Below are positions 1 to 64,000 of a DNA stretch of 64,000 bases, piece after piece. Where the stretch lies: contig NZ_JAGHZV010000018.1 in the NCBI RefSeq assembly GCF_017745215.1, positions 1 to 64,000 of the forward strand. Reading direction: 5' to 3'. A model generated the notes under the pieces. The model ran no database searches. It was not told the DNA's origin and was given only the letters and a program-made list of their open reading frames with translations. The stretch is from Sphingomonas sp. Its GTDB lineage: Bacteria; Pseudomonadota; Alphaproteobacteria; Sphingomonadales; Sphingomonadaceae. The position numbers were made by a program, and so were the translations under genes. Numbering within the stretch: position 1 is the stretch's first letter; every line of letters begins with the position of its first letter.

Positions 1-178
1 GGCCGAAAAAAGGCAATCCCTGCTGTTTCAGCAAAGCTGAAACAGATGCGGCACCGGCCCGCTCCCCCACCCGGCCACCCAACGGAAGTTTATTCTATGG
101 GTGGCCGGGTGGGGGAGCGGGCCGGTGCCGCATCTGTTTCAGCTTTGCTGAAACAGCAGGGATTGCCTTTTTTCGGCC
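1..178. repeat. Family A palindromic repeat, copy 1: 81-bp perfect inverted repeat with 16-nt loop
   Basis: 1-81 is the exact reverse complement of 98-178; loop acggaagtttattcta; each arm contains a nested hairpin CTGTTTCAGC-(AAA/TTT)-GCTGAAACAG. Confidence 0.95.
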
Positions 179-263
179 CAACCGCTGCCCGAACATGCTC
201 TAGGCGCGCTCCTCCGATTGGATTAGACCGCGCGCCGACGACTTTCTCCCGGTGAGGATCCTG

Positions 264-977
264 ATGCGTTTCGTGACCGCTGCCCTGGCCGCCCTGGCCG
301 CACTTCTCGTTTCGTCGCCGGCAATGGCCCAAGGCGGCGGGCCCAAGCAGAAGCCCGAGCCGATCATCCTGGGCAACGTCAATGCCGCGCCCGACGCCTT
401 CAAGGCGCCCGCGCCCGACGACGCGACGAATCAATGGGTACTCGACCTCTCCTCGGGCGGCCGCGTCGTGATCCTGCTGCGCCCGGACGTCGCGCCCAAG
501 ATGGTCGAGCGGATCAAGATCCTCACGCGCCAGCATTTCTACGACAACACCGTCTTCCACCGCGTCAACGACGCGCCCGAAGGCATGGCGCAGGGCGGCG
601 ACCCCAAGGGCGACGGCACCGGGGGGTCGGACCTGCCCAACGTCCCCGCCGAGTTCAGCCGCCTGCCGCACGTCCGCGGCGCCGTCTCGGCCGCGCGCGC
701 CGAGGACAAGGACAGCGCGAACAGCCAGTTCTTCATCATGTTCGAGCCCAAGCTCTCGTTCGACGAGAACTACACCGTGTTCGGGCGCGTGATCTCGGGG
801 ATGCAATGGGTCGACGCGATCCAGCGCGGCGAGCCGCCCGCGAACCCGACCAAGATCCTCCACGCCTATATCGGCTCGGACAATCCGCCGGCCTATCAGG
901 GCGAGGCGCCGGCCAAGGTGCTGCCCGCGGGCGAGAAGGAAGTGACGCTACCGGGCACGGCGCCGCCCAAGCCCTGA
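264..977 (+). CDS. Peptidylprolyl isomerase, cyclophilin type, signal peptide
   Basis: MRFVTAALAALAALLVSSPAMAQ leader; cyclophilin motifs FHRVN..., MAQGGDPKGDGTGG, NSQFFIMF. Confidence 0.9.
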   Translation: MRFVTAALAALAALLVSSPAMAQGGGPKQKPEPIILGNVNAAPDAFKAPAPDDATNQWVLDLSSGGRVVILLRPDVAPKMVERIKILTRQHFYDNTVFHRVNDAPEGMAQGGDPKGDGTGGSDLPNVPAEFSRLPHVRGAVSAARAEDKDSANSQFFIMFEPKLSFDENYTVFGRVISGMQWVDAIQRGEPPANPTKILHAYIGSDNPPAYQGEAPAKVLPAGEKEVTLPGTAPPKP

Positions 978-1016
978 CCCGAGGTTAGCAGGCGCCCTTC
1001 GGAGCGCCGCGATGCG

Positions 1017-2072
1017 ATGAACGTCGACCTGTTCGATTTCGAGCTCCCGCCCGAGCGGATCGCGCTGCGCCCGGCCGCGCCGCGCGATTCGGCGCGGCTG
1101 CTGGTGCTCGAGGGCCAGGCGGTGCGCGACCTCCATGTCCACGACCTGCCCGCACAGCTCCGCCCCGGCGACTGCCTCGTCTTCAACGACACGCGCGTGA
1201 TCCCCGCGCAGCTCCAGGGGCTCCGGGGGACCCGCGGGGACGGCGCACAGAGCGCAGCGGGGCCGAAGATCGGCGCGACGCTCCACAAGCGCGAGGGGCC
1301 GCGGCGCTGGCGCGCCTTCGTCCGCAACGCCAAACGGCTGCGCGAAGGCGACGAGATCGACTTCGGCGCCGGCGTCACCGCCATCGCCGCCGACCGCGCC
1401 GACGACGGGAGCTTCGCACTCGACTTCGCCGGCGACGAGCCGGTCGAGCTGCTGCTCGAGCGCGCCGGACACATGCCGCTGCCGCCGTACATCGCCTCGA
1501 AACGCCCGACCGACGCGCGCGATGCCGAGGATTACCAGACGATGTTCGCCGCCGAGCCCGGCGCGGTCGCGGCCCCCACCGCGGCGCTCCACTTCACTCC
1601 GGAGCTGGTCGAGGCGCTCGACGCCGCGCGCGTGGGGCATGCGACGCTGACGCTCCACGTCGGCGCGGGCACGTTCCTGCCGGTCAAGGCCGAGGACACC
1701 GACGCGCATCGCATGCACGCCGAATGGGGCCGCATCGACGCCGCCACTGCCGACCGGCTCAACGCCGTGCGCCACGCGGGCGGGCGGCTGATCGCGGTCG
1801 GCACCACCAGCCTCCGCCTGATCGAGAGCGCCTGCGGAGAGGACGGCGTGATCCGCCCGTTCGAGGGCGACACCGCGATCTTCATCATCCCCGGCTATCG
1901 CTTCCGCGGCGTCGACGGGCTCATCACCAACTTCCACCTGCCGCGCTCGACGCTGTTCATGCTGGTCTCGGCGCTGATGGGGCTGGAGCGGATGCAGGAC
2001 GCCTATGCGCATGCGATCGCGGAAGGGTATCGCTTCTATTCCTACGGGGATGCGTCGCTGCTGCTGCCATAG
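1017..2072 (+). CDS. queA: S-adenosylmethionine:tRNA ribosyltransferase-isomerase
   Basis: [63 protein letters not shown] are QueA signatures. Confidence 0.95.
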
Positions 2073-2084
2073 TCCCCTTCCCGC

Positions 2085-2717
2085 CTAGTTCAGGCCACAG
2101 CATTTCTTGTATTTCTTGCCCGAACCGCAGGGACAGCGATCGTTTCGGCCGATCTTCCCTTCCGAGGGACGCCGATCATTCTCGAGCCGCCATTCGTGAA
2201 GCAATTGAACCCAATTCGCGAGGAAGACACCCACGTCGTCATGCGCAGCGATGAGTCCGGTCTCGTCGAGGCTCATCGTCCGGTTCGCGACCGCCACGAG
2301 CGTGACGATCCCGTCCAGCGCCGCTTTCGCGACGGCGTCTTCGCTGGCGCGCAGGCGGTTCCAACCTTTCGGCGCGAGCTTCAATGCGAGCGCGAAACCT
2401 TCGATCCAGAGCTCCCATAGCGATTCACCGTCTCTCGGATCGGTGTCCAGCAGGGGCACGTATTCGCCCGGGCGCCCAAGGCTCGCCACCGTGTCGTCAT
2501 GGTGGCGCATGACGAGGGCGACGAAACGCTCGGCCTCCCCATCGGTCTCGAAGGGCGGCTCGCCTCCGTTCCATATGCGGGGGAGCCAATCGGACGGCGG
2601 GATCGGTTCGGGGCTGACGATCACGCCGGTCACGAAACCGTCGAGTTCCGAAAGCAGCATTCCCTCGTCGTCCAGTCCCAGCAACAGCGATTCGAGGTCG
2701 TCCAGATAATCGTTCAC
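2085..2717 (-). CDS. YecA/UPF0149-like protein with C-terminal SEC-C zinc motif
   Basis: C-terminus [23 protein letters not shown] start inferred. Confidence 0.85.
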
Positions 2718-2872
2718 GAGTCGCTCCCGTCGATGGCGAGGCCATGATAGCAGCGCTCCTCGGCACTGCGACAAGCCGCGACATCTATGGCGCGCCCGCT
2801 ACCGCGAGTCGCCATGCCTCGGACACAATACCGCGCTCTGTGATGGCGTCCTCGTGTGGAGATTCTTGCCTG

Positions 2873-3424
2873 ATGCGTCCCCTGCTGCTGCTCGCCGGCC
2901 TGCTGGTCGCCACGCCCGCCTTCGCCCAATCGGGCCATCGGCTCCCGCGCGGCGACGCGCCGCCGCAGGACGCCCGCTCGCAGCAGCCCGCCGCGACGAT
3001 CATCGCCGAGCCGGTCGCGATGATGATCGCCGCCTTCGATTCGGACGGCGACGCCAGGGTGACCCGCGCCGAGTTCGATGCGGGGCTGAGGCACGCCTGG
3101 GCCGGGGTCGGCGGCGGCTCGGCGGGCTATATCGGCTATTCGGACTGGGCGGCGACCTGGCTCGGCGACCGCAACGCGCTGCCCAGCCCGTTCGAGCTCG
3201 ACACCAACGGCGACAACCGCATCACCTTCGACGAGCTGGCGGCGCGCTTCGACCTCTATTTCACGCGCTTCGACGCCAACAAGGACGGCGTGATCACCCG
3301 CAGCGAGCTGATCCAGATCCGCGCACCGGGGATGGGCCCGGGCGACCGCCGGGGCGGCGGGATGCGGCGGCGCGGCGGCTGGGGCGGCAGCCAGGGCGGC
3401 GGCGGAATGGGCCCGGGCGAATGA
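2873..3424 (+). CDS. EF-hand domain secreted protein
   Basis: Signal peptide; DSDGDARVTRAEF, DTNGDNRITFDEL, DANKDGVITRSEL. Confidence 0.85.
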   Translation: MRPLLLLAGLLVATPAFAQSGHRLPRGDAPPQDARSQQPAATIIAEPVAMMIAAFDSDGDARVTRAEFDAGLRHAWAGVGGGSAGYIGYSDWAATWLGDRNALPSPFELDTNGDNRITFDELAARFDLYFTRFDANKDGVITRSELIQIRAPGMGPGDRRGGGMRRRGGWGGSQGGGGMGPGE

Positions 3425-3466
3425 TGTCCTAGCATCACATGCACTTGCCCCGCTAAGACAGCGGCG

Positions 3467-4480
3467 ATGGCCGCGCATTCTCACGACCACCACGGGCACA
3501 GCCACGGGCACGGCCATAGCCATGCCCACGGCCATTCGCACGGGCACGGACACGTCCACGCTCCCGCCGACTTCGGCCGCGCCTTCGCGATCGGCACGGT
3601 GCTCAACCTCGGCTTCGTGCTGGTCGAGGGGCTCGCCGGCATGTGGATCGGCTCGATGGCGCTGCTCGCCGACGCGGGGCACAATCTCTCGGACGTGCTC
3701 GGGCTGCTGATCGCCTGGGGCGGCGCCGAGCTCGCCAAGCGGCCCGCATCGAAGCGCTTCACCTACGGCTATCGCGGCTCGACGATCCTCGCCGCGCTGT
3801 TCAACGCGGTGCTGCTGCTCGTCGCGGTCGGCGCGATCGCGCTCGAGGCGCGGCAGCGGCTCTCGTGGCAGCCGCAGGTGCCCGGCGGCACGATGATGAT
3901 CGTCGCGGCGGTGGGCATCGTCATCAACCTCTCTACCGCGCTGCTCTTCGTCAGCGGGCGCAAGGGCGACGTCAACATCCGCGGCGCCTTCCTCCACATG
4001 GCGGCCGATGCGGCGGTCTCGGCCGGGGTGGTGATCGGCGGCGGGCTGATCCTGCTCACCGGCATGAGTTGGATCGACCCGATGATCAGCCTCGTGATCA
4101 TCGTCGTGATCCTTTGGAGCACCTGGGGGCTGCTCAAGGAATCGCTCACCATGGCGATGCACGCGGTGCCCGCGGGGATCGATCCCGAGGCGGTCGAGGC
4201 GCTGCTCGAGGGCCTGCCCGGGGTTTGCCGCGTGCACGATCTCCATATCTGGCCTATGAGCACCACCGAAGCGGCGCTCACGGCGCACCTCGTGATGCCC
4301 GATGGTCATCCGGGTGACGCATTCCTGATGGACCTGCAGCAGCGGTTGGCGCACGATTTCGGAATCGAGCATACGACCGTGCAGATCGAATTGGGCGACG
4401 GGGCGGAATGCCGCATGACGCATGGCCATGAAGGGGCGGAAACGGGGAATGAACATGATCACGGCCACGCACATGGCTGA
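3467..4480 (+). CDS. Cation diffusion facilitator (CDF) metal efflux transporter, His-rich termini
   Basis: HSHDHHGHSHGHGHSHAHGHSHGHGH N-terminus; ADAGHNLSDVLGLLIAWG, HMAADAAVSAGVVIGG. Confidence 0.92.
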   Translation: MAAHSHDHHGHSHGHGHSHAHGHSHGHGHVHAPADFGRAFAIGTVLNLGFVLVEGLAGMWIGSMALLADAGHNLSDVLGLLIAWGGAELAKRPASKRFTYGYRGSTILAALFNAVLLLVAVGAIALEARQRLSWQPQVPGGTMMIVAAVGIVINLSTALLFVSGRKGDVNIRGAFLHMAADAAVSAGVVIGGGLILLTGMSWIDPMISLVIIVVILWSTWGLLKESLTMAMHAVPAGIDPEAVEALLEGLPGVCRVHDLHIWPMSTTEAALTAHLVMPDGHPGDAFLMDLQQRLAHDFGIEHTTVQIELGDGAECRMTHGHEGAETGNEHDHGHAHG

Positions 4481-5165
4481 GACGGCGCCGGGCGCGCCGG
4501 GCCTGCGCGCGTCCGCCGCGGGGGAGCTCCCGCCGATTCGCCTGGTCATCTTCGATTTCGACGGCACGCTGTCGGACAGCGGCGACTGGTTCCTCTCGGT
4601 GGTCGACGAGCTGGCGGCGAAGTTCCGCTTCCGCACCGTCGCCGACCATGAGGTCGAGATGCTGCGGAACAAGAGCTCGCGCGAAGTGATCAACTATCTC
4701 GGCATCGCGCGCTGGAAGCTGCCGCTGATCGCGCGCTACGTCCGCCGGCTGGTCGGGCAGAACGCCGACCAGATCGAGCTCTTCCCCGGCACCCCCGACC
4801 TGCTCGAGCGGCTGCGCGCGAGCGGGGTCAAGATCGCGCTGGTGACGTCGAACTCCGAGGCCAATGCCCGCGCGATCCTGGGCGAGGAGAATGCCGCACG
4901 AATCGACTTCTTCGCCTGCGGCTCCTCGCTGTTCGGCAAGGCGCCCAAGTTCCGCCGCACGCTCAAGAAGCTCGGCATCGCCGCCGACGAGGTCCTTTCG
5001 GTCGGCGACGAGACGCGCGACATCGACGCGGCGCGCGAAGTGGGCATGCGCGTCGGCTCGGTGCTGTGGGGCTATGCCAGCGAGGACGTGCTTGCCGGCC
5101 TCGGCCCCGACGCGCTGTTCCGCACACCGCAGGACATCCTCGATTACGTCGAGGCGAATCGCTGA
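4473..5165 (+). CDS. HAD superfamily hydrolase
   Basis: IFDFDGTLSDSGDWF, LVTSNSEANA, SVGDETRDIDAAREVGM; ATGGCTGA overlap with the CDF stop. Confidence 0.88.
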   Translation: MAETAPGAPGLRASAAGELPPIRLVIFDFDGTLSDSGDWFLSVVDELAAKFRFRTVADHEVEMLRNKSSREVINYLGIARWKLPLIARYVRRLVGQNADQIELFPGTPDLLERLRASGVKIALVTSNSEANARAILGEENAARIDFFACGSSLFGKAPKFRRTLKKLGIAADEVLSVGDETRDIDAAREVGMRVGSVLWGYASEDVLAGLGPDALFRTPQDILDYVEANR

Positions 5166-5177
5166 GGCACGACTCGC

Positions 5178-5747
5178 TCAGCCGAGCGAGCGAGACAGCC
5201 AGGCGACCGGGCCCGAGAGGATGAGCAGCGCGAGCACGAGCCCGTGCCACCAGCGCGCGCGGACGACGATCATCGAGACCATCACCGCCAGTACCGCCAG
5301 GTCCGGAATCCGCCCGCCGATCGCCAGCCGGCCGTCGCGAATCGCCGCCTCGACGATCGAGCGGCCCAGCGCCCAGGCGAGCGTCAGCGCGAACAGCGTC
5401 CAGATGAACCGCCGGTTCTCGGCATAATAGTCGCGGAGCGACAGCCCCGCCGCGGGAACCTCGTCGGGCAGCACCGCGCTGGTGAGCAGGAACAGCAGGA
5501 TCAACTGGACGAGCACCGGCACGAAGGCGCCGATCGTCGTCGGCTTCTCGCTCGGTGCATAGAGCGACCACCAGATCATGATGTTGACCATCAGCACCGC
5601 CACGGCAGCGGCGAGCGCCGCCCAGTCCCACGTCACGCGCGCCCGGGCGCGCAACAGCCCCTTCAGGCTGACCAGAAGGTCGCTGATCGCCAGCCCGACG
5701 ACGATCGAGGCGAGCACCAGCACATATTCATAGGGTCCCATCCGCAT
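5178..5747 (-). CDS. Hypothetical multi-pass membrane protein
   Basis: Hydrophobic segments; intact ORF with plausible codon bias. Confidence 0.7.
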   Translation of the reverse strand: MRMGPYEYVLVLASIVVGLAISDLLVSLKGLLRARARVTWDWAALAAAVAVLMVNIMIWWSLYAPSEKPTTIGAFVPVLVQLILLFLLTSAVLPDEVPAAGLSLRDYYAENRRFIWTLFALTLAWALGRSIVEAAIRDGRLAIGGRIPDLAVLAVMVSMIVVRARWWHGLVLALLILSGPVAWLSRSLG

Positions 5748-5808
5748 CCCCCATGCGTGTCCCGGCCAGCATGACGCGGCGGAGGGTTCAGCTCAACCGC
5801 ATCATTAC

Positions 5809-5821
5809 TTGACGTAGTCAA
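5809..5821. promoter_or_regulatory. Candidate MarR operator TTGACGTAGTCAA
   Basis: Perfect 5-bp-arm palindrome (TTGAC-GTA-GTCAA) 22 nt upstream of a MarR-family ATG. Confidence 0.55.
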
Positions 5822-5843
5822 CTAATCGACGCATCAATCCTGC

Positions 5844-6833
5844 ATGACCCCTGCAATCGACTCGGCCGTCACCAGCTTCCGCGCCTTCAACCGCGTGCAC
5901 ACGCGCTTCGCCGGCGTGCTCACGCCGCGCTACATGGGGAGCGAGCTGAGCCTCGCCGAAGCGCGGATGCTCTACGAGATCGCCGTCCGCGACTCGGTGC
6001 TCGCCAGCGAATTGCAGGCGCTGCTCGACCTCGACGCGGGCTATGCGAGCCGCATCCTGCGCCGCTTCGAGGAGCGCGGCTGGATCGCGCGCGGGCGCGG
6101 CAGCGACGCAAGGCGCCGGCCGATCACGCTAACCGAGGCGGGCCGCGTTGCCTTCGAGTCGCTCGACGCCGCGACGCGCGCCGATGCCGAGCGCGCGCTC
6201 GGCGCGCTGGGCGAAGGCGGCAGCAGGGCGCTCGCCCAGGCGCTCGACACGGCGCGCACGCTGATGGAGGGCGCCGCGCTGCCCTGGACATTGCGCCCGT
6301 TCCGTGCCGGCGACATGGGGATGATCGCCGCGCGCCAGGCGATCCTCTACAACGAGGGCTATGACTGGGGCCGGGGCATGGAAGTGCTGCTCGGCGAAGT
6401 CGTCACCGCCTTCCTGCGCGACTTCCGGCCAGGCCGCGAGCAATGCTGGGTCGCGGAACGCGGCGGGCGGATGCTCGGCTCGGTGTTCCTCGTCGATGCG
6501 GGTGACGGGATCGCCAAGCTCCGGCTGCTTTATGTCGAGCCGGATGCGCGGGGGACCGGCATCGGCCAGGCGCTGGTCGCGACGTGCGTCGAGTTCGCGC
6601 GTGCGGCGGGCTATCGCAAGCTGACGCTCTGGACACACGCGGTGCTCACCAGCGCACGGCGCATCTACGCCGCGGCGGGCATGCGCCTGGTCTCGAGCGA
6701 GGTGCACGAAGCGTTCGGCAAGCCCGAGCTGGGCGAGACCTGGGAAATGGACCTTCAGGGCGAGTCGACATTCGGGGGCGAAAGCCGGCCGGCTCCGACC
6801 GGTTCGACAGCCGGGTTGCAAAATAGGAGTTGA
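5844..6833 (+). CDS. Bifunctional MarR-type HTH / GNAT N-acetyltransferase
   Basis: N-terminal winged helix (ELQALLDLDAGYASRILRRFEERGWI), C-terminal GNAT (LRLLYVEPDARGTGIGQALVATCVEFARAAGY). Confidence 0.88.
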   Translation: MTPAIDSAVTSFRAFNRVHTRFAGVLTPRYMGSELSLAEARMLYEIAVRDSVLASELQALLDLDAGYASRILRRFEERGWIARGRGSDARRRPITLTEAGRVAFESLDAATRADAERALGALGEGGSRALAQALDTARTLMEGAALPWTLRPFRAGDMGMIAARQAILYNEGYDWGRGMEVLLGEVVTAFLRDFRPGREQCWVAERGGRMLGSVFLVDAGDGIAKLRLLYVEPDARGTGIGQALVATCVEFARAAGYRKLTLWTHAVLTSARRIYAAAGMRLVSSEVHEAFGKPELGETWEMDLQGESTFGGESRPAPTGSTAGLQNRS

Positions 6834-6966
6834 GGCGCGAGCCTGGGTGCCGCTCTTTCGCATCGTCGATCCACACCAGAGTCCCTCCGGGGACCTTCGG
6901 GCATTCGTTCATGCCGAACGGCGTTTTTTCACATTATCGGTGTCAACCGTGTAAACTGTATTACGC
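6798..6966 (+). repeat. Family D dispersed repeat, copy 1
   Basis: Shares GGTTGCAAAATAGGARTTGAG..., CTCTTTCGCATCGTCGATCCAC and TTTTTTCACAT..GGTGTCAACCGTGTAAACTGTATTA with the reverse complement of 52886-53070. Confidence 0.85.
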
Positions 6967-6968
6967 TT

Positions 6969-7295
6969 CTATACCACCACTTGGGCGCCGAAGTGGAGCG
7001 CGAGCCACACCGTCGGGCTCGCCGTATGGGTCACCCAATGCCGCGCGCCGGCGGGGACCAGCAGGTGATCCCCCGGCGCCAGCCGCAGCTCGGGCCCGTC
7101 CTCGATCCGCAGCCCCGCCTCGCCGGCGAGCAGCAGCACCCATTCGTCCCAGCCCTGCACCATCGGCTCGGCTTCGGGGGTGGCCTGCCCCATCGACACG
7201 ATCCGCTCGATCCGCACCCCCGGGCGCGCGAGCAGCTCGGTGAAGGCTTCGCCCGCGCGGGCATCGGGCAGGTCGGCGAGGAGATTGTCGGTCAT
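6969..7295 (-). CDS. Cupin domain protein
   Basis: [33 protein letters not shown]. Confidence 0.85.
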
Positions 7296-7308
7296 GTCCT
7301 CCCTCGTA

Positions 7309-7445
7309 GCCCAATCCTCCCCCGGAGGGGGAGGGGGACCAGCCGCAGGCTGGTGGAGGGGGAGTTCAGCCTTGGCGACGTCGCTCGCGGAGACCCCTCT
7401 CCACCGCTTCGCGGTCCCCCTCTCCCTCCGGGAGAGGATTGGGCT
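7309..7445. repeat. Family C modular inverted repeat, copy 1
   Basis: agcccaatcctcccccgg...ccgggagaggattgggct ends; internal accagccgcaggctggt and accgcttcgcggt hairpins. Confidence 0.85.
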
Positions 7446-7469
7446 GGTTTTTGGCGCCATCAGCGGGCA

Positions 7470-8621
7470 ATGCCCCACGCCATGCCTCCCCGCTTCGACT
7501 TCACCATCCACGCGACCGACGGCAAGGCGCGGCTCGGGACCATCGCGATGCGCCGCGGCGAGATCCGCACGCCGGCCTTCATGCCCGTCGGCACCGCCGC
7601 CACGGTCAAGGCGGTCAAGCCCGCCGACGTGCGCGCCGCGGGCGCCGACATCCTGCTCGGCAACACCTATCACCTGATGCTCCGCCCCGGCGCCGAGCGC
7701 GTCCACCGGCTGGGCGGGCTGCACAGGTTCATGGGCTGGGACCGGCCGATCCTCACCGATTCGGGCGGCTACCAGGTGATGAGCCTCTCCGACCTCACCA
7801 CCCGCGACGAGCAAGGCGTCTCGTTCAAGTCGCACCTCGACGGCTCGCGCCATATGCTGAGCCCCGAGCGATCGATGGAGATCCAGCGGCTGCTCGGCTC
7901 GGACATCGTGATGGCGTTCGACGAGCTCGTCCCCACCACCTCGACCCGCGACGTCCAGGCGCGCGCGATGGAGCGGTCGATGCGCTGGGCGCGCCGCTCG
8001 CGCGATGCTTTCGACGCCGGTGTCGAGCATGCGTCAGGCGCGGCGCTGTTCGGCATCCAGCAGGGCGCGCTCGACGCGCAGCTGCGGGGGGCGTCGGCCG
8101 AAGCGCTGCGCGAGATCGGGTTCGACGGCTATGCGGTCGGCGGGCTCGCGGTCGGCGAGGGCCAGGAAGCGATGTTCGGGGTGCTCGACTATGCCCCGGG
8201 CCAGCTCCCCGAGGACCGGCCGCGCTACCTGATGGGCGTGGGCAAGCCCGACGACATCGTCGGCGCGGTCGAGCGCGGGATCGACATGTTCGATTGCGTG
8301 CTGCCCACGCGCTCGGGCCGCACCGGCCAGGCCTTCACGCGCGCCGGGCCGATCAACATCCGCAACGCCAGGTTCGCCGAGGAGCAGGGCCCGCTCGACC
8401 CCGAATGCCCCTGCCCCGTCTGTGCGCAGTGGAGCCGCGCCTATCTCCATCACCTCGTCCGCGCGGGCGAGATCCTGGGGGCGATGCTGATGACCGAGCA
8501 CAACCTCTGGTTCTACCAGACCCTGATGGCCGACCTGCGCGCGGCGATCGGCGAGGGCCGGCTCAAAGACTTCGCCGACGGCTTCCGCGCGCGCTATTGC
8601 CGCACGAGCGAAAGCGGCTAA
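7470..8621 (+). CDS. tgt: tRNA-guanine transglycosylase
   Basis: [14 protein letters not shown]-like, [58 protein letters not shown]. Confidence 0.95.
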
Positions 8622-8651
8622 TCGAAGCGCACGACCAAGGGGGGACCGACG

Positions 8652-8972
8652 ATGCTGTGGGTGCTGAGGCTGCTGACGCTGGTGGTGGGTGTGGGCACCG
8701 GCTGGCGCTTGCTCGACGGCGTGGCGCACAGCCCGGTGCTCAAATGGCCCGAGGCTTTTGCCGCCGTCGCGCTGGTCGTCTCGGCGATGCTCCCCAGAGG
8801 GACCGCGAACGGCGCGCTGATCGCGTCGAATTCCTTTGCGTTGGGGGTCTTCTCGCTGGTGCTGTCGGGCTATCTCGTACCCGGCCGGCCGGTCGATCCG
8901 CTGCTGATCGCGGCGATGGCGCTCAACCTCGCGAGCGTGCTGCTGCTGATCTCCAGGGGTGGCGGGCACTGA
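8652..8972 (+). CDS. Hypothetical small membrane protein
   Basis: Three to four hydrophobic segments. Confidence 0.6.
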   Translation: MLWVLRLLTLVVGVGTGWRLLDGVAHSPVLKWPEAFAAVALVVSAMLPRGTANGALIASNSFALGVFSLVLSGYLVPGRPVDPLLIAAMALNLASVLLLISRGGGH

Positions 8973-8995
8973 GGCTCGCCAACGAGAAAATTACG

Positions 8996-9003
8996 TTAAC
9001 CAT
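8996..9003. promoter_or_regulatory. Candidate CtrA half-site TTAACCAT
   Basis: Octamer match to the known alphaproteobacterial CtrA motif, about 90 nt upstream of the cell wall hydrolase. Confidence 0.4.
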
Positions 9004-9092
9004 CAACTGTTTCGCCGCGGGACGCGCCCGAATCGCGTGGCGAATCCTTAAGCTCGATCGGCTATAAGCCTGCCCCGGGAGCGAATGGGCAG

Positions 9093-10103
9093 ATGGTCTG
9101 GCGGCGGTTCACTCGGATGCAGGCGCGGGGCTTGCTGGCGGCAGCGATCGTCTCGCTGGTCGGCGCCGGCTTTTCCGCGCAGGCGCTCGGACCGCAGGCG
9201 AAGCGCGTCGCGGCGCCCGCGCCCGTGCCGCAGGGCTATGAAGCCGAGGAGCATTTCCCCGGCTCGGCCTATGACGATGTGATCGACGATGCCGAGGCGC
9301 CGAGCAGCGCTTCGGGGACGACCGGCACCGCCGAGCTGCCCGACCTGCCTGTGCCCGCCGACGCCGTGATCGACGCGAGCATCCAGCCCGCGCGGCCCTT
9401 TGCGCTCGCCGGCACCGCCACCGACCGCGCCCGCGCGCTCCAGTGCCTCACCGATGCGATCTATTACGAAGCCGCGCGCGAGCCCGACGACGGTCAGCGC
9501 GCGGTGGCGCAGGTGGTGCTCAACCGCGTCCGCCACCCGGCCTTCCCGCATACCGTCTGCGGCGTCGTCTTCCAGGGCTCCGAGCGGCGCGGCTGCCAGT
9601 TCAGCTTCGCCTGCGACGGCGCGATGGCCCGCGCGCCCGAGCGCCAGTACTGGGACCGCGCCGCGCGAGTCGCCGCCGCGGCGCTGGACGGCGGGGTGTT
9701 CGCGGCGGTCGGCACCGCGACGCACTATCACACCTACGCCGTCACCCCTTCGTGGAACCGCGCGCTGGTGATGACCGGCGCGTTCGGGGCGCATTTCTTC
9801 CATCGCTGGAAGGGCTATTGGGGCACGCTCGCGGCGTTCAGCAGCGCCTATCGCGGCGGCGAGCCGCTTCCGGGTCCGCACCCCAGCGCCGATCCCGCAC
9901 CGGTCGCTGCGCCTGCGGCCGTCGTCGCACGGACCCGGCCCGCGACGACCACCCGCGACACGATCCAGCCCGCCTATGCCGACAGCGGCGACCCGCTCCC
10001 CGGCTACGCTCCCGCCCCCGCGACCGCGCGCGCGCAGGCGCCGGTCACCGACGATTCGCAGATCCTCGATCGCTGGAAGGACAGCGGCAAGCCGATCCGC
10101 TGA
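9093..10103 (+). CDS. Cell wall hydrolase, SleB/Hydrolase_2-like
   Basis: CLTDAIYYEAAREPDDGQRAVAQVVLNRVRHPAFPHTVCGVVFQG...CQFSFACDG. Confidence 0.88.
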   Translation: MVWRRFTRMQARGLLAAAIVSLVGAGFSAQALGPQAKRVAAPAPVPQGYEAEEHFPGSAYDDVIDDAEAPSSASGTTGTAELPDLPVPADAVIDASIQPARPFALAGTATDRARALQCLTDAIYYEAAREPDDGQRAVAQVVLNRVRHPAFPHTVCGVVFQGSERRGCQFSFACDGAMARAPERQYWDRAARVAAAALDGGVFAAVGTATHYHTYAVTPSWNRALVMTGAFGAHFFHRWKGYWGTLAAFSSAYRGGEPLPGPHPSADPAPVAAPAAVVARTRPATTTRDTIQPAYADSGDPLPGYAPAPATARAQAPVTDDSQILDRWKDSGKPIR

Positions 10104-10142
10104 ACCGGGCATAACCCAACTCCGTCGCCGGCCCGGAAAAGC

Positions 10143-10172
10143 GAAGGGCCCCGCCTTGCGGCGGAGCCCTTC
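10143..10172. terminator. Intergenic hairpin, likely bidirectional terminator
   Basis: gaagggccccgcc-ttgc-ggcggagcccttc between convergent ORFs. Confidence 0.6.
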
Positions 10173-10193
10173 CTGGTCGGCGGCGGCGGCCGA

Positions 10194-10565
10194 TCAGCGG
10201 TGACGGCCGTGGCCGCGGGTGTCGCGGTCGCTCTTCTGGATGCGGATGCTGCGCTCGAGCGCGTCGAAGCGGCGGTCCAGGTCGGCGCGCTCGGCCATGG
10301 TCAGGCCGGGGCGCGACTGGCGATAGCGAGCCTCGAGCGCGGCGATCGCGCGGAACTGGCTGCGGAGGTTCGCCGCTTCGCTGCGCGTGAGCGCCCCAGA
10401 GCGGATGCCCTGGTTGATCTTGGCTTCGATCCGCGCCTGGCGCGCGTTGATGTTCTGCCACACGCCGCCCTGGAAGGCGGGGGCCGGCGAGAGCGGCGCG
10501 GCGGTCGCGGGAACCGCGGCGGCGACTGCGCTCAGGCTGGCGAGCAGGATTGCGATCTTCTTCAT
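10194..10565 (-). CDS. Hypothetical secreted protein
   Basis: MKKIAILLASLSAVAAAVPATAA signal peptide; charged helical remainder. Confidence 0.7.
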   Translation of the reverse strand: MKKIAILLASLSAVAAAVPATAAPLSPAPAFQGGVWQNINARQARIEAKINQGIRSGALTRSEAANLRSQFRAIAALEARYRQSRPGLTMAERADLDRRFDALERSIRIQKSDRDTRGHGRHR

Positions 10566-10766
10566 GGTGTCTCTCCTCATTGAACGGGGCCGCCCCTCGC
10601 GGCCTGGGACCTGTATGGAACGCGCCTGTCGCGCGCTTGTCCCATGTGCGTGGCTTTTGTGTCGCAAGCTGTGTCAGCTGCGAAACGTTCGTTCAGCTTT
10701 GTTAACGGCGCCTGCCAAACCACGATCATCGCGGCGAAAACCGGGTTGGCGGCTAATCGAGCGAAG

Positions 10767-12422
10767 TCACGCCGGCTCGATCAGCCGCTCGGCCTGCGCG
10801 CGCGCCTCGTCGGTGATCGTCGCGCCGGAGAGCATACGCGCGATCTCCTCGCGCCGTTGGCCGGCGTCGAGCGGAGTCACGCCGGTGCGCGTGACGAAGC
10901 CGTCGTGGCTCTTGGCGATCAGCAGATGCTGCGAGCCGCGCGCCGCGACCTGGGGGCTGTGCGTCACCACCAGCAGCTGCGCGGTACCCGCCAGCCGCGC
11001 GAGCCGCTCGCCGATCGCGCTCGCCACGGCGCCGCCGACGCCGCGGTCGATCTCGTCGAAGATCAGCGTCTTCGCCCCGCCCTCCTCGGCGAGCGCGACC
11101 TTCATCGCGAGGATGAAGCGCGACAGCTCGCCGCCCGATGCGATCTTCATCAGCGGCGCGAACGGCGCGCCCGGATTGGTCGAGACCAGGAACTCGACGC
11201 GGTCGATCCCGCCCGCGCCCCATTGCGCTTCGGGCAGCTGCTCGACCACGGTGCGGAAGCGCGCCGCGTCGAGCTTCAGCGGCTTGAGCTCGGCCGCCAC
11301 CGCCAGGTCGAGCCGAGTCGCCGCTTCCACCCGCACCGCCGAGAGCGCCCGCGCCGCTTGCGTATAAGCGCGCCGCGTTTCCTCCACCGCCAGCTCGAGC
11401 CGCGCGACGCCCGCGCCGCCGTCCTCGATCCGCGCGAGCCTCGCCTCCAGCTCCTCCGCCAGCGCCGCCAGTTCGTCGGGCTGGACGCGGTGCTTGCGCG
11501 CCACGCCGCGCAGCTCGAACAGCCGGGTCTCGTCGGCCTCGAGCGCGGCGGGATCGAACGCCAGCGCCTCGGCCGCAGTGTCGACCTGCGCCTGCGCCTC
11601 GCCTGCCTCGGTGATCGCGCGGTCGAGCGCCGCGAGCGCTTCGCCCAGCGCTTCGTGATCGCCCGAGATGCGGTCGAGGATCCGCGCCGCCTGGCGCAGC
11701 TGCGCAAGCCCGCCGTCGGCGCCTTCGATCAGCTCGGCGACGGCCTGGAGCTCGCCCGAGATCTTCTCGCCGCGCTGCATGACCGCGCGCCGCTCGGCGA
11801 GCCGCTCCTCCTCGCCCGGCTCGGGCGCGAGGGTGCGCAGCTCGGCGACGGCGTGCTGGAGCCATTCGCGATCGCGCTCGGCGCTGTCCTGCTCGGCCCT
11901 GGCCGCGGCGAGCGCATCCTCGGCCTCGCGCCAGGTGCGATACACCCCCGCGACCGATTCGGCGTCGCTCCGCGCGAACGCGTCGAGCAAGGCGCGATGC
12001 CCGCGCGGGTTCAGTAGCCCGCGGTCGTCGTGCTGGCCGTGGATCTCGACGAGCTTGCCGCCCAGTTCGCGGAGGAGCGCCGCCGACGCCGGCTGGTCGT
12101 TGACGAAGGCGCGGCTGCCGCCATCGGCCTTGACGATGCGGCGGATGATCAGCGGCTCGCCGGGCTCGATCTCGATCCCGCTGTCGGCGACCGCCTCGGC
12201 GATGCCTGGCGGCGGATCGAAGGTGGCGGCGACGCTCGCCTGCGCCGCGCCCTGGCGGACGAGCGAGCTCTCGCCGCGCCCGCCGAGCGCGAGCCCGAGC
12301 GCGTCCAGCAGGATCGACTTGCCCGCCCCGGTCTCGCCGGTGAGCACGCCCAGGCCCGGCGCGAACTCGAGGTCGAGCGCCTCGATCAGCACCACGTCGC
12401 GGATGGAAAGCGCGGTCAGCAT
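10767..12422 (-). CDS. recN: DNA repair protein RecN
   Basis: LTALSIRDVVLIEALDLEFAPGLGVLTGETGAGKSILLDAL; C-terminal KTLIFDEIDRGVGGAVASAIG. Confidence 0.95.
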   Translation of the reverse strand: MLTALSIRDVVLIEALDLEFAPGLGVLTGETGAGKSILLDALGLALGGRGESSLVRQGAAQASVAATFDPPPGIAEAVADSGIEIEPGEPLIIRRIVKADGGSRAFVNDQPASAALLRELGGKLVEIHGQHDDRGLLNPRGHRALLDAFARSDAESVAGVYRTWREAEDALAAARAEQDSAERDREWLQHAVAELRTLAPEPGEEERLAERRAVMQRGEKISGELQAVAELIEGADGGLAQLRQAARILDRISGDHEALGEALAALDRAITEAGEAQAQVDTAAEALAFDPAALEADETRLFELRGVARKHRVQPDELAALAEELEARLARIEDGGAGVARLELAVEETRRAYTQAARALSAVRVEAATRLDLAVAAELKPLKLDAARFRTVVEQLPEAQWGAGGIDRVEFLVSTNPGAPFAPLMKIASGGELSRFILAMKVALAEEGGAKTLIFDEIDRGVGGAVASAIGERLARLAGTAQLLVVTHSPQVAARGSQHLLIAKSHDGFVTRTGVTPLDAGQRREEIARMLSGATITDEARAQAERLIEPA

Positions 12423-12495
12423 GCGCGCGCCGTTATTGCAGGAACGGAGGAAGAACGGAAGCGGGTGCCACAGCCCGCGTCCATTGCGCCTTCCT

Positions 12496-13299
12496 TCACT
12501 GCGCCTTGGGCACCGCCGCCAGCTTGTCCTGGTGCGCCTGCATCAGCTTGTACGCGCGCTGATACCAGTCCGAGCCCGGATAGTTGCTGCTTAGCACCGC
12601 CGCCGCCTTGTTGGCCTCCTCGGGCACGCCGAGCGCCAGATAGGTCTCGGTGAGCCGCATCAGCGCCTCGGGCGTGTGGGTGGTGGTCTGGTAGGTGTCG
12701 ATCACGTTGCGGAAGCGCACGGTGGCGGCGAGCCACTGGCCGCGGCGCTCGTAGAAGCGGCCGACTTCCATCTCCTTGCCCGCCAGATGGTCGCGCACCA
12801 GATCGATCTTCAGCCGCGCATCGGCGGCGTAACGGGTGTTGGGATAGCGGCGCGTCAGCTCGCCGAGCGAATCGAGCGCCTGCTGGGTGATCTTCTGGTC
12901 GCGCGTGACGTCCTGGATCTGCTCGTAATAGCTGATGCCGACGAGATAATAGGCATAGGGCGCGTCGCGGTTGCCCGGGTGCACCGCGAGGAAGCGCTGC
13001 GCCGACTGGATCGCGTTCGAATAGTCCTTCGCGAGGTAGTAGCTGAACGCGCCCATCAGCTGCGCGCGGCGCGCCCACACCGAATAGGGGTGCTGGCGCT
13101 CGACTTCGTCGAACAGCGCGGCGGCGAGCTTGTACTGCTTCTTGTCGAGCCGGTCCTTGGCGGCGAGATAGAGCGTGCCCACGTCGCGCGCGACATAGGG
13201 CAGGTCCGCCCGCGCGCTCTTGCGCGAGCAGCCGGCGAGGGGAAGCGCGACGACGGCGATTGCCACCAGCGCAAGCGAACGAAAGCGGTATGCACGCAT
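12496..13299 (-). CDS. bamD: Outer membrane protein assembly factor BamD
   Basis: Lipobox LPLAGCS; TPR-like LYLAAKDRLDKKQYKLAAALFDEVERQHPYSVWARRAQLM. Confidence 0.9.
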   Translation of the reverse strand: MRAYRFRSLALVAIAVVALPLAGCSRKSARADLPYVARDVGTLYLAAKDRLDKKQYKLAAALFDEVERQHPYSVWARRAQLMGAFSYYLAKDYSNAIQSAQRFLAVHPGNRDAPYAYYLVGISYYEQIQDVTRDQKITQQALDSLGELTRRYPNTRYAADARLKIDLVRDHLAGKEMEVGRFYERRGQWLAATVRFRNVIDTYQTTTHTPEALMRLTETYLALGVPEEANKAAAVLSSNYPGSDWYQRAYKLMQAHQDKLAAVPKAQ

Positions 13300-13446
13300 A
13301 GGTGCCTGTTCCTAACGAGTGAGCTCCCGGCCAACAACCGGAATCGCATTGCCGTTTGAGGGCGGATTCGAGGCGGTTTCGGGGCGGATCGCGCGACACG
13401 GCTTGTGCGTTGCGGTAGAAAGCAATCTCAAACCGGGAGTCGTCCG

Positions 13447-14271
13447 TTGACCGCTACGCTGCTCGCCACCCACCGCGTCGAGAAGCCCTGGGGCCGCCAC
13501 CATCTCTGGCCGGGCTTCGCCGATCCTTCGGCCGAGGGAGATCCGGTGGGCGAGATCTGGTTCCAGAGCCCCGGCAACAGCACGCCCGACCTGCTGATCA
13601 AATATCTCTTCACCAGCGAGAAGCTCTCGGTCCAGGTCCATCCCAACGACGAGCAGGCGCATGCCGCCGGGCTGCCGCGCGGCAAGGACGAATGCTGGGT
13701 GATCCTGGCGGCCGAGCCCGATTCGACGATCGCGCTGGGCACCAAGGCGCCGGTCGACCGCGAGACGCTGCGCGCCGCTGCGCTCGACGGCTCGATCGAG
13801 GCGCTGCTCGACTGGAAGCAGGTGAAGGCGGGCGACTTCTTCTATTCGGGCTCGGGCACGATCCACGCGATCGGCGCGGGGATCACGCTGGTCGAAGTCC
13901 AGCAGAACAGCGAGACCACCTACCGGCTCTACGACTATGGCCGGCCGCGCGAGCTGCATCTCGACGAAGGCGTCGCCGTCTCCGAGCCGGTGCCCTATAC
14001 ACCGCATCCGATGCCCGGCCCGGTCGAGCCGGGGCGGACGATCCTGGTCGAGGGCCCCAAGTTCGTGCTCGAGCGCTGGGGGGGCGGCCACCGCAAGGTC
14101 GCGCTTCCGCAAGGCGTCGAGGGCTGGCTGGTGCCGCTCGCCGGCGAAGGCGTGGCCGATGGCGTCGCCTTCCGCGCAGGCGAGTGCCTGACGCTCGAAG
14201 GCGAGGCCGAGCTCGAGGCGGCGGTGGGCAGCGACCTGCTGTTCGCCTATCCGGGCGCGCGGCGACTATGA
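13447..14271 (+). CDS. Class I mannose-6-phosphate isomerase family protein
   Basis: EKPWGRHHLWPG, LSVQVHPNDEQAH, GTIHAIGAGITLVEVQQNSETTYRLYDYGRPRELHLDE; TTG start inferred. Confidence 0.88.
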   Translation: MTATLLATHRVEKPWGRHHLWPGFADPSAEGDPVGEIWFQSPGNSTPDLLIKYLFTSEKLSVQVHPNDEQAHAAGLPRGKDECWVILAAEPDSTIALGTKAPVDRETLRAAALDGSIEALLDWKQVKAGDFFYSGSGTIHAIGAGITLVEVQQNSETTYRLYDYGRPRELHLDEGVAVSEPVPYTPHPMPGPVEPGRTILVEGPKFVLERWGGGHRKVALPQGVEGWLVPLAGEGVADGVAFRAGECLTLEGEAELEAAVGSDLLFAYPGARRL

Positions 14272-14353
14272 ACCCGACATAACGACTCGTTCACGAAACC
14301 CTTGCCGCGGCGGGACGTTGGTTCGCCACTTCCCACAAGGACAGGAGAGAGTG

Positions 14354-14929
14354 ATGCGAACCCGCCTGCTTGCCGCTGCCATGACCGCCGCGGTCATGAT
14401 CCCGGCGCTGCCCGCGATGGCGCAGACGCCGCGTCAGGATTACAACCGCAACGTGCGCGATGCGCAGCGCGAGTGCGCGCGCGACCTGCGCAATGCCGAC
14501 AATGCCCGCGAATATCGCCGCGAGCAGCAGGACTGCCGCGACGACGTCCGCGACGCGCAGCGCCAGTACAATCGCGACCGTCGCGACTGGAATCGCGATC
14601 GCCGCGACTGGCGCAGCTATCGCTATTACGACTGGAACCGCGGCGCGAACGGCGGCGCCTATTACGCCGACGATTTCTATCGCGACGGCCGCTATTACAG
14701 CGAGCGCCGCCTGACCCGGAACGACCGCATCTATCGCGGGCGCGACGGCCGCTATTACTGCCGCCGCTCGGATGGGACGACCGGCCTGATCGTCGGCGGC
14801 GTCGCCGGCGGACTGTTCGGCAACGCATTGTCGAACGGTCGCAATGCGACGATCGGCACGCTGCTGGGCGCGGCGCTCGGCGCGTCGGTCGGCTCGGCGA
14901 TCGACCGCGGCAACGTCCGCTGCCGCTGA
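14354..14929 (+). CDS. Secreted glycine-zipper 2TM domain protein
   Basis: Signal peptide; DRRDWNRDRRDW region; GLIVGGVAGGLFGNALSNGRNATIGTLLGAALGASVG. Confidence 0.8.
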   Translation: MRTRLLAAAMTAAVMIPALPAMAQTPRQDYNRNVRDAQRECARDLRNADNAREYRREQQDCRDDVRDAQRQYNRDRRDWNRDRRDWRSYRYYDWNRGANGGAYYADDFYRDGRYYSERRLTRNDRIYRGRDGRYYCRRSDGTTGLIVGGVAGGLFGNALSNGRNATIGTLLGAALGASVGSAIDRGNVRCR

Positions 14930-14951
14930 GCCCTCAAGGGCTGTGGAGAGG

Positions 14952-14983
14952 GAAGGGCTCGGCGCTTGCGCCGGGCCCTTTTC
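14952..14983 (+). terminator. Rho-independent-like terminator
   Basis: aagggctcggcgc-ttgc-gccgggccctttt downstream of the glycine-zipper gene. Confidence 0.7.
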
Positions 14984-14986
14984 CTA

Positions 14987-15214
14987 TCAGATGAAGCCGC
15001 CGGTGAAGAACAGGCGCAGCCCGCTGATCAGGATCACCAGGAGGTTGAGGTTGCGGCCCGAGGTCTTGCCCGAGACGACGCCCAACGCCGCGCCGATGAT
15101 CGCGAGCGGCAGCGCGATCCAGTTGACCAGCGGCAGCAACGGAATCGGGAAGATGCCGATCAGCGCGATCAGGAAGGCAAGAGCGCCGACGAGGATCGAG
15201 AGGATGTTCACCAT
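14987..15214 (-). CDS. Small hydrophobic membrane protein
   Basis: MVNILSILVGALAFLIALIGIFPIPLLPLVNWIALPLAIIGAALGVVSG. Confidence 0.7.
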   Translation of the reverse strand: MVNILSILVGALAFLIALIGIFPIPLLPLVNWIALPLAIIGAALGVVSGKTSGRNLNLLVILISGLRLFFTGGFI

Positions 15215-15338
15215 GCCCCCGATATGGCGCGCCGGGGGTGTGTTGGCAAGATAGAACGGCGGCGGCGGCGTACTTTGGCCGAACGCTATCTTAACCTTCC
15301 TCGGCGATGCTTGCCGCCACATGCGGGAGCGCCCTTCG

Positions 15339-16067
15339 ATGATCCGCCGGACCGGTTTCCTGTCTCTCCTCCTGCCGCTCGCGCTCGCTGCGTGCGGCGG
15401 AAGCGACGAGAGCGCCGATGCGACCAGCAACGCCAACGCCGTCGATCCGGCGCTGGCGAGCGCGCTCCAGGGCCAGATCATGGTCGATCCGCAGCTGTCG
15501 CAGCAGTCGAACGGCCAGGCGGTACGCCCGGCGAGCGGCGCCTATTCGGCCGGCGTTCCCTCGGACAATGCCGCCGGAACGTCGGCGGCGGCCAACGACG
15601 GCCCGCTGATGAAGACCCCCGCCCCCACCACGGCCGACAAGGGCTGCACTGCCTGCTCGGCGGCGCGCGAGAGCGCCACGCTCGGCGGGCTCGCGGCGCG
15701 CCAGGCGGACAAGCGCACCTCGGGCTGCGCGGCGAACCTCCAATATTCGGCCGGCTGGGCGCAGCGCCTGCCGCGCGACCTGCCGCTCCATCCCCAGGCG
15801 CGAGTGACCGAGGCGGCGGGCACCGAGACCGGTGAATGTGCGCTGCGCGTGGTGAGCTTCTCGCTCCCCGTCGGCATGCAGGGCACACTGGACTGGTATT
15901 ACACCAGGGCAGTGCGCGCCGGGTACACCGCCGAGCATCAGGTCGATGGCGACGAGCACATCCTCGGCGGCACGCGCGACCGCGACGGCGGGGCTTATGT
16001 GCTGTACCTCAGTTCGCGCGCCGACGGCGGGACCGACGTGGACCTGGTGGCGAACAACGGGATTTGA
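15339..16067 (+). CDS. Hypothetical lipoprotein
   Basis: MIRRTGFLSLLLPLALAACGGS lipobox. Confidence 0.75.
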   Translation: MIRRTGFLSLLLPLALAACGGSDESADATSNANAVDPALASALQGQIMVDPQLSQQSNGQAVRPASGAYSAGVPSDNAAGTSAAANDGPLMKTPAPTTADKGCTACSAARESATLGGLAARQADKRTSGCAANLQYSAGWAQRLPRDLPLHPQARVTEAAGTETGECALRVVSFSLPVGMQGTLDWYYTRAVRAGYTAEHQVDGDEHILGGTRDRDGGAYVLYLSSRADGGTDVDLVANNGI

Positions 16068-16106
16068 GGCTCCCATTCCCCTCCTGGAAGGGAGGGGAGT
16101 CGGACG

Positions 16107-16679
16107 TCACAACCATCCCGCCGTCTGCAGGACCAGCCACACGCCGATCACGATGAACAGCAGCGCCGCGAGGCCATGCACCAGCTTCATCGGGATCCGG
16201 TCGATCAGCATCTTCCCCGCCAGCACTGCGGGCACGTTCGCCAGCATCATCCCCAGCGTCGTTCCCGCGGTCACCGCGAGCGCGTCGTGGAAGCGCGCGC
16301 CCAGCGCGATCGTCGCGACCTGCGTCTTGTCGCCCATCTCAACGAGGAAGAAGGCCACCAAAGTCGTCACGAACGCGCCGAACCGCGCCGGCTTGGCCCC
16401 GCCGTCGTCGTCGAGCTTGTCGGGGATCAGCGTCCACAGCCCCATGGCGATGAACGACGCCGCGATGAGGTAGCGAAACCACGCGCCGTCGAGCAGCTTG
16501 CCAGCCTCGGCACCGATCAGCGCGGCGAGGAAATGGTTGACCAAGGTCGCGCAGAGGATGCCCAGGATGATCGGCACGGGCCGCTTGAAGCGCGTCGCGA
16601 GCACGATCGCGAGAAGCTGGGTCTTGTCGCCGATCTCGGCGAGCGCGACGATCGCGGTGGAGGTGAGCAATGCTTCCAC
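16107..16679 (-). CDS. TMEM165/GDT1 (UPF0016) family, probable Mn2+ exporter
   Basis: Duplicated EIGDKTQLL / EMGDKTQVA motifs; GTG start; Mn riboswitch candidate upstream. Confidence 0.92.
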   Translation of the reverse strand: MEALLTSTAIVALAEIGDKTQLLAIVLATRFKRPVPIILGILCATLVNHFLAALIGAEAGKLLDGAWFRYLIAASFIAMGLWTLIPDKLDDDGGAKPARFGAFVTTLVAFFLVEMGDKTQVATIALGARFHDALAVTAGTTLGMMLANVPAVLAGKMLIDRIPMKLVHGLAALLFIVIGVWLVLQTAGWL

Positions 16680-16734
16680 GAGAGGTTCCTTCGGGCCGGG
16701 CAGGCGATGGACGCAACGGCATCTTGCCTCCCGC

Positions 16735-16862
16735 CCGGTGAACGGAGGCCCGATGCCGATGGTCTCACCCGGGCGGTTTCCCGCCCCTCCCGCGCCACGG
16801 CCTCTCGACCGAGCATGTTGACGCCGGGCCCCGCCGAAGCGGTGGCTACTCCCCAAGGGACA
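16735..16862 (-). ncRNA. yybP-ykoY manganese riboswitch (candidate)
   Basis: Minus strand has CTTGGGGAGTAGCC...CGGCGTCAACATGCTCGG...GGTGAGACC in the order expected of the motif, upstream of a UPF0016 gene. Confidence 0.85.
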
Positions 16863-16922
16863 AGGCGCGGGTAGCAGCGGCTTGCGTCAACCGCAACCCT
16901 TCGGTCACATCGCGCTCCCCAA

Positions 16923-17006
16923 CCGTCATCCCGGCGAAAGCCGGGACCCAGGGTTACAAAGGACATCGCTCGCGGCCCTGGGTCCCGGCTTTCGCCGGGA
17001 TGACGG
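16923..17006 (+). repeat. Family B inverted repeat element, copy 1 (forward core)
   Basis: ccgtcatcccggcgaaagccgggacccaggg...ccctgggtcccggctttcgccgggatgacgg; core ttacaaaggacatcgctcgcgg. Confidence 0.92.
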
Positions 17007-17074
17007 CAAGGAGCGAGCGCTCGCCTCCCTCGGGATGATTTGAACCCCCGGCCATTCCGCGCTACCGGCGGCGG

Positions 17075-17452
17075 ATGCCCCACATCCTCCTCGTCATGCT
17101 CGGCGGCGCCCTCGGCTCCGCGGCGCGTTTCCTGACCGGCAAGCTGATGCTCGGCTGGCTCGGGCCGAACTACCCCTGGGGCACGCTCACCGTGAACCTC
17201 GCCGGCGGCATGCTGATGGGCGTGCTCGCCGGCAGCCTCGCGCGCTTCGGCCAGGGCGGCGAGAGCTGGCGGCTGCTGCTCGGCGTCGGCGTGCTCGGCG
17301 GCTTCACCACTTTCTCGGCCTTTTCGCTCGACGCGATGGTGATGATCGAGCGCGGCGACTGGATGACCGCGCTCGGCTATGCGCTGGTCTCGGTGATCGG
17401 CTCGCTGATCGCGCTCGCGCTCGGCCTCGCCGCCGTGAGGGCGGTCGCATGA
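17075..17452 (+). CDS. crcB: Fluoride efflux channel CrcB/Fluc
   Basis: GGALGSAARFLTGKL, PWGTLTVNLAGGMLMG, GGFTTFSAFSLD. Confidence 0.95.
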   Translation: MPHILLVMLGGALGSAARFLTGKLMLGWLGPNYPWGTLTVNLAGGMLMGVLAGSLARFGQGGESWRLLLGVGVLGGFTTFSAFSLDAMVMIERGDWMTALGYALVSVIGSLIALALGLAAVRAVA

Positions 17453-18552
17453 GTAAGGACGAGACCGGCGTCCGCCAGTTCACCGTTGGCGCCGACGACG
17501 ACGGCATCCGGCTCGACCGCTGGTTCAAGCGGCATCTCGAGGACGTCAGCTTCAACATCGTCTCGCGCTGGGCGCGCACCGGCCAGCTCCGCGTCGACGG
17601 CGCGCGCGCGCAGCCGGGCGACCGAGTGACCGCGGGCCAGGTGATCCGCGTCCCTCCGGCCGAAGCGCCCACGCCGGCGGCCAGGGCCAAGCCCCAGCGC
17701 GCGCCGCTCAGCGACGACCAGGTCACGTTCATGCGCGAGATGGTGATCCACAAGGACGCCGCGGCGCTGGTGCTCAACAAGCCGCCCGGCCTCGCGACGC
17801 AGGGCGGCACCAAGACGCATGATCACGTCGACGGCCTGCTCGACGCGCTCCAGTTCGAAGCCGAGGGGCGACCCAAGCTCGTCCACCGGCTCGACAAGGA
17901 CACCTCGGGCGCGCTGCTCCTCGCCCGCTCGGCCCGCGCCGCGGCCTATTTCGCGAAGAGCTTCTCGGGCCGCACGGCCCGAAAAGTCTATTGGGCCCTC
18001 GTCGTCGGCGTGCCCGACATCGCCGATGGGGTGATCGACCTGCCGATCGGCAAGCAGCCGGGCACCGGCGGCGAGAAGATGCATGTCGACGAAAGCGAGA
18101 ACGGCCAGCCCGCCCGCTCGCGCTACCGCGTGATCGAGCGCGCCGGCAACCGCGCCGCCTGGGTCGAGCTCCAGCCCTATACCGGGCGCACGCACCAGCT
18201 GCGCGTCCATATGGCGGCGATCGGCCATCCGATCGTTGGCGACGGCAAATACGGCGGGCAGGAGGCATTCCTGACCGGCGGGATCAGCCGCAAGATGCAC
18301 CTCCACGCGCGGCGCATCCGCATCGACCATCCCGACGGGGGCAAGCTCGACGTCACCGCGCCGCTCCCCGGCCATATCGCCGAATCGCTGTCGACGCTGG
18401 GCTTCGAGGAAGCGCAGGGCGACGCGCTCCCCTTCGACGACGGCCCCACCCCGCCGACGCGCGAGCAGCAGAAGGCGCGCGCGCGCGCGCACGCCAAGAC
18501 CGTCCGCAAGGAGCGCCGCGGCGAGCGGCGGAGCCGGGGCAAGGCGCGCTGA
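17449..18552 (+). CDS. RluA/RluC-family pseudouridine synthase
   Basis: S4-like N-terminus; LVHRLDKDTSGALLLARSA; PYTGRTHQLRVHMAAIGHPIVGD. Confidence 0.92.
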   Translation: MSKDETGVRQFTVGADDDGIRLDRWFKRHLEDVSFNIVSRWARTGQLRVDGARAQPGDRVTAGQVIRVPPAEAPTPAARAKPQRAPLSDDQVTFMREMVIHKDAAALVLNKPPGLATQGGTKTHDHVDGLLDALQFEAEGRPKLVHRLDKDTSGALLLARSARAAAYFAKSFSGRTARKVYWALVVGVPDIADGVIDLPIGKQPGTGGEKMHVDESENGQPARSRYRVIERAGNRAAWVELQPYTGRTHQLRVHMAAIGHPIVGDGKYGGQEAFLTGGISRKMHLHARRIRIDHPDGGKLDVTAPLPGHIAESLSTLGFEEAQGDALPFDDGPTPPTREQQKARARAHAKTVRKERRGERRSRGKAR

Positions 18553-18661
18553 GGTTCCCGGCACCCCATTGTCGCGGCGCCTTCCCTGCCCTAGCAGCGC
18601 GGCAGCTGCGGGGGAGATCGGAGATGTCGAAACACCTCAGGATCGCGGGCCGCGTGCCCGC

Positions 18662-19324
18662 ATGACCAACCGCCTCGCCGTGTTCGATTGCGACGGCACG
18701 CTCGTCGACAGCCAGGCGAACATCTGCCGGGCGATGGAGGCCGCCTTCGCCGAGGCCGGGTTCGAGCCACCCGAGCGCGCGGCGATTCGGCGGATCGTCG
18801 GGCTCAGCCTCGTCCCCGCGATCGCGCGGCTGCTGCCCGAAGGCGATCCCGCGCTCCACGAGGCGATGGCCGACTCGTACAAGCGCGCCTTCTTCGCGAT
18901 GCGATCGAACGGCGCGCTCGACCCCGAGCCGCTGTTCGACGGGATCGCCGAGACGATCGCCGCGCTCGACGCCACGGGCTGGCTGCTCGGCATCGCGACG
19001 GGCAAGTCCGACCGCGGGCTGATCGCGATCCTCGAGCACCATGGCCTGCGCGCGCGCTTCGTCACGCTGCAGACCGCCGACCGGCATCCGTCGAAGCCGC
19101 ACCCCTCGATGCTCGAGGCGGCGATCGCCGAGGCCGGTGCGACGCCCGACACCACCGCGATGATCGGCGACACCAGCTTCGACATCGCGATGGCGCGGGC
19201 CACCGGCGCGCATGCAATCGGCGTCGCATGGGGCTATCATGACCCGCATGAGCTGGCCGAAGCGGGCGCGGCGATGATCGCCGGGCATCCGCTCGATCTC
19301 GTCCGGCAGCTGGAGAGCCTATGA
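18662..19324 (+). CDS. HAD-IA phosphatase, phosphoglycolate-phosphatase-like
   Basis: VFDCDGTLVDSQANI, GIATGKSDRG, MIGDTSFDIAMARATGAHAIGVAWGYH. Confidence 0.88.
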   Translation: MTNRLAVFDCDGTLVDSQANICRAMEAAFAEAGFEPPERAAIRRIVGLSLVPAIARLLPEGDPALHEAMADSYKRAFFAMRSNGALDPEPLFDGIAETIAALDATGWLLGIATGKSDRGLIAILEHHGLRARFVTLQTADRHPSKPHPSMLEAAIAEAGATPDTTAMIGDTSFDIAMARATGAHAIGVAWGYHDPHELAEAGAAMIAGHPLDLVRQLESL

Positions 19325-19542
19325 CCACCCCCGAAGCGCAGGCGCGCAACCGCTATTTCGCGATGGCCGCCGTCAACATCGCCGCCACTGCAGGCGCCGT
19401 GCTCGGCCTCGTGATCGCCGGCCGCTCGTCGAGCTGGGAAGGCAGCGTGCTCGGCGGCGCGATCATCCTGTCGGCGCTCTATGTCATGGCCGTCGTGCCC
19501 CGCGCGATGGCACGCCGCTGGCGGACGCCGCCGGAGGCATGA
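19321..19542 (+). CDS. Hypothetical small membrane protein
   Basis: Overlapping stop/start with flanking genes (ATGA-type), two TM segments. Confidence 0.7.
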   Translation: MTTPEAQARNRYFAMAAVNIAATAGAVLGLVIAGRSSSWEGSVLGGAIILSALYVMAVVPRAMARRWRTPPEA

Positions 19543-20228
19543 GGCGCTTCTGGAAAGACATCGCCGTCGAGGAGACGGCGCACGGCCACGCATTGCGCCT
19601 CGACGGCCGGCTGGTGCGCACCCCCGGCCGCGCCGAACTCGCGCTGCCGACGCCGCAGCTCGCCGCGGCGATCGCGGGCGAGTGGCACGCAGTGGCGGAG
19701 ACGATCGACCCGCGCGCGATGCCGCTCACCGGCCTCGCCAATGCCGCGATCGATCGCGTGGCGCCGGACCGCGCGCGCTTCGCCGCGAGCCTCGCGGCCT
19801 ATGGCGAGAGCGACCTCACCTGCTACCGCGCCGCCGAGCCGCCGCCGTTGGTCGAGCGCCAGGCCGAGCATTGGGACCCGCTGCTCGACTGGGCGCGCGG
19901 CCGCTACGACGTGCATTTCGAGACGGTTGCGGGGGTGATCCACAAGCCCCAGCCGCCCGCGACGATCGCGCGGCTGGGCGAAGCGGTGGGCGTGCTCGAC
20001 GCGTTCCACCTGGCGGGGCTGTCACCGCTGGTGACGGTCAGCGGCTCGCTGCTGATCGGGCTGGCGCTGCTCGAAGGCGCGGTGTCGCGGGACGTCGCCT
20101 GGGCCGCCGCGCTGGTCGACGAGGCCTGGCAGGCCGAGCAATGGGGCGAGGACGAGCTCGCGACGCTGGCGCGCGAGTCGAAGCGCGGGGAATTCGACGC
20201 GGGCGCGCGGTTCCTGGGGTTGCTCTGA
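19539..20228 (+). CDS. ATP12-family F1-ATPase assembly chaperone
   Basis: RFWKDIAVEE, LDGRLVRTPGRAELALPT, EWHAVAETIDPRAMPLTGLANAAIDRV. Confidence 0.92.
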   Translation: MRRFWKDIAVEETAHGHALRLDGRLVRTPGRAELALPTPQLAAAIAGEWHAVAETIDPRAMPLTGLANAAIDRVAPDRARFAASLAAYGESDLTCYRAAEPPPLVERQAEHWDPLLDWARGRYDVHFETVAGVIHKPQPPATIARLGEAVGVLDAFHLAGLSPLVTVSGSLLIGLALLEGAVSRDVAWAAALVDEAWQAEQWGEDELATLARESKRGEFDAGARFLGLL

Positions 20229-20240
20229 CACCCACCTCAG

Positions 20241-20324
20241 TCGTCATCCCGGCGAAAGCCGGGACCCAGGGCCGCAAGCGATGCCCTTCGTAACTCTGGG
20301 TCCCGGCTTTCGCCGGGATGACGG
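20241..20324 (-). repeat. Family B element, copy 2 (reverse core)
   Basis: Same REP arms; core gccgcaagcgatgcccttcgtaac, the reverse-complement orientation of copy 1. Confidence 0.92.
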
Positions 20325-20347
20325 TTAGGCAGTGGCGCGTCCGGAAC

Positions 20348-21004
20348 TCACCCCGACTTGGTCAGGCTCCGGATGAAGCCGATCAGCCCGGTCTGGCGCG
20401 AGCGCTTCAGCCGCTCTGCGTTCAGGATCGTGTGCACCGACGAATAGCATTCCTCGACGTCGTCGTTGACCAGGACATAGTCATAGCCGTCCCAGTGGCT
20501 GACTTCATTCTCGGCCCGCGCCATCCGCCGGTCGATCACCTCGGCGGTGTCGGTCGCGCGCTTGTCGAGCCGCTCGCGCAGCACCTTGAGCGACGGCGGC
20601 AGGATGAACACCCGCACCACGTCGCCGCCGGCGAGCTGGAACAGCTGCTGCGCGCCCTGCCAGTCGATATCGAACAGCACGTCGCGGCCCGAGGCGAGGA
20701 TCTGGTCGACCTGCGCCTTGGGCGTGCCGTAGCGATGGTCGAAGACATGCGCCCATTCGAGGAACTCGTGGTTCGCGACCATCGCGCGAAACCCCTCGAG
20801 ATCGGTGAAATGATAGTCGACGCCGTCCTTCTCGCCCGGGCGCGGCGCGCGGGTGGTGTAGGAGACCGACATCTCCAGCTGGTTGTCGGCGCCGAGCAGC
20901 TTGCGCGCGATCGTCGACTTGCCCGCACCCGACGGCGAGGACAGGACGAACAGCACGCCGCGGCGCTTGAAGCCATGCGGATCGGATTCGGTGCGCTGGG
21001 GCAT
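20348..21004 (-). CDS. gmk: Guanylate kinase
   Basis: RGVLFVLSSPSGAGKSTIARKLL, SVSYTTRAPRPGEKDGVDYHF. Confidence 0.95.
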   Translation of the reverse strand: MPQRTESDPHGFKRRGVLFVLSSPSGAGKSTIARKLLGADNQLEMSVSYTTRAPRPGEKDGVDYHFTDLEGFRAMVANHEFLEWAHVFDHRYGTPKAQVDQILASGRDVLFDIDWQGAQQLFQLAGGDVVRVFILPPSLKVLRERLDKRATDTAEVIDRRMARAENEVSHWDGYDYVLVNDDVEECYSSVHTILNAERLKRSRQTGLIGFIRSLTKSG

Positions 21005-21063
21005 GGGCGCTAGTGGCCCGGCAGCCAGGGGCCGTCAAGCGCCAGTCGCCGCGCGGGTGTCGC

Positions 21064-21261
21064 CTAACGATACCGCCGCTTGCGTCCGAACAACAGCCGG
21101 GCCACCAGCCATAGCAGTCCGCCGACGATCCAGCCGATCGGGCCGAGTCGCTTGAGCACGCGCTCGACGGCGACTCCGAGCGCCATGCCCTTCAGGCCGC
21201 CATGGCCATCGCGCCGATCGATCGAGCGGCCGATCAGCGCGCCCATGATCTTGCCGATCAC
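21064..21261 (-). CDS. Hypothetical small membrane protein (paralog of neighbour)
   Basis: GRSIDRRDGHGG motif shared with 21258-21458; start GTG overlaps upstream stop (GTGA). Confidence 0.65.
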   Translation of the reverse strand: MIGKIMGALIGRSIDRRDGHGGLKGMALGVAVERVLKRLGPIGWIVGGLLWLVARLLFGRKRRYR

Positions 21262-21458
21262 GGCGCGGTCGCCGGCTGGAGCCTGGCCGAGACATAACGC
21301 GCGCCGAGCACCGCACCGCCCAGCAGCAGCGCCGCCGGCACCACGCGCTTGGCGACTTCCCAGGCGCCGACGCCGAGGATGGCGCCCATCGTGCCGCCCT
21401 CGCCGTCGCGACGGTCGATGCTGCGGCCGATCCAGCCTGCGATTGCGTCCCCGATCAT
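21258..21458 (-). CDS. Hypothetical small membrane protein (paralog of neighbour)
   Basis: MIGDAIAGWIGRSIDRRDGEGGTMGAILGVGAWEVAKRV. Confidence 0.65.
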   Translation of the reverse strand: MIGDAIAGWIGRSIDRRDGEGGTMGAILGVGAWEVAKRVVPAALLLGGAVLGARYVSARLQPATAP

Positions 21459-21517
21459 GGTCTTCCTTCCCGAAACTGGTTCGGGAGAAAAGCGATCGAG
21501 AGGGGGGCGGGTTCCCT

Positions 21518-21686
21518 CAATCCTCCCCCAGCTTGCTGGGGGAGGGGGACCGCCGAAGGCGGTGGAGGGGCGCCGCGAAGCGGCGTTTGTCCTGAGCTTC
21601 GAGCGGGCCCCGCGCCTTCGGCGCGCCCCTCCACCACCGCCTTCGGCGGCGGTCCCCCTCCCCTGCTGTGCAGGGGAGGAATTGGA
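21518..21686. repeat. Family C modular inverted repeat, copy 2
   Basis: caatcctcccccagc...gcaggggaggaattg ends; nested accgccgaaggcggt, cgccgcgaagcggcg, cgcgccttcggcgcg hairpins. Confidence 0.9.
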
Positions 21687-21688
21687 CA

Positions 21689-23080
<1,392 letters not shown>

Positions 23081-23150
23081 GGGGTCCTCCGGAAGGCGTT
23101 TCGCGCGCGCTCTAGGCGCAAGCGGGCCCGCAGGACAACCCGCCGGACGT

Positions 23151-23291
23151 GTTTGGAGTGCGCCTCACGGCGCATGGCGGTGCCGGCCCGCTCCCCCTCC
23201 CGGCCACCCAACGACAGTGTATTCTATGGGTGGCCGAGAGGGGGAGCGGGCTGGCGCCGCCTCAAAACGCGCTCTTCGCGCGTTTTCAAAC
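23151..23291. repeat. Family A palindromic repeat, copy 2
   Basis: Central ccggcccgctccccctcccggccaccca-16nt-tgggtggccgagagggggagcgggc; lateral hairpins tgcgcctcacggcgca and aaaacgcgctcttcgcgcgtttt; outer gtttg/caaac. Confidence 0.9.
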
Positions 23292-23297
23292 AAACGC

Positions 23298-23795
23298 TCA
23301 CTTCTTTCGCTTGAAGTCCACCGAGACGACGTTCGAGCCTTCGTCAGACCCGCCCTTGCCGGTGCTGCCGGTGCCCGGACCGTCGTTCTCCGCTTCCTCG
23401 ACCGGATCGGGGCCGTCGGGACCCTCCTGCGCCTGGAAGCGCAGCTCGAAGTTCACCGCGGGATCGTGGAAGCCGGTGATCGCCGCGAAGGGAATCACCA
23501 GCGTTGCGGGCACCTGGTTGAAGCTCAGCCCCACCGAAAAGCGCTCGGCGTCGACGTTCAGGTCCCAGAAGCGATGCTGGAGGACGATCGTCATCTCGTC
23601 CGGGAAGCGCTCGATCAGCCGCTGCGGGATGTCGACGCCCGGCGCGTGCGTCTTGAAGGTGATGTAGAAATGGTGCCCGCCGGGCAGCCCGCCGGTCTTG
23701 GCGACCGAGCCGAGCACGCGCCCCACCACGGCGCGCAGGGCCTCCTGCACGATCTCGTCATAGGGAATCAGGCTGTCGGGTACGCTCGAGCTCAT
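23298..23795 (-). CDS. sspB: SspB-family ClpXP adaptor
   Basis: [19 protein letters not shown]...[39 protein letters not shown]. Confidence 0.9.
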
Positions 23796-23867
23796 GTGTC
23801 TGGACTAGCGGGTCCTAGTCTGCGGTCAAGATTGCATGGACGCGGCGAACCGCTATGTGGGGCGCCG

Positions 23868-24455
23868 ATGCGCACCGCGACCGTCAGCCGCAAGACGAGC
23901 GAGACCTCGATCGACGTCACCGTCAACCTCGACGGGACCGGCGTCTATACCGTCTCTACGGGCATCGGCTTCTTCGATCACATGCTCGAGCAGCTCTCGC
24001 GCCACTCGCTGATCGACCTCGACGTGAAGACCGTCGGCGACCTCCACATCGACCAGCACCACACGGTCGAAGACACGGGACTCGCGATCGGCGAAGCGGT
24101 GGCCAGGGCGCTCGGCGACAAGAAGGGCATTCGTCGCTACGCCGACGCGCTCTCGCCGATGGACGAGACGCTCACGCGAGTCGCGGTGGACATCTCCGGG
24201 CGGCCGTTCCTCGTGTTCAAGACCGAGTTCAGCCAGAAGCGGCTCGGCGAGATGGACACCGAGATGTTCGAGCATTGGTTCCACAGCTTCGCGCAGACCG
24301 CCGGGATCACGCTCCACGTCGAGACGCTCTACGGCTCGAACAACCACCATATCGCCGAAAGCGCGTTCAAGGGCCTCGCCCGCGCGCTGCGCCAGGCCGT
24401 CGAGATCGACCCGCGCAAGGCCGATGCCATCCCCTCCACCAAGGGCGTGCTGTGA
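23868..24455 (+). CDS. hisB: Imidazoleglycerol-phosphate dehydratase
   Basis: [55 protein letters not shown]. Confidence 0.96.
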
Positions 24456-24739
24456 TGATCCTCGTGCTGCTGACCTACAAAGTCTCCGAAGCGACCATCC
24501 TCGAGCTGCGCCCGGCGCATCGCGACTGGCTGGCGGCGGGCATGGCCGAAGGGCGGCTGCTCGCAGCGGGGCGCAAGGTGCCGGTGACCGGCGGCATGTT
24601 CATGGTCCGCGGCACCGTCGACGAAGCGAAGGCCTGGATCGAGAGCGATCCCTTCCGCCTCGCGGGCGCGGCCGACTATGAATTCGTCGAGATCGAAGTG
24701 ACGATGGCCGCGCCGGAGCTGGCCGCGCTCACCGCATGA
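24455..24739 (+). CDS. YciI-family protein
   Basis: RPAHRDWLAAGMAEGRLLAAGRKVPVTGGMFMVRG. Confidence 0.8.
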   Translation: MILVLLTYKVSEATILELRPAHRDWLAAGMAEGRLLAAGRKVPVTGGMFMVRGTVDEAKAWIESDPFRLAGAADYEFVEIEVTMAAPELAALTA

Positions 24740-25338
24740 GCATCGCGCTGATCGACTATGGCGCGGGCAATCTCCACTCGGTCCACAATGCGCTGAAGGC
24801 GGCGGGCGCGCGCGACGTCACGGTGACTGCCGATCCCGAGGTCGTGCTTCGCGCGGACCGAGTCGTGCTCCCCGGCGTCGGCGCCTTCGCGGCCTGCGCG
24901 GGCGGGCTGCGCGGCATCCCCGGCATGGTCGCGGCGATCGAGGAGCGCGTGCTCGAGCGCGGTGCGCCGTTCCTCGGCGTGTGCGTCGGCATGCAGCTGA
25001 TGGCCGAGACCGGCGAGGAGTTCGGCACCCACCCCGGGCTCGGCTGGATCAAGGGGAGCGTGCGCGCGATTCGTCCGTCGGAGGCCGTGCGCGTGCCTCA
25101 CATGGGCTGGAACGACGTCGTCCCCCTCGCCGATCATCCGCTGATCGAGCCCGGCGAGGCCTATTTCCTCCACAGCTTCGCCTTCGAAGGCGAGGACGTG
25201 CTTGCGACCACCGACCATGGCGGCGCGCTGACCGCCGCGATCGGCCGCGGCAACCTCGCCGGCGTCCAGTTCCACCCCGAGAAGAGCCAGCGCTACGGCA
25301 TCGCGCTGCTGGAGAGGTTCCTGCAATGGCGGCCCTGA
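24736..25338 (+). CDS. hisH: Imidazole glycerol phosphate synthase glutaminase subunit
   Basis: IDYGAGNLHSVHNALKAAG, FLGVCVGMQLMAE, GVQFHPEKSQ. Confidence 0.96.
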   Translation: MSIALIDYGAGNLHSVHNALKAAGARDVTVTADPEVVLRADRVVLPGVGAFAACAGGLRGIPGMVAAIEERVLERGAPFLGVCVGMQLMAETGEEFGTHPGLGWIKGSVRAIRPSEAVRVPHMGWNDVVPLADHPLIEPGEAYFLHSFAFEGEDVLATTDHGGALTAAIGRGNLAGVQFHPEKSQRYGIALLERFLQWRP

Positions 25339-25345
25339 ACCTTCT

Positions 25346-25510
25346 TAAATCCTCCCCCAGCTTGCTGGGGGAGGGGGACCATGCGAAGCATGGTGGAGGG
25401 GTGCCGCGAAGCGGCGCTTGTGCTGAACTGAAAGCGGCTCCCGCGCCTTCGGCGCGGCCCCTCCACCGCCTTCGGCGGTCCCCCTCCCCTGCTGCGCAGG
25501 GGAGGATTTA
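25346..25510. repeat. Family C modular inverted repeat, copy 3, between hisH and hisA
   Basis: taaatcctcccc at 25346-25357 is the exact complement of ggggaggattta at 25499-25510; nested accatgcgaagcatggt, gccgcgaagcggc, cgcgccttcggcgcg, accgccttcggcggt. Confidence 0.92.
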
Positions 25511-26242
25511 ATGGCCTTGATCATCTTCCCCGCGATCGATCTCAAGGCCGGTCAGGTCGTGCGCCTGGCCGAGGGCGACATGGACCGCGCCACCGTCTAT
25601 GGCGACGACCCCGCTGCACAGGCCGAGCTGTTCCGGAACGCCGGCGCCGAATGGCTCCACGTCGTCGACCTCGACGGCGCCTTCGCGGGCGAATCGGTCA
25701 ACGGCCCGGCGGTCGCGGCCATCCTCGAGCGCTTCGGCGGCAAGGTCCAGCTCGGCGGCGGGATCCGCAACCGCGATTCGATCGAGCGCTGGCTCGACCT
25801 CGGCGTCGCGCGCGTGGTGATCGGCACCGCGGCGCTCGAGAACCCCGAGCTGGTCCACGCGGCGGCGCGCGACAATCGGGGGCGGATCGTGGTGGCGGTC
25901 GATGCGCGCGACGGCATGGTCGCGACACGCGGCTGGGCCGATGTGTCGAGCGTCAGCGTCACCGAACTGGCCAGGCGCTTCGAGGATGCGGGCGTCGCGG
26001 CGCTGCTGTTCACCGACGTCGGCCGCGACGGTCTGCTCAAGGGCTGCAACGTCGAGGCGACGGTGGCGCTCGCGAAGGCCGCGGGCATCCCGGTGATCGC
26101 CAGCGGCGGGGTGAGCGGGATCGAGGACATCCACGCGCTCGCGCCGCATGTCGCCGACGGGATCGAGGGCGTGATCACGGGCAGGGCGCTGTACGATGGG
26201 CGGCTCGACCTCGGCGAAGCGATCCGGGTGGCGGCGGCATGA
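25511..26242 (+). CDS. hisA: Phosphoribosylformimino-AICAR ribotide isomerase
   Basis: [51 protein letters not shown]. Confidence 0.95.
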
Positions 26243-26487
26243 GCGCGCATCTCGCCGCGCTGCTGATGCTCGCAGTCGTGATTCCGGGCGCGTTCATCAC
26301 CCAGAGCGATTTCCGCCAGGGCCGCTCGCGCTTCTGGCTGTCGCCCAGCATCGTCAGGCAATGGCAGTTCGACCGGGCGGCGAGCCCGACGGGCTTCTGG
26401 GTTTCCACCGCGGTCAACGTCGCGCTGATCGCGCTGCTGGTCGTCGTCGGCATCCTCATCCTGATCCGGCCGGACCACATCGGATGA
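26239..26487 (+). CDS. Hypothetical small membrane protein
   Basis: In-frame ATG overlapping the hisA stop; two TM segments; overlaps hisF start. Confidence 0.7.
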
Positions 26488-27248
26488 CCGTCCGCGCGCG
26501 CGTCATCCCCTGCCTCGACGTCGCCGAAGGGCGCGTCGTGAAGGGCGTCAACTTCGTCGAGCTGCGCGACGCGGGCGATCCGGTCGAGCAGGCGCGCGCC
26601 TATGACGCGGCAGGGGCCGACGAGCTCTGCTTCCTCGACATCACCGCGAGCCATGAGGCGCGCGGCACGATCCTCGACGTGGTGCGGCGGACGGCCGAGG
26701 TGTGCTTCATGCCGCTCACCGTCGGCGGCGGCGTGCGCACGGTGGAGGATGCGCGTGCGCTGCTGCTCGCGGGGGCGGACAAGGTCGCGGTCAACTCGGC
26801 TGCGGTGGCGCGGCCCGAAGTGGTGGCGGAGATCGCGGACCGGATGGGCAGCCAGTGCGTCGTCGCCTCGGTCGATGCGCGGCGGATCGGCGAGGGCCGC
26901 TGGGAAGTCTTCACCCACGGCGGGCGGCGCGCGACGGGGATCGACGCAGTCTCGCATGCGCTGGGCCTCGCGCGGCTCGGCGCGGGCGAGCTGCTGGTCA
27001 CCTCGATGGACCGCGACGGCACGCGCGACGGCTACGACCTCGAGTTGATCCGCACGATCGCCGACCAGGTGACCGTGCCGGTGGTGGCATCGGGCGGGGT
27101 GGGCAACCTTCGCCATCTTGTCGAGGGGATCGTGCAGGGCCATGCCTCGGCGGTGCTCGCCGCCTCAATCTTCCACTTCGGCGAAGCGAGCATCGCCGAA
27201 GCGCATGCGGCGCTGCGGGCGGCGGGGATCGCGGTTCGCTCTCAATAG
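26484..27248 (+). CDS. hisF: Imidazole glycerol phosphate synthase cyclase subunit
   Basis: [54 protein letters not shown]. Confidence 0.96.
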
Positions 27249-27318
27249 CCGTTGAGATTTGCGGCCGTGACGCCCGAGACTTAACCAAATCGCCAGCCCC
27301 CTCGCCTATCCTCCCGCC

Positions 27319-27510
27319 ATGCTCCGCATCGCCCTCGCCCTGCTGCTCGCCGCGCCCGCCATCGCCGAGGAGCCTGCACACACCGGTGTGGCGGGGCATC
27401 GCTCGATGCCCGAGCTCTCGGACCTCGCGCTCGCCGCGATCGCTGCGGGAGGCATCTGGTGGGTCCGCCGAGCGATGCGCGCGCGCTTCCGGCGCAGCCA
27501 GGAGGATTGA
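27319..27510 (+). CDS. Hypothetical small secreted/membrane protein
   Basis: MLRIALALLLAAPAIAEE leader and one TM. Confidence 0.5.
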   Translation: MLRIALALLLAAPAIAEEPAHTGVAGHRSMPELSDLALAAIAAGGIWWVRRAMRARFRRSQED

Positions 27511-27542
27511 CTTCGGACTCCGGCTCCCGCAGCCGGAGCGCC

Positions 27543-27863
27543 ATGGACTCGCTCGCCGCCCTCGAAGCCGTCATCCGCGAACGCCGCGGCGCCGATCCGT
27601 CCGAATCCTACGTCGCCAAGCTCTTCCACCGCGGCCGCGGCAAGATCGCGCAGAAGCTCGGCGAGGAAGCGGTCGAGACCGTGATCGCCGCGATGGGCGA
27701 CGATCCCGCAGCACTCACCGGCGAGGCGGCCGACCTCGTCTTCCACTTGCTCGTGCTGCTGGTCGACGCGGGCCTCAGCCTCGACGACGTCCGCGCCGAG
27801 CTCCTCCGCCGCGAGGGGCTGTCGGGCCTCGCCGAAAAGGCCGCGCGGACCGACCCGGACTGA
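27543..27863 (+). CDS. hisE: Phosphoribosyl-ATP pyrophosphatase
   Basis: SYVAKLFHRGRGKIAQKLGEEAVETVIAA...EAADLVFHLLVLL. Confidence 0.94.
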   Translation: MDSLAALEAVIRERRGADPSESYVAKLFHRGRGKIAQKLGEEAVETVIAAMGDDPAALTGEAADLVFHLLVLLVDAGLSLDDVRAELLRREGLSGLAEKAARTDPD

Positions 27864-27884
27864 TCCTTCCAAGCGGAGATCCCG

Positions 27885-28262
27885 ATGCCCATCGACGCCA
27901 CCCAGCCGTACGACGACCAGAATGTCTTCGCGAAGATCCTGCGCGGCGAGATCCCGTCGAAGAAAGTGCATGAGGACGAGTTCGCGCTCGCCTTCCACGA
28001 CATCAATCCGCAGGCGCCGCACCATATCCTGGTGATCCCCAAGGGGCCGTACGTCTCGTGGGACGATTTCAGCGCCAAGGCCTCGGACGCCGAGATCGCC
28101 GGCTTCGTCCGCGCGGTCGGGCAGGTCGCGCGAGACGCGGGCTTCGTCGCGCCGGGCTATCGGCTGCTCGCCAACGCCGGGCTCGACGGCCATCAGGAAG
28201 TGCCGCACCTCCACGTGCACATCTTCGCCGGCCGCCCGCTCGGGCCGATGCTGGCGCGCTAG
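27885..28262 (+). CDS. HIT-family nucleotide-binding protein
   Basis: FAKILRGEIPSKKVHEDEFALAFHDINPQAPHHILVIPKG...HQEVPHLHVHIFAG. Confidence 0.94.
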   Translation: MPIDATQPYDDQNVFAKILRGEIPSKKVHEDEFALAFHDINPQAPHHILVIPKGPYVSWDDFSAKASDAEIAGFVRAVGQVARDAGFVAPGYRLLANAGLDGHQEVPHLHVHIFAGRPLGPMLAR

Positions 28263-28269
28263 GCGGCGC

Positions 28270-28794
28270 TCACGCGAGGCGGGCCACGCCCTCGTCGCGC
28301 GCCGCCTTTCGGAACAGCGCGGCCGAGACCAGCCAGATCGCGACGAAGGCGCCGTCGATCGCGAAGAGCCGGGGCTCGTGCCCGATCATGGCGAGCGCGG
28401 TCAGCGCCTGGGCGCCTGCGGTCGCCGCCATCGCCACGGCCATGCCCGCCGCGCGGAACCGCGCCGCCCCCGCCGCGCCGATCCCCACCGCAAGCACGCC
28501 CGCGAAGATCAGGTTCAGCGGGTCGGCCGGCTCGCCGATGAAGCCGACCGCGAGATTGGCCCAGACCAGCAGGAATGCCCCCGCCACCGCGACGGCAGCG
28601 CCCAGCCGATAGGCGGGATTGCCGCTCGCGCGCAGCGCCAGCTCAAGCGCGACGCCGGCCGCGAGGATCATCGTGCCGAAGACGAGGAAGTCCTCGACGC
28701 CCCAGTCCACCTCGCGCGTGACCTGCATCGCCGCCAGCGGCAATGCGAGAAGCCCCGCGGCGGCGCCCCAGCCCATCATTCTCCACCGATTCAT
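28270..28794 (-). CDS. Hypothetical membrane protein
   Basis: Several TM segments; conserved reading frame. Confidence 0.65.
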   Translation of the reverse strand: MNRWRMMGWGAAAGLLALPLAAMQVTREVDWGVEDFLVFGTMILAAGVALELALRASGNPAYRLGAAVAVAGAFLLVWANLAVGFIGEPADPLNLIFAGVLAVGIGAAGAARFRAAGMAVAMAATAGAQALTALAMIGHEPRLFAIDGAFVAIWLVSAALFRKAARDEGVARLA

Positions 28795-28986
28795 GCCCAA
28801 CCTCCGTGACCGAGCCTCACCCATGCCCGCGCGCGATGCACCCCTGATCCGCGCGCCGAGGAGAAACGGTGCAGCCCGCCTCGGCGCGCGCGGCGCTTAG
28901 CCTATTGCGCCTCCCCGTTTTGCGGCTAGGTTCGCTCGCCATTACCATTGCTACCGGGGCGCGGCCCCGGCCGAGGGGGATTCTTG

Positions 28987-30555
28987 ATGGCATCAGCAGC
29001 ACCCAAACGAGGCTTTCTAGCGCGGATGTTCGCGCGGAAATCGATTGCGCAGGTCCAGCGCGAGACCGAGTCCAGCGAGCTCAAGCGCACGCTCGGCAAG
29101 TGGAACCTGCTCCTGCTGGGCGTGGGCTGCATCATCGGCGCGGGCATCTTCGTACGGACCGGCAGCGCCGCGGCGCTCCATGCGGGCCCGGCGGTGCTGC
29201 TCTCCTTCGTCGTCGCGGGCATCGTCTGCGCCTTCGCCGGCCTCTGCTATGCCGAGCTCTCCTCGACGCTGCCGGTCTCCGGCTCGGCCTACACCTATGG
29301 CTACACCACGCTGGGCGAGTTCGTCGCCTGGATCATGGGCGCGCTGCTGCTCCTCGAATATGGCCTTGCCGCGTCGGTGGTCGCGGTCGGCTGGGCAGGC
29401 TATGTCGTCAGCCTGCTGAACGACTTCGGCCTCCACATCCCCGCGGCGCTGACCGGCCCCAGCGGCTATACGCTGATGAAGGACGGCGCCCCGGTGCTGG
29501 TCGACGGCCATACCGTCACCACCGTGTTCAACCTGCCCGCCTTCCTGATCTGCGTCGCGCTCGCCGCGCTGCTCGTGGTCGGCGTGTCCGAATCGGCCAA
29601 GGTCAACAACGTCATCGTCGCGATCAAGGTGGGGGTGCTCACGGCGTTCATCGTCGTCGGCGGGCTGATCGTGATCACCCATTTCGGCGAGCTCGCCGCG
29701 AAGAACTGGGTGCCCTTCATCCCCCCCGCGCAGGGCGACGGCAAGTTCGGCGTCGACGGCATCATGCGCGCCGCCTCGATCGTGTTCTTCGCCTATATCG
29801 GCTTCGAGGCGGTCTCGACCGCAGGCCAGGAATCGAAGGACCCGAAGCGCGACATGCCCTTCGGCATCATCGGCTCGCTGGTCGTCTGCACCGTGATCTA
29901 CATGCTCGTCGCGGCGATCATGACGCTGCTGGTGCCCTACGCCTCGCTCAACGTGCCCGATCCGGTCGCGGTGGTGGTCGACCATTTCGGCCCGACCTGG
30001 GGCTGGCTCGCCAAGGTGATCAAGGTCGGCGCGATCGTCGGCCTCACCTCGGTGGTGCTCGTGCTGATGTACGCCCAGACGCGCATCTTCTACACGATGG
30101 CGCGCGACGGGCTGCTGCCCAAGGTGTTCAGCCACGTCCATCCGAAGTTCAAGACGCCGGCGCTCAACACCGTGCTGGTCGGCCTGATCACCGCGGTCGC
30201 CGCGGGCTTCTTCGACATCAACCTGCTCGGCGACGCCACCTCGGTCGGCACGCTCGCGGCCTTCGCGATCGTCTGCCTCTCGGTGATCTACCTGCGCCGC
30301 TCGGCGCCCGACCTGCCGCGCGGCTTCTCGGTGCCGCTCTATCCGGTGCTGCCGATCCTCGGCATCCTGTCGTGCGCCTATCTGATCTCGACCGTGCCGT
30401 GGAACGTGCTGCGCTTCTTCCTCATCTACATGGGGATCGCGGTGGTGCTCTACTTCGCCTATGGGTTCCATTTCTCGAACCTCCAGCATGGCGAGGGCCA
30501 GGATTCGGGTCCCGACATGGGCGAGTTCCCCGCGCCGGTGGGCGAGCAGCCCTGA
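28987..30555 (+). CDS. APC-superfamily amino acid permease
   Basis: LGKWNLLLLGVGCIIGAGIFVRTGSAA; IVFFAYIGFEAVSTAGQESKDPKRDMP. Confidence 0.93.
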   Translation: MASAAPKRGFLARMFARKSIAQVQRETESSELKRTLGKWNLLLLGVGCIIGAGIFVRTGSAAALHAGPAVLLSFVVAGIVCAFAGLCYAELSSTLPVSGSAYTYGYTTLGEFVAWIMGALLLLEYGLAASVVAVGWAGYVVSLLNDFGLHIPAALTGPSGYTLMKDGAPVLVDGHTVTTVFNLPAFLICVALAALLVVGVSESAKVNNVIVAIKVGVLTAFIVVGGLIVITHFGELAAKNWVPFIPPAQGDGKFGVDGIMRAASIVFFAYIGFEAVSTAGQESKDPKRDMPFGIIGSLVVCTVIYMLVAAIMTLLVPYASLNVPDPVAVVVDHFGPTWGWLAKVIKVGAIVGLTSVVLVLMYAQTRIFYTMARDGLLPKVFSHVHPKFKTPALNTVLVGLITAVAAGFFDINLLGDATSVGTLAAFAIVCLSVIYLRRSAPDLPRGFSVPLYPVLPILGILSCAYLISTVPWNVLRFFLIYMGIAVVLYFAYGFHFSNLQHGEGQDSGPDMGEFPAPVGEQP

Positions 30556-30577
30556 GGCCGAGCGCTTCGGACAAAGC

Positions 30578-30610
30578 AAAAGGGCCGGGGTTTCCCCCGG
30601 CCCTTTTTTT
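30578..30610. terminator. Bidirectional Rho-independent terminator
   Basis: aaaagggccggggtttcccccggcccttttttt between convergent genes. Confidence 0.9.
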
Positions 30611-30631
30611 GTCGGTTGCGAGAGGATCCGC

Positions 30632-31630
30632 TCAGCCCAGCCGTTCGGCGGCGAGCGCCTTCAGGTCCTTCTCGGCGCGGGCACCGTAGTGCTGGATGAT
30701 CTCCCCCGCGCAGATCGCGCCCAGGCGGAGCGACTGTTCGACGCTCATCCCCTGCGCCTGGCCGTGGAGGAAGCCCGCGGCGAACAGGTCGCCGGCGCCC
30801 GTGGTGTCGACCACCTTCGAGACCGGCTCGGCCGGGACCTCGACACGCTCGGCGCCGACCAGCGCCATCGCGCCCTTCTCGCTGCGCGTCACCACCAGCA
30901 CCGGCACCTTGCCGTGGATGTGCGCCACCGCCGCCTCGAATTCCTCATGCTCGCACAGCGCGAGCAGCTCGCTCTCGTTGGCGAAGAGGATGTCGATCAG
31001 CCCGTCCTCGATCAGCGTGCGGAAGTCGCCGCCGTGGCGCGAGATGCAGAAGACGTCGGACAAAGTGAAGGCGACCTTGCGCCCCGCCTCGCGCGCGACC
31101 TGGATCGCCTTGCGCATCGCGGCGCGCGGCTCCTCGGGGTCCCAGAGATAGCCTTCGAGATAGAGGATCGCGCCGCTGCGGATGAGGTCGAGGTCGAGCG
31201 CGCTCGCGGGGAGGAACTGCGAGGCGCCGAGGAAGGTGTTCATCGTCCGCTGCCCGTCGGGCGTGACGAAGATCAGGCAGCGCGCGGTGGTCGGCTCGCC
31301 CGCGCGCGTCGCGGTGCCGAAGTCGACGCCCGCCGCCCGGATGTCGTGCGCGAAGACTTCGCCGAGCTGGTCGTCCGCCACCTGGCCGATGAAGCCGCAG
31401 CGCCCGCCGAGCGCGGCGATCCCCGCGACGGTATTCGCCGCCGACCCGCCCGAGACTTCGCGGCCCGGACCCATCTTGGCATAGAGCGCATCGGCGTCGG
31501 CCGGCGAGAACATCAGCTGCATCGAGCCCTTGGTCATGCCTTCGGCGACGATGAAAGCGTCATCGGCCTGGGCCAGGATGTCGACGATCGCGTTGCCGAT
31601 CGCGACGACGTCATAGGTGGGTGCGGCCAA
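30632..31630 (-). CDS. PfkB-family adenosine/sugar kinase
   Basis: YDVVAIGNAIVDILAQADDAFI, GGSAANTVAGIAALGG, DTTGAGDLFAAGFLHG; TTG start inferred. Confidence 0.9.
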   Translation of the reverse strand: MAAPTYDVVAIGNAIVDILAQADDAFIVAEGMTKGSMQLMFSPADADALYAKMGPGREVSGGSAANTVAGIAALGGRCGFIGQVADDQLGEVFAHDIRAAGVDFGTATRAGEPTTARCLIFVTPDGQRTMNTFLGASQFLPASALDLDLIRSGAILYLEGYLWDPEEPRAAMRKAIQVAREAGRKVAFTLSDVFCISRHGGDFRTLIEDGLIDILFANESELLALCEHEEFEAAVAHIHGKVPVLVVTRSEKGAMALVGAERVEVPAEPVSKVVDTTGAGDLFAAGFLHGQAQGMSVEQSLRLGAICAGEIIQHYGARAEKDLKALAAERLG

Positions 31631-31686
31631 TTCTAAACTCCCCTTGGGTTGCGCGGACGCCCTAGGGACAGGCAAAGGAGAGCGCA

Positions 31687-32361
31687 ATGATCCAGGCATT
31701 CTTCCTGTCGCTGGGCGACTTGTTCGACATGCGCGTGGCCGGCGTCTTCCTGAAGTCGCTGCTGCTCACCCTGCTGCTGTTCGCGGGTCTCGGCGTCGGG
31801 CTCTATTTCGGGCTGCACTGGGCGGCGGCGCAGGTCTTCGGTGCCGGCTACGGCAGCGGCGCCTTCGCCGACATCGTCACGATCGTGGTGATCATCTTCG
31901 CGCACTGGCTGCTCTTCCGCGCGATCGCGATCGCCGTGGTGGGGATCTTCGCCGACGAAGTGGTCGAGGCGGTCGAGAAGCGGCGCTATCCGGCCGCCTT
32001 CGCGAGCGTGCGCAAGGTCCCGTTCCACCGATCGCTCGCGATGGGGCTGCGCAGCGGGTTGCGCGCGATCGGCTACAACATCCTGTTCTCGCCGCTCTAT
32101 CTCGTCGCCAATTTCGCCGCGCCGGTGGTGTTCTTCGTCGTAAACGCCTGGCTCCTCGGCAAGGATTTCGGCGACATGGTCGCCGTGCGTCACATGCCCG
32201 AAGCCGACCTGCCCCAGTGGCGCCGCCGCACGCGCCTCCGCCGGCTGGGCGTGGGCGCAGTCGGCACCGCGCTGCTGCTCGTGCCGGTGGTGAACCTGAT
32301 CGCGCCGATCCTCGGCGCGGCGATGGCGGCGCATGCCTTTCACCAGGGACGGCGCGCTTGA
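31687..32361 (+). CDS. EI24/CysZ-like membrane protein
   Basis: FFLSLGDLFDMRVAGVFLKSLLLTLLL; four TMs; NLIAPILGAAMAAHAFH C-terminus. Confidence 0.85.
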   Translation: MIQAFFLSLGDLFDMRVAGVFLKSLLLTLLLFAGLGVGLYFGLHWAAAQVFGAGYGSGAFADIVTIVVIIFAHWLLFRAIAIAVVGIFADEVVEAVEKRRYPAAFASVRKVPFHRSLAMGLRSGLRAIGYNILFSPLYLVANFAAPVVFFVVNAWLLGKDFGDMVAVRHMPEADLPQWRRRTRLRRLGVGAVGTALLLVPVVNLIAPILGAAMAAHAFHQGRRA

Positions 32362-32747
32362 GGCTGGCGCCCGCCCTGCCCGCGCTGCTGCTGCTCGCCA
32401 GCTGCGGCGAAGGCGAAGTCGCGCGGCCCGCGCACCTGCCGGCCCCGCCGGTCGCCGTGCCGGCGCGGGTGAGCGGCCCTTATGCCGAGGCGCCGCCGCG
32501 CGCCAACCCCGGCGTGATCCCCGGCCAGAGCGCCCGCGCGCTGATCGCCGCCTATGGCCAGCCGCGGCTCGACGTGCAGGAAGGCAAGGGCCGCAAGCTC
32601 CAGTTCGCCGGCAGCGCCTGCGTGCTCGACGTCTACCTCTACCCGCGTGGGCGCGGCGACGCGGTGGCGACGCATTACGACGCGCGGCTGCGTGACGGCC
32701 GCCCGGCCGAAGCCGGCGCGTGCATCGCGACGCTGGGCGGGCGCTGA
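32358..32747 (+). CDS. Hypothetical lipoprotein
   Basis: LRLAPALPALLLLASCGEG lipobox; TTG start overlapping the upstream stop. Confidence 0.75.
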   Translation: MRLAPALPALLLLASCGEGEVARPAHLPAPPVAVPARVSGPYAEAPPRANPGVIPGQSARALIAAYGQPRLDVQEGKGRKLQFAGSACVLDVYLYPRGRGDAVATHYDARLRDGRPAEAGACIATLGGR

Positions 32748-32817
32748 ACCGAGTTTATTGCTTCGGCGAAATGGCTTGCTACACCTTGCCCAGGGATTCC
32801 AGGGCCGGGGGGAATCG

Positions 32818-34038
32818 GTGACCAAAGCGAAGGCGATGCTCCTGGCCGCGGCGATGCTCGTTCCGCAGGCGGCGGGCGCTCAGCAACTGGCGGTGCTCGA
32901 CCAGGAGGCGGCGGGCCGGCTCGAGCCCGGCGACGCCAGGGACCGTTTTGGCTCCTATCGCGACATTTGGAGCTTCGACGCCAAGCCCGGGATCGTCTAC
33001 AAGATCGAGCTCCGCTCGACCGACTTCGACGCCGCGCTCGAGCTGCCCGCGAACGGGGCGTTCCAGGCCCCGCCGCGCGTCTATGACGACATCTTCGGCC
33101 AATCGAACCCCAATTCGATGGCGATGATGGTCCTGGCCAAGCCGGCGCGGGTGCAGATCGCCGTCGGCACCGTCGACGTTCCCGGCACCGGCGCCTATCG
33201 GCTGACGGTCTCGAACGCCGGGGCATGCGCGCAGATCCGCTCGCCCGAGACCTATGGCTGCCCGCCCGCACCGCCGCAAAAGGCGAAGACCCCCGCCGAG
33301 GTCGAGCAGGAGGCCGCCGCTCTGGTCGCGAAGGCGCAGGCCGAGGCGGCGAAGGGCAATGCCGATGGGATGACCGCCCTCGGCCTCTATTATCGCGGCG
33401 TGAAGAACGACCAGGTGCAGGCTGCTCAATGGCTCGAGCGCGGCTATGCCGCGGGCGACCAGCGCGCGGGCGCCGAGCTGGCGCGAATGCATTCGGACAG
33501 TTTCTACACCTTTCCCGGGCGCGATCCCGCGCGCGCCATCCAGATCTGGCGCTCGCTGGCGGCGAAGGGGAACGTCGAGGCGATGATGAAGCTCGCCAAC
33601 GCCTATCGCTTCGGCCTCGACGTGCCGCTCGACGGCCCGGCGTCGCTCGGCTTCTACCAGCGCGCGGCGCAGGGCGGCAACGTGCAGGCGGCGCGGCTGC
33701 TCTCCAAGGTCTATCACGACAATTTCGAGCTGCCGGAGAAACCGCCGGAGGAATTTTCAGCCTCGGTCGAGCGCTGGAAGCGCGATATCGAGACGCGGCG
33801 CGCCAAACGCGGCAGCCCCAAGGACGCGCTGTATGTGGAGATCGATCTCTCGCAGTCGAGCTATTATCTGCGGCTCGCCGGGCTGAACGGCGACGGCAAA
33901 GCGGCGATCGATTATGCGTGGCGGCTCCACGACGGTGTCGGCTTGCCCAAGAGCGACGCATATGCGCTCAAATGGACACGCAAGGCGGCGCTTCGCGGCA
34001 ATGAAGAGGCCAGGGAGATGCTCGCGGAGCTCAAATGA
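32818..34038 (+). CDS. Secreted Sel1-repeat protein
   Basis: [44 protein letters not shown] repeats; GTG start. Confidence 0.82.
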
Positions 34039-35155
34039 GCCATTCGTCTAGCACTGCCGGGTCGGTCTCGCCGGCGGCACGCGTCGCCCGCTCCGCTTCC
34101 GAACGGGCCGGATCGAGCCGCTTGAGTGCCCAGACTGCCGCGCCCCGGACCTCGGGCGCAGGATCGTCTAGCAGCCCCGCCACCACCGGGACGAGCGCCG
34201 CGCTGCCGCTGTTGCCCGCGGCGACCAGGCAATTGCGCACCATCCGGTCGCGGCCGATCCGCTTGATCGGCGAGCCGGAGAAGACCTGGCGGAACGCGGC
34301 CTCGTCCAGCGCCAGCAAGTCGCGAAGCTCCGGCGCGGCGAGCTCGGCGCGGGCTGCGAAGGCGAGGTTCGCCTGGGCAGCGCTGGCGAACTTGTTCCAC
34401 GGGCAGACCGCCAGGCAATCGTCGCAACCGTAGATGCGGTTGCCGATCCCTTCGCGGAACTCGCGCGGGATCGCGCCCCTGTGCTCGATCGTGAGGTACG
34501 AGATGCAGCGCCGCGCATCGAGGCGGTAGGGCGCCGGGAAGGCGTCGGTCGGGCAGGCTCCCTGGCAGGCGGTGCAATTCCCGCAGCGATCGCGGCCGGG
34601 CGCGTCGGGAGCCAGGTCCAGCGTGGTATAGATCGCGCCGAGGAACAGCCAGCTGCCGTGGCTGCGGCTGACGAGGTTGGTGTGCTTGCCCTGCCAGCCC
34701 AGCCCCGCCGCCTCGGCGAGCGGCTTCTCCATCACCGGCGCCGTATCGACGAACACCTTCAAGGGCGCCGGCGCCGTCTCGGCGAGCCAGCGGCCGAGCG
34801 CCTTGAGCGCCTTCTTGACCACGTCGTGATAGTCCTGCCCCTGGGCATAGACCGAGATGCGGCCGCGCTCGCCGACCTCGGCCAGCGCCAGCGGATCGTG
34901 CGCGGGGGCATAGCTCATCCCGAGCGCGATCACCGAGCGGACCTCGGGCCAGAGGCCGGCGGGGCTCGCGCGGTGATCGGCGCGCTCCTCCATCCAGATC
35001 ATCGAGCCGTGGCGGCCCTCCTCGAGCCATTGCCTCAGCCGCGCGCCCGTCGCCGGTGCGGCGTCGGCGCGCGCGATTCCGCACGCCGCGAATCCCAATT
35101 CGGCAGCTTTGGCCCGGATTAGGCCTTCCAATGGCTTGTCTTGCGCCACGCGCAC
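34031..35155 (-). CDS. queG: Epoxyqueuosine reductase
   Basis: [37 protein letters not shown]...[15 protein letters not shown]. Confidence 0.94.
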
Positions 35156-35190
35156 CCGCTACCAGATCGCTCGTAACGGAGGGACCCTGT

Positions 35191-36126
35191 TTGAGCAGCG
35201 TATTGGCCGTCAGCGCCACGGGACTCGTCAAACGGTTCGGCGAGCGGCGCGTCGTGGATGGGGTCGACATCTCGGTCTCGCGTGGACAGATTTATGGCGT
35301 GCTCGGGCCCAACGGCGCGGGCAAGACCACGACGCTGCGCATGGTGCTCGGCATCATCGAGCCCGACGAGGGCCAGCGCGTGCTGCTCGGCCGCGAGCGC
35401 CCGCGCGAAGCCAGCGACCATGTCGGCTATCTCCCCGAGGAGCGCGGCCTCTATCCGGGGATGAAGGCGCGCGAAGCGATCGCCTTCATGGGCGCGCTGC
35501 GCGGGCTGCCCTGGTCGCAAGGACGGAAACGGGCCGTCGAGCTGATGGAGGCGGCGGGGCTGGGCCATGCCGTCGAGCAGAAGATCCGCAAGCTCTCCAA
35601 GGGCATGGCGCAGATCGTCCAGCTGCTCGGCTCGATCGTGCACGAGCCCGAGCTGCTCGTGCTCGACGAGCCCTTCTCGGGGCTCGATCCCGTGAACCAG
35701 GAGCGGCTCGAGGCGCTGATCCTCGCCCAGCGCGACCGCGGCGCGACCGTGCTCTTTTCCACCCATGTGATGGCGCATGCCGAGCGGCTGTGCGACCGGC
35801 TGTCGATCATCGCGGGCGGGCGGGTGCGCTTCGAAGGCACCGTCGACGATGCGCGCGCGACGCTGCCGCTCAAGGCGCGCTACACCCCGCACCATTCGGA
35901 CGAAGGACTGCGCGCGCTGCTCCCCGCCGACGCGGAGGTCGATAACGGCGGGTGGCGCTTCACCGTGCCGGGCGAGGGGATCGAAGCGATGCTCGTGAAG
36001 CTGATCGACGCGGGCTACGGCATCTCGGGCCTGTCGATCGAGCGGCCGGGGCTGCACGACGCCTTCATGCGGATCGTCGGCCAGCAGGGCGGCGAGCCCG
36101 AAGCCGAGCCGGAGGAACTGGCATGA
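35191..36126 (+). CDS. ABC transporter ATP-binding protein (NatA-like)
   Basis: GVLGPNGAGKTTTLRMVLGII, LSKGMAQIVQLLGSIVHEPELLVLDEPFSGLDP. Confidence 0.93.
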   Translation: MSSVLAVSATGLVKRFGERRVVDGVDISVSRGQIYGVLGPNGAGKTTTLRMVLGIIEPDEGQRVLLGRERPREASDHVGYLPEERGLYPGMKAREAIAFMGALRGLPWSQGRKRAVELMEAAGLGHAVEQKIRKLSKGMAQIVQLLGSIVHEPELLVLDEPFSGLDPVNQERLEALILAQRDRGATVLFSTHVMAHAERLCDRLSIIAGGRVRFEGTVDDARATLPLKARYTPHHSDEGLRALLPADAEVDNGGWRFTVPGEGIEAMLVKLIDAGYGISGLSIERPGLHDAFMRIVGQQGGEPEAEPEELA

Positions 36127-37361
36127 GCAACTTCCTGCGCTTCCTCCGCCAGACCCTCACCATCGCGCGGCGCGATTTCACCTCGACCGTGTTCACCCCG
36201 ATGTTCCTGCTGTTCCTGCTGACCCCGGTGCTGATGATCGGCTTCGGCATCGTCGGCGGCCTTGCGGGCCAGTCGGCGGCGACCAGCGGCGAAGCGAACA
36301 AGCGCCTCGTCGTCATCGCCTCGCCCCGCGACGCGATGATCATCGCCGAGACCGACCGCCAGCTCCGGCTGATCTTCCCGTCGGGCGACGCGCCGCCGAT
36401 CCTCCGCATCGATTCGCCCGGCGCCAACGTCTCGGCGCAGGCGCACGGCCTGTTCGGCAAGGACAAGCACGAAGTCTCCGCAGTGCTCTACGGCCCGCTC
36501 GAGCAGCCGGTGATCCTGCGCACCCCGCGCGCGGGCGCCGACGTGCGCTACCTCACCCAGCTCGCCGAACAGTCGCAGCGCGCGCGCAAGCTCGGCAGCA
36601 CCGCGCGGCAGAGTGCGCCCGAGATCCAGGTCGTCCAGCAGGGCAGCGCCTCGGCGAGCGGCCGCGCCGGCATCGCCTATTTCGGCGTGATCGGCATCTT
36701 CGTGCTGACGCTGATGCTGTCGAGCCAAGCGGTCGGCACCATGGCCGAGGAGCGATCGAACAAGGTGATCGAAGTGCTCGCCGCCGCCGTGCCGCTCGAG
36801 AGCGTGTTCCTGGGCAAGCTGATCGGCATGTTCGGCTCGGCGGTGCTGTTCATCCTCTTCTGGGGGACGATGATCGCAAACCTGCCCCGGCTGCTGCCTC
36901 CCGAATTCGCGAGCGGGCTCAGCAATCTGACCCCGGCGATCGGCGTGCCGGCCTTCCCCCTCCTGTTCGTCGCCTATTTCACCATGTCGTACATGCTGCT
37001 GGGCGCAGTATTCCTGAGCCTCGGCGCGCTCGCCTCGACTCCGCGCGAGATCCAGCTGCTCGGCCTGCCGATGACGGTCTTCCAGTTCGCGCTGTTCGGG
37101 CTATCGACCTATTCGATCACGCACGAAGGGACCTGGGGCTCGATCGCCGCCAAGGTGCTGCCGTTCAGCTCGCCCTCGGCGATGGTGGGTTTCGCCGCCA
37201 ATTCGGACTCGATCTGGCCGCACGTCGCCGCGCTCGGCTGGCAGGCCTTGTGGGTGGGGATCGTCGTGTCGCTGGGCGCCAGGACCTTCCGCCGCGGCGT
37301 GCTCAAGTCGGAAAGCCCCAAGCTGTGGCGCCGCAGACAGGCCGCCGCGCAATTGACATAA
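36123..37361 (+). CDS. ABC-2 type permease (NatB-like)
   Basis: ARRDFTSTVFTPMFLLFLLTPVLM; MAEERSNKVIEVLAAAVPLESVFLGKLIG. Confidence 0.92.
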   Translation: MSNFLRFLRQTLTIARRDFTSTVFTPMFLLFLLTPVLMIGFGIVGGLAGQSAATSGEANKRLVVIASPRDAMIIAETDRQLRLIFPSGDAPPILRIDSPGANVSAQAHGLFGKDKHEVSAVLYGPLEQPVILRTPRAGADVRYLTQLAEQSQRARKLGSTARQSAPEIQVVQQGSASASGRAGIAYFGVIGIFVLTLMLSSQAVGTMAEERSNKVIEVLAAAVPLESVFLGKLIGMFGSAVLFILFWGTMIANLPRLLPPEFASGLSNLTPAIGVPAFPLLFVAYFTMSYMLLGAVFLSLGALASTPREIQLLGLPMTVFQFALFGLSTYSITHEGTWGSIAAKVLPFSSPSAMVGFAANSDSIWPHVAALGWQALWVGIVVSLGARTFRRGVLKSESPKLWRRRQAAAQLT

Positions 37362-37370
37362 ATGTCAATT
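37351..37370. promoter_or_regulatory. Candidate operator AATTGACAT-AA-ATGTCAATT
   Basis: Perfect 9-bp-arm palindrome overlapping the permease stop, 31 nt before the P450 ATG. Confidence 0.6.
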
Positions 37371-37401
37371 AGCGCTTTCCTTCTCGGCAAAGGAGAGCGC
37401 G

Positions 37402-38649
37402 ATGGCAACGCTTGCGAGTGAACCGGCCCCGGAAGCGCCAACCCCTGAGTCGGGCGTCGATCCCTATGACGTCACGCGCCCCGAGCTCTATCGCGACGAC
37501 CGCTGGCACGAGCCCTTCGCCTGGCTGCGCGCCAATGCCCCGGTCTATCGCTGCGAGAACAGCGCGTTCGGCGCCTATTGGTCGGTCTCGGCCTACAAGC
37601 CGCTGGTCGAAGTCGAATCGCTGCCCGACATCTATTCGTCCGAGACCGGCATCGTCGTCGCCGACCTGCAGGAAGGCGACATCCGCATGCCGATGTTCAT
37701 CGCGATGGACCGGCCCAAGCACACCGGCCAGCGCCGCACGATCGCGCCCGCCTTCACGCCCAGCGAGATGGTGCGGATGAGCACCGACATCCGCCAGCGC
37801 ACCGCCGAAGTACTCGATTCGCTCCCCGTCGGGCAGGCGTTCGACTGGGTCGACAAGGTTTCGATCGAGCTGACCACCCAGATGCTCGCGATCCTGTTCG
37901 ACTTCCCCTGGGAGGATCGGCGCAAGCTCACCTTCTGGTCCGACTGGGCGGGCGACATCGAGCTGTCGAAGGATCCCGAGAAAAAGGCCGAGCGCCTCCA
38001 GATCCTCTACGAATGTGCGGGCTATTTCACCCAGTTGTGGAAGGGCAAGGTGGGCAAGGAGCCGACCCCCGACCTCATCTCCATGATGATCCACTCGGAC
38101 GCGATGTCCGAGATGGACGACATGGAGTTCCTGGGGAACCTGCTGCTGCTCATCGTCGGCGGCAACGACACGACGCGCAACTCGATGAGCGCCTATGCCT
38201 GGGGCCTCAGCCAGTTCCCCGAGGAGCGCGCCAAGCTCGAGGCCAATCCCGAGCTGATCGGCAATGCCTGCCAGGAGATCATCCGCTGGCAGACCCCGCT
38301 CGCGCACATGCGCCGCACCGCCAAGCAGGACGTCGAGCTGATGGGGCAGCAGATCCGCGAGGGCGACAAGCTCGCGCTCTGGTACATTTCGGCAAACCGC
38401 GACGAGAGCGTCTTCCCCAAGGCCGACCGGCTGATCGTCGACCGCGAGAATGCGCGGCGGCACGTCTCGTTCGGCCATGGCATCCATCGCTGCGTCGGCG
38501 CGCGGCTCGCCGAATTGCAGATCGGCATCCTGATGGAGGAAATGGCGAAGCGGCGCCTGCGCGTGAACGTGCTCGGCGAGCCCGAGCGCGTCGCCGCCTG
38601 CTTCGTCCACGGCTATCGCAAGATGTCCGCGGAGCTGACGCGCTACTGA
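37402..38649 (+). CDS. Cytochrome P450
   Basis: LLIVGGNDTTRNSMS; EIIRW; FGHGIHRCVGARLAELQ. Confidence 0.95.
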   Translation: MATLASEPAPEAPTPESGVDPYDVTRPELYRDDRWHEPFAWLRANAPVYRCENSAFGAYWSVSAYKPLVEVESLPDIYSSETGIVVADLQEGDIRMPMFIAMDRPKHTGQRRTIAPAFTPSEMVRMSTDIRQRTAEVLDSLPVGQAFDWVDKVSIELTTQMLAILFDFPWEDRRKLTFWSDWAGDIELSKDPEKKAERLQILYECAGYFTQLWKGKVGKEPTPDLISMMIHSDAMSEMDDMEFLGNLLLLIVGGNDTTRNSMSAYAWGLSQFPEERAKLEANPELIGNACQEIIRWQTPLAHMRRTAKQDVELMGQQIREGDKLALWYISANRDESVFPKADRLIVDRENARRHVSFGHGIHRCVGARLAELQIGILMEEMAKRRLRVNVLGEPERVAACFVHGYRKMSAELTRY

Positions 38650-38721
38650 GCGGCCGGGGCTTCCAACCGGGCGCTGGCGATCCCATCTCTGGCTGGGGTC
38701 GTGCAAATGGATGGAGTGACC

Positions 38722-39213
38722 ATGATGCTCTTCAATCGCCGCAGCCTGCTCGGAGCCGCCGCTGGCGGCGCGGTCGCCGTGACGATCGGGTGCAGCTCCG
38801 GCGAAAGCCGGCCCCTGCCGAAGTTCGAGTTCACGCTCACCGACGCCGAATGGAAGAAGCGGCTGAGCCCCGAGGCCTATCGCGTGCTGCGCCAGGCGGC
38901 GACCGAATATCCCTTCACCAGCCCGCTCAACAAGGAGCATCGCACGGGCACCTTCTTGTGCGGCGGCTGCGCGCTGCCGCTGTTCGCGTCGAGCACCAAG
39001 TTCGACAGCGGAACAGGCTGGCCCAGCTTCTGGGCGCCACTCAGGAACGCCGTGATCACGCGGACCGATTCGAGCCTGGGGATGAGCCGCACCGAAGTGC
39101 TGTGCCGGCGCTGCGGCAGCCACCTGGGCCATGTCTTCGACGATGGCCCGCAGCCGACGGGGAAGCGCTATTGCATGAACGGCGTGGCGCTGACGTTCCG
39201 GCCGAAGGGGTAA
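38722..39213 (+). CDS. msrB: Peptide-methionine (R)-S-oxide reductase with Tat-like signal
   Basis: FNRRSLLGAAAGG; GTFLCGGCALPLFASSTKFDSGTGWPSFW; RCGSHLGHVFDDGPQPTGKRYCMN. Confidence 0.93.
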   Translation: MMLFNRRSLLGAAAGGAVAVTIGCSSGESRPLPKFEFTLTDAEWKKRLSPEAYRVLRQAATEYPFTSPLNKEHRTGTFLCGGCALPLFASSTKFDSGTGWPSFWAPLRNAVITRTDSSLGMSRTEVLCRRCGSHLGHVFDDGPQPTGKRYCMNGVALTFRPKG

Positions 39214-39280
39214 CTCCCGCGTTGCGCTGCCCCTGAACTGGGGCGTGTCGTCGAGTACAAGACGAGCATGAGCAGCCTTC

Positions 39281-39368
39281 AACCGTCATCCCGGCGAAAG
39301 CCGGAACCCAGGGCCGCGAGCGATGTCCTCTGTAACCCTGGGTCCCGGCTTTCGCCGGGATGACGGTT
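39281..39368 (-). repeat. Family B element, copy 3 (reverse core)
   Basis: aaccgtcatcccggcgaaagccgg...ccggctttcgccgggatgacggtt; core gccgcgagcgatgtcctctgtaac. Confidence 0.92.
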
Positions 39369-39446
39369 GGGAGAAGAGCCACTTCTGCACTTGATCACAC
39401 GACCAAGTCGAACACGACGATCGATAGGTAATGGTGACGGGAGAGC

Positions 39447-40034
39447 TTATTCCCCCGCGTCCGCCGTCAGCAGCGAAGCGGTGTCGATCTCGAGCACCGG
39501 GCGGTGGAGGTTACCGAGCTTGGGCGCGACCACCGCGACCTGCCTGGCAGAGCCGCTGGCGAGCAGCTCGAGCGCGTTCGGGGCCTGCGGATAGATGAAG
39601 CCGTTGACCGGATACACCGAGCTGCCGAGCCCGCCGACCGGCGCGAACCAGACCTTGACCTGGCTCCAGTCGCCATCCGGCGAAACGTCGATCGCACGCA
39701 CGTCATGCTCGATCCCGCCGGGACGCGACCAGTTGGCGTGGGTGAGCAGCACTTCGCGCTCGCTCAGCACCGCCGAGACCATCGCGACATGGCCGAGCGG
39801 CATCTTGCCGGTGCGCTGGAACGACATGACCGAGCCGACCACCGGGGTCTCGCCGCGCTCGTAGCGGCCCTCGGCCTGCGACCACCAGGTCCAGGCATTG
39901 CCGTAGATCTCGACGCCCGAGGCCTGGCGCGCAAACACGGCGCATTGCCAGAACTTCGCCTGCGCCGGAGTGGCCGCCATCAGGCAACAAGCCACCACCA
40001 GCGCGAAACGCGCTGCAAGAGCACGAAGATGCAC
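39447..40034 (-). CDS. CHAP-domain secreted protein
   Basis: Signal peptide; QCAVFARQASGVEIYGNAWTWW; HVAMVSAVLSEREVLLTHANW. Confidence 0.85.
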   Translation of the reverse strand: MHLRALAARFALVVACCLMAATPAQAKFWQCAVFARQASGVEIYGNAWTWWSQAEGRYERGETPVVGSVMSFQRTGKMPLGHVAMVSAVLSEREVLLTHANWSRPGGIEHDVRAIDVSPDGDWSQVKVWFAPVGGLGSSVYPVNGFIYPQAPNALELLASGSARQVAVVAPKLGNLHRPVLEIDTASLLTADAGE

Positions 40035-40424
40035 TAAAAACCCCCGCCGGAACTATTCGGTGAAGCCTGATAAGCAGACCCGCACCCTCGATGTACACCC
40101 TTATGGGACGAACCGTTGCCTCGGGGCGGTGATTTCCGGAACCTTTTGACGAGTCGTGCCGCAAGGCCGACGAACCGTTGAGTCGGGTGCTTCGCCGCAC
40201 GGCTCGGCGCCGGTTCTTCCCGAAAGGTTAATGCTGCACTGCGCGAATCATCCGCAATCAACCCTATCGGACGAACACCGAACGGATCACTCCTGAAATG
40301 ACATTTTTGTGGCCCGGCTGCATCACCATCACAGGATTTCCCCAGGTGGGACTCGGTTCATCGCAACCATGTTGCGCCGCAGAATCGGATTTGGTCCTAT
40401 AATGAACGTGGGCGAAATCACCGG

Positions 40425-40444
40425 TTAAGCGCCGTGTTAACCAT
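40425..40444. promoter_or_regulatory. Candidate CtrA site TTAA-N8-TTAACCAT
   Basis: ttaagcgccgtgttaaccat upstream of 40497 (spacing 8, canonical 7). Confidence 0.4.
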
Positions 40445-40496
40445 ATCGGCGCATGATCGTAGGTGGAGGTTTTCGATCGGGCGGGAGTGAGTTGAT

Positions 40497-41048
40497 ATGG
40501 GCGCGAGAATGAAGCCAGCCGAAGGTGCCATGACGCTGGCAGAAATGAAGGAGTTCGCGGGCTTTTCTGCTGCAACGCAGCGGTACGTCCGCCGGTCGCT
40601 CGACATCGGCCTGGAGCGCGACGACGCGCTGGCCCGCTGGTCGCGCGACGTGGTCGAGGCCGCCAGCATCCGGGCGCAGGCTCGCATCTACGAGCGCCTC
40701 CCCGAAATTCGCGCGCTGATCCCCGACGACAGCGGCCTCGACGCAGTCGAGCCCTTCCTGGCGCCGCTGATCACGATCACCGCCTTCGACCTCGGCCAGG
40801 GCCGGCTGACCAGCTTCTCGGCTTATCGCTTCCTCTACGAGCGGCTCGTCGGCGCGGAAGTCCGCCCCTGGCTGCCCGCAGCCTTCTGCTCGGCCGCAGC
40901 GCTGCCGCATCTCCATCCGGACCTGCGCCGCAAGCTGCTCCAGTCGATCAGCGAAGCAGCGGCCACGGCCTCGGGCTGGTCGAACCGCCAGCCGGCCTTC
41001 TATCCGCAGTGGGTCGAGAAGATCGACAACCAGTCGCTGCCGAACTGA
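40497..41048 (+). CDS. Hypothetical protein
   Basis: Intact ORF, no family recognised. Confidence 0.7.
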   Translation: MGARMKPAEGAMTLAEMKEFAGFSAATQRYVRRSLDIGLERDDALARWSRDVVEAASIRAQARIYERLPEIRALIPDDSGLDAVEPFLAPLITITAFDLGQGRLTSFSAYRFLYERLVGAEVRPWLPAAFCSAAALPHLHPDLRRKLLQSISEAAATASGWSNRQPAFYPQWVEKIDNQSLPN

Positions 41049-41098
41049 ATTCCTGAATAGCGCCCCTTCCCCCACGCGCCGGGGAGGGGCCTCCCCTC

Positions 41099-41830
41099 TC
41101 ACTTGCAGAAGCGGAAGCCGAAGCGGCCCCATTCGCCCATGTCGAGGTGAAGGTGGTTGCGGTGCGCCGCATTATAGTCCGGCGACAAGGTCGTCGCGAA
41201 GATCCGGCAGCCGCCGTCGCGCACTTCGCGCAGGAACTCGGCCTTGCCGCCCTCCCCCTTCCAGTCGTCGAGCAGGCTGATCCGCGTCCCGTCGGCGAGG
41301 CGGAACGCCGCGACGTCGAGCGCATTGGCGCTGGCGTGCTCGCTCCACATGCCCGTCTTCTGGCCGTAGAGCCGGCGGCAATTATAGCTGCCGAGATGCT
41401 CGATCCGCGCGACGCGCCGGCCGAGATGCGCGAGCGCGGCGCGCTGGACCACGTCGCGCTCCCAGACCGCGACTGCCGCGGCGAGCGGGCAGGCGAGGAT
41501 CGGCGCGTTGGGCGCGAAGCCCGCGCGGGACGTGCCGCCGAGCGCCAGCCGCCCGCCGTCCGCATAGCCGCAATGCTCGGCCGGCCGGATCGCCGCGACA
41601 GGCGCGAAGCCGGCGTCGATGACGCGCAGCAGGTGCTGGCATCGGGGATAGTCGTGCTGGAGCGCGACGAGCTTCGAGCGCGTGAACCAGCCCGGCGGCT
41701 GGCGGAGGTCGAGGTCGGTCCACGGCAGGTCCTGCGGCCGATCGCTGAGTTCGGCGAGCGCCAGGAGCGCCGCGGCTGCGAGCAGCAGAAGCCCGAACGC
41801 CGCCAGGATCAGGCGGCGCGCGAGCCTCAT
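41099..41830 (-). CDS. Extensin-like C-terminal domain protein
   Basis: CPLAAAVAVWERDVVQRAA...LGSYNCR...SEHASANALDVAAFRLADG...HRNHLHLD. Confidence 0.9.
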   Translation of the reverse strand: MRLARRLILAAFGLLLLAAAALLALAELSDRPQDLPWTDLDLRQPPGWFTRSKLVALQHDYPRCQHLLRVIDAGFAPVAAIRPAEHCGYADGGRLALGGTSRAGFAPNAPILACPLAAAVAVWERDVVQRAALAHLGRRVARIEHLGSYNCRRLYGQKTGMWSEHASANALDVAAFRLADGTRISLLDDWKGEGGKAEFLREVRDGGCRIFATTLSPDYNAAHRNHLHLDMGEWGRFGFRFCK

Positions 41831-42591
41831 GCCCGCACGGCGCGATCGAGCCGTTCGGCAGTCACCGGATAGCCCAGCCCCTCGGGGATGCAAAGATGGT
41901 CGACGCCGTCGCGCGGCTCGATCCAGGGCGAGATGGTGCGTACCTCATGCGCTGCGGCGTCGGCGCGCGCTTCGTCGAAGCTCGCATAGCGCACGAGCCG
42001 CTCGAGGTTGCGGCGCGTGGGGTAGATGATCGTCGCGCGGCCGGCGTCGGCATCGTCGAGCACGGCCTGGGCGCTGGCCCAGAAGATGCGGGTGTTCTCG
42101 CTGCCGTCGGCGCTTGGCTCGGGCAGGTTCGTGGGCGCGGCGGCGAGGTAGAAGCGCGTGTCGAAGATGCGATGGAGCGAACCGCTCGGGGGCAGCCAGC
42201 GCGCATAGGGCACCAGCGCGTCGAGCCGCAGCCGGCCGCCGATCCGCGCCAAGACTTCGCCGAACGGCACGCCGTCGTGGAGCATCGCGCGCCCCTCGGG
42301 GATCGCGGCGGCGTCGCAGTCGCAGCCGATCGCGAGGCCGGCTTCCTCGAGCGTCTCGCGTACCGCGGCGATGCGTGCGGCATTGTCTTCGGCGTCGCCG
42401 GGGAGGTGTGCGGCAAGCGCATGGTCGCCGAGGTCGATCCGCCCGCCTGGGAACACCAGCGCGCCGCCGGCGAAGCGCATCGCCGCGGCGCGCTCCGCCA
42501 TCAGCAGCTCAGGCGCGCCCGTGGTGGTTTCGCGCATCACCACCAAGGTGGCGGCGGGAATCGGCTGGTCGGAGTCGGACATGGAATCCAT
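41827..42591 (-). CDS. NUDIX hydrolase
   Basis: ALVFPGGRIDLGD...AAVRETLEEAGLAI. Confidence 0.88.
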   Translation of the reverse strand: MDSMSDSDQPIPAATLVVMRETTTGAPELLMAERAAAMRFAGGALVFPGGRIDLGDHALAAHLPGDAEDNAARIAAVRETLEEAGLAIGCDCDAAAIPEGRAMLHDGVPFGEVLARIGGRLRLDALVPYARWLPPSGSLHRIFDTRFYLAAAPTNLPEPSADGSENTRIFWASAQAVLDDADAGRATIIYPTRRNLERLVRYASFDEARADAAAHEVRTISPWIEPRDGVDHLCIPEGLGYPVTAERLDRAVRA

Positions 42592-42601
42592 TTAGAACCA
42601 A

Positions 42602-42684
42602 CCGTCATCCCGGCGAAAGCCGGGACCCAGGGCCACGAGCGATATCCCCTCCTACCCTGGGTCCCGGCTTTCGCCGGGATGACG
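42602..42684 (-). repeat. Family B element, copy 4 (reverse core)
   Basis: ccgtcatcccggcgaaagccgggacccaggg/ccctgggtcccggctttcgccgggatgac; core gccacgagcgatatcccctcctac. Confidence 0.92.
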
Positions 42685-42695
42685 CCGCCAAGGGG

Positions 42696-43715
42696 TCACC
42701 ACCCCGAAACCTTCAGCCGCACCCGGCACAGCATGTCGCTCGAGGTGATGAACAGGCTCTTCCCGTCATCGCCGAAGTTGCAGTTCGCTGCGGCCTTGCC
42801 GGTCGAGATCAGCCCGAGCCGCTTGCCGTCGGCCGCGAGGATGTAGATGCCGCCCGGGCCGCTGGTGAAGATGTGGCCGGTGCGCGAGACTTCCATCCCG
42901 TCGGGCAGGCCCGGCAACTTCTGCGCGACTTCGGCCGAGAAATCCCCGAGCACCTTGGGCGTGTCGCTCACCCCGCCTTCGATATCGAGCGGATAGGCGA
43001 GCAGCACCGGCTTCTTGGGATCGGAAACCGTCACGTAGAGCGTCTGCTGGTCGGGCGAGACGCCGACGCCGTTGGGGCGGGTGAGATCCTTGTCGATCAG
43101 CTGGACCTCGCCCTGCGGATCGAGCCGGTAGACGCCGTTCCATGGCTGCTCCTTGAGCGGCGACTTGTCGCCCTCGGTGAGGCCATAGGGCGGATCGGTG
43201 AAGTAGATCGTGCCGTTGCCGTGGAGCGCGACGTCGTTGCAGCTGTTGAAGCGCTTGCCGTCATATTTGTCGGCGAGGATCGTCTTCTTCTTCGTCTTGA
43301 GATCCACCGCGGCGATCGCGCGGGTGCCGCTGTCGGCCATGATCAGCCGGCCCTTGGCGTCCATCGCCATGCCGTTCGACCCCGCCTCGCGCACCCCGTC
43401 GGGGATCGGCCCGGCGAGGCCGGAGGGCTTCATGAAGATCGTCTTCCCGCCCTTGGCGCTCCACTTGTACATCGTGTTGGCGGGGGGATCGGAGAAGAGC
43501 AGGTAGCCGCCCGCCTTCACCCACACCGGCCCCTCGGCCCATTGGATGCCGGTGGCGAGCACTTCGATCGGCGCGGCGCTGTCGAGGATCGCATCGAGCG
43601 CGGGATCGAGCCGGGTGATGCGCCCCACGGTCGCGGCGCGCGCGAGGCCCGGGACGAGGGGCAAGGCCGCCATGGCGCCCAGGCAGGCGCGGCGCGAAAG
43701 CTCAAACCGGTTCAT
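42696..43715 (-). CDS. SMP-30/gluconolactonase-family protein, Tat-like signal
   Basis: ELSRRACLGAMAALPLVPGLARA; EGPVWVKAGGYLLFSDPPANTMYKW; NGVGVSPDQQTLYVT. Confidence 0.88.
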   Translation of the reverse strand: MNRFELSRRACLGAMAALPLVPGLARAATVGRITRLDPALDAILDSAAPIEVLATGIQWAEGPVWVKAGGYLLFSDPPANTMYKWSAKGGKTIFMKPSGLAGPIPDGVREAGSNGMAMDAKGRLIMADSGTRAIAAVDLKTKKKTILADKYDGKRFNSCNDVALHGNGTIYFTDPPYGLTEGDKSPLKEQPWNGVYRLDPQGEVQLIDKDLTRPNGVGVSPDQQTLYVTVSDPKKPVLLAYPLDIEGGVSDTPKVLGDFSAEVAQKLPGLPDGMEVSRTGHIFTSGPGGIYILAADGKRLGLISTGKAAANCNFGDDGKSLFITSSDMLCRVRLKVSGW

Positions 43716-43728
43716 GTCCCTTTTCCCC

Positions 43729-45075
43729 TCACACGAAATTCCACAAGAGCGACGCCATGCCGAGCATCACCAGCCCGGCCAGCGTGGCGCAGATCGTCCA
43801 GCTCCTCAACGTCTGCGCTTCGCTCAGCCCGAGATATTGCTTCACCAGCCAAAAGCCGGTGTCGTTGACATGGCTCGCGACCGAGGCGCCCGCGCCGAGC
43901 GCGACCGTCACCAGCGCGACTTGCCCCGCCGACAGCCCCGCGCCCGCGACCAGCGGCGCCGCGAGCCCCGCGCCGGTGACCATCGACACGGTCGCCGAAC
44001 CCTGCGCCACGCGCACGAACGCCGAGAGCAGGAAGGCGAAGAGCAAGAGCGAGATGTTGGTCTGCGCCATCAGCTCCTTGATCTGCACGCCCGCGCCGCT
44101 TTCGATCAGCACTTCCTTGTAGGCGGCGCCCGCGCCGATGATGAGGACCATCACACCGGCGGGCTCGAGCGCGCGGGTCATGATGCTCGAGAGCGTCGCC
44201 CAGGGCGCGCCCTTGGTGGTGCGCAGCCAGAGCAGCACGAGCAGGCAGGCGATCACCAGCGCGACGAAGGGATGGCCGACGAACTCGAGCGTCGAGCGAA
44301 CCGGCCCCTTGGCCATCGCCTGCCCCGCGACGGTGCCGAGGATGATGAGCGCGAGCGGCACCAGCATCGCGACGAGCGCGAACCAGAAGCCGACCGGTTT
44401 CGTCTGCGGCGCGCCCTCATCGAGCATCGGCGGCGGGGTCATGTCGCCCCAGCCGGGTGCCGAGTGCGCGATCCGCGCGTAGATCGGCCCTGCGACGATC
44501 GCGGCGGGGATGCCGCAGATCAGGCCATAGATCGCCATCAGCCCATAGTCGGTGTGGAGCAGCTCGGCGGCGGCGACCGGCCCCGGATGCGGCGGCAGCA
44601 GCGCGTGCATCGTCATCAGGCCAGCGAGCAAGGGAATCGCGAACCAGGTCACGCGCCGCCCGGCATCGACCGCGAGCGTCGCGACCAGCGGCGCGAGGAT
44701 GATCAGTGCGACGTCGAAGAACAACGGGATGCCGACGACGATGCCGATCGCGAGCAGCGCCCAGGGCGCGCGCTTCTCGCCGAAAACGCCAAGCAGCCGA
44801 TGCGCGATCGCGGTCACGCCGCCCGACGCCTCGAGCATTCCGCCGAGCAGCGCGCCGAGCCCGATCACCACCGCGACGAAGCCGAGCGCTTCGCCGGTGC
44901 CCTTCTTGATCGCCGCGATCACGCTCGCAGGCTCACCGCCGAAGGCGAGTCCGGTGCCTAGCGCGACGATCAGCAGCGCGAGGAAGGGCTGCAGCTTGAA
45001 GCGCAGCACCATGACGATGACGGCGGCGATGCTGACCGCGACGATCAGCAGCGTATGCCAGGGTTCCGGGATCAT
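43729..45075 (-). CDS. GntP-family gluconate permease
   Basis: LLIVALGTGLAFGG..., LLPPHPGPVAAAELLHTDYGLM, SHVNDTGFWLVKQYLGLSEAQTLRSWT. Confidence 0.93.
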   Translation of the reverse strand: MIPEPWHTLLIVAVSIAAVIVMVLRFKLQPFLALLIVALGTGLAFGGEPASVIAAIKKGTGEALGFVAVVIGLGALLGGMLEASGGVTAIAHRLLGVFGEKRAPWALLAIGIVVGIPLFFDVALIILAPLVATLAVDAGRRVTWFAIPLLAGLMTMHALLPPHPGPVAAAELLHTDYGLMAIYGLICGIPAAIVAGPIYARIAHSAPGWGDMTPPPMLDEGAPQTKPVGFWFALVAMLVPLALIILGTVAGQAMAKGPVRSTLEFVGHPFVALVIACLLVLLWLRTTKGAPWATLSSIMTRALEPAGVMVLIIGAGAAYKEVLIESGAGVQIKELMAQTNISLLLFAFLLSAFVRVAQGSATVSMVTGAGLAAPLVAGAGLSAGQVALVTVALGAGASVASHVNDTGFWLVKQYLGLSEAQTLRSWTICATLAGLVMLGMASLLWNFV

Positions 45076-46187
45076 CCGCCCACCTCGATCGCGCGGCCCT
45101 CACGGGCGGAACGGTAGATCGCTTCGATCAGCAGCATGTCGCGCAGCCCCTCGTCGCCGCCGGCGCGCGGCTCGGCGCCGCTCCAGGCGCATTCGGCGAG
45201 GTGGTCCATCTGGCGCACCCATTGGTGGTTGGGCTCGACCTCGAGCGGCACTTCCTCGGTCTTGCCGGCGAGCCGCTGGAAGATGCGGTGGCCCTGGTAG
45301 GGCGTCGCGGGCTCCATCCCGATCCAGCCCTTGTTGCCCGTCGCGCGGAAGGCGTTGTGGCCCGAGCTGTAGCTGGAGACGCAGTTTGCGATCGCGCCCG
45401 AGGGAAAGAGCAGCTGGAAGTCGATCCGGTCCTCGACATTCTTGAAGCGCGGGTCGCTGCGGTCGGTCGATTCGGTCGCGCTCACGCGGATCGGCTCCTC
45501 ACCGGCGAGGTAGCGCGCGGCATTGAGGCTGTAGATGCCGATGTCCATCAGCGAGCCGCCGCCCGACAGCGGCCGGTCCAGCCGCCACTGGCCCGGCGCC
45601 GCGTCGAAGCCGTGCTCGGCGGTGATCAGCCGGATCTTGCCGAAGCTCCCCGCCTTGATCGCTTCGACGCAGTGCAGGTTGTGCGCCTCGAAGTGGCAGC
45701 GATAGCCGATCATCAGCTTCTTGCCCGCTGCCTTGGCCGCCGCGATCATCTGGCGACACTCCTCCGGCGTGTTCGCCATCGGCTTCTCGCACATCACATG
45801 CTTGCCGGCCTTCGACGCGCGGACCGAATATTCGGCGTGCATGCTGTTCGGCAGGATGACGTAGACTGCGTCGATGTCCGGATTGTCGCGGATCGCATCG
45901 TAATTGGCGTAGCTGTACCGATGCGTCGTCGGGATGTTGTACTGCGCGCCGTATTTCTCGAGCTTGGCGGGGGTGCCGCTGACCAGGGCCACCAGCCGCG
46001 AATGCTCGCAGAGCGCGAGGCGCGGCATGATCTGGTTCACGGCATAATTGCCGAGCCCCACGACCGCATAGCCGAACTTCCTGCCCGGATCGGGCCGCGC
46101 GAACGCCGCAGAGGGGATCGCGCTCGCCACCATCCCTGCACCCAATCCGCGCAGCACGCCGCGGCGGCTATGGTCGTCCCAACCCAT
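45072..46187 (-). CDS. Gfo/Idh/MocA oxidoreductase, GFOR-like, Tat signal
   Basis: SRRGVLRGLGAGMVASAIPSAAFA; YAVVGLGNYAVNQIMP; HVMCEKPMANTPEEC. Confidence 0.9.
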   Translation of the reverse strand: MGWDDHSRRGVLRGLGAGMVASAIPSAAFARPDPGRKFGYAVVGLGNYAVNQIMPRLALCEHSRLVALVSGTPAKLEKYGAQYNIPTTHRYSYANYDAIRDNPDIDAVYVILPNSMHAEYSVRASKAGKHVMCEKPMANTPEECRQMIAAAKAAGKKLMIGYRCHFEAHNLHCVEAIKAGSFGKIRLITAEHGFDAAPGQWRLDRPLSGGGSLMDIGIYSLNAARYLAGEEPIRVSATESTDRSDPRFKNVEDRIDFQLLFPSGAIANCVSSYSSGHNAFRATGNKGWIGMEPATPYQGHRIFQRLAGKTEEVPLEVEPNHQWVRQMDHLAECAWSGAEPRAGGDEGLRDMLLIEAIYRSAREGRAIEVGG

Positions 46188-46249
46188 TGCACCCCTCCTC
46201 GCCTGCCCCGAGCGTCGGCGATTGACTCGCCGCCTCCCCCGAGGGCAAC

Positions 46250-46263
46250 TGTTAGCGCTACCA
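46250..46263. promoter_or_regulatory. Candidate LacI-family operator TGTTAGCGCTACCA
   Basis: Near-perfect palindrome centred on AGCGCT between divergent xylanase and oxidoreductase genes. Confidence 0.6.
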
Positions 46264-46320
46264 GCAAAAGCCGTCGCGGCAAACCGCGACCAAAGGATAG
46301 CGCGGAGGAGAGGCAAGTCC

Positions 46321-47565
46321 ATGATATACGGTGACCCCAAAACACGCCGGCAGACACTCGCGACGCTGCTCGCGCTCACGGCGACGGCGTGCAGCGGCGG
46401 CGGATCGGGCGGCGGCGGGGGCGGGACGATCGTCACGCCCACACCCACGCCTACGCCTACGCCGACCCCCACGCCGACTCCGACGCCCACGACCACCGCC
46501 GCCGACATCAAGGCGAGCGCGGCCGCCAAGCGCATGCGCTTCGGCTCGGCAGTCGCCTGGTCGGGCTCGGGCGCCGACGCGGCCTCTTACGCCAACCCCA
46601 ATTACCAGGCGCTGCTCGACCATGACTGCGCGGTGCTCGTCGCCGAGAACGAGCTCAAATGGCAGTCGATCCAGCCGACCAATTCGGCGCCCGACTTCAG
46701 CAGGTTCGACGCATTGATCGGCTATGCCGAAGCGAAGGGCATGGCAATGCGTGGGCACAATCTCCTCTGGCACCAGGACCGCTGGCTGCCATCCTGGCTG
46801 GTCAGCTACGACTTTGGCGCGACCCCTGCCGCGCGCCAGGCCGAGGCGACGCGCATCCTCACCGAGCATGTCCAGGCGGTGGTGCGGCGCTACGGCACGC
46901 GGATCATGAGCTACGACGTGGTCAACGAAGCGGTCGACCCGAGCACCGGCGCGCTCTACGAAACGGCGGTCAGCCGCGCGATGGGCAGCCCCGAGGCCGT
47001 GCTCGACCTGATGTTCCACACCGCGCGCGCCGAGCATCCGACCGCGCAGCTGGTGTACAATGACTACATGGGCTTCGAGGGCGGCGACACGCATCGGAAC
47101 GGCGTGCTCGCGCTGCTCCAGGGCTTCAAGACGCGCGGCGTGCCGGTCGATGCGCTCGGCATCCAGAGCCACCTCGGCATCTATTCCTCGACGCCGGTGG
47201 CGACGCTGGTCGCCAACCAGACGCCCGGATGGAAGGCCTTCGTCGATGCCGTGGTCGCGCTCGGCTACAAGATCCTGATCACCGAGCTCGACGTGAACGA
47301 TTCGGGCTTGCCCGCGAACATCGCCCAGCGCGACCAGGGCGTCGCCGACTATGTCCGCGGCTATCTCGACCTGATGTTCGGCTATCCCCAGTTGAGCGAC
47401 GTGCTCGTCTGGGGGATGTGCGACAAATACAGTTGGCTCCAGACCTTCTCCCCGCGCAGCGACGGCCAGCCGCTCCGCCCCTGCCCCTATGATCCGAGCT
47501 TCAAGGCAAAACCCATGCAGAACGCCATCGACGCCGCCTTCCGCGCCACCACGGCGCGCCCGTGA
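46321..47565 (+). CDS. GH10 endo-1,4-beta-xylanase, lipoprotein with PT linker
   Basis: Lipobox ALTATACSGG; (TP)n linker; GHNLLWHQ; DVVNEAVD; ILITELDVND. Confidence 0.94.
   Translation: MIYGDPKTRRQTLATLLALTATACSGGGSGGGGGGTIVTPTPTPTPTPTPTPTPTPTTTAADIKASAAAKRMRFGSAVAWSGSGADAASYANPNYQALLDHDCAVLVAENELKWQSIQPTNSAPDFSRFDALIGYAEAKGMAMRGHNLLWHQDRWLPSWLVSYDFGATPAARQAEATRILTEHVQAVVRRYGTRIMSYDVVNEAVDPSTGALYETAVSRAMGSPEAVLDLMFHTARAEHPTAQLVYNDYMGFEGGDTHRNGVLALLQGFKTRGVPVDALGIQSHLGIYSSTPVATLVANQTPGWKAFVDAVVALGYKILITELDVNDSGLPANIAQRDQGVADYVRGYLDLMFGYPQLSDVLVWGMCDKYSWLQTFSPRSDGQPLRPCPYDPSFKAKPMQNAIDAAFRATTARP
46435..46496 (+). repeat. Coding tandem hexanucleotide repeat (Thr-Pro linker)
   Basis: acgcccacacccacgcctacgcctacgccgacccc... 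encodes TPTPTPTPTPTPTPTPTPTTT. Confidence 0.85.
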
Positions 47566-47705
47566 GAGGCTTGTGCGGCCGATCGCGGCGCTGCTCGCCG
47601 CCGCGCTGGGGCGGGTCTGCATTTGTCCATTCGGATCCGTGACAACCCGCCAGGGGAGGATCGACAAGGCCAAATGTCGATCCGTCCAAGGCCGCCCGAA
47701 GCCCG

Positions 47706-49067
47706 CTAGACCGGCAGCGTCACCAGCGCCTGGAGCCCGCCTTCGGGCCGGTTCTGCAAGATGATCTCGCCGCCATGTGCGCGCGCCACCGCCCGCGCGC
47801 TGGCGAGGCCGAGTCCCATGCCGCCGGTGTCGCGGTTGCGCGAGCGCTCGCCGCGGAACAGTGGCTCGAACACGCGATCGAGGTCCTCGGCGGGGATGCC
47901 GGGCCCTTCGTCGCGCACTTCGATCCGCACTTCGCCCGGCTCGCGGCCCAGCCGCACCTGCGCGCCGCCGGCATATTTGACGGCGTTGGAGATCAGGTTC
48001 GAGAGCATCGTCTTGAGCGCCGCCGAATGGCCGTCGATCACCATCGGATCGCCGGGCTCGAGCGACACCGCCGCGCCGCGGTCGGCGAGGTCGTCGGTCA
48101 CGCTCTCGGTCAAGGAACGCAGATCGAGCGGACGGCGGCCGACCGGCAGGCTCATGTCGCGGACATAGGCAAGCGTCGCGGCGACCATCGCCTCCATGTC
48201 GCGGATGTCGCTCTCGCACGACTGGCGCAGCGCGACCGGCGCGCGCTCGAGCCGCAGCTCGAGTCGCATCAGCGGGGTGCGCAGGTCGTGCGCGAGCGCG
48301 CCGATCATCGTCGTGCGATCGTCGACATAGCGGTTGAGCCGCGCCTGCATCTTGTTGAACGACGCAGCGGCGTCGGCGATCTCGGCGGGGCCGGAGAGCG
48401 CCATCGGCGATGCGCGCGGATCGCGGCCCAGCCGCTCGGCGGCGGCGGCGAAGGCGCGGATCGGCTTGGCGAGCCGGTGCGCCAGCGCCCAGGCGAACGG
48501 CACGACCGCGAGCGCGGTGAACAACAGCCAGAGCAGCCCGAACCAGCGCCACAGCTCGAACTCGCGCGAGGCGGGGCGGATCGTCACCCAGCTGCCGTCA
48601 GGCCGCTTGTACGAAGCGACGAAGGCATCGAGCACGATGAAGGCGCGCGCCGCGGCGATGTCGCGAGGTGGCTGCGCGCGCGGCAGCGCGTTGCGCTCAT
48701 AGGTCGGCGCGCGCTGCGGGAAGGGCGGGCGCTCGAAGCCGAAGTCCGATTGATCCGGCGGCACCTCAAGCGCCATCGCCAGGGCCGGGCGGGCACGTTC
48801 GGCGCGCGGCGCGAGGATCGAGCGGTCGATCTGCTGGTGCTCGGTGAAGACGAGCTGGCCGCTGGGATCGCGGCCTTCCTTGAGCACGCGCGCGATCTCG
48901 CCCATCGTATAGGCGCGCGGCGTCGGCGGCTGGACCGCGACGAGCAGCGCGAAGTTCAGCAGCTGAACCACCGCGACGCAGACGAGCATCAGCAGGAAGA
49001 TGCGCAGGAAAAGCGGCGACGCGGCGTCGCCGGTGCCCCACGGCAGCTTCGCGCGCGCATTGTTCAT
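47706..49067 (-). CDS. Sensor histidine kinase (EnvZ-like)
   Basis: HAMP; GALAHDLRTPLMRLELRLER; DEGPGIPAEDLDRVFEPLFRGERSRNRDTGGMGLGLA. Confidence 0.93.
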   Translation of the reverse strand: MNNARAKLPWGTGDAASPLFLRIFLLMLVCVAVVQLLNFALLVAVQPPTPRAYTMGEIARVLKEGRDPSGQLVFTEHQQIDRSILAPRAERARPALAMALEVPPDQSDFGFERPPFPQRAPTYERNALPRAQPPRDIAAARAFIVLDAFVASYKRPDGSWVTIRPASREFELWRWFGLLWLLFTALAVVPFAWALAHRLAKPIRAFAAAAERLGRDPRASPMALSGPAEIADAAASFNKMQARLNRYVDDRTTMIGALAHDLRTPLMRLELRLERAPVALRQSCESDIRDMEAMVAATLAYVRDMSLPVGRRPLDLRSLTESVTDDLADRGAAVSLEPGDPMVIDGHSAALKTMLSNLISNAVKYAGGAQVRLGREPGEVRIEVRDEGPGIPAEDLDRVFEPLFRGERSRNRDTGGMGLGLASARAVARAHGGEIILQNRPEGGLQALVTLPV

Positions 49068-49086
49068 GCGGTGCGCGCGGCCCGGA

Positions 49087-49890
49087 TCACGCGCGCGCCA
49101 CGCGCGGCACGAAGAGATAGCCTTCGTTGCGGACGGTGCGGATGATCTCGTCGCCGCCCGAGCGGAGCTTGCGGCGCAGGCGACTCACCTGCACGTCGAT
49201 CGCGCGGTCATAGGCGTCCGAATCGGGCCCGCGCGCCGCGGCGAGCAGTGATTCGCGCGTCAGCACGCGGCGCGGCCGCTCGATGAACACGCGCAGCACC
49301 GCGAACTCACCGTCGGTGAGGCCAACCAGCACGCCCTCGGGATCGAACAGCTCGTGGCTGCCAAGGTCGATCTTCCAGCCCTCGAAACTATATTGCGTCC
49401 CCTCGGAGGGTCCGCCCGCGTTGCGCCGGCGCAGCGCCGCGCGCACCGTCGCGAGGATCTCGCGCGGGCTGCACGGTTTGGGAAGATAATGGTCGGCGCC
49501 GACCTCGAGCCCCAGGATCCGGTCATGCTCGTCGCCGAGCGCGCTGAGGAAGACGATCTCGGGCCCGTCGGCGCGCGCGATCCGGCGGCAGGCGGAGATG
49601 CCGTCCTCGCCGGGCATCATCACGTCGAGGATGATGAGGTCCACGCCGGTGCGCGCCAGGATCTGGTCCATCTCGCGCACGCTGGCGGCGGTCTCGACTC
49701 GATAGCCGCGCGCACCAAGGCTGCTGGCGAGAAGCTGGCGGATGTCGCGGTCGTCGTCGACGACGAGCAACGTGGCGGAGGGCTCGGCGGCGGGTTCGCT
49801 GGTCATCCAGTCGAGATCGCGCGCGAATGTGGCCGGGGTTTTTCCGGCCTCATTCTGCGCGCCGCTATTGCGATAAGGGGACGCTGACAT
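49087..49890 (-). CDS. OmpR-family response regulator
   Basis: LLVVDDDRDIRQLLASSL; LIILDVMMPGEDG; VGADHYLPKPCSPREILATVRA; winged-helix C-terminus. Confidence 0.94.
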   Translation of the reverse strand: MSASPYRNSGAQNEAGKTPATFARDLDWMTSEPAAEPSATLLVVDDDRDIRQLLASSLGARGYRVETAASVREMDQILARTGVDLIILDVMMPGEDGISACRRIARADGPEIVFLSALGDEHDRILGLEVGADHYLPKPCSPREILATVRAALRRRNAGGPSEGTQYSFEGWKIDLGSHELFDPEGVLVGLTDGEFAVLRVFIERPRRVLTRESLLAAARGPDSDAYDRAIDVQVSRLRRKLRSGGDEIIRTVRNEGYLFVPRVARA

Positions 49891-49926
49891 GACGACTATT
49901 TAGGCCGTTCCTGCGCGGATTGCGAC

Positions 49927-51246
49927 TCAGTCCGGATCCGACTCGGTCCCGGGCTGCGCCACGCCGGGACCGGAGCCGCCGGCGAGCGCCCGCCGCAGCG
50001 CCTCCTGGTCGAGCGCGCCTTCCCACTTCGCCACCACGATCGTCGCCACTGCATTGCCGACGAAATTGGTCAAGCTGCGGCATTCGCTCATGAATCGGTC
50101 GACGCCGAGGATCAGCGCCATCCCCGCGACCGGCAGCGACGGCACCGCGCCCAGCGTCGCGGCGAGCGTGATGAATCCCGCGCCGGTCACCCCCGCCGCG
50201 CCCTTCGAGCTCAGCATCGCGACGCCCAGCAGCTCGAGTTGCTCGAACAGGCTGAGGTGGATGCCGAGCGCCTGGGCGATGAACAGCGAGGCGAGCGTCA
50301 TGTAGATGTTGGTGCCGTCGAGGTTGAACGAATAGCCCGTCGGCACCACCAGCCCCACCACCTGGCGGCTGCAGCCGGCGCGCTCCATCTTCTCGATCAG
50401 CGCGGGCAGCGCCGATTCGGACGAGGAGGTACCGAGCACGAGCAGAAGCTCGGCACGGAGGTACGCGAGCAGCCTGAGGATCGAGAAGCCGCAGGTCCAG
50501 GCGATCGCGCCGAGCACGACGAGCACGAAGAACAGCGAGGTCGCGTAGAACAGCCCGACCAGCGCGCCGAGGCTCCACAAGGTGGCGACGCCATATTTGC
50601 CGATGGTGAAGGCCATCGCGCCGAATGCGCCGAGCGGGGCGGCCCACATCACGATGCCGACGACGCGGAACATGATCTGCGCGACCCGCTCGAGCAGGTC
50701 GAGCACCGGCTCGGCGGGTTCGCCGACCAGCGCGAGCGCGATGCCGAACAGGATTGCGACGAGCAGCACCTGAAGCACCTGGCCCGACGTCAGCGCCGAG
50801 ACGAAGGTCTCGGGGATGATCTCCCTGACGAAGTCCCAGAGGTGGCGCGCCTTCTCGACATATTCGGCGGTCGCCGCGGGATCGAGCGTCTTCGGGTCGA
50901 CATGCATGCCGCTGCCCGGATGCAGCCCGTTGGCGACGACGAGGCCGATCACCAGCGCCAGCGTGGAGACCGCGAGGAAATAGCCGAACGCCTTGGCCGC
51001 GACGCGACCGACCGCCCCGATGTGGCGCATGCCCCCGATGCCGGTGACGATGGTGAGGAAGATCACCGGGGCGATCACCATCTTGACCAGCGAGATGAAG
51101 GCGTCGCCGATCGGCTTCAAGGACGCGCCGGTCGCGGGCCAGACCGTGCCGACCGTCACGCCCGCGGCGATTCCGAGGAGGACCCAGAAATAGAGATGGG
51201 CGTACCAGGGCTTCGGCTTCGCGGTGGTTGCCGTCGGTAGCGTCAT
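49927..51246 (-). CDS. Dicarboxylate/amino acid:cation symporter (DctA/GltP-like)
   Basis: [73 protein letters not shown]. Confidence 0.93.
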
Positions 51247-51272
51247 CGATTCCCCTCCCTCGCCCCACACCC

Positions 51273-51358
51273 AACCGTCATCCCGGCGAAAGCCGGGACC
51301 CAGGGTTGCAGAGGACGTCGCTCGCGGCCCTGGGTCCCGGCTTTCGCCGGGATGACGA
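51273..51358 (+). repeat. Family B element, copy 5 (forward core)
   Basis: Same arms; core gttgcagaggacgtcgctcgcggcc. Confidence 0.92.
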
Positions 51359-51527
51359 CGGGGGACAAGCCTAAGCCGCCTGGAACAGCCACGCCACCCC
51401 GCAGCATCGCTCGTCCCGCCGCGGCACCGATTCATGCTGCACCACAGCAAAGAATCGCCCGCCGCGCTTGCGCTCGCTCCAAGGCGCGCTAAAGCCGAGG
51501 CGAATTCACTGTCCCCGGGGGTGCAGC

Positions 51528-52841
51528 GTGCGCATTACGATGATCGGAACGGGCTATGTCGGGCTGGTCTCCGGTGCCTGTTTCTCGGACTTCGGCCATG
51601 AAGTCGTCTGCGTCGACAAGGACGCGCGCAAGATCGAGCTGCTCCACCAGAACGTCATGCCGATCTACGAGCCCGGCCTCGCCGAGCTGGTGAGCAGCAA
51701 CGTCCGCGCCGGGCGGCTCTCCTTCACCACCGACCTTGCCGAAGGCGTCAAGGACGCCGACGCGGTGTTCATCGCGGTGGGCACCCCCTCGCGCCGCGGC
51801 GACGGCCACGCCGACCTCTCCTATGTCTTCGCCGCCGCCGAGGAGATCGGCCGCGCGCTCACCAAGCCCTCGGTGATCGTCACCAAGTCGACCGTGCCCG
51901 TCGGCACCGGCGACGAAGTCGAGCGGATCCTCGCCGAAGTCGCTCCGAACAGCGGCGCCAAGGTCGTCTCCAACCCCGAGTTCCTGCGCGAAGGCGCCGC
52001 GATCGAGGACTTCAAGCGCCCAGACCGCGTCGTCGTCGGCACCGACGACGAGGGCGCGCGCCAGGTGATGCGCGAAGTCTATCGGCCGCTGTCGCTCAAC
52101 CAGTCGGCGCCGATCCTGTTCACCGGCCGCCGCACTTCCGAGCTGATCAAATACGCGGCCAACGCCTTCCTGGCGGTCAAGATCACCTTCATCAACGAGA
52201 TCGCCGATCTCTGCGAGATGGTCGGCGCCGACGTGCAGGAAGTGTCGCGTGGCATCGGGCTCGACAATCGCATCGGCTCGAAGTTCCTCCACGCCGGCCC
52301 GGGCTATGGCGGCTCGTGCTTCCCCAAGGACACGCTCGCGCTGCTCAAGACCGCGGCGGACAACGACACGCCGCTGCGCATCGTCGAGGCGACGGTGCAG
52401 GTGAACGACGCCCGCAAGCGCGCGATGGGCCGCAAGGTGATCAAGGCGATGGGCGGCGACGTCCGCGGCAAGACGATCGGCGTGCTGGGCCTCACCTTCA
52501 AGCCCAACACCGACGACATGCGCGACGCGCCGAGCCTCTCGGTGATCGCCGCGCTCCAGGACGCGGGCGCGACGATCAAGGCCTATGATCCCGAAGGCGC
52601 CGAGCAGGCGAGCAAGCTGCTCACCGACGTCGAGTTCACCAAGGGCCCCTACGAGACCGCCGAGGGCGCCGACGCGCTGGTGCTGGTGACCGAATGGGAC
52701 GCGTTCCGCGCGCTGGACCTCGGCCGCATCGCACAGACGCTCAAGACGCCGCTGCTCGTCGACCTGCGAAACGTCTACCCGCCCGCCGAGGCCGAGCGCG
52801 CGGGGCTCAAGCTGGTGAGCATCGGCAAGGCGAGTCGCTGA
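51528..52841 (+). CDS. ugd: UDP-glucose 6-dehydrogenase
   Basis: [69 protein letters not shown] start. Confidence 0.95.
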
Positions 52842-52885
52842 GGCACGATCGAGCGGTCCGCGACCATCGGACCGGACGTTGCCTT

Positions 52886-53070
52886 GTGTATTATTTTGAT
52901 AATACAGTTTACACGGTTGACACCAACCATGTGAAAAAATCCTGTTTGGGATAAGCTGACCCGCACGCGTCCCTCGATGGCGACAGGGGTGGATCGACGA
53001 TGCGAAAGAGCTGCGACCAGGTTCGCGGCTCAATTCCTATTTTGCAACCCACCGACCGAGCCGGTCGCCG
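52886..53070 (-). repeat. Family D dispersed repeat, copy 2
   Basis: Reverse complement matches 6798-6966 (see that feature). Confidence 0.85.
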
Positions 53071-53129
53071 CCCGCCTTGAACGCCTTTCCAGCGAAAGCC
53101 GCGAGGAGGCGTTGTCGGCGGGATGAAGA

Positions 53130-54140
53130 TCAGGCCCCGTAGAACCCGCGATACCAGTCCACGAACGCGCGCACGCCGTCCTCGACCGGTGTGCCCGGCA
53201 CATAGCCCGTCAGTGCCTTCAGCAGCGCCGGATCGGCGAAGGTCATCGGCACGTCGCCGGGCTGCATGTCCATGAAGTTGACTTCGGCCTTGCGCCCCAG
53301 CGCCGCCTCGATCGTTGCCACGAACTCCATCAGCGGCGTCGGCTGGCCCCTGGCGATGTTGACCACGCGGCACGGCGCCACCGCCGACAGCGTATCCGCA
53401 ACGCCGGGCAGCGCCACGCGATTCGCTTCGCCCGGCACCACGTCGACCAGCCGCACCACGGCCTCGACCAGGTCGGCGACATAGGTGAAGTCGCGCGCCA
53501 TCTCGCCGTGCCCGTAGACGTCGATCGGCTCGCCCGCGAGCACCGCACGGACGAACTTGAACAGCGCCATGTCGGGCCGACCCCAGGGGCCATAGACGGT
53601 GAAGAAGCGGAACGAAGTCGTCGGCACGCCGAAGAGATGGGCATAGCTGTGCGCCATCGCCTCCATGCCCTTCTTGGTCGCGGCGTAGAGGCTCAGCGGC
53701 TCGTCGGCGCGGTGGGCCTCGGCGAAGGGAATCGATTCGTTGGCGCCATAGACCGACGAGGTCGACGCCAGCAGCAGGTGCTTCGGCTGGAGTTGGCGCG
53801 CGAGCTCGAGCACGGTCCAGGAGCCGAGCAGGTTGCTGTCGACATAGGTGCGCGGCGCTTCGATCGAGTAGCGCACCCCGGCCTGCGCGGCGAGGTGGAT
53901 GATCACTTCGGGTTCGGCCAGCTCGGCCGCGCGATCGAGCGCCGCCTGATCCTCGAGCATGCCCTTCACGAAGCGAAAGTCGCCCGCCTCCGCCAGCCGC
54001 GCGAGCCGGGCCTCCTTCAACTCGACGTCATAATAGTCGGTGACGCCGTCGAAGCCGGTGACGGCATGGCCCGCGTCGAGCAGCCGCCGTGCCAGATGGT
54101 AGCCGATGAAGCCGGCGGTGCCGGTGATGAGGAAACGCAT
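53130..54140 (-). CDS. NAD-dependent epimerase, UDP-glucuronate epimerase-like
   Basis: [62 protein letters not shown]. Confidence 0.9.
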
Positions 54141-54232
54141 CTGCACCCCTGAGCGAAGTGCCCGCGGCATAAAGGGCGCTTGCGGGGGGAACAAGTCTTG
54201 AGGGCACAGCAGCTAGACTTGAAAGATCATCA

Positions 54233-54318
54233 ACCGTCATTCCGGCGAAAGCCGGGGCCCAGGGTTATGAAGGACATCGCCCGCGACTCCTGGGTCCCGG
54301 CTTTCGCCGGGATGACGG
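54233..54318 (+). repeat. Family B element, copy 6 (forward core)
   Basis: ccgtcattccggcgaaagccggggcccaggg/ctgggtcccggctttcgccgggatgacgg; core ttatgaaggacatcgcccgcg. Confidence 0.9.
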
Positions 54319-54420
54319 GGTGGCTTCAATCGAATCGGGTTGGCACGCTCAACTTCTCCGCGCCTCCGCGCCTTTGCGCGACTCAAATTCCTCGCATCCT
54401 CGACGCGAGAAATGCCCGAA

Positions 54421-54945
54421 TCAGTTGATGACGAGCTTGTCGCCCTTGAAGCTGACCGTGCCGAGCTGCGACAGCACGTTCTGGCCGAGCAGCGAGACCT
54501 TGAGCTCGGCCCCCGCCACCGCGACGTCGATGCGCGAGAGCTGGCGGCCCGCCGCTTCGATCGTGTCGAGCTTCGACCAGCGCATCGGCGCCGATCCGCC
54601 GGCGGTACGCATGCGATCCTCGGCGCCCAGCTTGTCGTCGAGGCCGAGCCGATTCGCATCGTCGCCGGTGAGCACCACGACCGACGCGCCCGTGTCGACC
54701 ACGAAGCGCACGATCTCGCCGTTCACCTTGGCGTCGAGATAGAAGAGCCCGTCGGACGAACGGACGATCTCGCGGTGCGCGCCCTTGGGCTCGTCGAATT
54801 TGGTCTCGATCGGCGTGATGTTGGTCGCCGCGAGGTTCGCGTTGGGCCGCTGCACCGTGACCATGGCGGAGTTCACGCAGGTGCCCGCCAGGAAGCCGGC
54901 GGCGGCGATCGCGGTGACCACGGAGGTGTGAAGCACGGGTTGCAT
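54421..54945 (-). CDS. Retropepsin-like clan AA aspartic protease (TIGR02281-like)
   Basis: FYLDAKVNGEIVRFVVDTGASVVVLTGDDANRLGL; LLGQNVLSQL. Confidence 0.87.
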   Translation of the reverse strand: MQPVLHTSVVTAIAAAGFLAGTCVNSAMVTVQRPNANLAATNITPIETKFDEPKGAHREIVRSSDGLFYLDAKVNGEIVRFVVDTGASVVVLTGDDANRLGLDDKLGAEDRMRTAGGSAPMRWSKLDTIEAAGRQLSRIDVAVAGAELKVSLLGQNVLSQLGTVSFKGDKLVIN

Positions 54946-55235
54946 GCGGGCTTTTTGAAGCCGGCGAAGTAAAGACCGGGTTACCCACGATCTCCGAATC
55001 ATCGCTAATGAAGCGTGAACCGTCCCCGGCAAAAGCAGCCGCGCGGGGAGCCGCCGTACCCGCGCCTCGATCCTCGCTGCCTGGAAAACGACCTTGAGCA
55101 AGACGCTCGAAAGCGCCGTACCCATTCGCCCGATCAGCGCCCCCCCGGACGCCCGCCGATCTTCAAACGCCACTGATTGTCCCGCGCCCCCTATGCCCCG
55201 GAGGATGCTAACGCGAACTCTGTTGCATGGTAAAG

Positions 55236-56117
55236 TCAGCCCGCGGCCGGAATCGCCTCCAGTTCGGATTTTAGCTTCTGGTTGTGGCGGAATTGCAAGA
55301 CTGCGAACAACAGGCTGATCAGCCCGAAGATCGCGAACTGCGCCGCGACCGCCCAATAGCGCCAGCGCAGCGAATCACCCGAGCTGAACAGCATATAGTT
55401 GTTCACCGCGACGTTGCTGCCGCTGTTGGCGTAGAGCTGGGCGATCTCGCGCGGGAGCGCCCGCGCGGCGAGCACCCCGGTCGCCTTCGACGGGACCGGC
55501 GCGCCGTTCGTGCCGGGTGAAGGCACTTCGACGAAATAGCGCAGCGTCTCTTCCTGGCCGCCGCGCGCAACGATCGGCGCGATGTAGATCTCGCGGTGCG
55601 CGACCAGGATCTCGTCCTTCAATCGCGCGGCGCGGGCATAGTCGATCACGCCGGTGATCACCGCCGGCCCCTCGACCGGAGTCGCGTTCTTGCCGACGTC
55701 GATCGTGTGCGTCGGCCCGTCGGTCGGGTGCTGGAACATCATCCCCAGCGTCACGACCGCACCGACCAGCCCGAACAGCGACAAAGCCGAGAAGAGCGCT
55801 GCGAGCCGCGCGTTCGACGCGACGATTCGCTCGCCGGCGAGCGCGATGCGCTTCCGGTAGAAGATCAGCCGGATCGCGAGGATCAGCAGGAGCAGCGGCA
55901 GCAGCGAGAGCAGCACCAGGATCATGTAGGTCAGCGTCGGGTAATAGATGCTGATCTGCATGAACTCGCGCTCGCCGAGCTGGCCCATGATCCCGGTATA
56001 GCGGATCGTGTGCCACAGAAAGTATCCGATGGACACGGCAAGCCACAGCGTGAAGACGACGGCGGCGATGACTGCCAGGACGGGCAGAGCGCTACGGGAG
56101 AAGCTTCTACCCGTCAT
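55236..56117 (-). CDS. Hypothetical membrane protein
   Basis: Four TM segments with soluble middle domain; no family recognised. Confidence 0.7.
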   Translation of the reverse strand: MTGRSFSRSALPVLAVIAAVVFTLWLAVSIGYFLWHTIRYTGIMGQLGEREFMQISIYYPTLTYMILVLLSLLPLLLLILAIRLIFYRKRIALAGERIVASNARLAALFSALSLFGLVGAVVTLGMMFQHPTDGPTHTIDVGKNATPVEGPAVITGVIDYARAARLKDEILVAHREIYIAPIVARGGQEETLRYFVEVPSPGTNGAPVPSKATGVLAARALPREIAQLYANSGSNVAVNNYMLFSSGDSLRWRYWAVAAQFAIFGLISLLFAVLQFRHNQKLKSELEAIPAAG

Positions 56118-56309
56118 TGAGCAATGGCCATGGTAGAGCCCCCCGGTAAGCACATCCGATATGGAACATACCGGCATTTGCTGAAAACGGCAATGTCGTT
56201 ACGCAAACGGTCTGCGGAAGCCGTTGCAAGCGGCTCAAAACCGGCCGTTTCGTAACGGGACGCACCCACCGGACCCGCGCCGCAGCAGCGCGAGCCTGCC
56301 ATCAACGCA

Positions 56310-56546
56310 TCAACGCTCGAGTGGTTTCAGCACGTACCAGACATAGACCAGGATCGCCGCGATGATCAGGTAGAAGAACAGCGCATAGCCGTGGTTGCCG
56401 ACATAGTTGGCGACCGCGCAGCCGATCGTCGGCGGGGCGTAGTAGATCATCTTGTCGCGCGGCTTTTCCTGCGCGGAACGCTGCAAGAACAGCACGATGA
56501 GCCCGGCGAAGACGGCCACGCTCAGCCAATCGTAGATCGTTTCCAT
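56310..56546 (-). CDS. XrtV (exosortase V) sorting system accessory-like small membrane protein
   Basis: METIYDWLSVAVFAGLIVLFLQRS...GCAVANYVGNHGY...LVYVWYVLKPLER; recalled family pattern. Confidence 0.65.
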   Translation of the reverse strand: METIYDWLSVAVFAGLIVLFLQRSAQEKPRDKMIYYAPPTIGCAVANYVGNHGYALFFYLIIAAILVYVWYVLKPLER

Positions 56547-56694
56547 GGTTTTCCAGATTGGCTTTTTGTTGCGGCCCCACCCAAGTGACCGGAGCATAAA
56601 GGAAGATTCCGGGGCTCACAAGCTGGCTGGGCGCCGAAGCGTTGTCCCATGGCGGGCGCGGCGGTGGTGGTGGGGGTGGGTGGCGGACGATCCA

Positions 56695-56806
56695 GGCGGC
56701 ACCGGCCGACTCGTCCAGCCGGTCGCCCGACGCCAATATTCTATGGGTGGCCGGGCGGGGAGCGGGCCGGTGCCGCCATGCGCCGCGAGGCGCATCGAAA
56801 GCCGCG
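56695..56806. repeat. Family A repeat, copy 3 (left arm degenerate)
   Basis: tattctatgggtggccgggcggggagcgggccggtgccgcc plus lateral hairpin atgcgccgcgaggcgcat. Confidence 0.8.
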
Positions 56807-56807
56807 C

Positions 56808-58208
56808 TCAGAATGCGTTCTTGTGGACCAGCACCCGGAAGGTCGCGAACAGGATCGCGATGTCGCGCTCGAGGCTCCAGTCGTTGAGGTATTCGAGGTC
56901 GGCCTGGAGGCGCTTGACCAGGTCGTCGCGATTGTTGGTCGCGCCGCGGAAGCCGCGAATCTGCGCGAGGCCGGTGATGCCGGGCTTGAGCGCGTGGCGG
57001 TGCCAGTAGCGCTGATCGACTTCCCAGAAGCGCTCGACCCCGGCGAGGCTGCCCAGCGCATGCGGGCGCGGGCCGACCAGGCTCATGCTGCCGTGGAGCA
57101 CGTTGAACAGCTGCGGCAGCTCGTCGATGCTCGTCTTGCGGATGAAGCGGCCGACGCGGGTGATCCGGTCGTCGTCGCGCTGGGTCGACTTGCTGCCCTC
57201 GGCGTCGCACAGCTCGTTGCGCATCGAGCGGAACTTGAGCACATCGAACAGCCGGTTGCCGCCGCCCATCCGCTTCTGGCGGAACAGCACAGGGCCGGGG
57301 CTCTCGAGCTTGATCGCGATCGCGACGATCGCGAACAGCGGCATCAGCGCGATGATCATCGGCACGGTGACCGCCAGGTCCATCGCGCGCTTGAGCGCAC
57401 GGTTGCGCACGTCGAGCGGCCCGGACGAGACGCGCAGCACGCACTGGCCGTTGTAGCGCGCGAGATAATAGGCGCCGACCTCGTCGAACTCGGGCGCCAT
57501 CACATGGCCGTTGACGTCGGTGCCCTTGAGCAGCAGCGACCAGAAGGCGCGATCGGCCGGCTGGCAGGCGACGATGACATTGTCCGCGCCCTGGACGATC
57601 ACGCCGAAGCGATCGAGCATCACCGGGTCGCGCAGGTCGGGGCGGATGCCGTATTCGGTCGCGTCGATGATCGGCGCGCCCTTGAACGAGGCGGGCGGCT
57701 CGACGCCGTCGACGATCATGATCTCGGTGCGCGGATTGTCGCCCACCGCGCGCTGCACGACGAACTTGAAGAGATAGCGCATGCCCGCGAGCAGTGCGCA
57801 GCCGATCGCGGTGCCGATGCCCAGGATCGCGCGCGACATGTCGGCCGCGACATGCGCGTAGAAGGCGACGAACAGCACGATCGAGGTCGCGACGACGAGC
57901 GCGACCAGCGCCTGCTTGATCCCGGTCTGGTAATCGACCAGCGCCTCGTAATCATAGGCGTAGCCGCTCATCGCGATGAACAGGTAGAGCGGGGTCACCA
58001 GCGCCGAGACGCCGAGCGGATCGGTGGTGACCGAATCGTCGACGCGGAAATTGCCGGCGATCCAGAAGGCCAGGAAGATGCACGCCAGGTCGAGCACGAC
58101 GAGCGCGGCATAGAGCTGGAAGCGGCGCGTGCGCTTGGAAACGATCCCACGCGCTTCGAGCGCCTGGGGCAGTCCGTCCGCCGCGTTGAACTTACCGAAC
58201 GAATTCAT
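56808..58208 (-). CDS. Polyprenyl-phosphate sugar-1-phosphate transferase (exopolysaccharide initiating)
   Basis: KRAMDLAVTVPMIIALMPLFAIVAIAIKLESPGPVLFRQKRMGGGNRLFDVLKFRSMR; TSIDELPQLFNVLHGSMSLVGPRPHA. Confidence 0.94.
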   Translation of the reverse strand: MNSFGKFNAADGLPQALEARGIVSKRTRRFQLYAALVVLDLACIFLAFWIAGNFRVDDSVTTDPLGVSALVTPLYLFIAMSGYAYDYEALVDYQTGIKQALVALVVATSIVLFVAFYAHVAADMSRAILGIGTAIGCALLAGMRYLFKFVVQRAVGDNPRTEIMIVDGVEPPASFKGAPIIDATEYGIRPDLRDPVMLDRFGVIVQGADNVIVACQPADRAFWSLLLKGTDVNGHVMAPEFDEVGAYYLARYNGQCVLRVSSGPLDVRNRALKRAMDLAVTVPMIIALMPLFAIVAIAIKLESPGPVLFRQKRMGGGNRLFDVLKFRSMRNELCDAEGSKSTQRDDDRITRVGRFIRKTSIDELPQLFNVLHGSMSLVGPRPHALGSLAGVERFWEVDQRYWHRHALKPGITGLAQIRGFRGATNNRDDLVKRLQADLEYLNDWSLERDIAILFATFRVLVHKNAF

Positions 58209-58401
58209 CCTTGCCCCCAAGGACGCCGCTAAAAGATGCCCAGACCCTCCCGGCCATGGACAGCGGCAGTCAACCGCGACTCGCAGGCTTAGAACACAAT
58301 TTCTACAGGATCGTTAATCCAGCCACAACCTTTATGTGGCGGTGCACCATGATCCGCGACGGGACAAATATTAAGCATCCGCCGTGGGTTGGAGCATTAA
58401 T

Positions 58402-58683
58402 TCAGATCAACCCGATGGCGATTGCCAGCCCAAACAGCGCAGCACCGAGCGCAGCATAGCCTGCAACAACCGAAATGGAGTGAATCGGATCGAAGCGCGG
58501 TGCCGGGTAGGCGATCGCCATCGCCTGCGCTTCGGGACGCGGCGTCTCGGCGAAGCGCGCATCGAGCAGCGCGATCAGGTCGCCGACCGGACCGCCGGCG
58601 CCGACCGCCGTAGAACTCGCTTCGCGCTCGGAGAGCACGGGCTCGGGCAGCTCGACCTGAATGCGCTTCTGCACTTGCATCAT
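58402..58683 (-). CDS. Hypothetical protein with C-terminal TM
   Basis: Intact ORF upstream of the sugar transferase, same strand. Confidence 0.6.
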   Translation of the reverse strand: MMQVQKRIQVELPEPVLSEREASSTAVGAGGPVGDLIALLDARFAETPRPEAQAMAIAYPAPRFDPIHSISVVAGYAALGAALFGLAIAIGLI

Positions 58684-58923
58684 CTCACCCCGTCAGGCTG
58701 GCATTGGACTGACCTTCTAGGGCGCGATTCCTTTATATTTCCCTAGGGCGCCGATCCAAAAAGCCGGGCTTCTTCAACGCGCTGGCGTCTCGCCACGGCA
58801 CGCGCGGGGCGGGCGCGGCGATTTTATATGCACTGCACAATCGCAAAGCGCCTCGACTATGCTATGCGCGAGGGACAGGGCATGGGCGCGGCCGGGGCGC
58901 GCCAGCGGAGGGCAGAGACAGCG

Positions 58924-59922
58924 ATGCACGAGGCGGCCATACTCGTGGTGATCGTCAATTACCGGACGCCCGACCTCGCGGTCGACGCCGTCGCGTCGCT
59001 CGCCGACGAGGTCCGCGCGCGCGGCGACACGCAGGTCGTCGTGGTGGAGAACGGCTCGGGCGACGAGTCCGCCGCGGTGATCGCCGCCGCGATCGAGGCG
59101 CATGGCTTCGGCGACTGGTGCGCGCTGGTCGTCAGCGAGCGCAACGGCGGCTTCGCGGCGGGCAACAATGTCGGCATCCGCTGGTACCAGGACCGGCACG
59201 GCGGCGCGCTCCCCGCCCAAGTCTGGCTGGTCAATCCCGACACGCGCGCCGAGCCGGGCGCGCTCGGCGCCTTGGTCGACTTCATGGACGCGCACCCCCA
59301 GGTGGGCATCGCCGGCGGGCGCTGCCTCTGGGAGGACGGCAGCACGCGCTACACCGCCTTCCGCTTCCACTCGCCGCGCACCGAGCTGGTCTCGGCGGTC
59401 AATTTCGGGCCGGTCACCAAGCTGCTCGGCAAGGCCCAGGTCGCGCTGCCGATCCCCGAGGCGCCGCGTCGCGTCGACTGGGTCAGCGGCTCGAGCTTCA
59501 TGGTCCGCCGCGCGGTGATCGAAGCGATCGGCGGGATGGACGAAGGCTATTTCCTTTATTTCGAGGAAGCCGATTACTGCGCCCGCGCGCAGGACGCCGG
59601 CTTCGAGGTGTGGACGGTCCCGGCCAGCGTGATCACCCATCTCGGCGGCAAGTCGACCGGCGTCACCGGCGCCAGCCGCACGCTCAACCGCCGCCCGCGC
59701 TACTGGTTCGCCTCGCGCGCGCGCTTCTTCATCGCCCGCTACGGCCGCGCGCGGACGCACCTCGCCAACCTGCTGTGGATCATCGGCTATCCGCTGGGGA
59801 CGCTGATCGGCCGGGCGCGCGGGCGGCCGCGTGCCGACCCGCCGCGCTTCTGGCGCGACTTCATCACCAACTATTACGGCGCCGGCGGGCTGATGTACCG
59901 GCCTGCGGAGGGGGGCAAGTGA
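58924..59922 (+). CDS. Glycosyltransferase family 2
   Basis: ILVVIVNYRTPDLAVDAVASL; SERNGGFAAGNNVGIRW; WVSGSSFMVRRAVIEAIGGMDEGYFLYFEEADYC. Confidence 0.94.
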   Translation: MHEAAILVVIVNYRTPDLAVDAVASLADEVRARGDTQVVVVENGSGDESAAVIAAAIEAHGFGDWCALVVSERNGGFAAGNNVGIRWYQDRHGGALPAQVWLVNPDTRAEPGALGALVDFMDAHPQVGIAGGRCLWEDGSTRYTAFRFHSPRTELVSAVNFGPVTKLLGKAQVALPIPEAPRRVDWVSGSSFMVRRAVIEAIGGMDEGYFLYFEEADYCARAQDAGFEVWTVPASVITHLGGKSTGVTGASRTLNRRPRYWFASRARFFIARYGRARTHLANLLWIIGYPLGTLIGRARGRPRADPPRFWRDFITNYYGAGGLMYRPAEGGK

Positions 59923-60794
59923 CCAGCGAGCGTTGGCCGGATTTCGTGATCATCGGCGCGATGAAATGCGCCACCAGCACGCTGCACGTCCAGCTTGCCG
60001 CGCAACCCGGCTTCTGGATGTCGAACCCCAAGGAGCCCAACTTCTTCAGCGATCCCGAGCAATGGGCGAAGGGGCTCGACTGGTACAAGGGCCTGTTCGC
60101 CGGGGCGGGCGCGGTCGACCTCTGTGGCGAATCGAGCACGCACTATACGAAACTGCCGGACCTGCCCGACGCGCTGCCGCGCGTTGCCGAGTATCTGCCC
60201 GACGCGCGCTTCATCTATGTGATGCGCCATCCGATCGACCGGCTGGTGTCGCACTTCATCCACGGCTGGTCGAAGCGCGACATGGATGGGCCGATCGAGG
60301 ATGCGGTGAAGCGCCATCCCGCGCTGGTCGACTATGGCCGCTATGCGATGCAGATCACGCCCTGGATCGAGCGCTTCGGGCAGGACAAGGTGCTGCCGGT
60401 GTTCTTCGAGCGGCTGACCGCGCATCCGCAGGCCGAGTTCGAGCGGATCTGCGCCTTCCTCGGCTATGCGGGCGCGCCCGTGTGGCGGCCCGACCTTCGC
60501 GACAATGTCTCCGAGCAGCGGATGCGCTCGAGCCCGCTGCGCGACGCGATCGTGAAGAACCCGCTCGCGACGTTCCTGCGCCGCACCTTCGTGCCGCAGG
60601 CGATGCGCGACAGGATCAAGTCGCAATGGCAGATGCGCGAGCGCCCCGAACTGAGCGCCGAAGCGCGCGCCGGCCTCGAGACGCTGTTCGATCCCGACCT
60701 GGCGCGGCTCGGCGCGATGCTCGGCACCCCGCTCAGCTGCGCGACCTTCAAGGAAACGGTCCGCGCCCGCTCGCTGGAGTGGGCGCGGAACTGA
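59919..60794 (+). CDS. PAPS-dependent sulfotransferase
   Basis: FVIIGAMKCATSTLHVQL (5'-phosphosulfate loop); FIYVMRHPIDRLVSHFIHGW (3'-phosphate motif); GTG start overlapping the GT2 stop. Confidence 0.9.
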   Translation: MTSERWPDFVIIGAMKCATSTLHVQLAAQPGFWMSNPKEPNFFSDPEQWAKGLDWYKGLFAGAGAVDLCGESSTHYTKLPDLPDALPRVAEYLPDARFIYVMRHPIDRLVSHFIHGWSKRDMDGPIEDAVKRHPALVDYGRYAMQITPWIERFGQDKVLPVFFERLTAHPQAEFERICAFLGYAGAPVWRPDLRDNVSEQRMRSSPLRDAIVKNPLATFLRRTFVPQAMRDRIKSQWQMRERPELSAEARAGLETLFDPDLARLGAMLGTPLSCATFKETVRARSLEWARN

Positions 60795-60803
60795 GCGGAA
60801 GCC

Positions 60804-62336
60804 TCAAGCCGTACCCGTCGGCCGCCGCGCCATTACCAGCTGCCGCCTGGGGCGCGGCGCAGCCTTGGGCCTGGCGGTTGCCACCCGCTTCGATGCAGGG
60901 TCCGACACCCAGCGCGCGGCGGCGAGCACGAGCATCAGCAGCATCGGCATGCGATCGATGTAGCTCATGAAGGAGAGCTGGACGATCACGGCAATCAGCC
61001 CGGCCACCGCAAAGGCCCATAGCGACGGGTCCTCGGTCTTCTTGGGCCTCGACTTCAGCAGGTTCCGGATCACCGCGAGCAGCGCCGCCAGGATCACGCC
61101 CAGGCCTGCGATGCCCGAGACGAGGTAGATCAGCAGATAGGTGTTCACCAAGTCGATGAGGCCGCCGTTCTCCTCGATGTCGGACATGTCGTCGAGGTTC
61201 TTCTTCAGGCTCGCGCCAAACCAGCGGTGCTTCGCACCTTCCTCGAGCCCGCGCTTGAGCAGCACTTCGCGATAGTCGAGGTACTTCACGCCGCCGCGCG
61301 TCTCCCCCGCGTTCAAGCCGATGAACGAGCTGGCGAACAGCGATTGCGACGCCGCGACCACGGCCAGTCCGCCCATCAGTCCCACGCCGACCGCGACGAA
61401 GACCGCGATCTTCGCGCGGCGCTGCGCCACGAGCAGCACGAGCAGCCCGAGCACGATCGCGACGAGGTTGCCGCGCGACTGGCAGGCGAGCACGCCGACC
61501 ACCAGCGCGCCCATGATGCCCAGCCATACCAGCTCGGACTTGAACGCGCGCCGCGAGATCGCCGCGGCGAGGAAGGCGATGGTGAGGTAGCAGGCAAGCA
61601 TCAGCGGCCCGCTCATCGTCGTCGAGGCGCGGAGCATGCCGCCGCGGACCATGAGGTTGTGCGACTGCATCGACCCCATCATGATCTGCCGCTTCATCAG
61701 GTCGAACACCGCCCAGCCCGACTTGGCCTCATAGACCGCATAGACCGAGAGGATCACGCCCGAGACGACGAGCGCGGCGAGCACCATGCGGAAATCGACC
61801 GCGCGCATCAGATTCTTGCGCAGCACGAAATAGGAGAGGACGACGAGCAGCTCGCTCACGCCCGCTCGCAGGAACTCGCTGACCGGCAGGCCGCGATTCT
61901 CGCCGATCCAGAAGGGGATCAGCATCGAAAGCACCAGCAGATCCTCGGCGCGCGGCTTCCATCCCGGCCCGCGCGACGCTCGGTAGCGCACGAACATGCA
62001 GAGGATCATGCCGATGTTCAGCGCGTCGATCGTGTCGACCTTGAACAGATAGGAGCCGCCCGCGGTGATGTGCCATTGGAGCGGCGGCAGCAGCCCGACG
62101 AAGAGGACGTATCGGCACAGCGCATCGGTGACGTTGGTCACGCTCGCCACGAATACGATGATCACCGCGAAGAAGAACAGCGGTGGCATCGGCGTGAGCG
62201 CCGCCGTCGCGAGCAGCACGAGGTACGAGAGCGCGAAGATCGGCCCGATGTACTTCCTCAGCTCATTTCCGGAGAACAGGTAAAGCGGAATATAGGCGAT
62301 GAAGAACAGGATATAGATGAATATCAGTGGCTTGAT
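60804..62336 (-). CDS. O-antigen ligase/polymerase-like membrane protein
   Basis: Multi-TM protein; first canonical start is GTG at 62219, but the frame stays open upstream with a TM segment (IIKPLIFIYILFFIAYIPLYLFSG); proposed ATC start at 62336. Confidence 0.75.
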   Translation of the reverse strand: MKPLIFIYILFFIAYIPLYLFSGNELRKYIGPIFALSYLVLLATAALTPMPPLFFFAVIIVFVASVTNVTDALCRYVLFVGLLPPLQWHITAGGSYLFKVDTIDALNIGMILCMFVRYRASRGPGWKPRAEDLLVLSMLIPFWIGENRGLPVSEFLRAGVSELLVVLSYFVLRKNLMRAVDFRMVLAALVVSGVILSVYAVYEAKSGWAVFDLMKRQIMMGSMQSHNLMVRGGMLRASTTMSGPLMLACYLTIAFLAAAISRRAFKSELVWLGIMGALVVGVLACQSRGNLVAIVLGLLVLLVAQRRAKIAVFVAVGVGLMGGLAVVAASQSLFASSFIGLNAGETRGGVKYLDYREVLLKRGLEEGAKHRWFGASLKKNLDDMSDIEENGGLIDLVNTYLLIYLVSGIAGLGVILAALLAVIRNLLKSRPKKTEDPSLWAFAVAGLIAVIVQLSFMSYIDRMPMLLMLVLAAARWVSDPASKRVATARPKAAPRPRRQLVMARRPTGTA

Positions 62337-62640
62337 GATAGCCTCCGTCGGTACTTCACGACACGCCCTGCGCCCGGACCGTCACTTCCCGAACCGGCCG
62401 TGCGACGAGCACGGCCCTGCGGCGCGGGAAGGTGGGCAGCTCCGGTGCGCAATGTCCCCCTTGAGTCGAAGCGAACGCCTAAGTGTAGCGCGGCGCGGGG
62501 TCAACGCAATGCGCGGCCCGCTGCCCCATCTGCCCCGCGACGAGGCAGATTTTGCATCGCAGCAGATTTTGACGCATTGCTGACAAAGTATCGGCGCACA
62601 GCAATCTCGGTTGCCTCCGGCGCGTTTGGGTTTTCCGGCC

Positions 62641-64000
62641 ATGACGATTATACTGCCAGTATCGAGGCGGGGGCTGATCATCGGAGGCGCCGCGGGGGTC
62701 GCGGGCGTCGCCGCCTATCTCGCGCTGCCGATGCGCGGCGGCTCGGTCCAGGCCCAGCCCACACCGACGCTCGCCGATACGATCCTGCTTCGCGAGGCGC
62801 AGGACATCCGCGACGACCGCATCGGCTCCGGCATCTCGCCCGACGGCCGCGCGAAGCTGCCGCTCGGCCCGCACGGCAAGCGCTTCTGGCTCGACACGCA
62901 GAACGGCAACGACCACGCCAAGGGCAACAGCCCCGACGCTGCCTTCCGCACCGAGGCCAAGGCCTATGAACATTGGGGCGCCGGCGACCAGTTGATGATC
63001 GCGAGCGGATCGACGCTCACCACCCCGGCGCCCGACCTGCGCACGCTCGCGGCGTTCGACCGGCGCTTCCCCACCGTGATCCAGAGCTACGACCGCCGCC
63101 GCCCGGCCGACGAGAGCGGCCATGGCCTGCTCGCCAACCAGGTCGCCTATCGCGGCGAGAAGCCGATGGTCGGCGCCAACATGAAGTCCGACGGCAACCG
63201 CAACTTCGCGATCCGCGGCATCACCTTCGACCATGTCCAGACGCTCCAGCATCTCAAATACGGCTTCCACGTCGGGATCGACTGGCTGCTGGTCGAGCAA
63301 TGCGCCTTCCTCGCCGCGAGCCTGACGCTCAATGCGCTGCGGCCGTGCGAGGGCCACATCATCCGGCAGTGCGCCTTCTTCGGCCAATGGGACCCGAGCG
63401 AGCGGCCGCAGGGGATCTTCACCAAGAAGGTCACGGGCACGACGATCGAGGACTGTGTCTTCTTCCACTGCGGCTGGCGCGACGGGCTCGAGCGCTCGGC
63501 GGCGAAGGAGCTGGGCGGGCCGACGATCTTCAACCACGGCCTCTATTGCGCGGTCGAATCGTCGGGGATGCTGCGCCGCTCGGTGTTCCTCTCGCCCTCG
63601 AGCCACGGCGCGCAGCTGCGCGGCGACTGGGCGAGCCACGACAATATCTTCATCGATTGCCCGCTCGCGCTCCAGCACGGCGGCGGGCGGCGCTATGCGC
63701 AGGAAGCGCCGAACGGCGTGACCGCGCATTGCTATCGCAACATCGTCACCGTCGCCGAGGACATCACGCCTTCGCTGCCGCGCGGCTTCGGCATCGAAGT
63801 GCTCAACACCAGGCCCGGCAGCCTGGTCGAGCAATGCCTCGTCGTCGGCCCCGGTACCCAGGTCTCCAAGCCGCGCAACGCCTTCGCCGCCTCGGCGCTG
63901 CCCGGGCCCGAATATGAGCCCAACCCGACGATCATCCAGTTCGCGCGCAACACCAATGCCTGGTCGAACCGCAAGATCACCCAGTCGCCCGGCGGCGACA
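62641..64000 (+). CDS. Tat-signal right-handed parallel beta-helix protein, truncated by window end
   Basis: Own translation: MTIILPVSRRGLIIGGAAGVAGVAAYLALP...FWLDTQNGNDHAKGNSPDAAFRT...NFAIRGITFDHVQ...; no stop in window, absent from ORF track. Confidence 0.8.
   Translation, partial: MTIILPVSRRGLIIGGAAGVAGVAAYLALPMRGGSVQAQPTPTLADTILLREAQDIRDDRIGSGISPDGRAKLPLGPHGKRFWLDTQNGNDHAKGNSPDAAFRTEAKAYEHWGAGDQLMIASGSTLTTPAPDLRTLAAFDRRFPTVIQSYDRRRPADESGHGLLANQVAYRGEKPMVGANMKSDGNRNFAIRGITFDHVQTLQHLKYGFHVGIDWLLVEQCAFLAASLTLNALRPCEGHIIRQCAFFGQWDPSERPQGIFTKKVTGTTIEDCVFFHCGWRDGLERSAAKELGGPTIFNHGLYCAVESSGMLRRSVFLSPSSHGAQLRGDWASHDNIFIDCPLALQHGGGRRYAQEAPNGVTAHCYRNIVTVAEDITPSLPRGFGIEVLNTRPGSLVEQCLVVGPGTQVSKPRNAFAASALPGPEYEPNPTIIQFARNTNAWSNRKITQSPGGD

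Follow-up and report, generated by a model that had tools for sequence, protein, structure and literature searches.

The 64,000-nucleotide stretch of Sphingomonas DNA analyzed here (the window) opens on a structure in which, in all likelihood, two things are superimposed: a genuine dispersed palindromic repeat, and a fold-back mirror (bases 1–47) formed at the end of a contig. The earlier note had described an 81-bp perfect inverted repeat at this position, and as far as the letters go this description is exact: the arms at 1–81 and 98–178 are 100% complementary and lie 16 nt apart when the window sequence is compared with itself. A match of this length far exceeds chance; in the runner-up inverted repeat of the window, the arms are 48 nt long and match at 71%. 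What did not survive is the reading of the outer left arm, as bases 1–47 are best explained as a fold-back of 132–178. Symmetry in the genome is supported for the 34-bp arms at 48–81 and 98–131 (forward strand) plus 3 nt on each side (GAT...ATC). These arms enclose an asymmetric 16-nt loop (82–97, forward strand) and together with it form an 84-bp core, at the right of which lies a genuine flanking hairpin, CTGTTTCAGC-TTT-GCTGAAACAG (134–156, forward strand), with a 10-bp stem of a type seen beside many other copies. The mirror image of this hairpin occupies 23–45.

The window begins with the first base of contig C9 in a draft assembly of 38 contigs, and the end of a second contig, C12, forms a pair with this contig end. 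The final 178 nt of C12 consist of the 3' end of coaD, an identical copy of the 84-bp core and, last, 47 nt in which the coaD flank is inverted. These terminal 47 nt are the exact reverse complement of the flank to the left of the core on C12, which includes coaD coding sequence, and the first 47 nt of C9, which are followed by the core, are likewise the exact reverse complement of C9's own right flank. Across the core and its asymmetric loop, 90 nt are identical between C9 and C12 and run in the same orientation. The right neighbor of the repeat is a cyclophilin-type peptidyl-prolyl isomerase (PPIase) gene (252–977, forward strand), and among the relatives for which the PPIase locus was retrieved, coaD was located close upstream of this gene in 28 of 29, the exception being L100. 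The conserved intergenic block of the locus, GCTTTGCGgCGC...CGATTGcTCTAGAC, is divided between the ends of C12 and C9; the block CGATTGGATTAGACCGCGCG is found upstream of the PPIase gene at 215–234 (forward strand), and its usual left half, GCTTTGCGKCGC, sits at the end of C12. When the core is removed and the flanks are joined, the product aligns with the spacers of the relatives, with the GCTTTGCGgCGC half supplied by C12 and the CGATTG..TAGACCGCGCG half by C9. The true upstream sequence of the core is that of C12, where the 3' end of coaD is followed by TGAGCTTTGCGTCGCGAT and 18 nt separate the coaD stop codon from the core. From the C12 pairing, the synteny and the split intergenic block, the true order is taken to be coaD, core, flanking hairpin and PPIase gene, without bases 1–47, across a coaD–PPIase junction that would run from C12 into C9. 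An 81-bp palindrome is rejected for this locus on the same three grounds, and the suggestion that its arms might extend to the left of the window finds no support, the real left flank being the end of coaD.

The presence of a real 178-bp perfect palindrome at this locus, produced by a recent fold-back duplication or representing a full-length palindromic element, is accordingly given very little probability. The 178-bp string is exact, but C12 in turn closes with this core and a 47-nt mirror of coaD coding sequence, and the synteny that joins C12 to C9 places coaD, and no mirror, to the left of the core. Of the two 81-bp arms, the left one is thus at odds with the paired contig end and with the gene order of the relatives. 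Long mirrors are moreover always found at a contig end, with one exception on C22. Mirrors reach the contig end at C9, C12, C2, C23 and C38, with terminal mirror arms of 92 nt at the end of C2, 83 nt at the start of C23 and 76 nt at the end of C38, the last of these centered on an unrelated repeat, CGTCATCCCGGCGAAAGCCGGGACCCAGGG. Beyond the core, symmetry continues for 48–59 nt in four of five contig-terminal copies versus 0–5 nt in 83 of 84 interior copies (Fisher p about 1e-5, which is indicative only as the copies are related). The sole interior exception, L027 (C22:14228–14309), is symmetric for 36 nt past the core and forms a perfect palindrome of ~154 nt confined to the element; this copy speaks for a real palindrome in showing that the family can include palindromes that are long and perfect. 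Further contigs halt inside the core (the ends of C8 and C9, and C13, C21, C26 and C30). The end of C2 (L055) and the start of C23 (L062) share the same 86 nt of core with their loops in opposite orientation and resemble a pair, representing either two copies, or one copy with a loop that was misassembled or that inverts.

The 81-bp perfect palindrome at the start of the window is thus very probably a contig-end artefact, an outcome that the earlier note had itself listed as a refutation and that the contig pairing and synteny point to as far as an assembly can tell. The hairpin would have been uncrossable for short reads or for the assembly graph, and the contig would then have been continued backwards on its opposite strand, producing bases 1–47 and, as a result, arms that look perfect over 81 bp. 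Chimeric reads that fold back at natural inverted repeats, passing from one strand into its reverse complement, have been described as an artefact of sequencing libraries (PMC10908179); that work concerned variant calling in human libraries, whereas the present case is one of contigs with mirrored ends in a bacterial draft. With an arm symmetry that very probably arose in assembly, perfect pairing outside the 34-bp core offers no evidence here of the recent formation or active maintenance that had been read from it. The accompanying argument, that long palindromes are usually removed by SbcCD, is weak for this organism, as the search of the genome for SbcD gave nothing above the family cut-off, the only SbcD-like match being a YaeI-type phosphodiesterase. 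A search of the genome for SbcC returned weak matches below the cut-off only, and this cut-off was passed by just one control genome; these results suggest that SbcCD is absent from the genome.

The 84-bp repeat itself is real, multi-copy and ordinary in kind. A BLAST search with bases 48–131 detected many dispersed copies in this genome, and a covariance model detected about 33 distinct full-length copies of the core, most copies found by the model being listed on both strands as the core is palindromic. The genome-wide statistics reported here are based on such search matches. With the same model, core matches were obtained in 87 of the 151 genomes of the genus, including the single-contig genomes G042, G049, G061, G107 and G136, so that both kinds of search uphold the earlier proposal of a multi-copy hairpin family in Sphingomonas. 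The window holds a second full-length core copy in its interior (23177–23260, forward strand), with a mirror of at most 2 nt beyond the core, and a third, diverged copy (56696–56776, forward strand). Across the family, the core has a 34-bp stem and a loop of about 14–16 nt. Gene context was assigned from simple codon-usage gene calls seeded with known genes: among 82 classified copies, 47 lie between tandem genes, 22 between convergent and 11 between divergent genes, and for 2 the position was flagged as internal to a predicted ORF. The family is almost entirely intergenic, its copies usually lying no more than tens of bases from a gene end and near stop codons.

Such positions, and the share of copies between tandem genes, would suit a hairpin kept by selection as an RNA element, acting as a terminator, an mRNA 3'-end stabilizer or an attenuator between cistrons. 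As RNA, the stem is very stable (−92.8 kcal/mol), and in 27 copies the arms co-vary, with 98% of pair cells standard, 35 double changes and none of 500 shuffles reaching as high. Arm-to-arm correction of DNA gives equal co-variation, however, and mismatches in the sense orientation comprise 16 G-U versus 12 A-C (p about 0.29), where selection on RNA predicts a clear excess of G-U. As G-U is not clearly above A-C, the data do not favor RNA selection above arm-to-arm correction or other causes acting on DNA. The stem also lacks a T-run directly after it, and an Rfam 15 search of the window returned no family match above the gathering score. Selection as an RNA element is on balance unlikely.

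Hairpins beside the main stem are a feature of the family. Of the 34-nt flanks beside interior cores, 60% contain a perfect stem of 6 bp or more, compared to 8% of control flanks about 270–300 nt away and 1% of shuffled flanks. The sequences of these flank hairpins are variable (GTTTCAGC..GCTGAAAC, ATGCGCCTCACGGCGCAT, GAAACTCGCGGAAGAGCGAGTTTC and others). The hairpin at 134–156 is a member of this class, and at the window start it is found on the right side only; the nested hairpins noted earlier are retained in this form, but the symmetric cloverleaf proposed for the window start is not.

Full-length copies of the element are 155–161 bp in length and contain no transposase gene, a size and content in keeping with a miniature inverted-repeat transposable element (MITE). 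Their ends take the form TNA-GAGNCYGTTTGGAAA...TTTCCAAACRGNCTC-TNA. The end motif GAGNCYGTTTNNAAA occurs 28 times in the genome versus 0 times for the reversed control, giving the full-length siblings terminal repeats like those of insertion sequences, and in 8 of the 12 full-length copies that could be scored, the TNA on one side is identical to that on the other; with L141 (TCA/TCA) counted the number is 9, in what is a small sample. IS5 elements of sister species (L205, L207 and L208) have the ends GAGNCCGTTTGAGAATG or close variants and are flanked by TTA duplications. A further Sphingomonas IS5 element, L209 (904 bp), has the ends GAGTCCGTTTGGAAA / GAGGCTGTTTGGA and TAA duplications, and its transposase matches the NCBIfam IS5 family NF033580 at 3e-70. 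TNA targets have been reported for the IS1031 group (PMC12016507). Based on the end motif, the TNA duplications and the occurrence of such ends on the sister-species IS5 elements, the family appears best described as MITE-like and non-autonomous, with IS5/IS1031-type ends, and an IS5-type origin of its full-length members is reasonable. The full-length siblings resemble IS5 elements and MITEs of the IS1031 type in ending in GAGNCYGTTTGGAAA flanked by TNA, but differ from such insertion sequences in their central 84-bp palindrome with inner hairpins and in having no internal transposase gene. Searches of this genome for DDE_Tnp_1 and for the L198 and L205 transposase gave no match, indicating that the helper is absent from the assembly. 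No GAGNCYGTTT end was found in the joined coaD–PPIase spacer, and the copy at the window start (48–131) is truncated or diverged, without GAGNCYGTTTGGAAA ends. It is the shared core that places this copy, provisionally, in the IS5-type MITE family, and it may descend from an element with IS5-type ends.

These ends also bear on the relationship of the repeat to REP elements. Like REP sequences and the REPIN-RAYT system, the core copies are short, GC-rich, intergenic hairpins present in many copies, and the core could on these grounds be a REP/RAYT-type element moved by a Y1 (TnpA-REP) transposase. The genome yielded 0 matches to PF01797, the Y1 (TnpA-REP) family, with control genomes positive, and a REP/RAYT identity was rejected for this genome for want of this transposase. 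The IS5-type ends and TNA duplications of the full-length members likewise oppose this reading, which we consider most improbable, and the stem is longer than that of REP elements. ERIC, RUP and Correia elements are short, non-coding, intergenic and palindromic and are dispersed in tens of copies, and in these respects the Sphingomonas repeat is like them; it differs in sequence and in host, and may also differ in its three-hairpin layout with flank hairpins of variable sequence. A review of MITEs (PMC10969869) is cited for the comparison with palindromic intergenic MITE-like repeats.

What lies between the IS5-type ends varies from member to member: one hairpin or two, two hairpins and a stub of the core, the complete 84-bp core, or another palindrome. 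The variants L174 (C6:42299–42434), L183 (C22:150820), L185 (C22:185914), L189 (C24:3433) and L194 (C37:89152) all have these ends, and their contents comprise one hairpin (about 49 nt), two, two together with a stub of the core, or an inner palindrome of another kind, GCATCGGGTGAACAGCGC...; this nested series could reflect growth or central deletion. A tentative view, given well below even odds, is of a modular mobile element built from nested palindromes, with arms kept symmetric by arm-to-arm DNA correction and a center that grows and shrinks. Three further copies, L107 (C15:16627), L109 (C6:96216) and L111 (C13:42451), are core copies in which one arm is interrupted by a second repeat, with two hairpins (GGTGAACAGCGCCCCGCGCTGTTCAGGCCATGCCGGGGGCATGGCC), and L110 (C2:58784) is a truncated copy retaining the left hairpin and the first ~15 nt of the core. 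A second dispersed palindromic family, CGTCATCCCGGCGAAAGCCGGGACCCAGGG, has 22–26 nt between its arms and also underlies the mirrored end of C38; in the window it is found at 16923–17006, 20242–20323, 39280–39369, 42603–42684, 51276–51357 and 54234–54318.

The history of the locus may be reconstructed as follows. In this lineage, the 84-bp palindromic repeat (48–131) and one flanking hairpin (134–156) would have been inserted between coaD and the PPIase gene, the inserted copy being a putative member of a dispersed, intergenic, MITE-like Sphingomonas family. The IS5/IS1031-type ends and TNA duplications of the full-length members suggest that an IS5-family transposase, no longer visible in the assembly, most likely mobilized these members in trans. 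As the mirrored contig ends illustrate, short hairpin repeats can yield convincing false long perfect palindromes at the ends of draft contigs, and a simple test is to find the partner contig with a common core and loop and then to check synteny. No published description of a Sphingomonas palindromic repeat or IS5 MITE was found in the literature searched, and a widespread palindromic repeat of this genus, with IS5-type ends, is now described.
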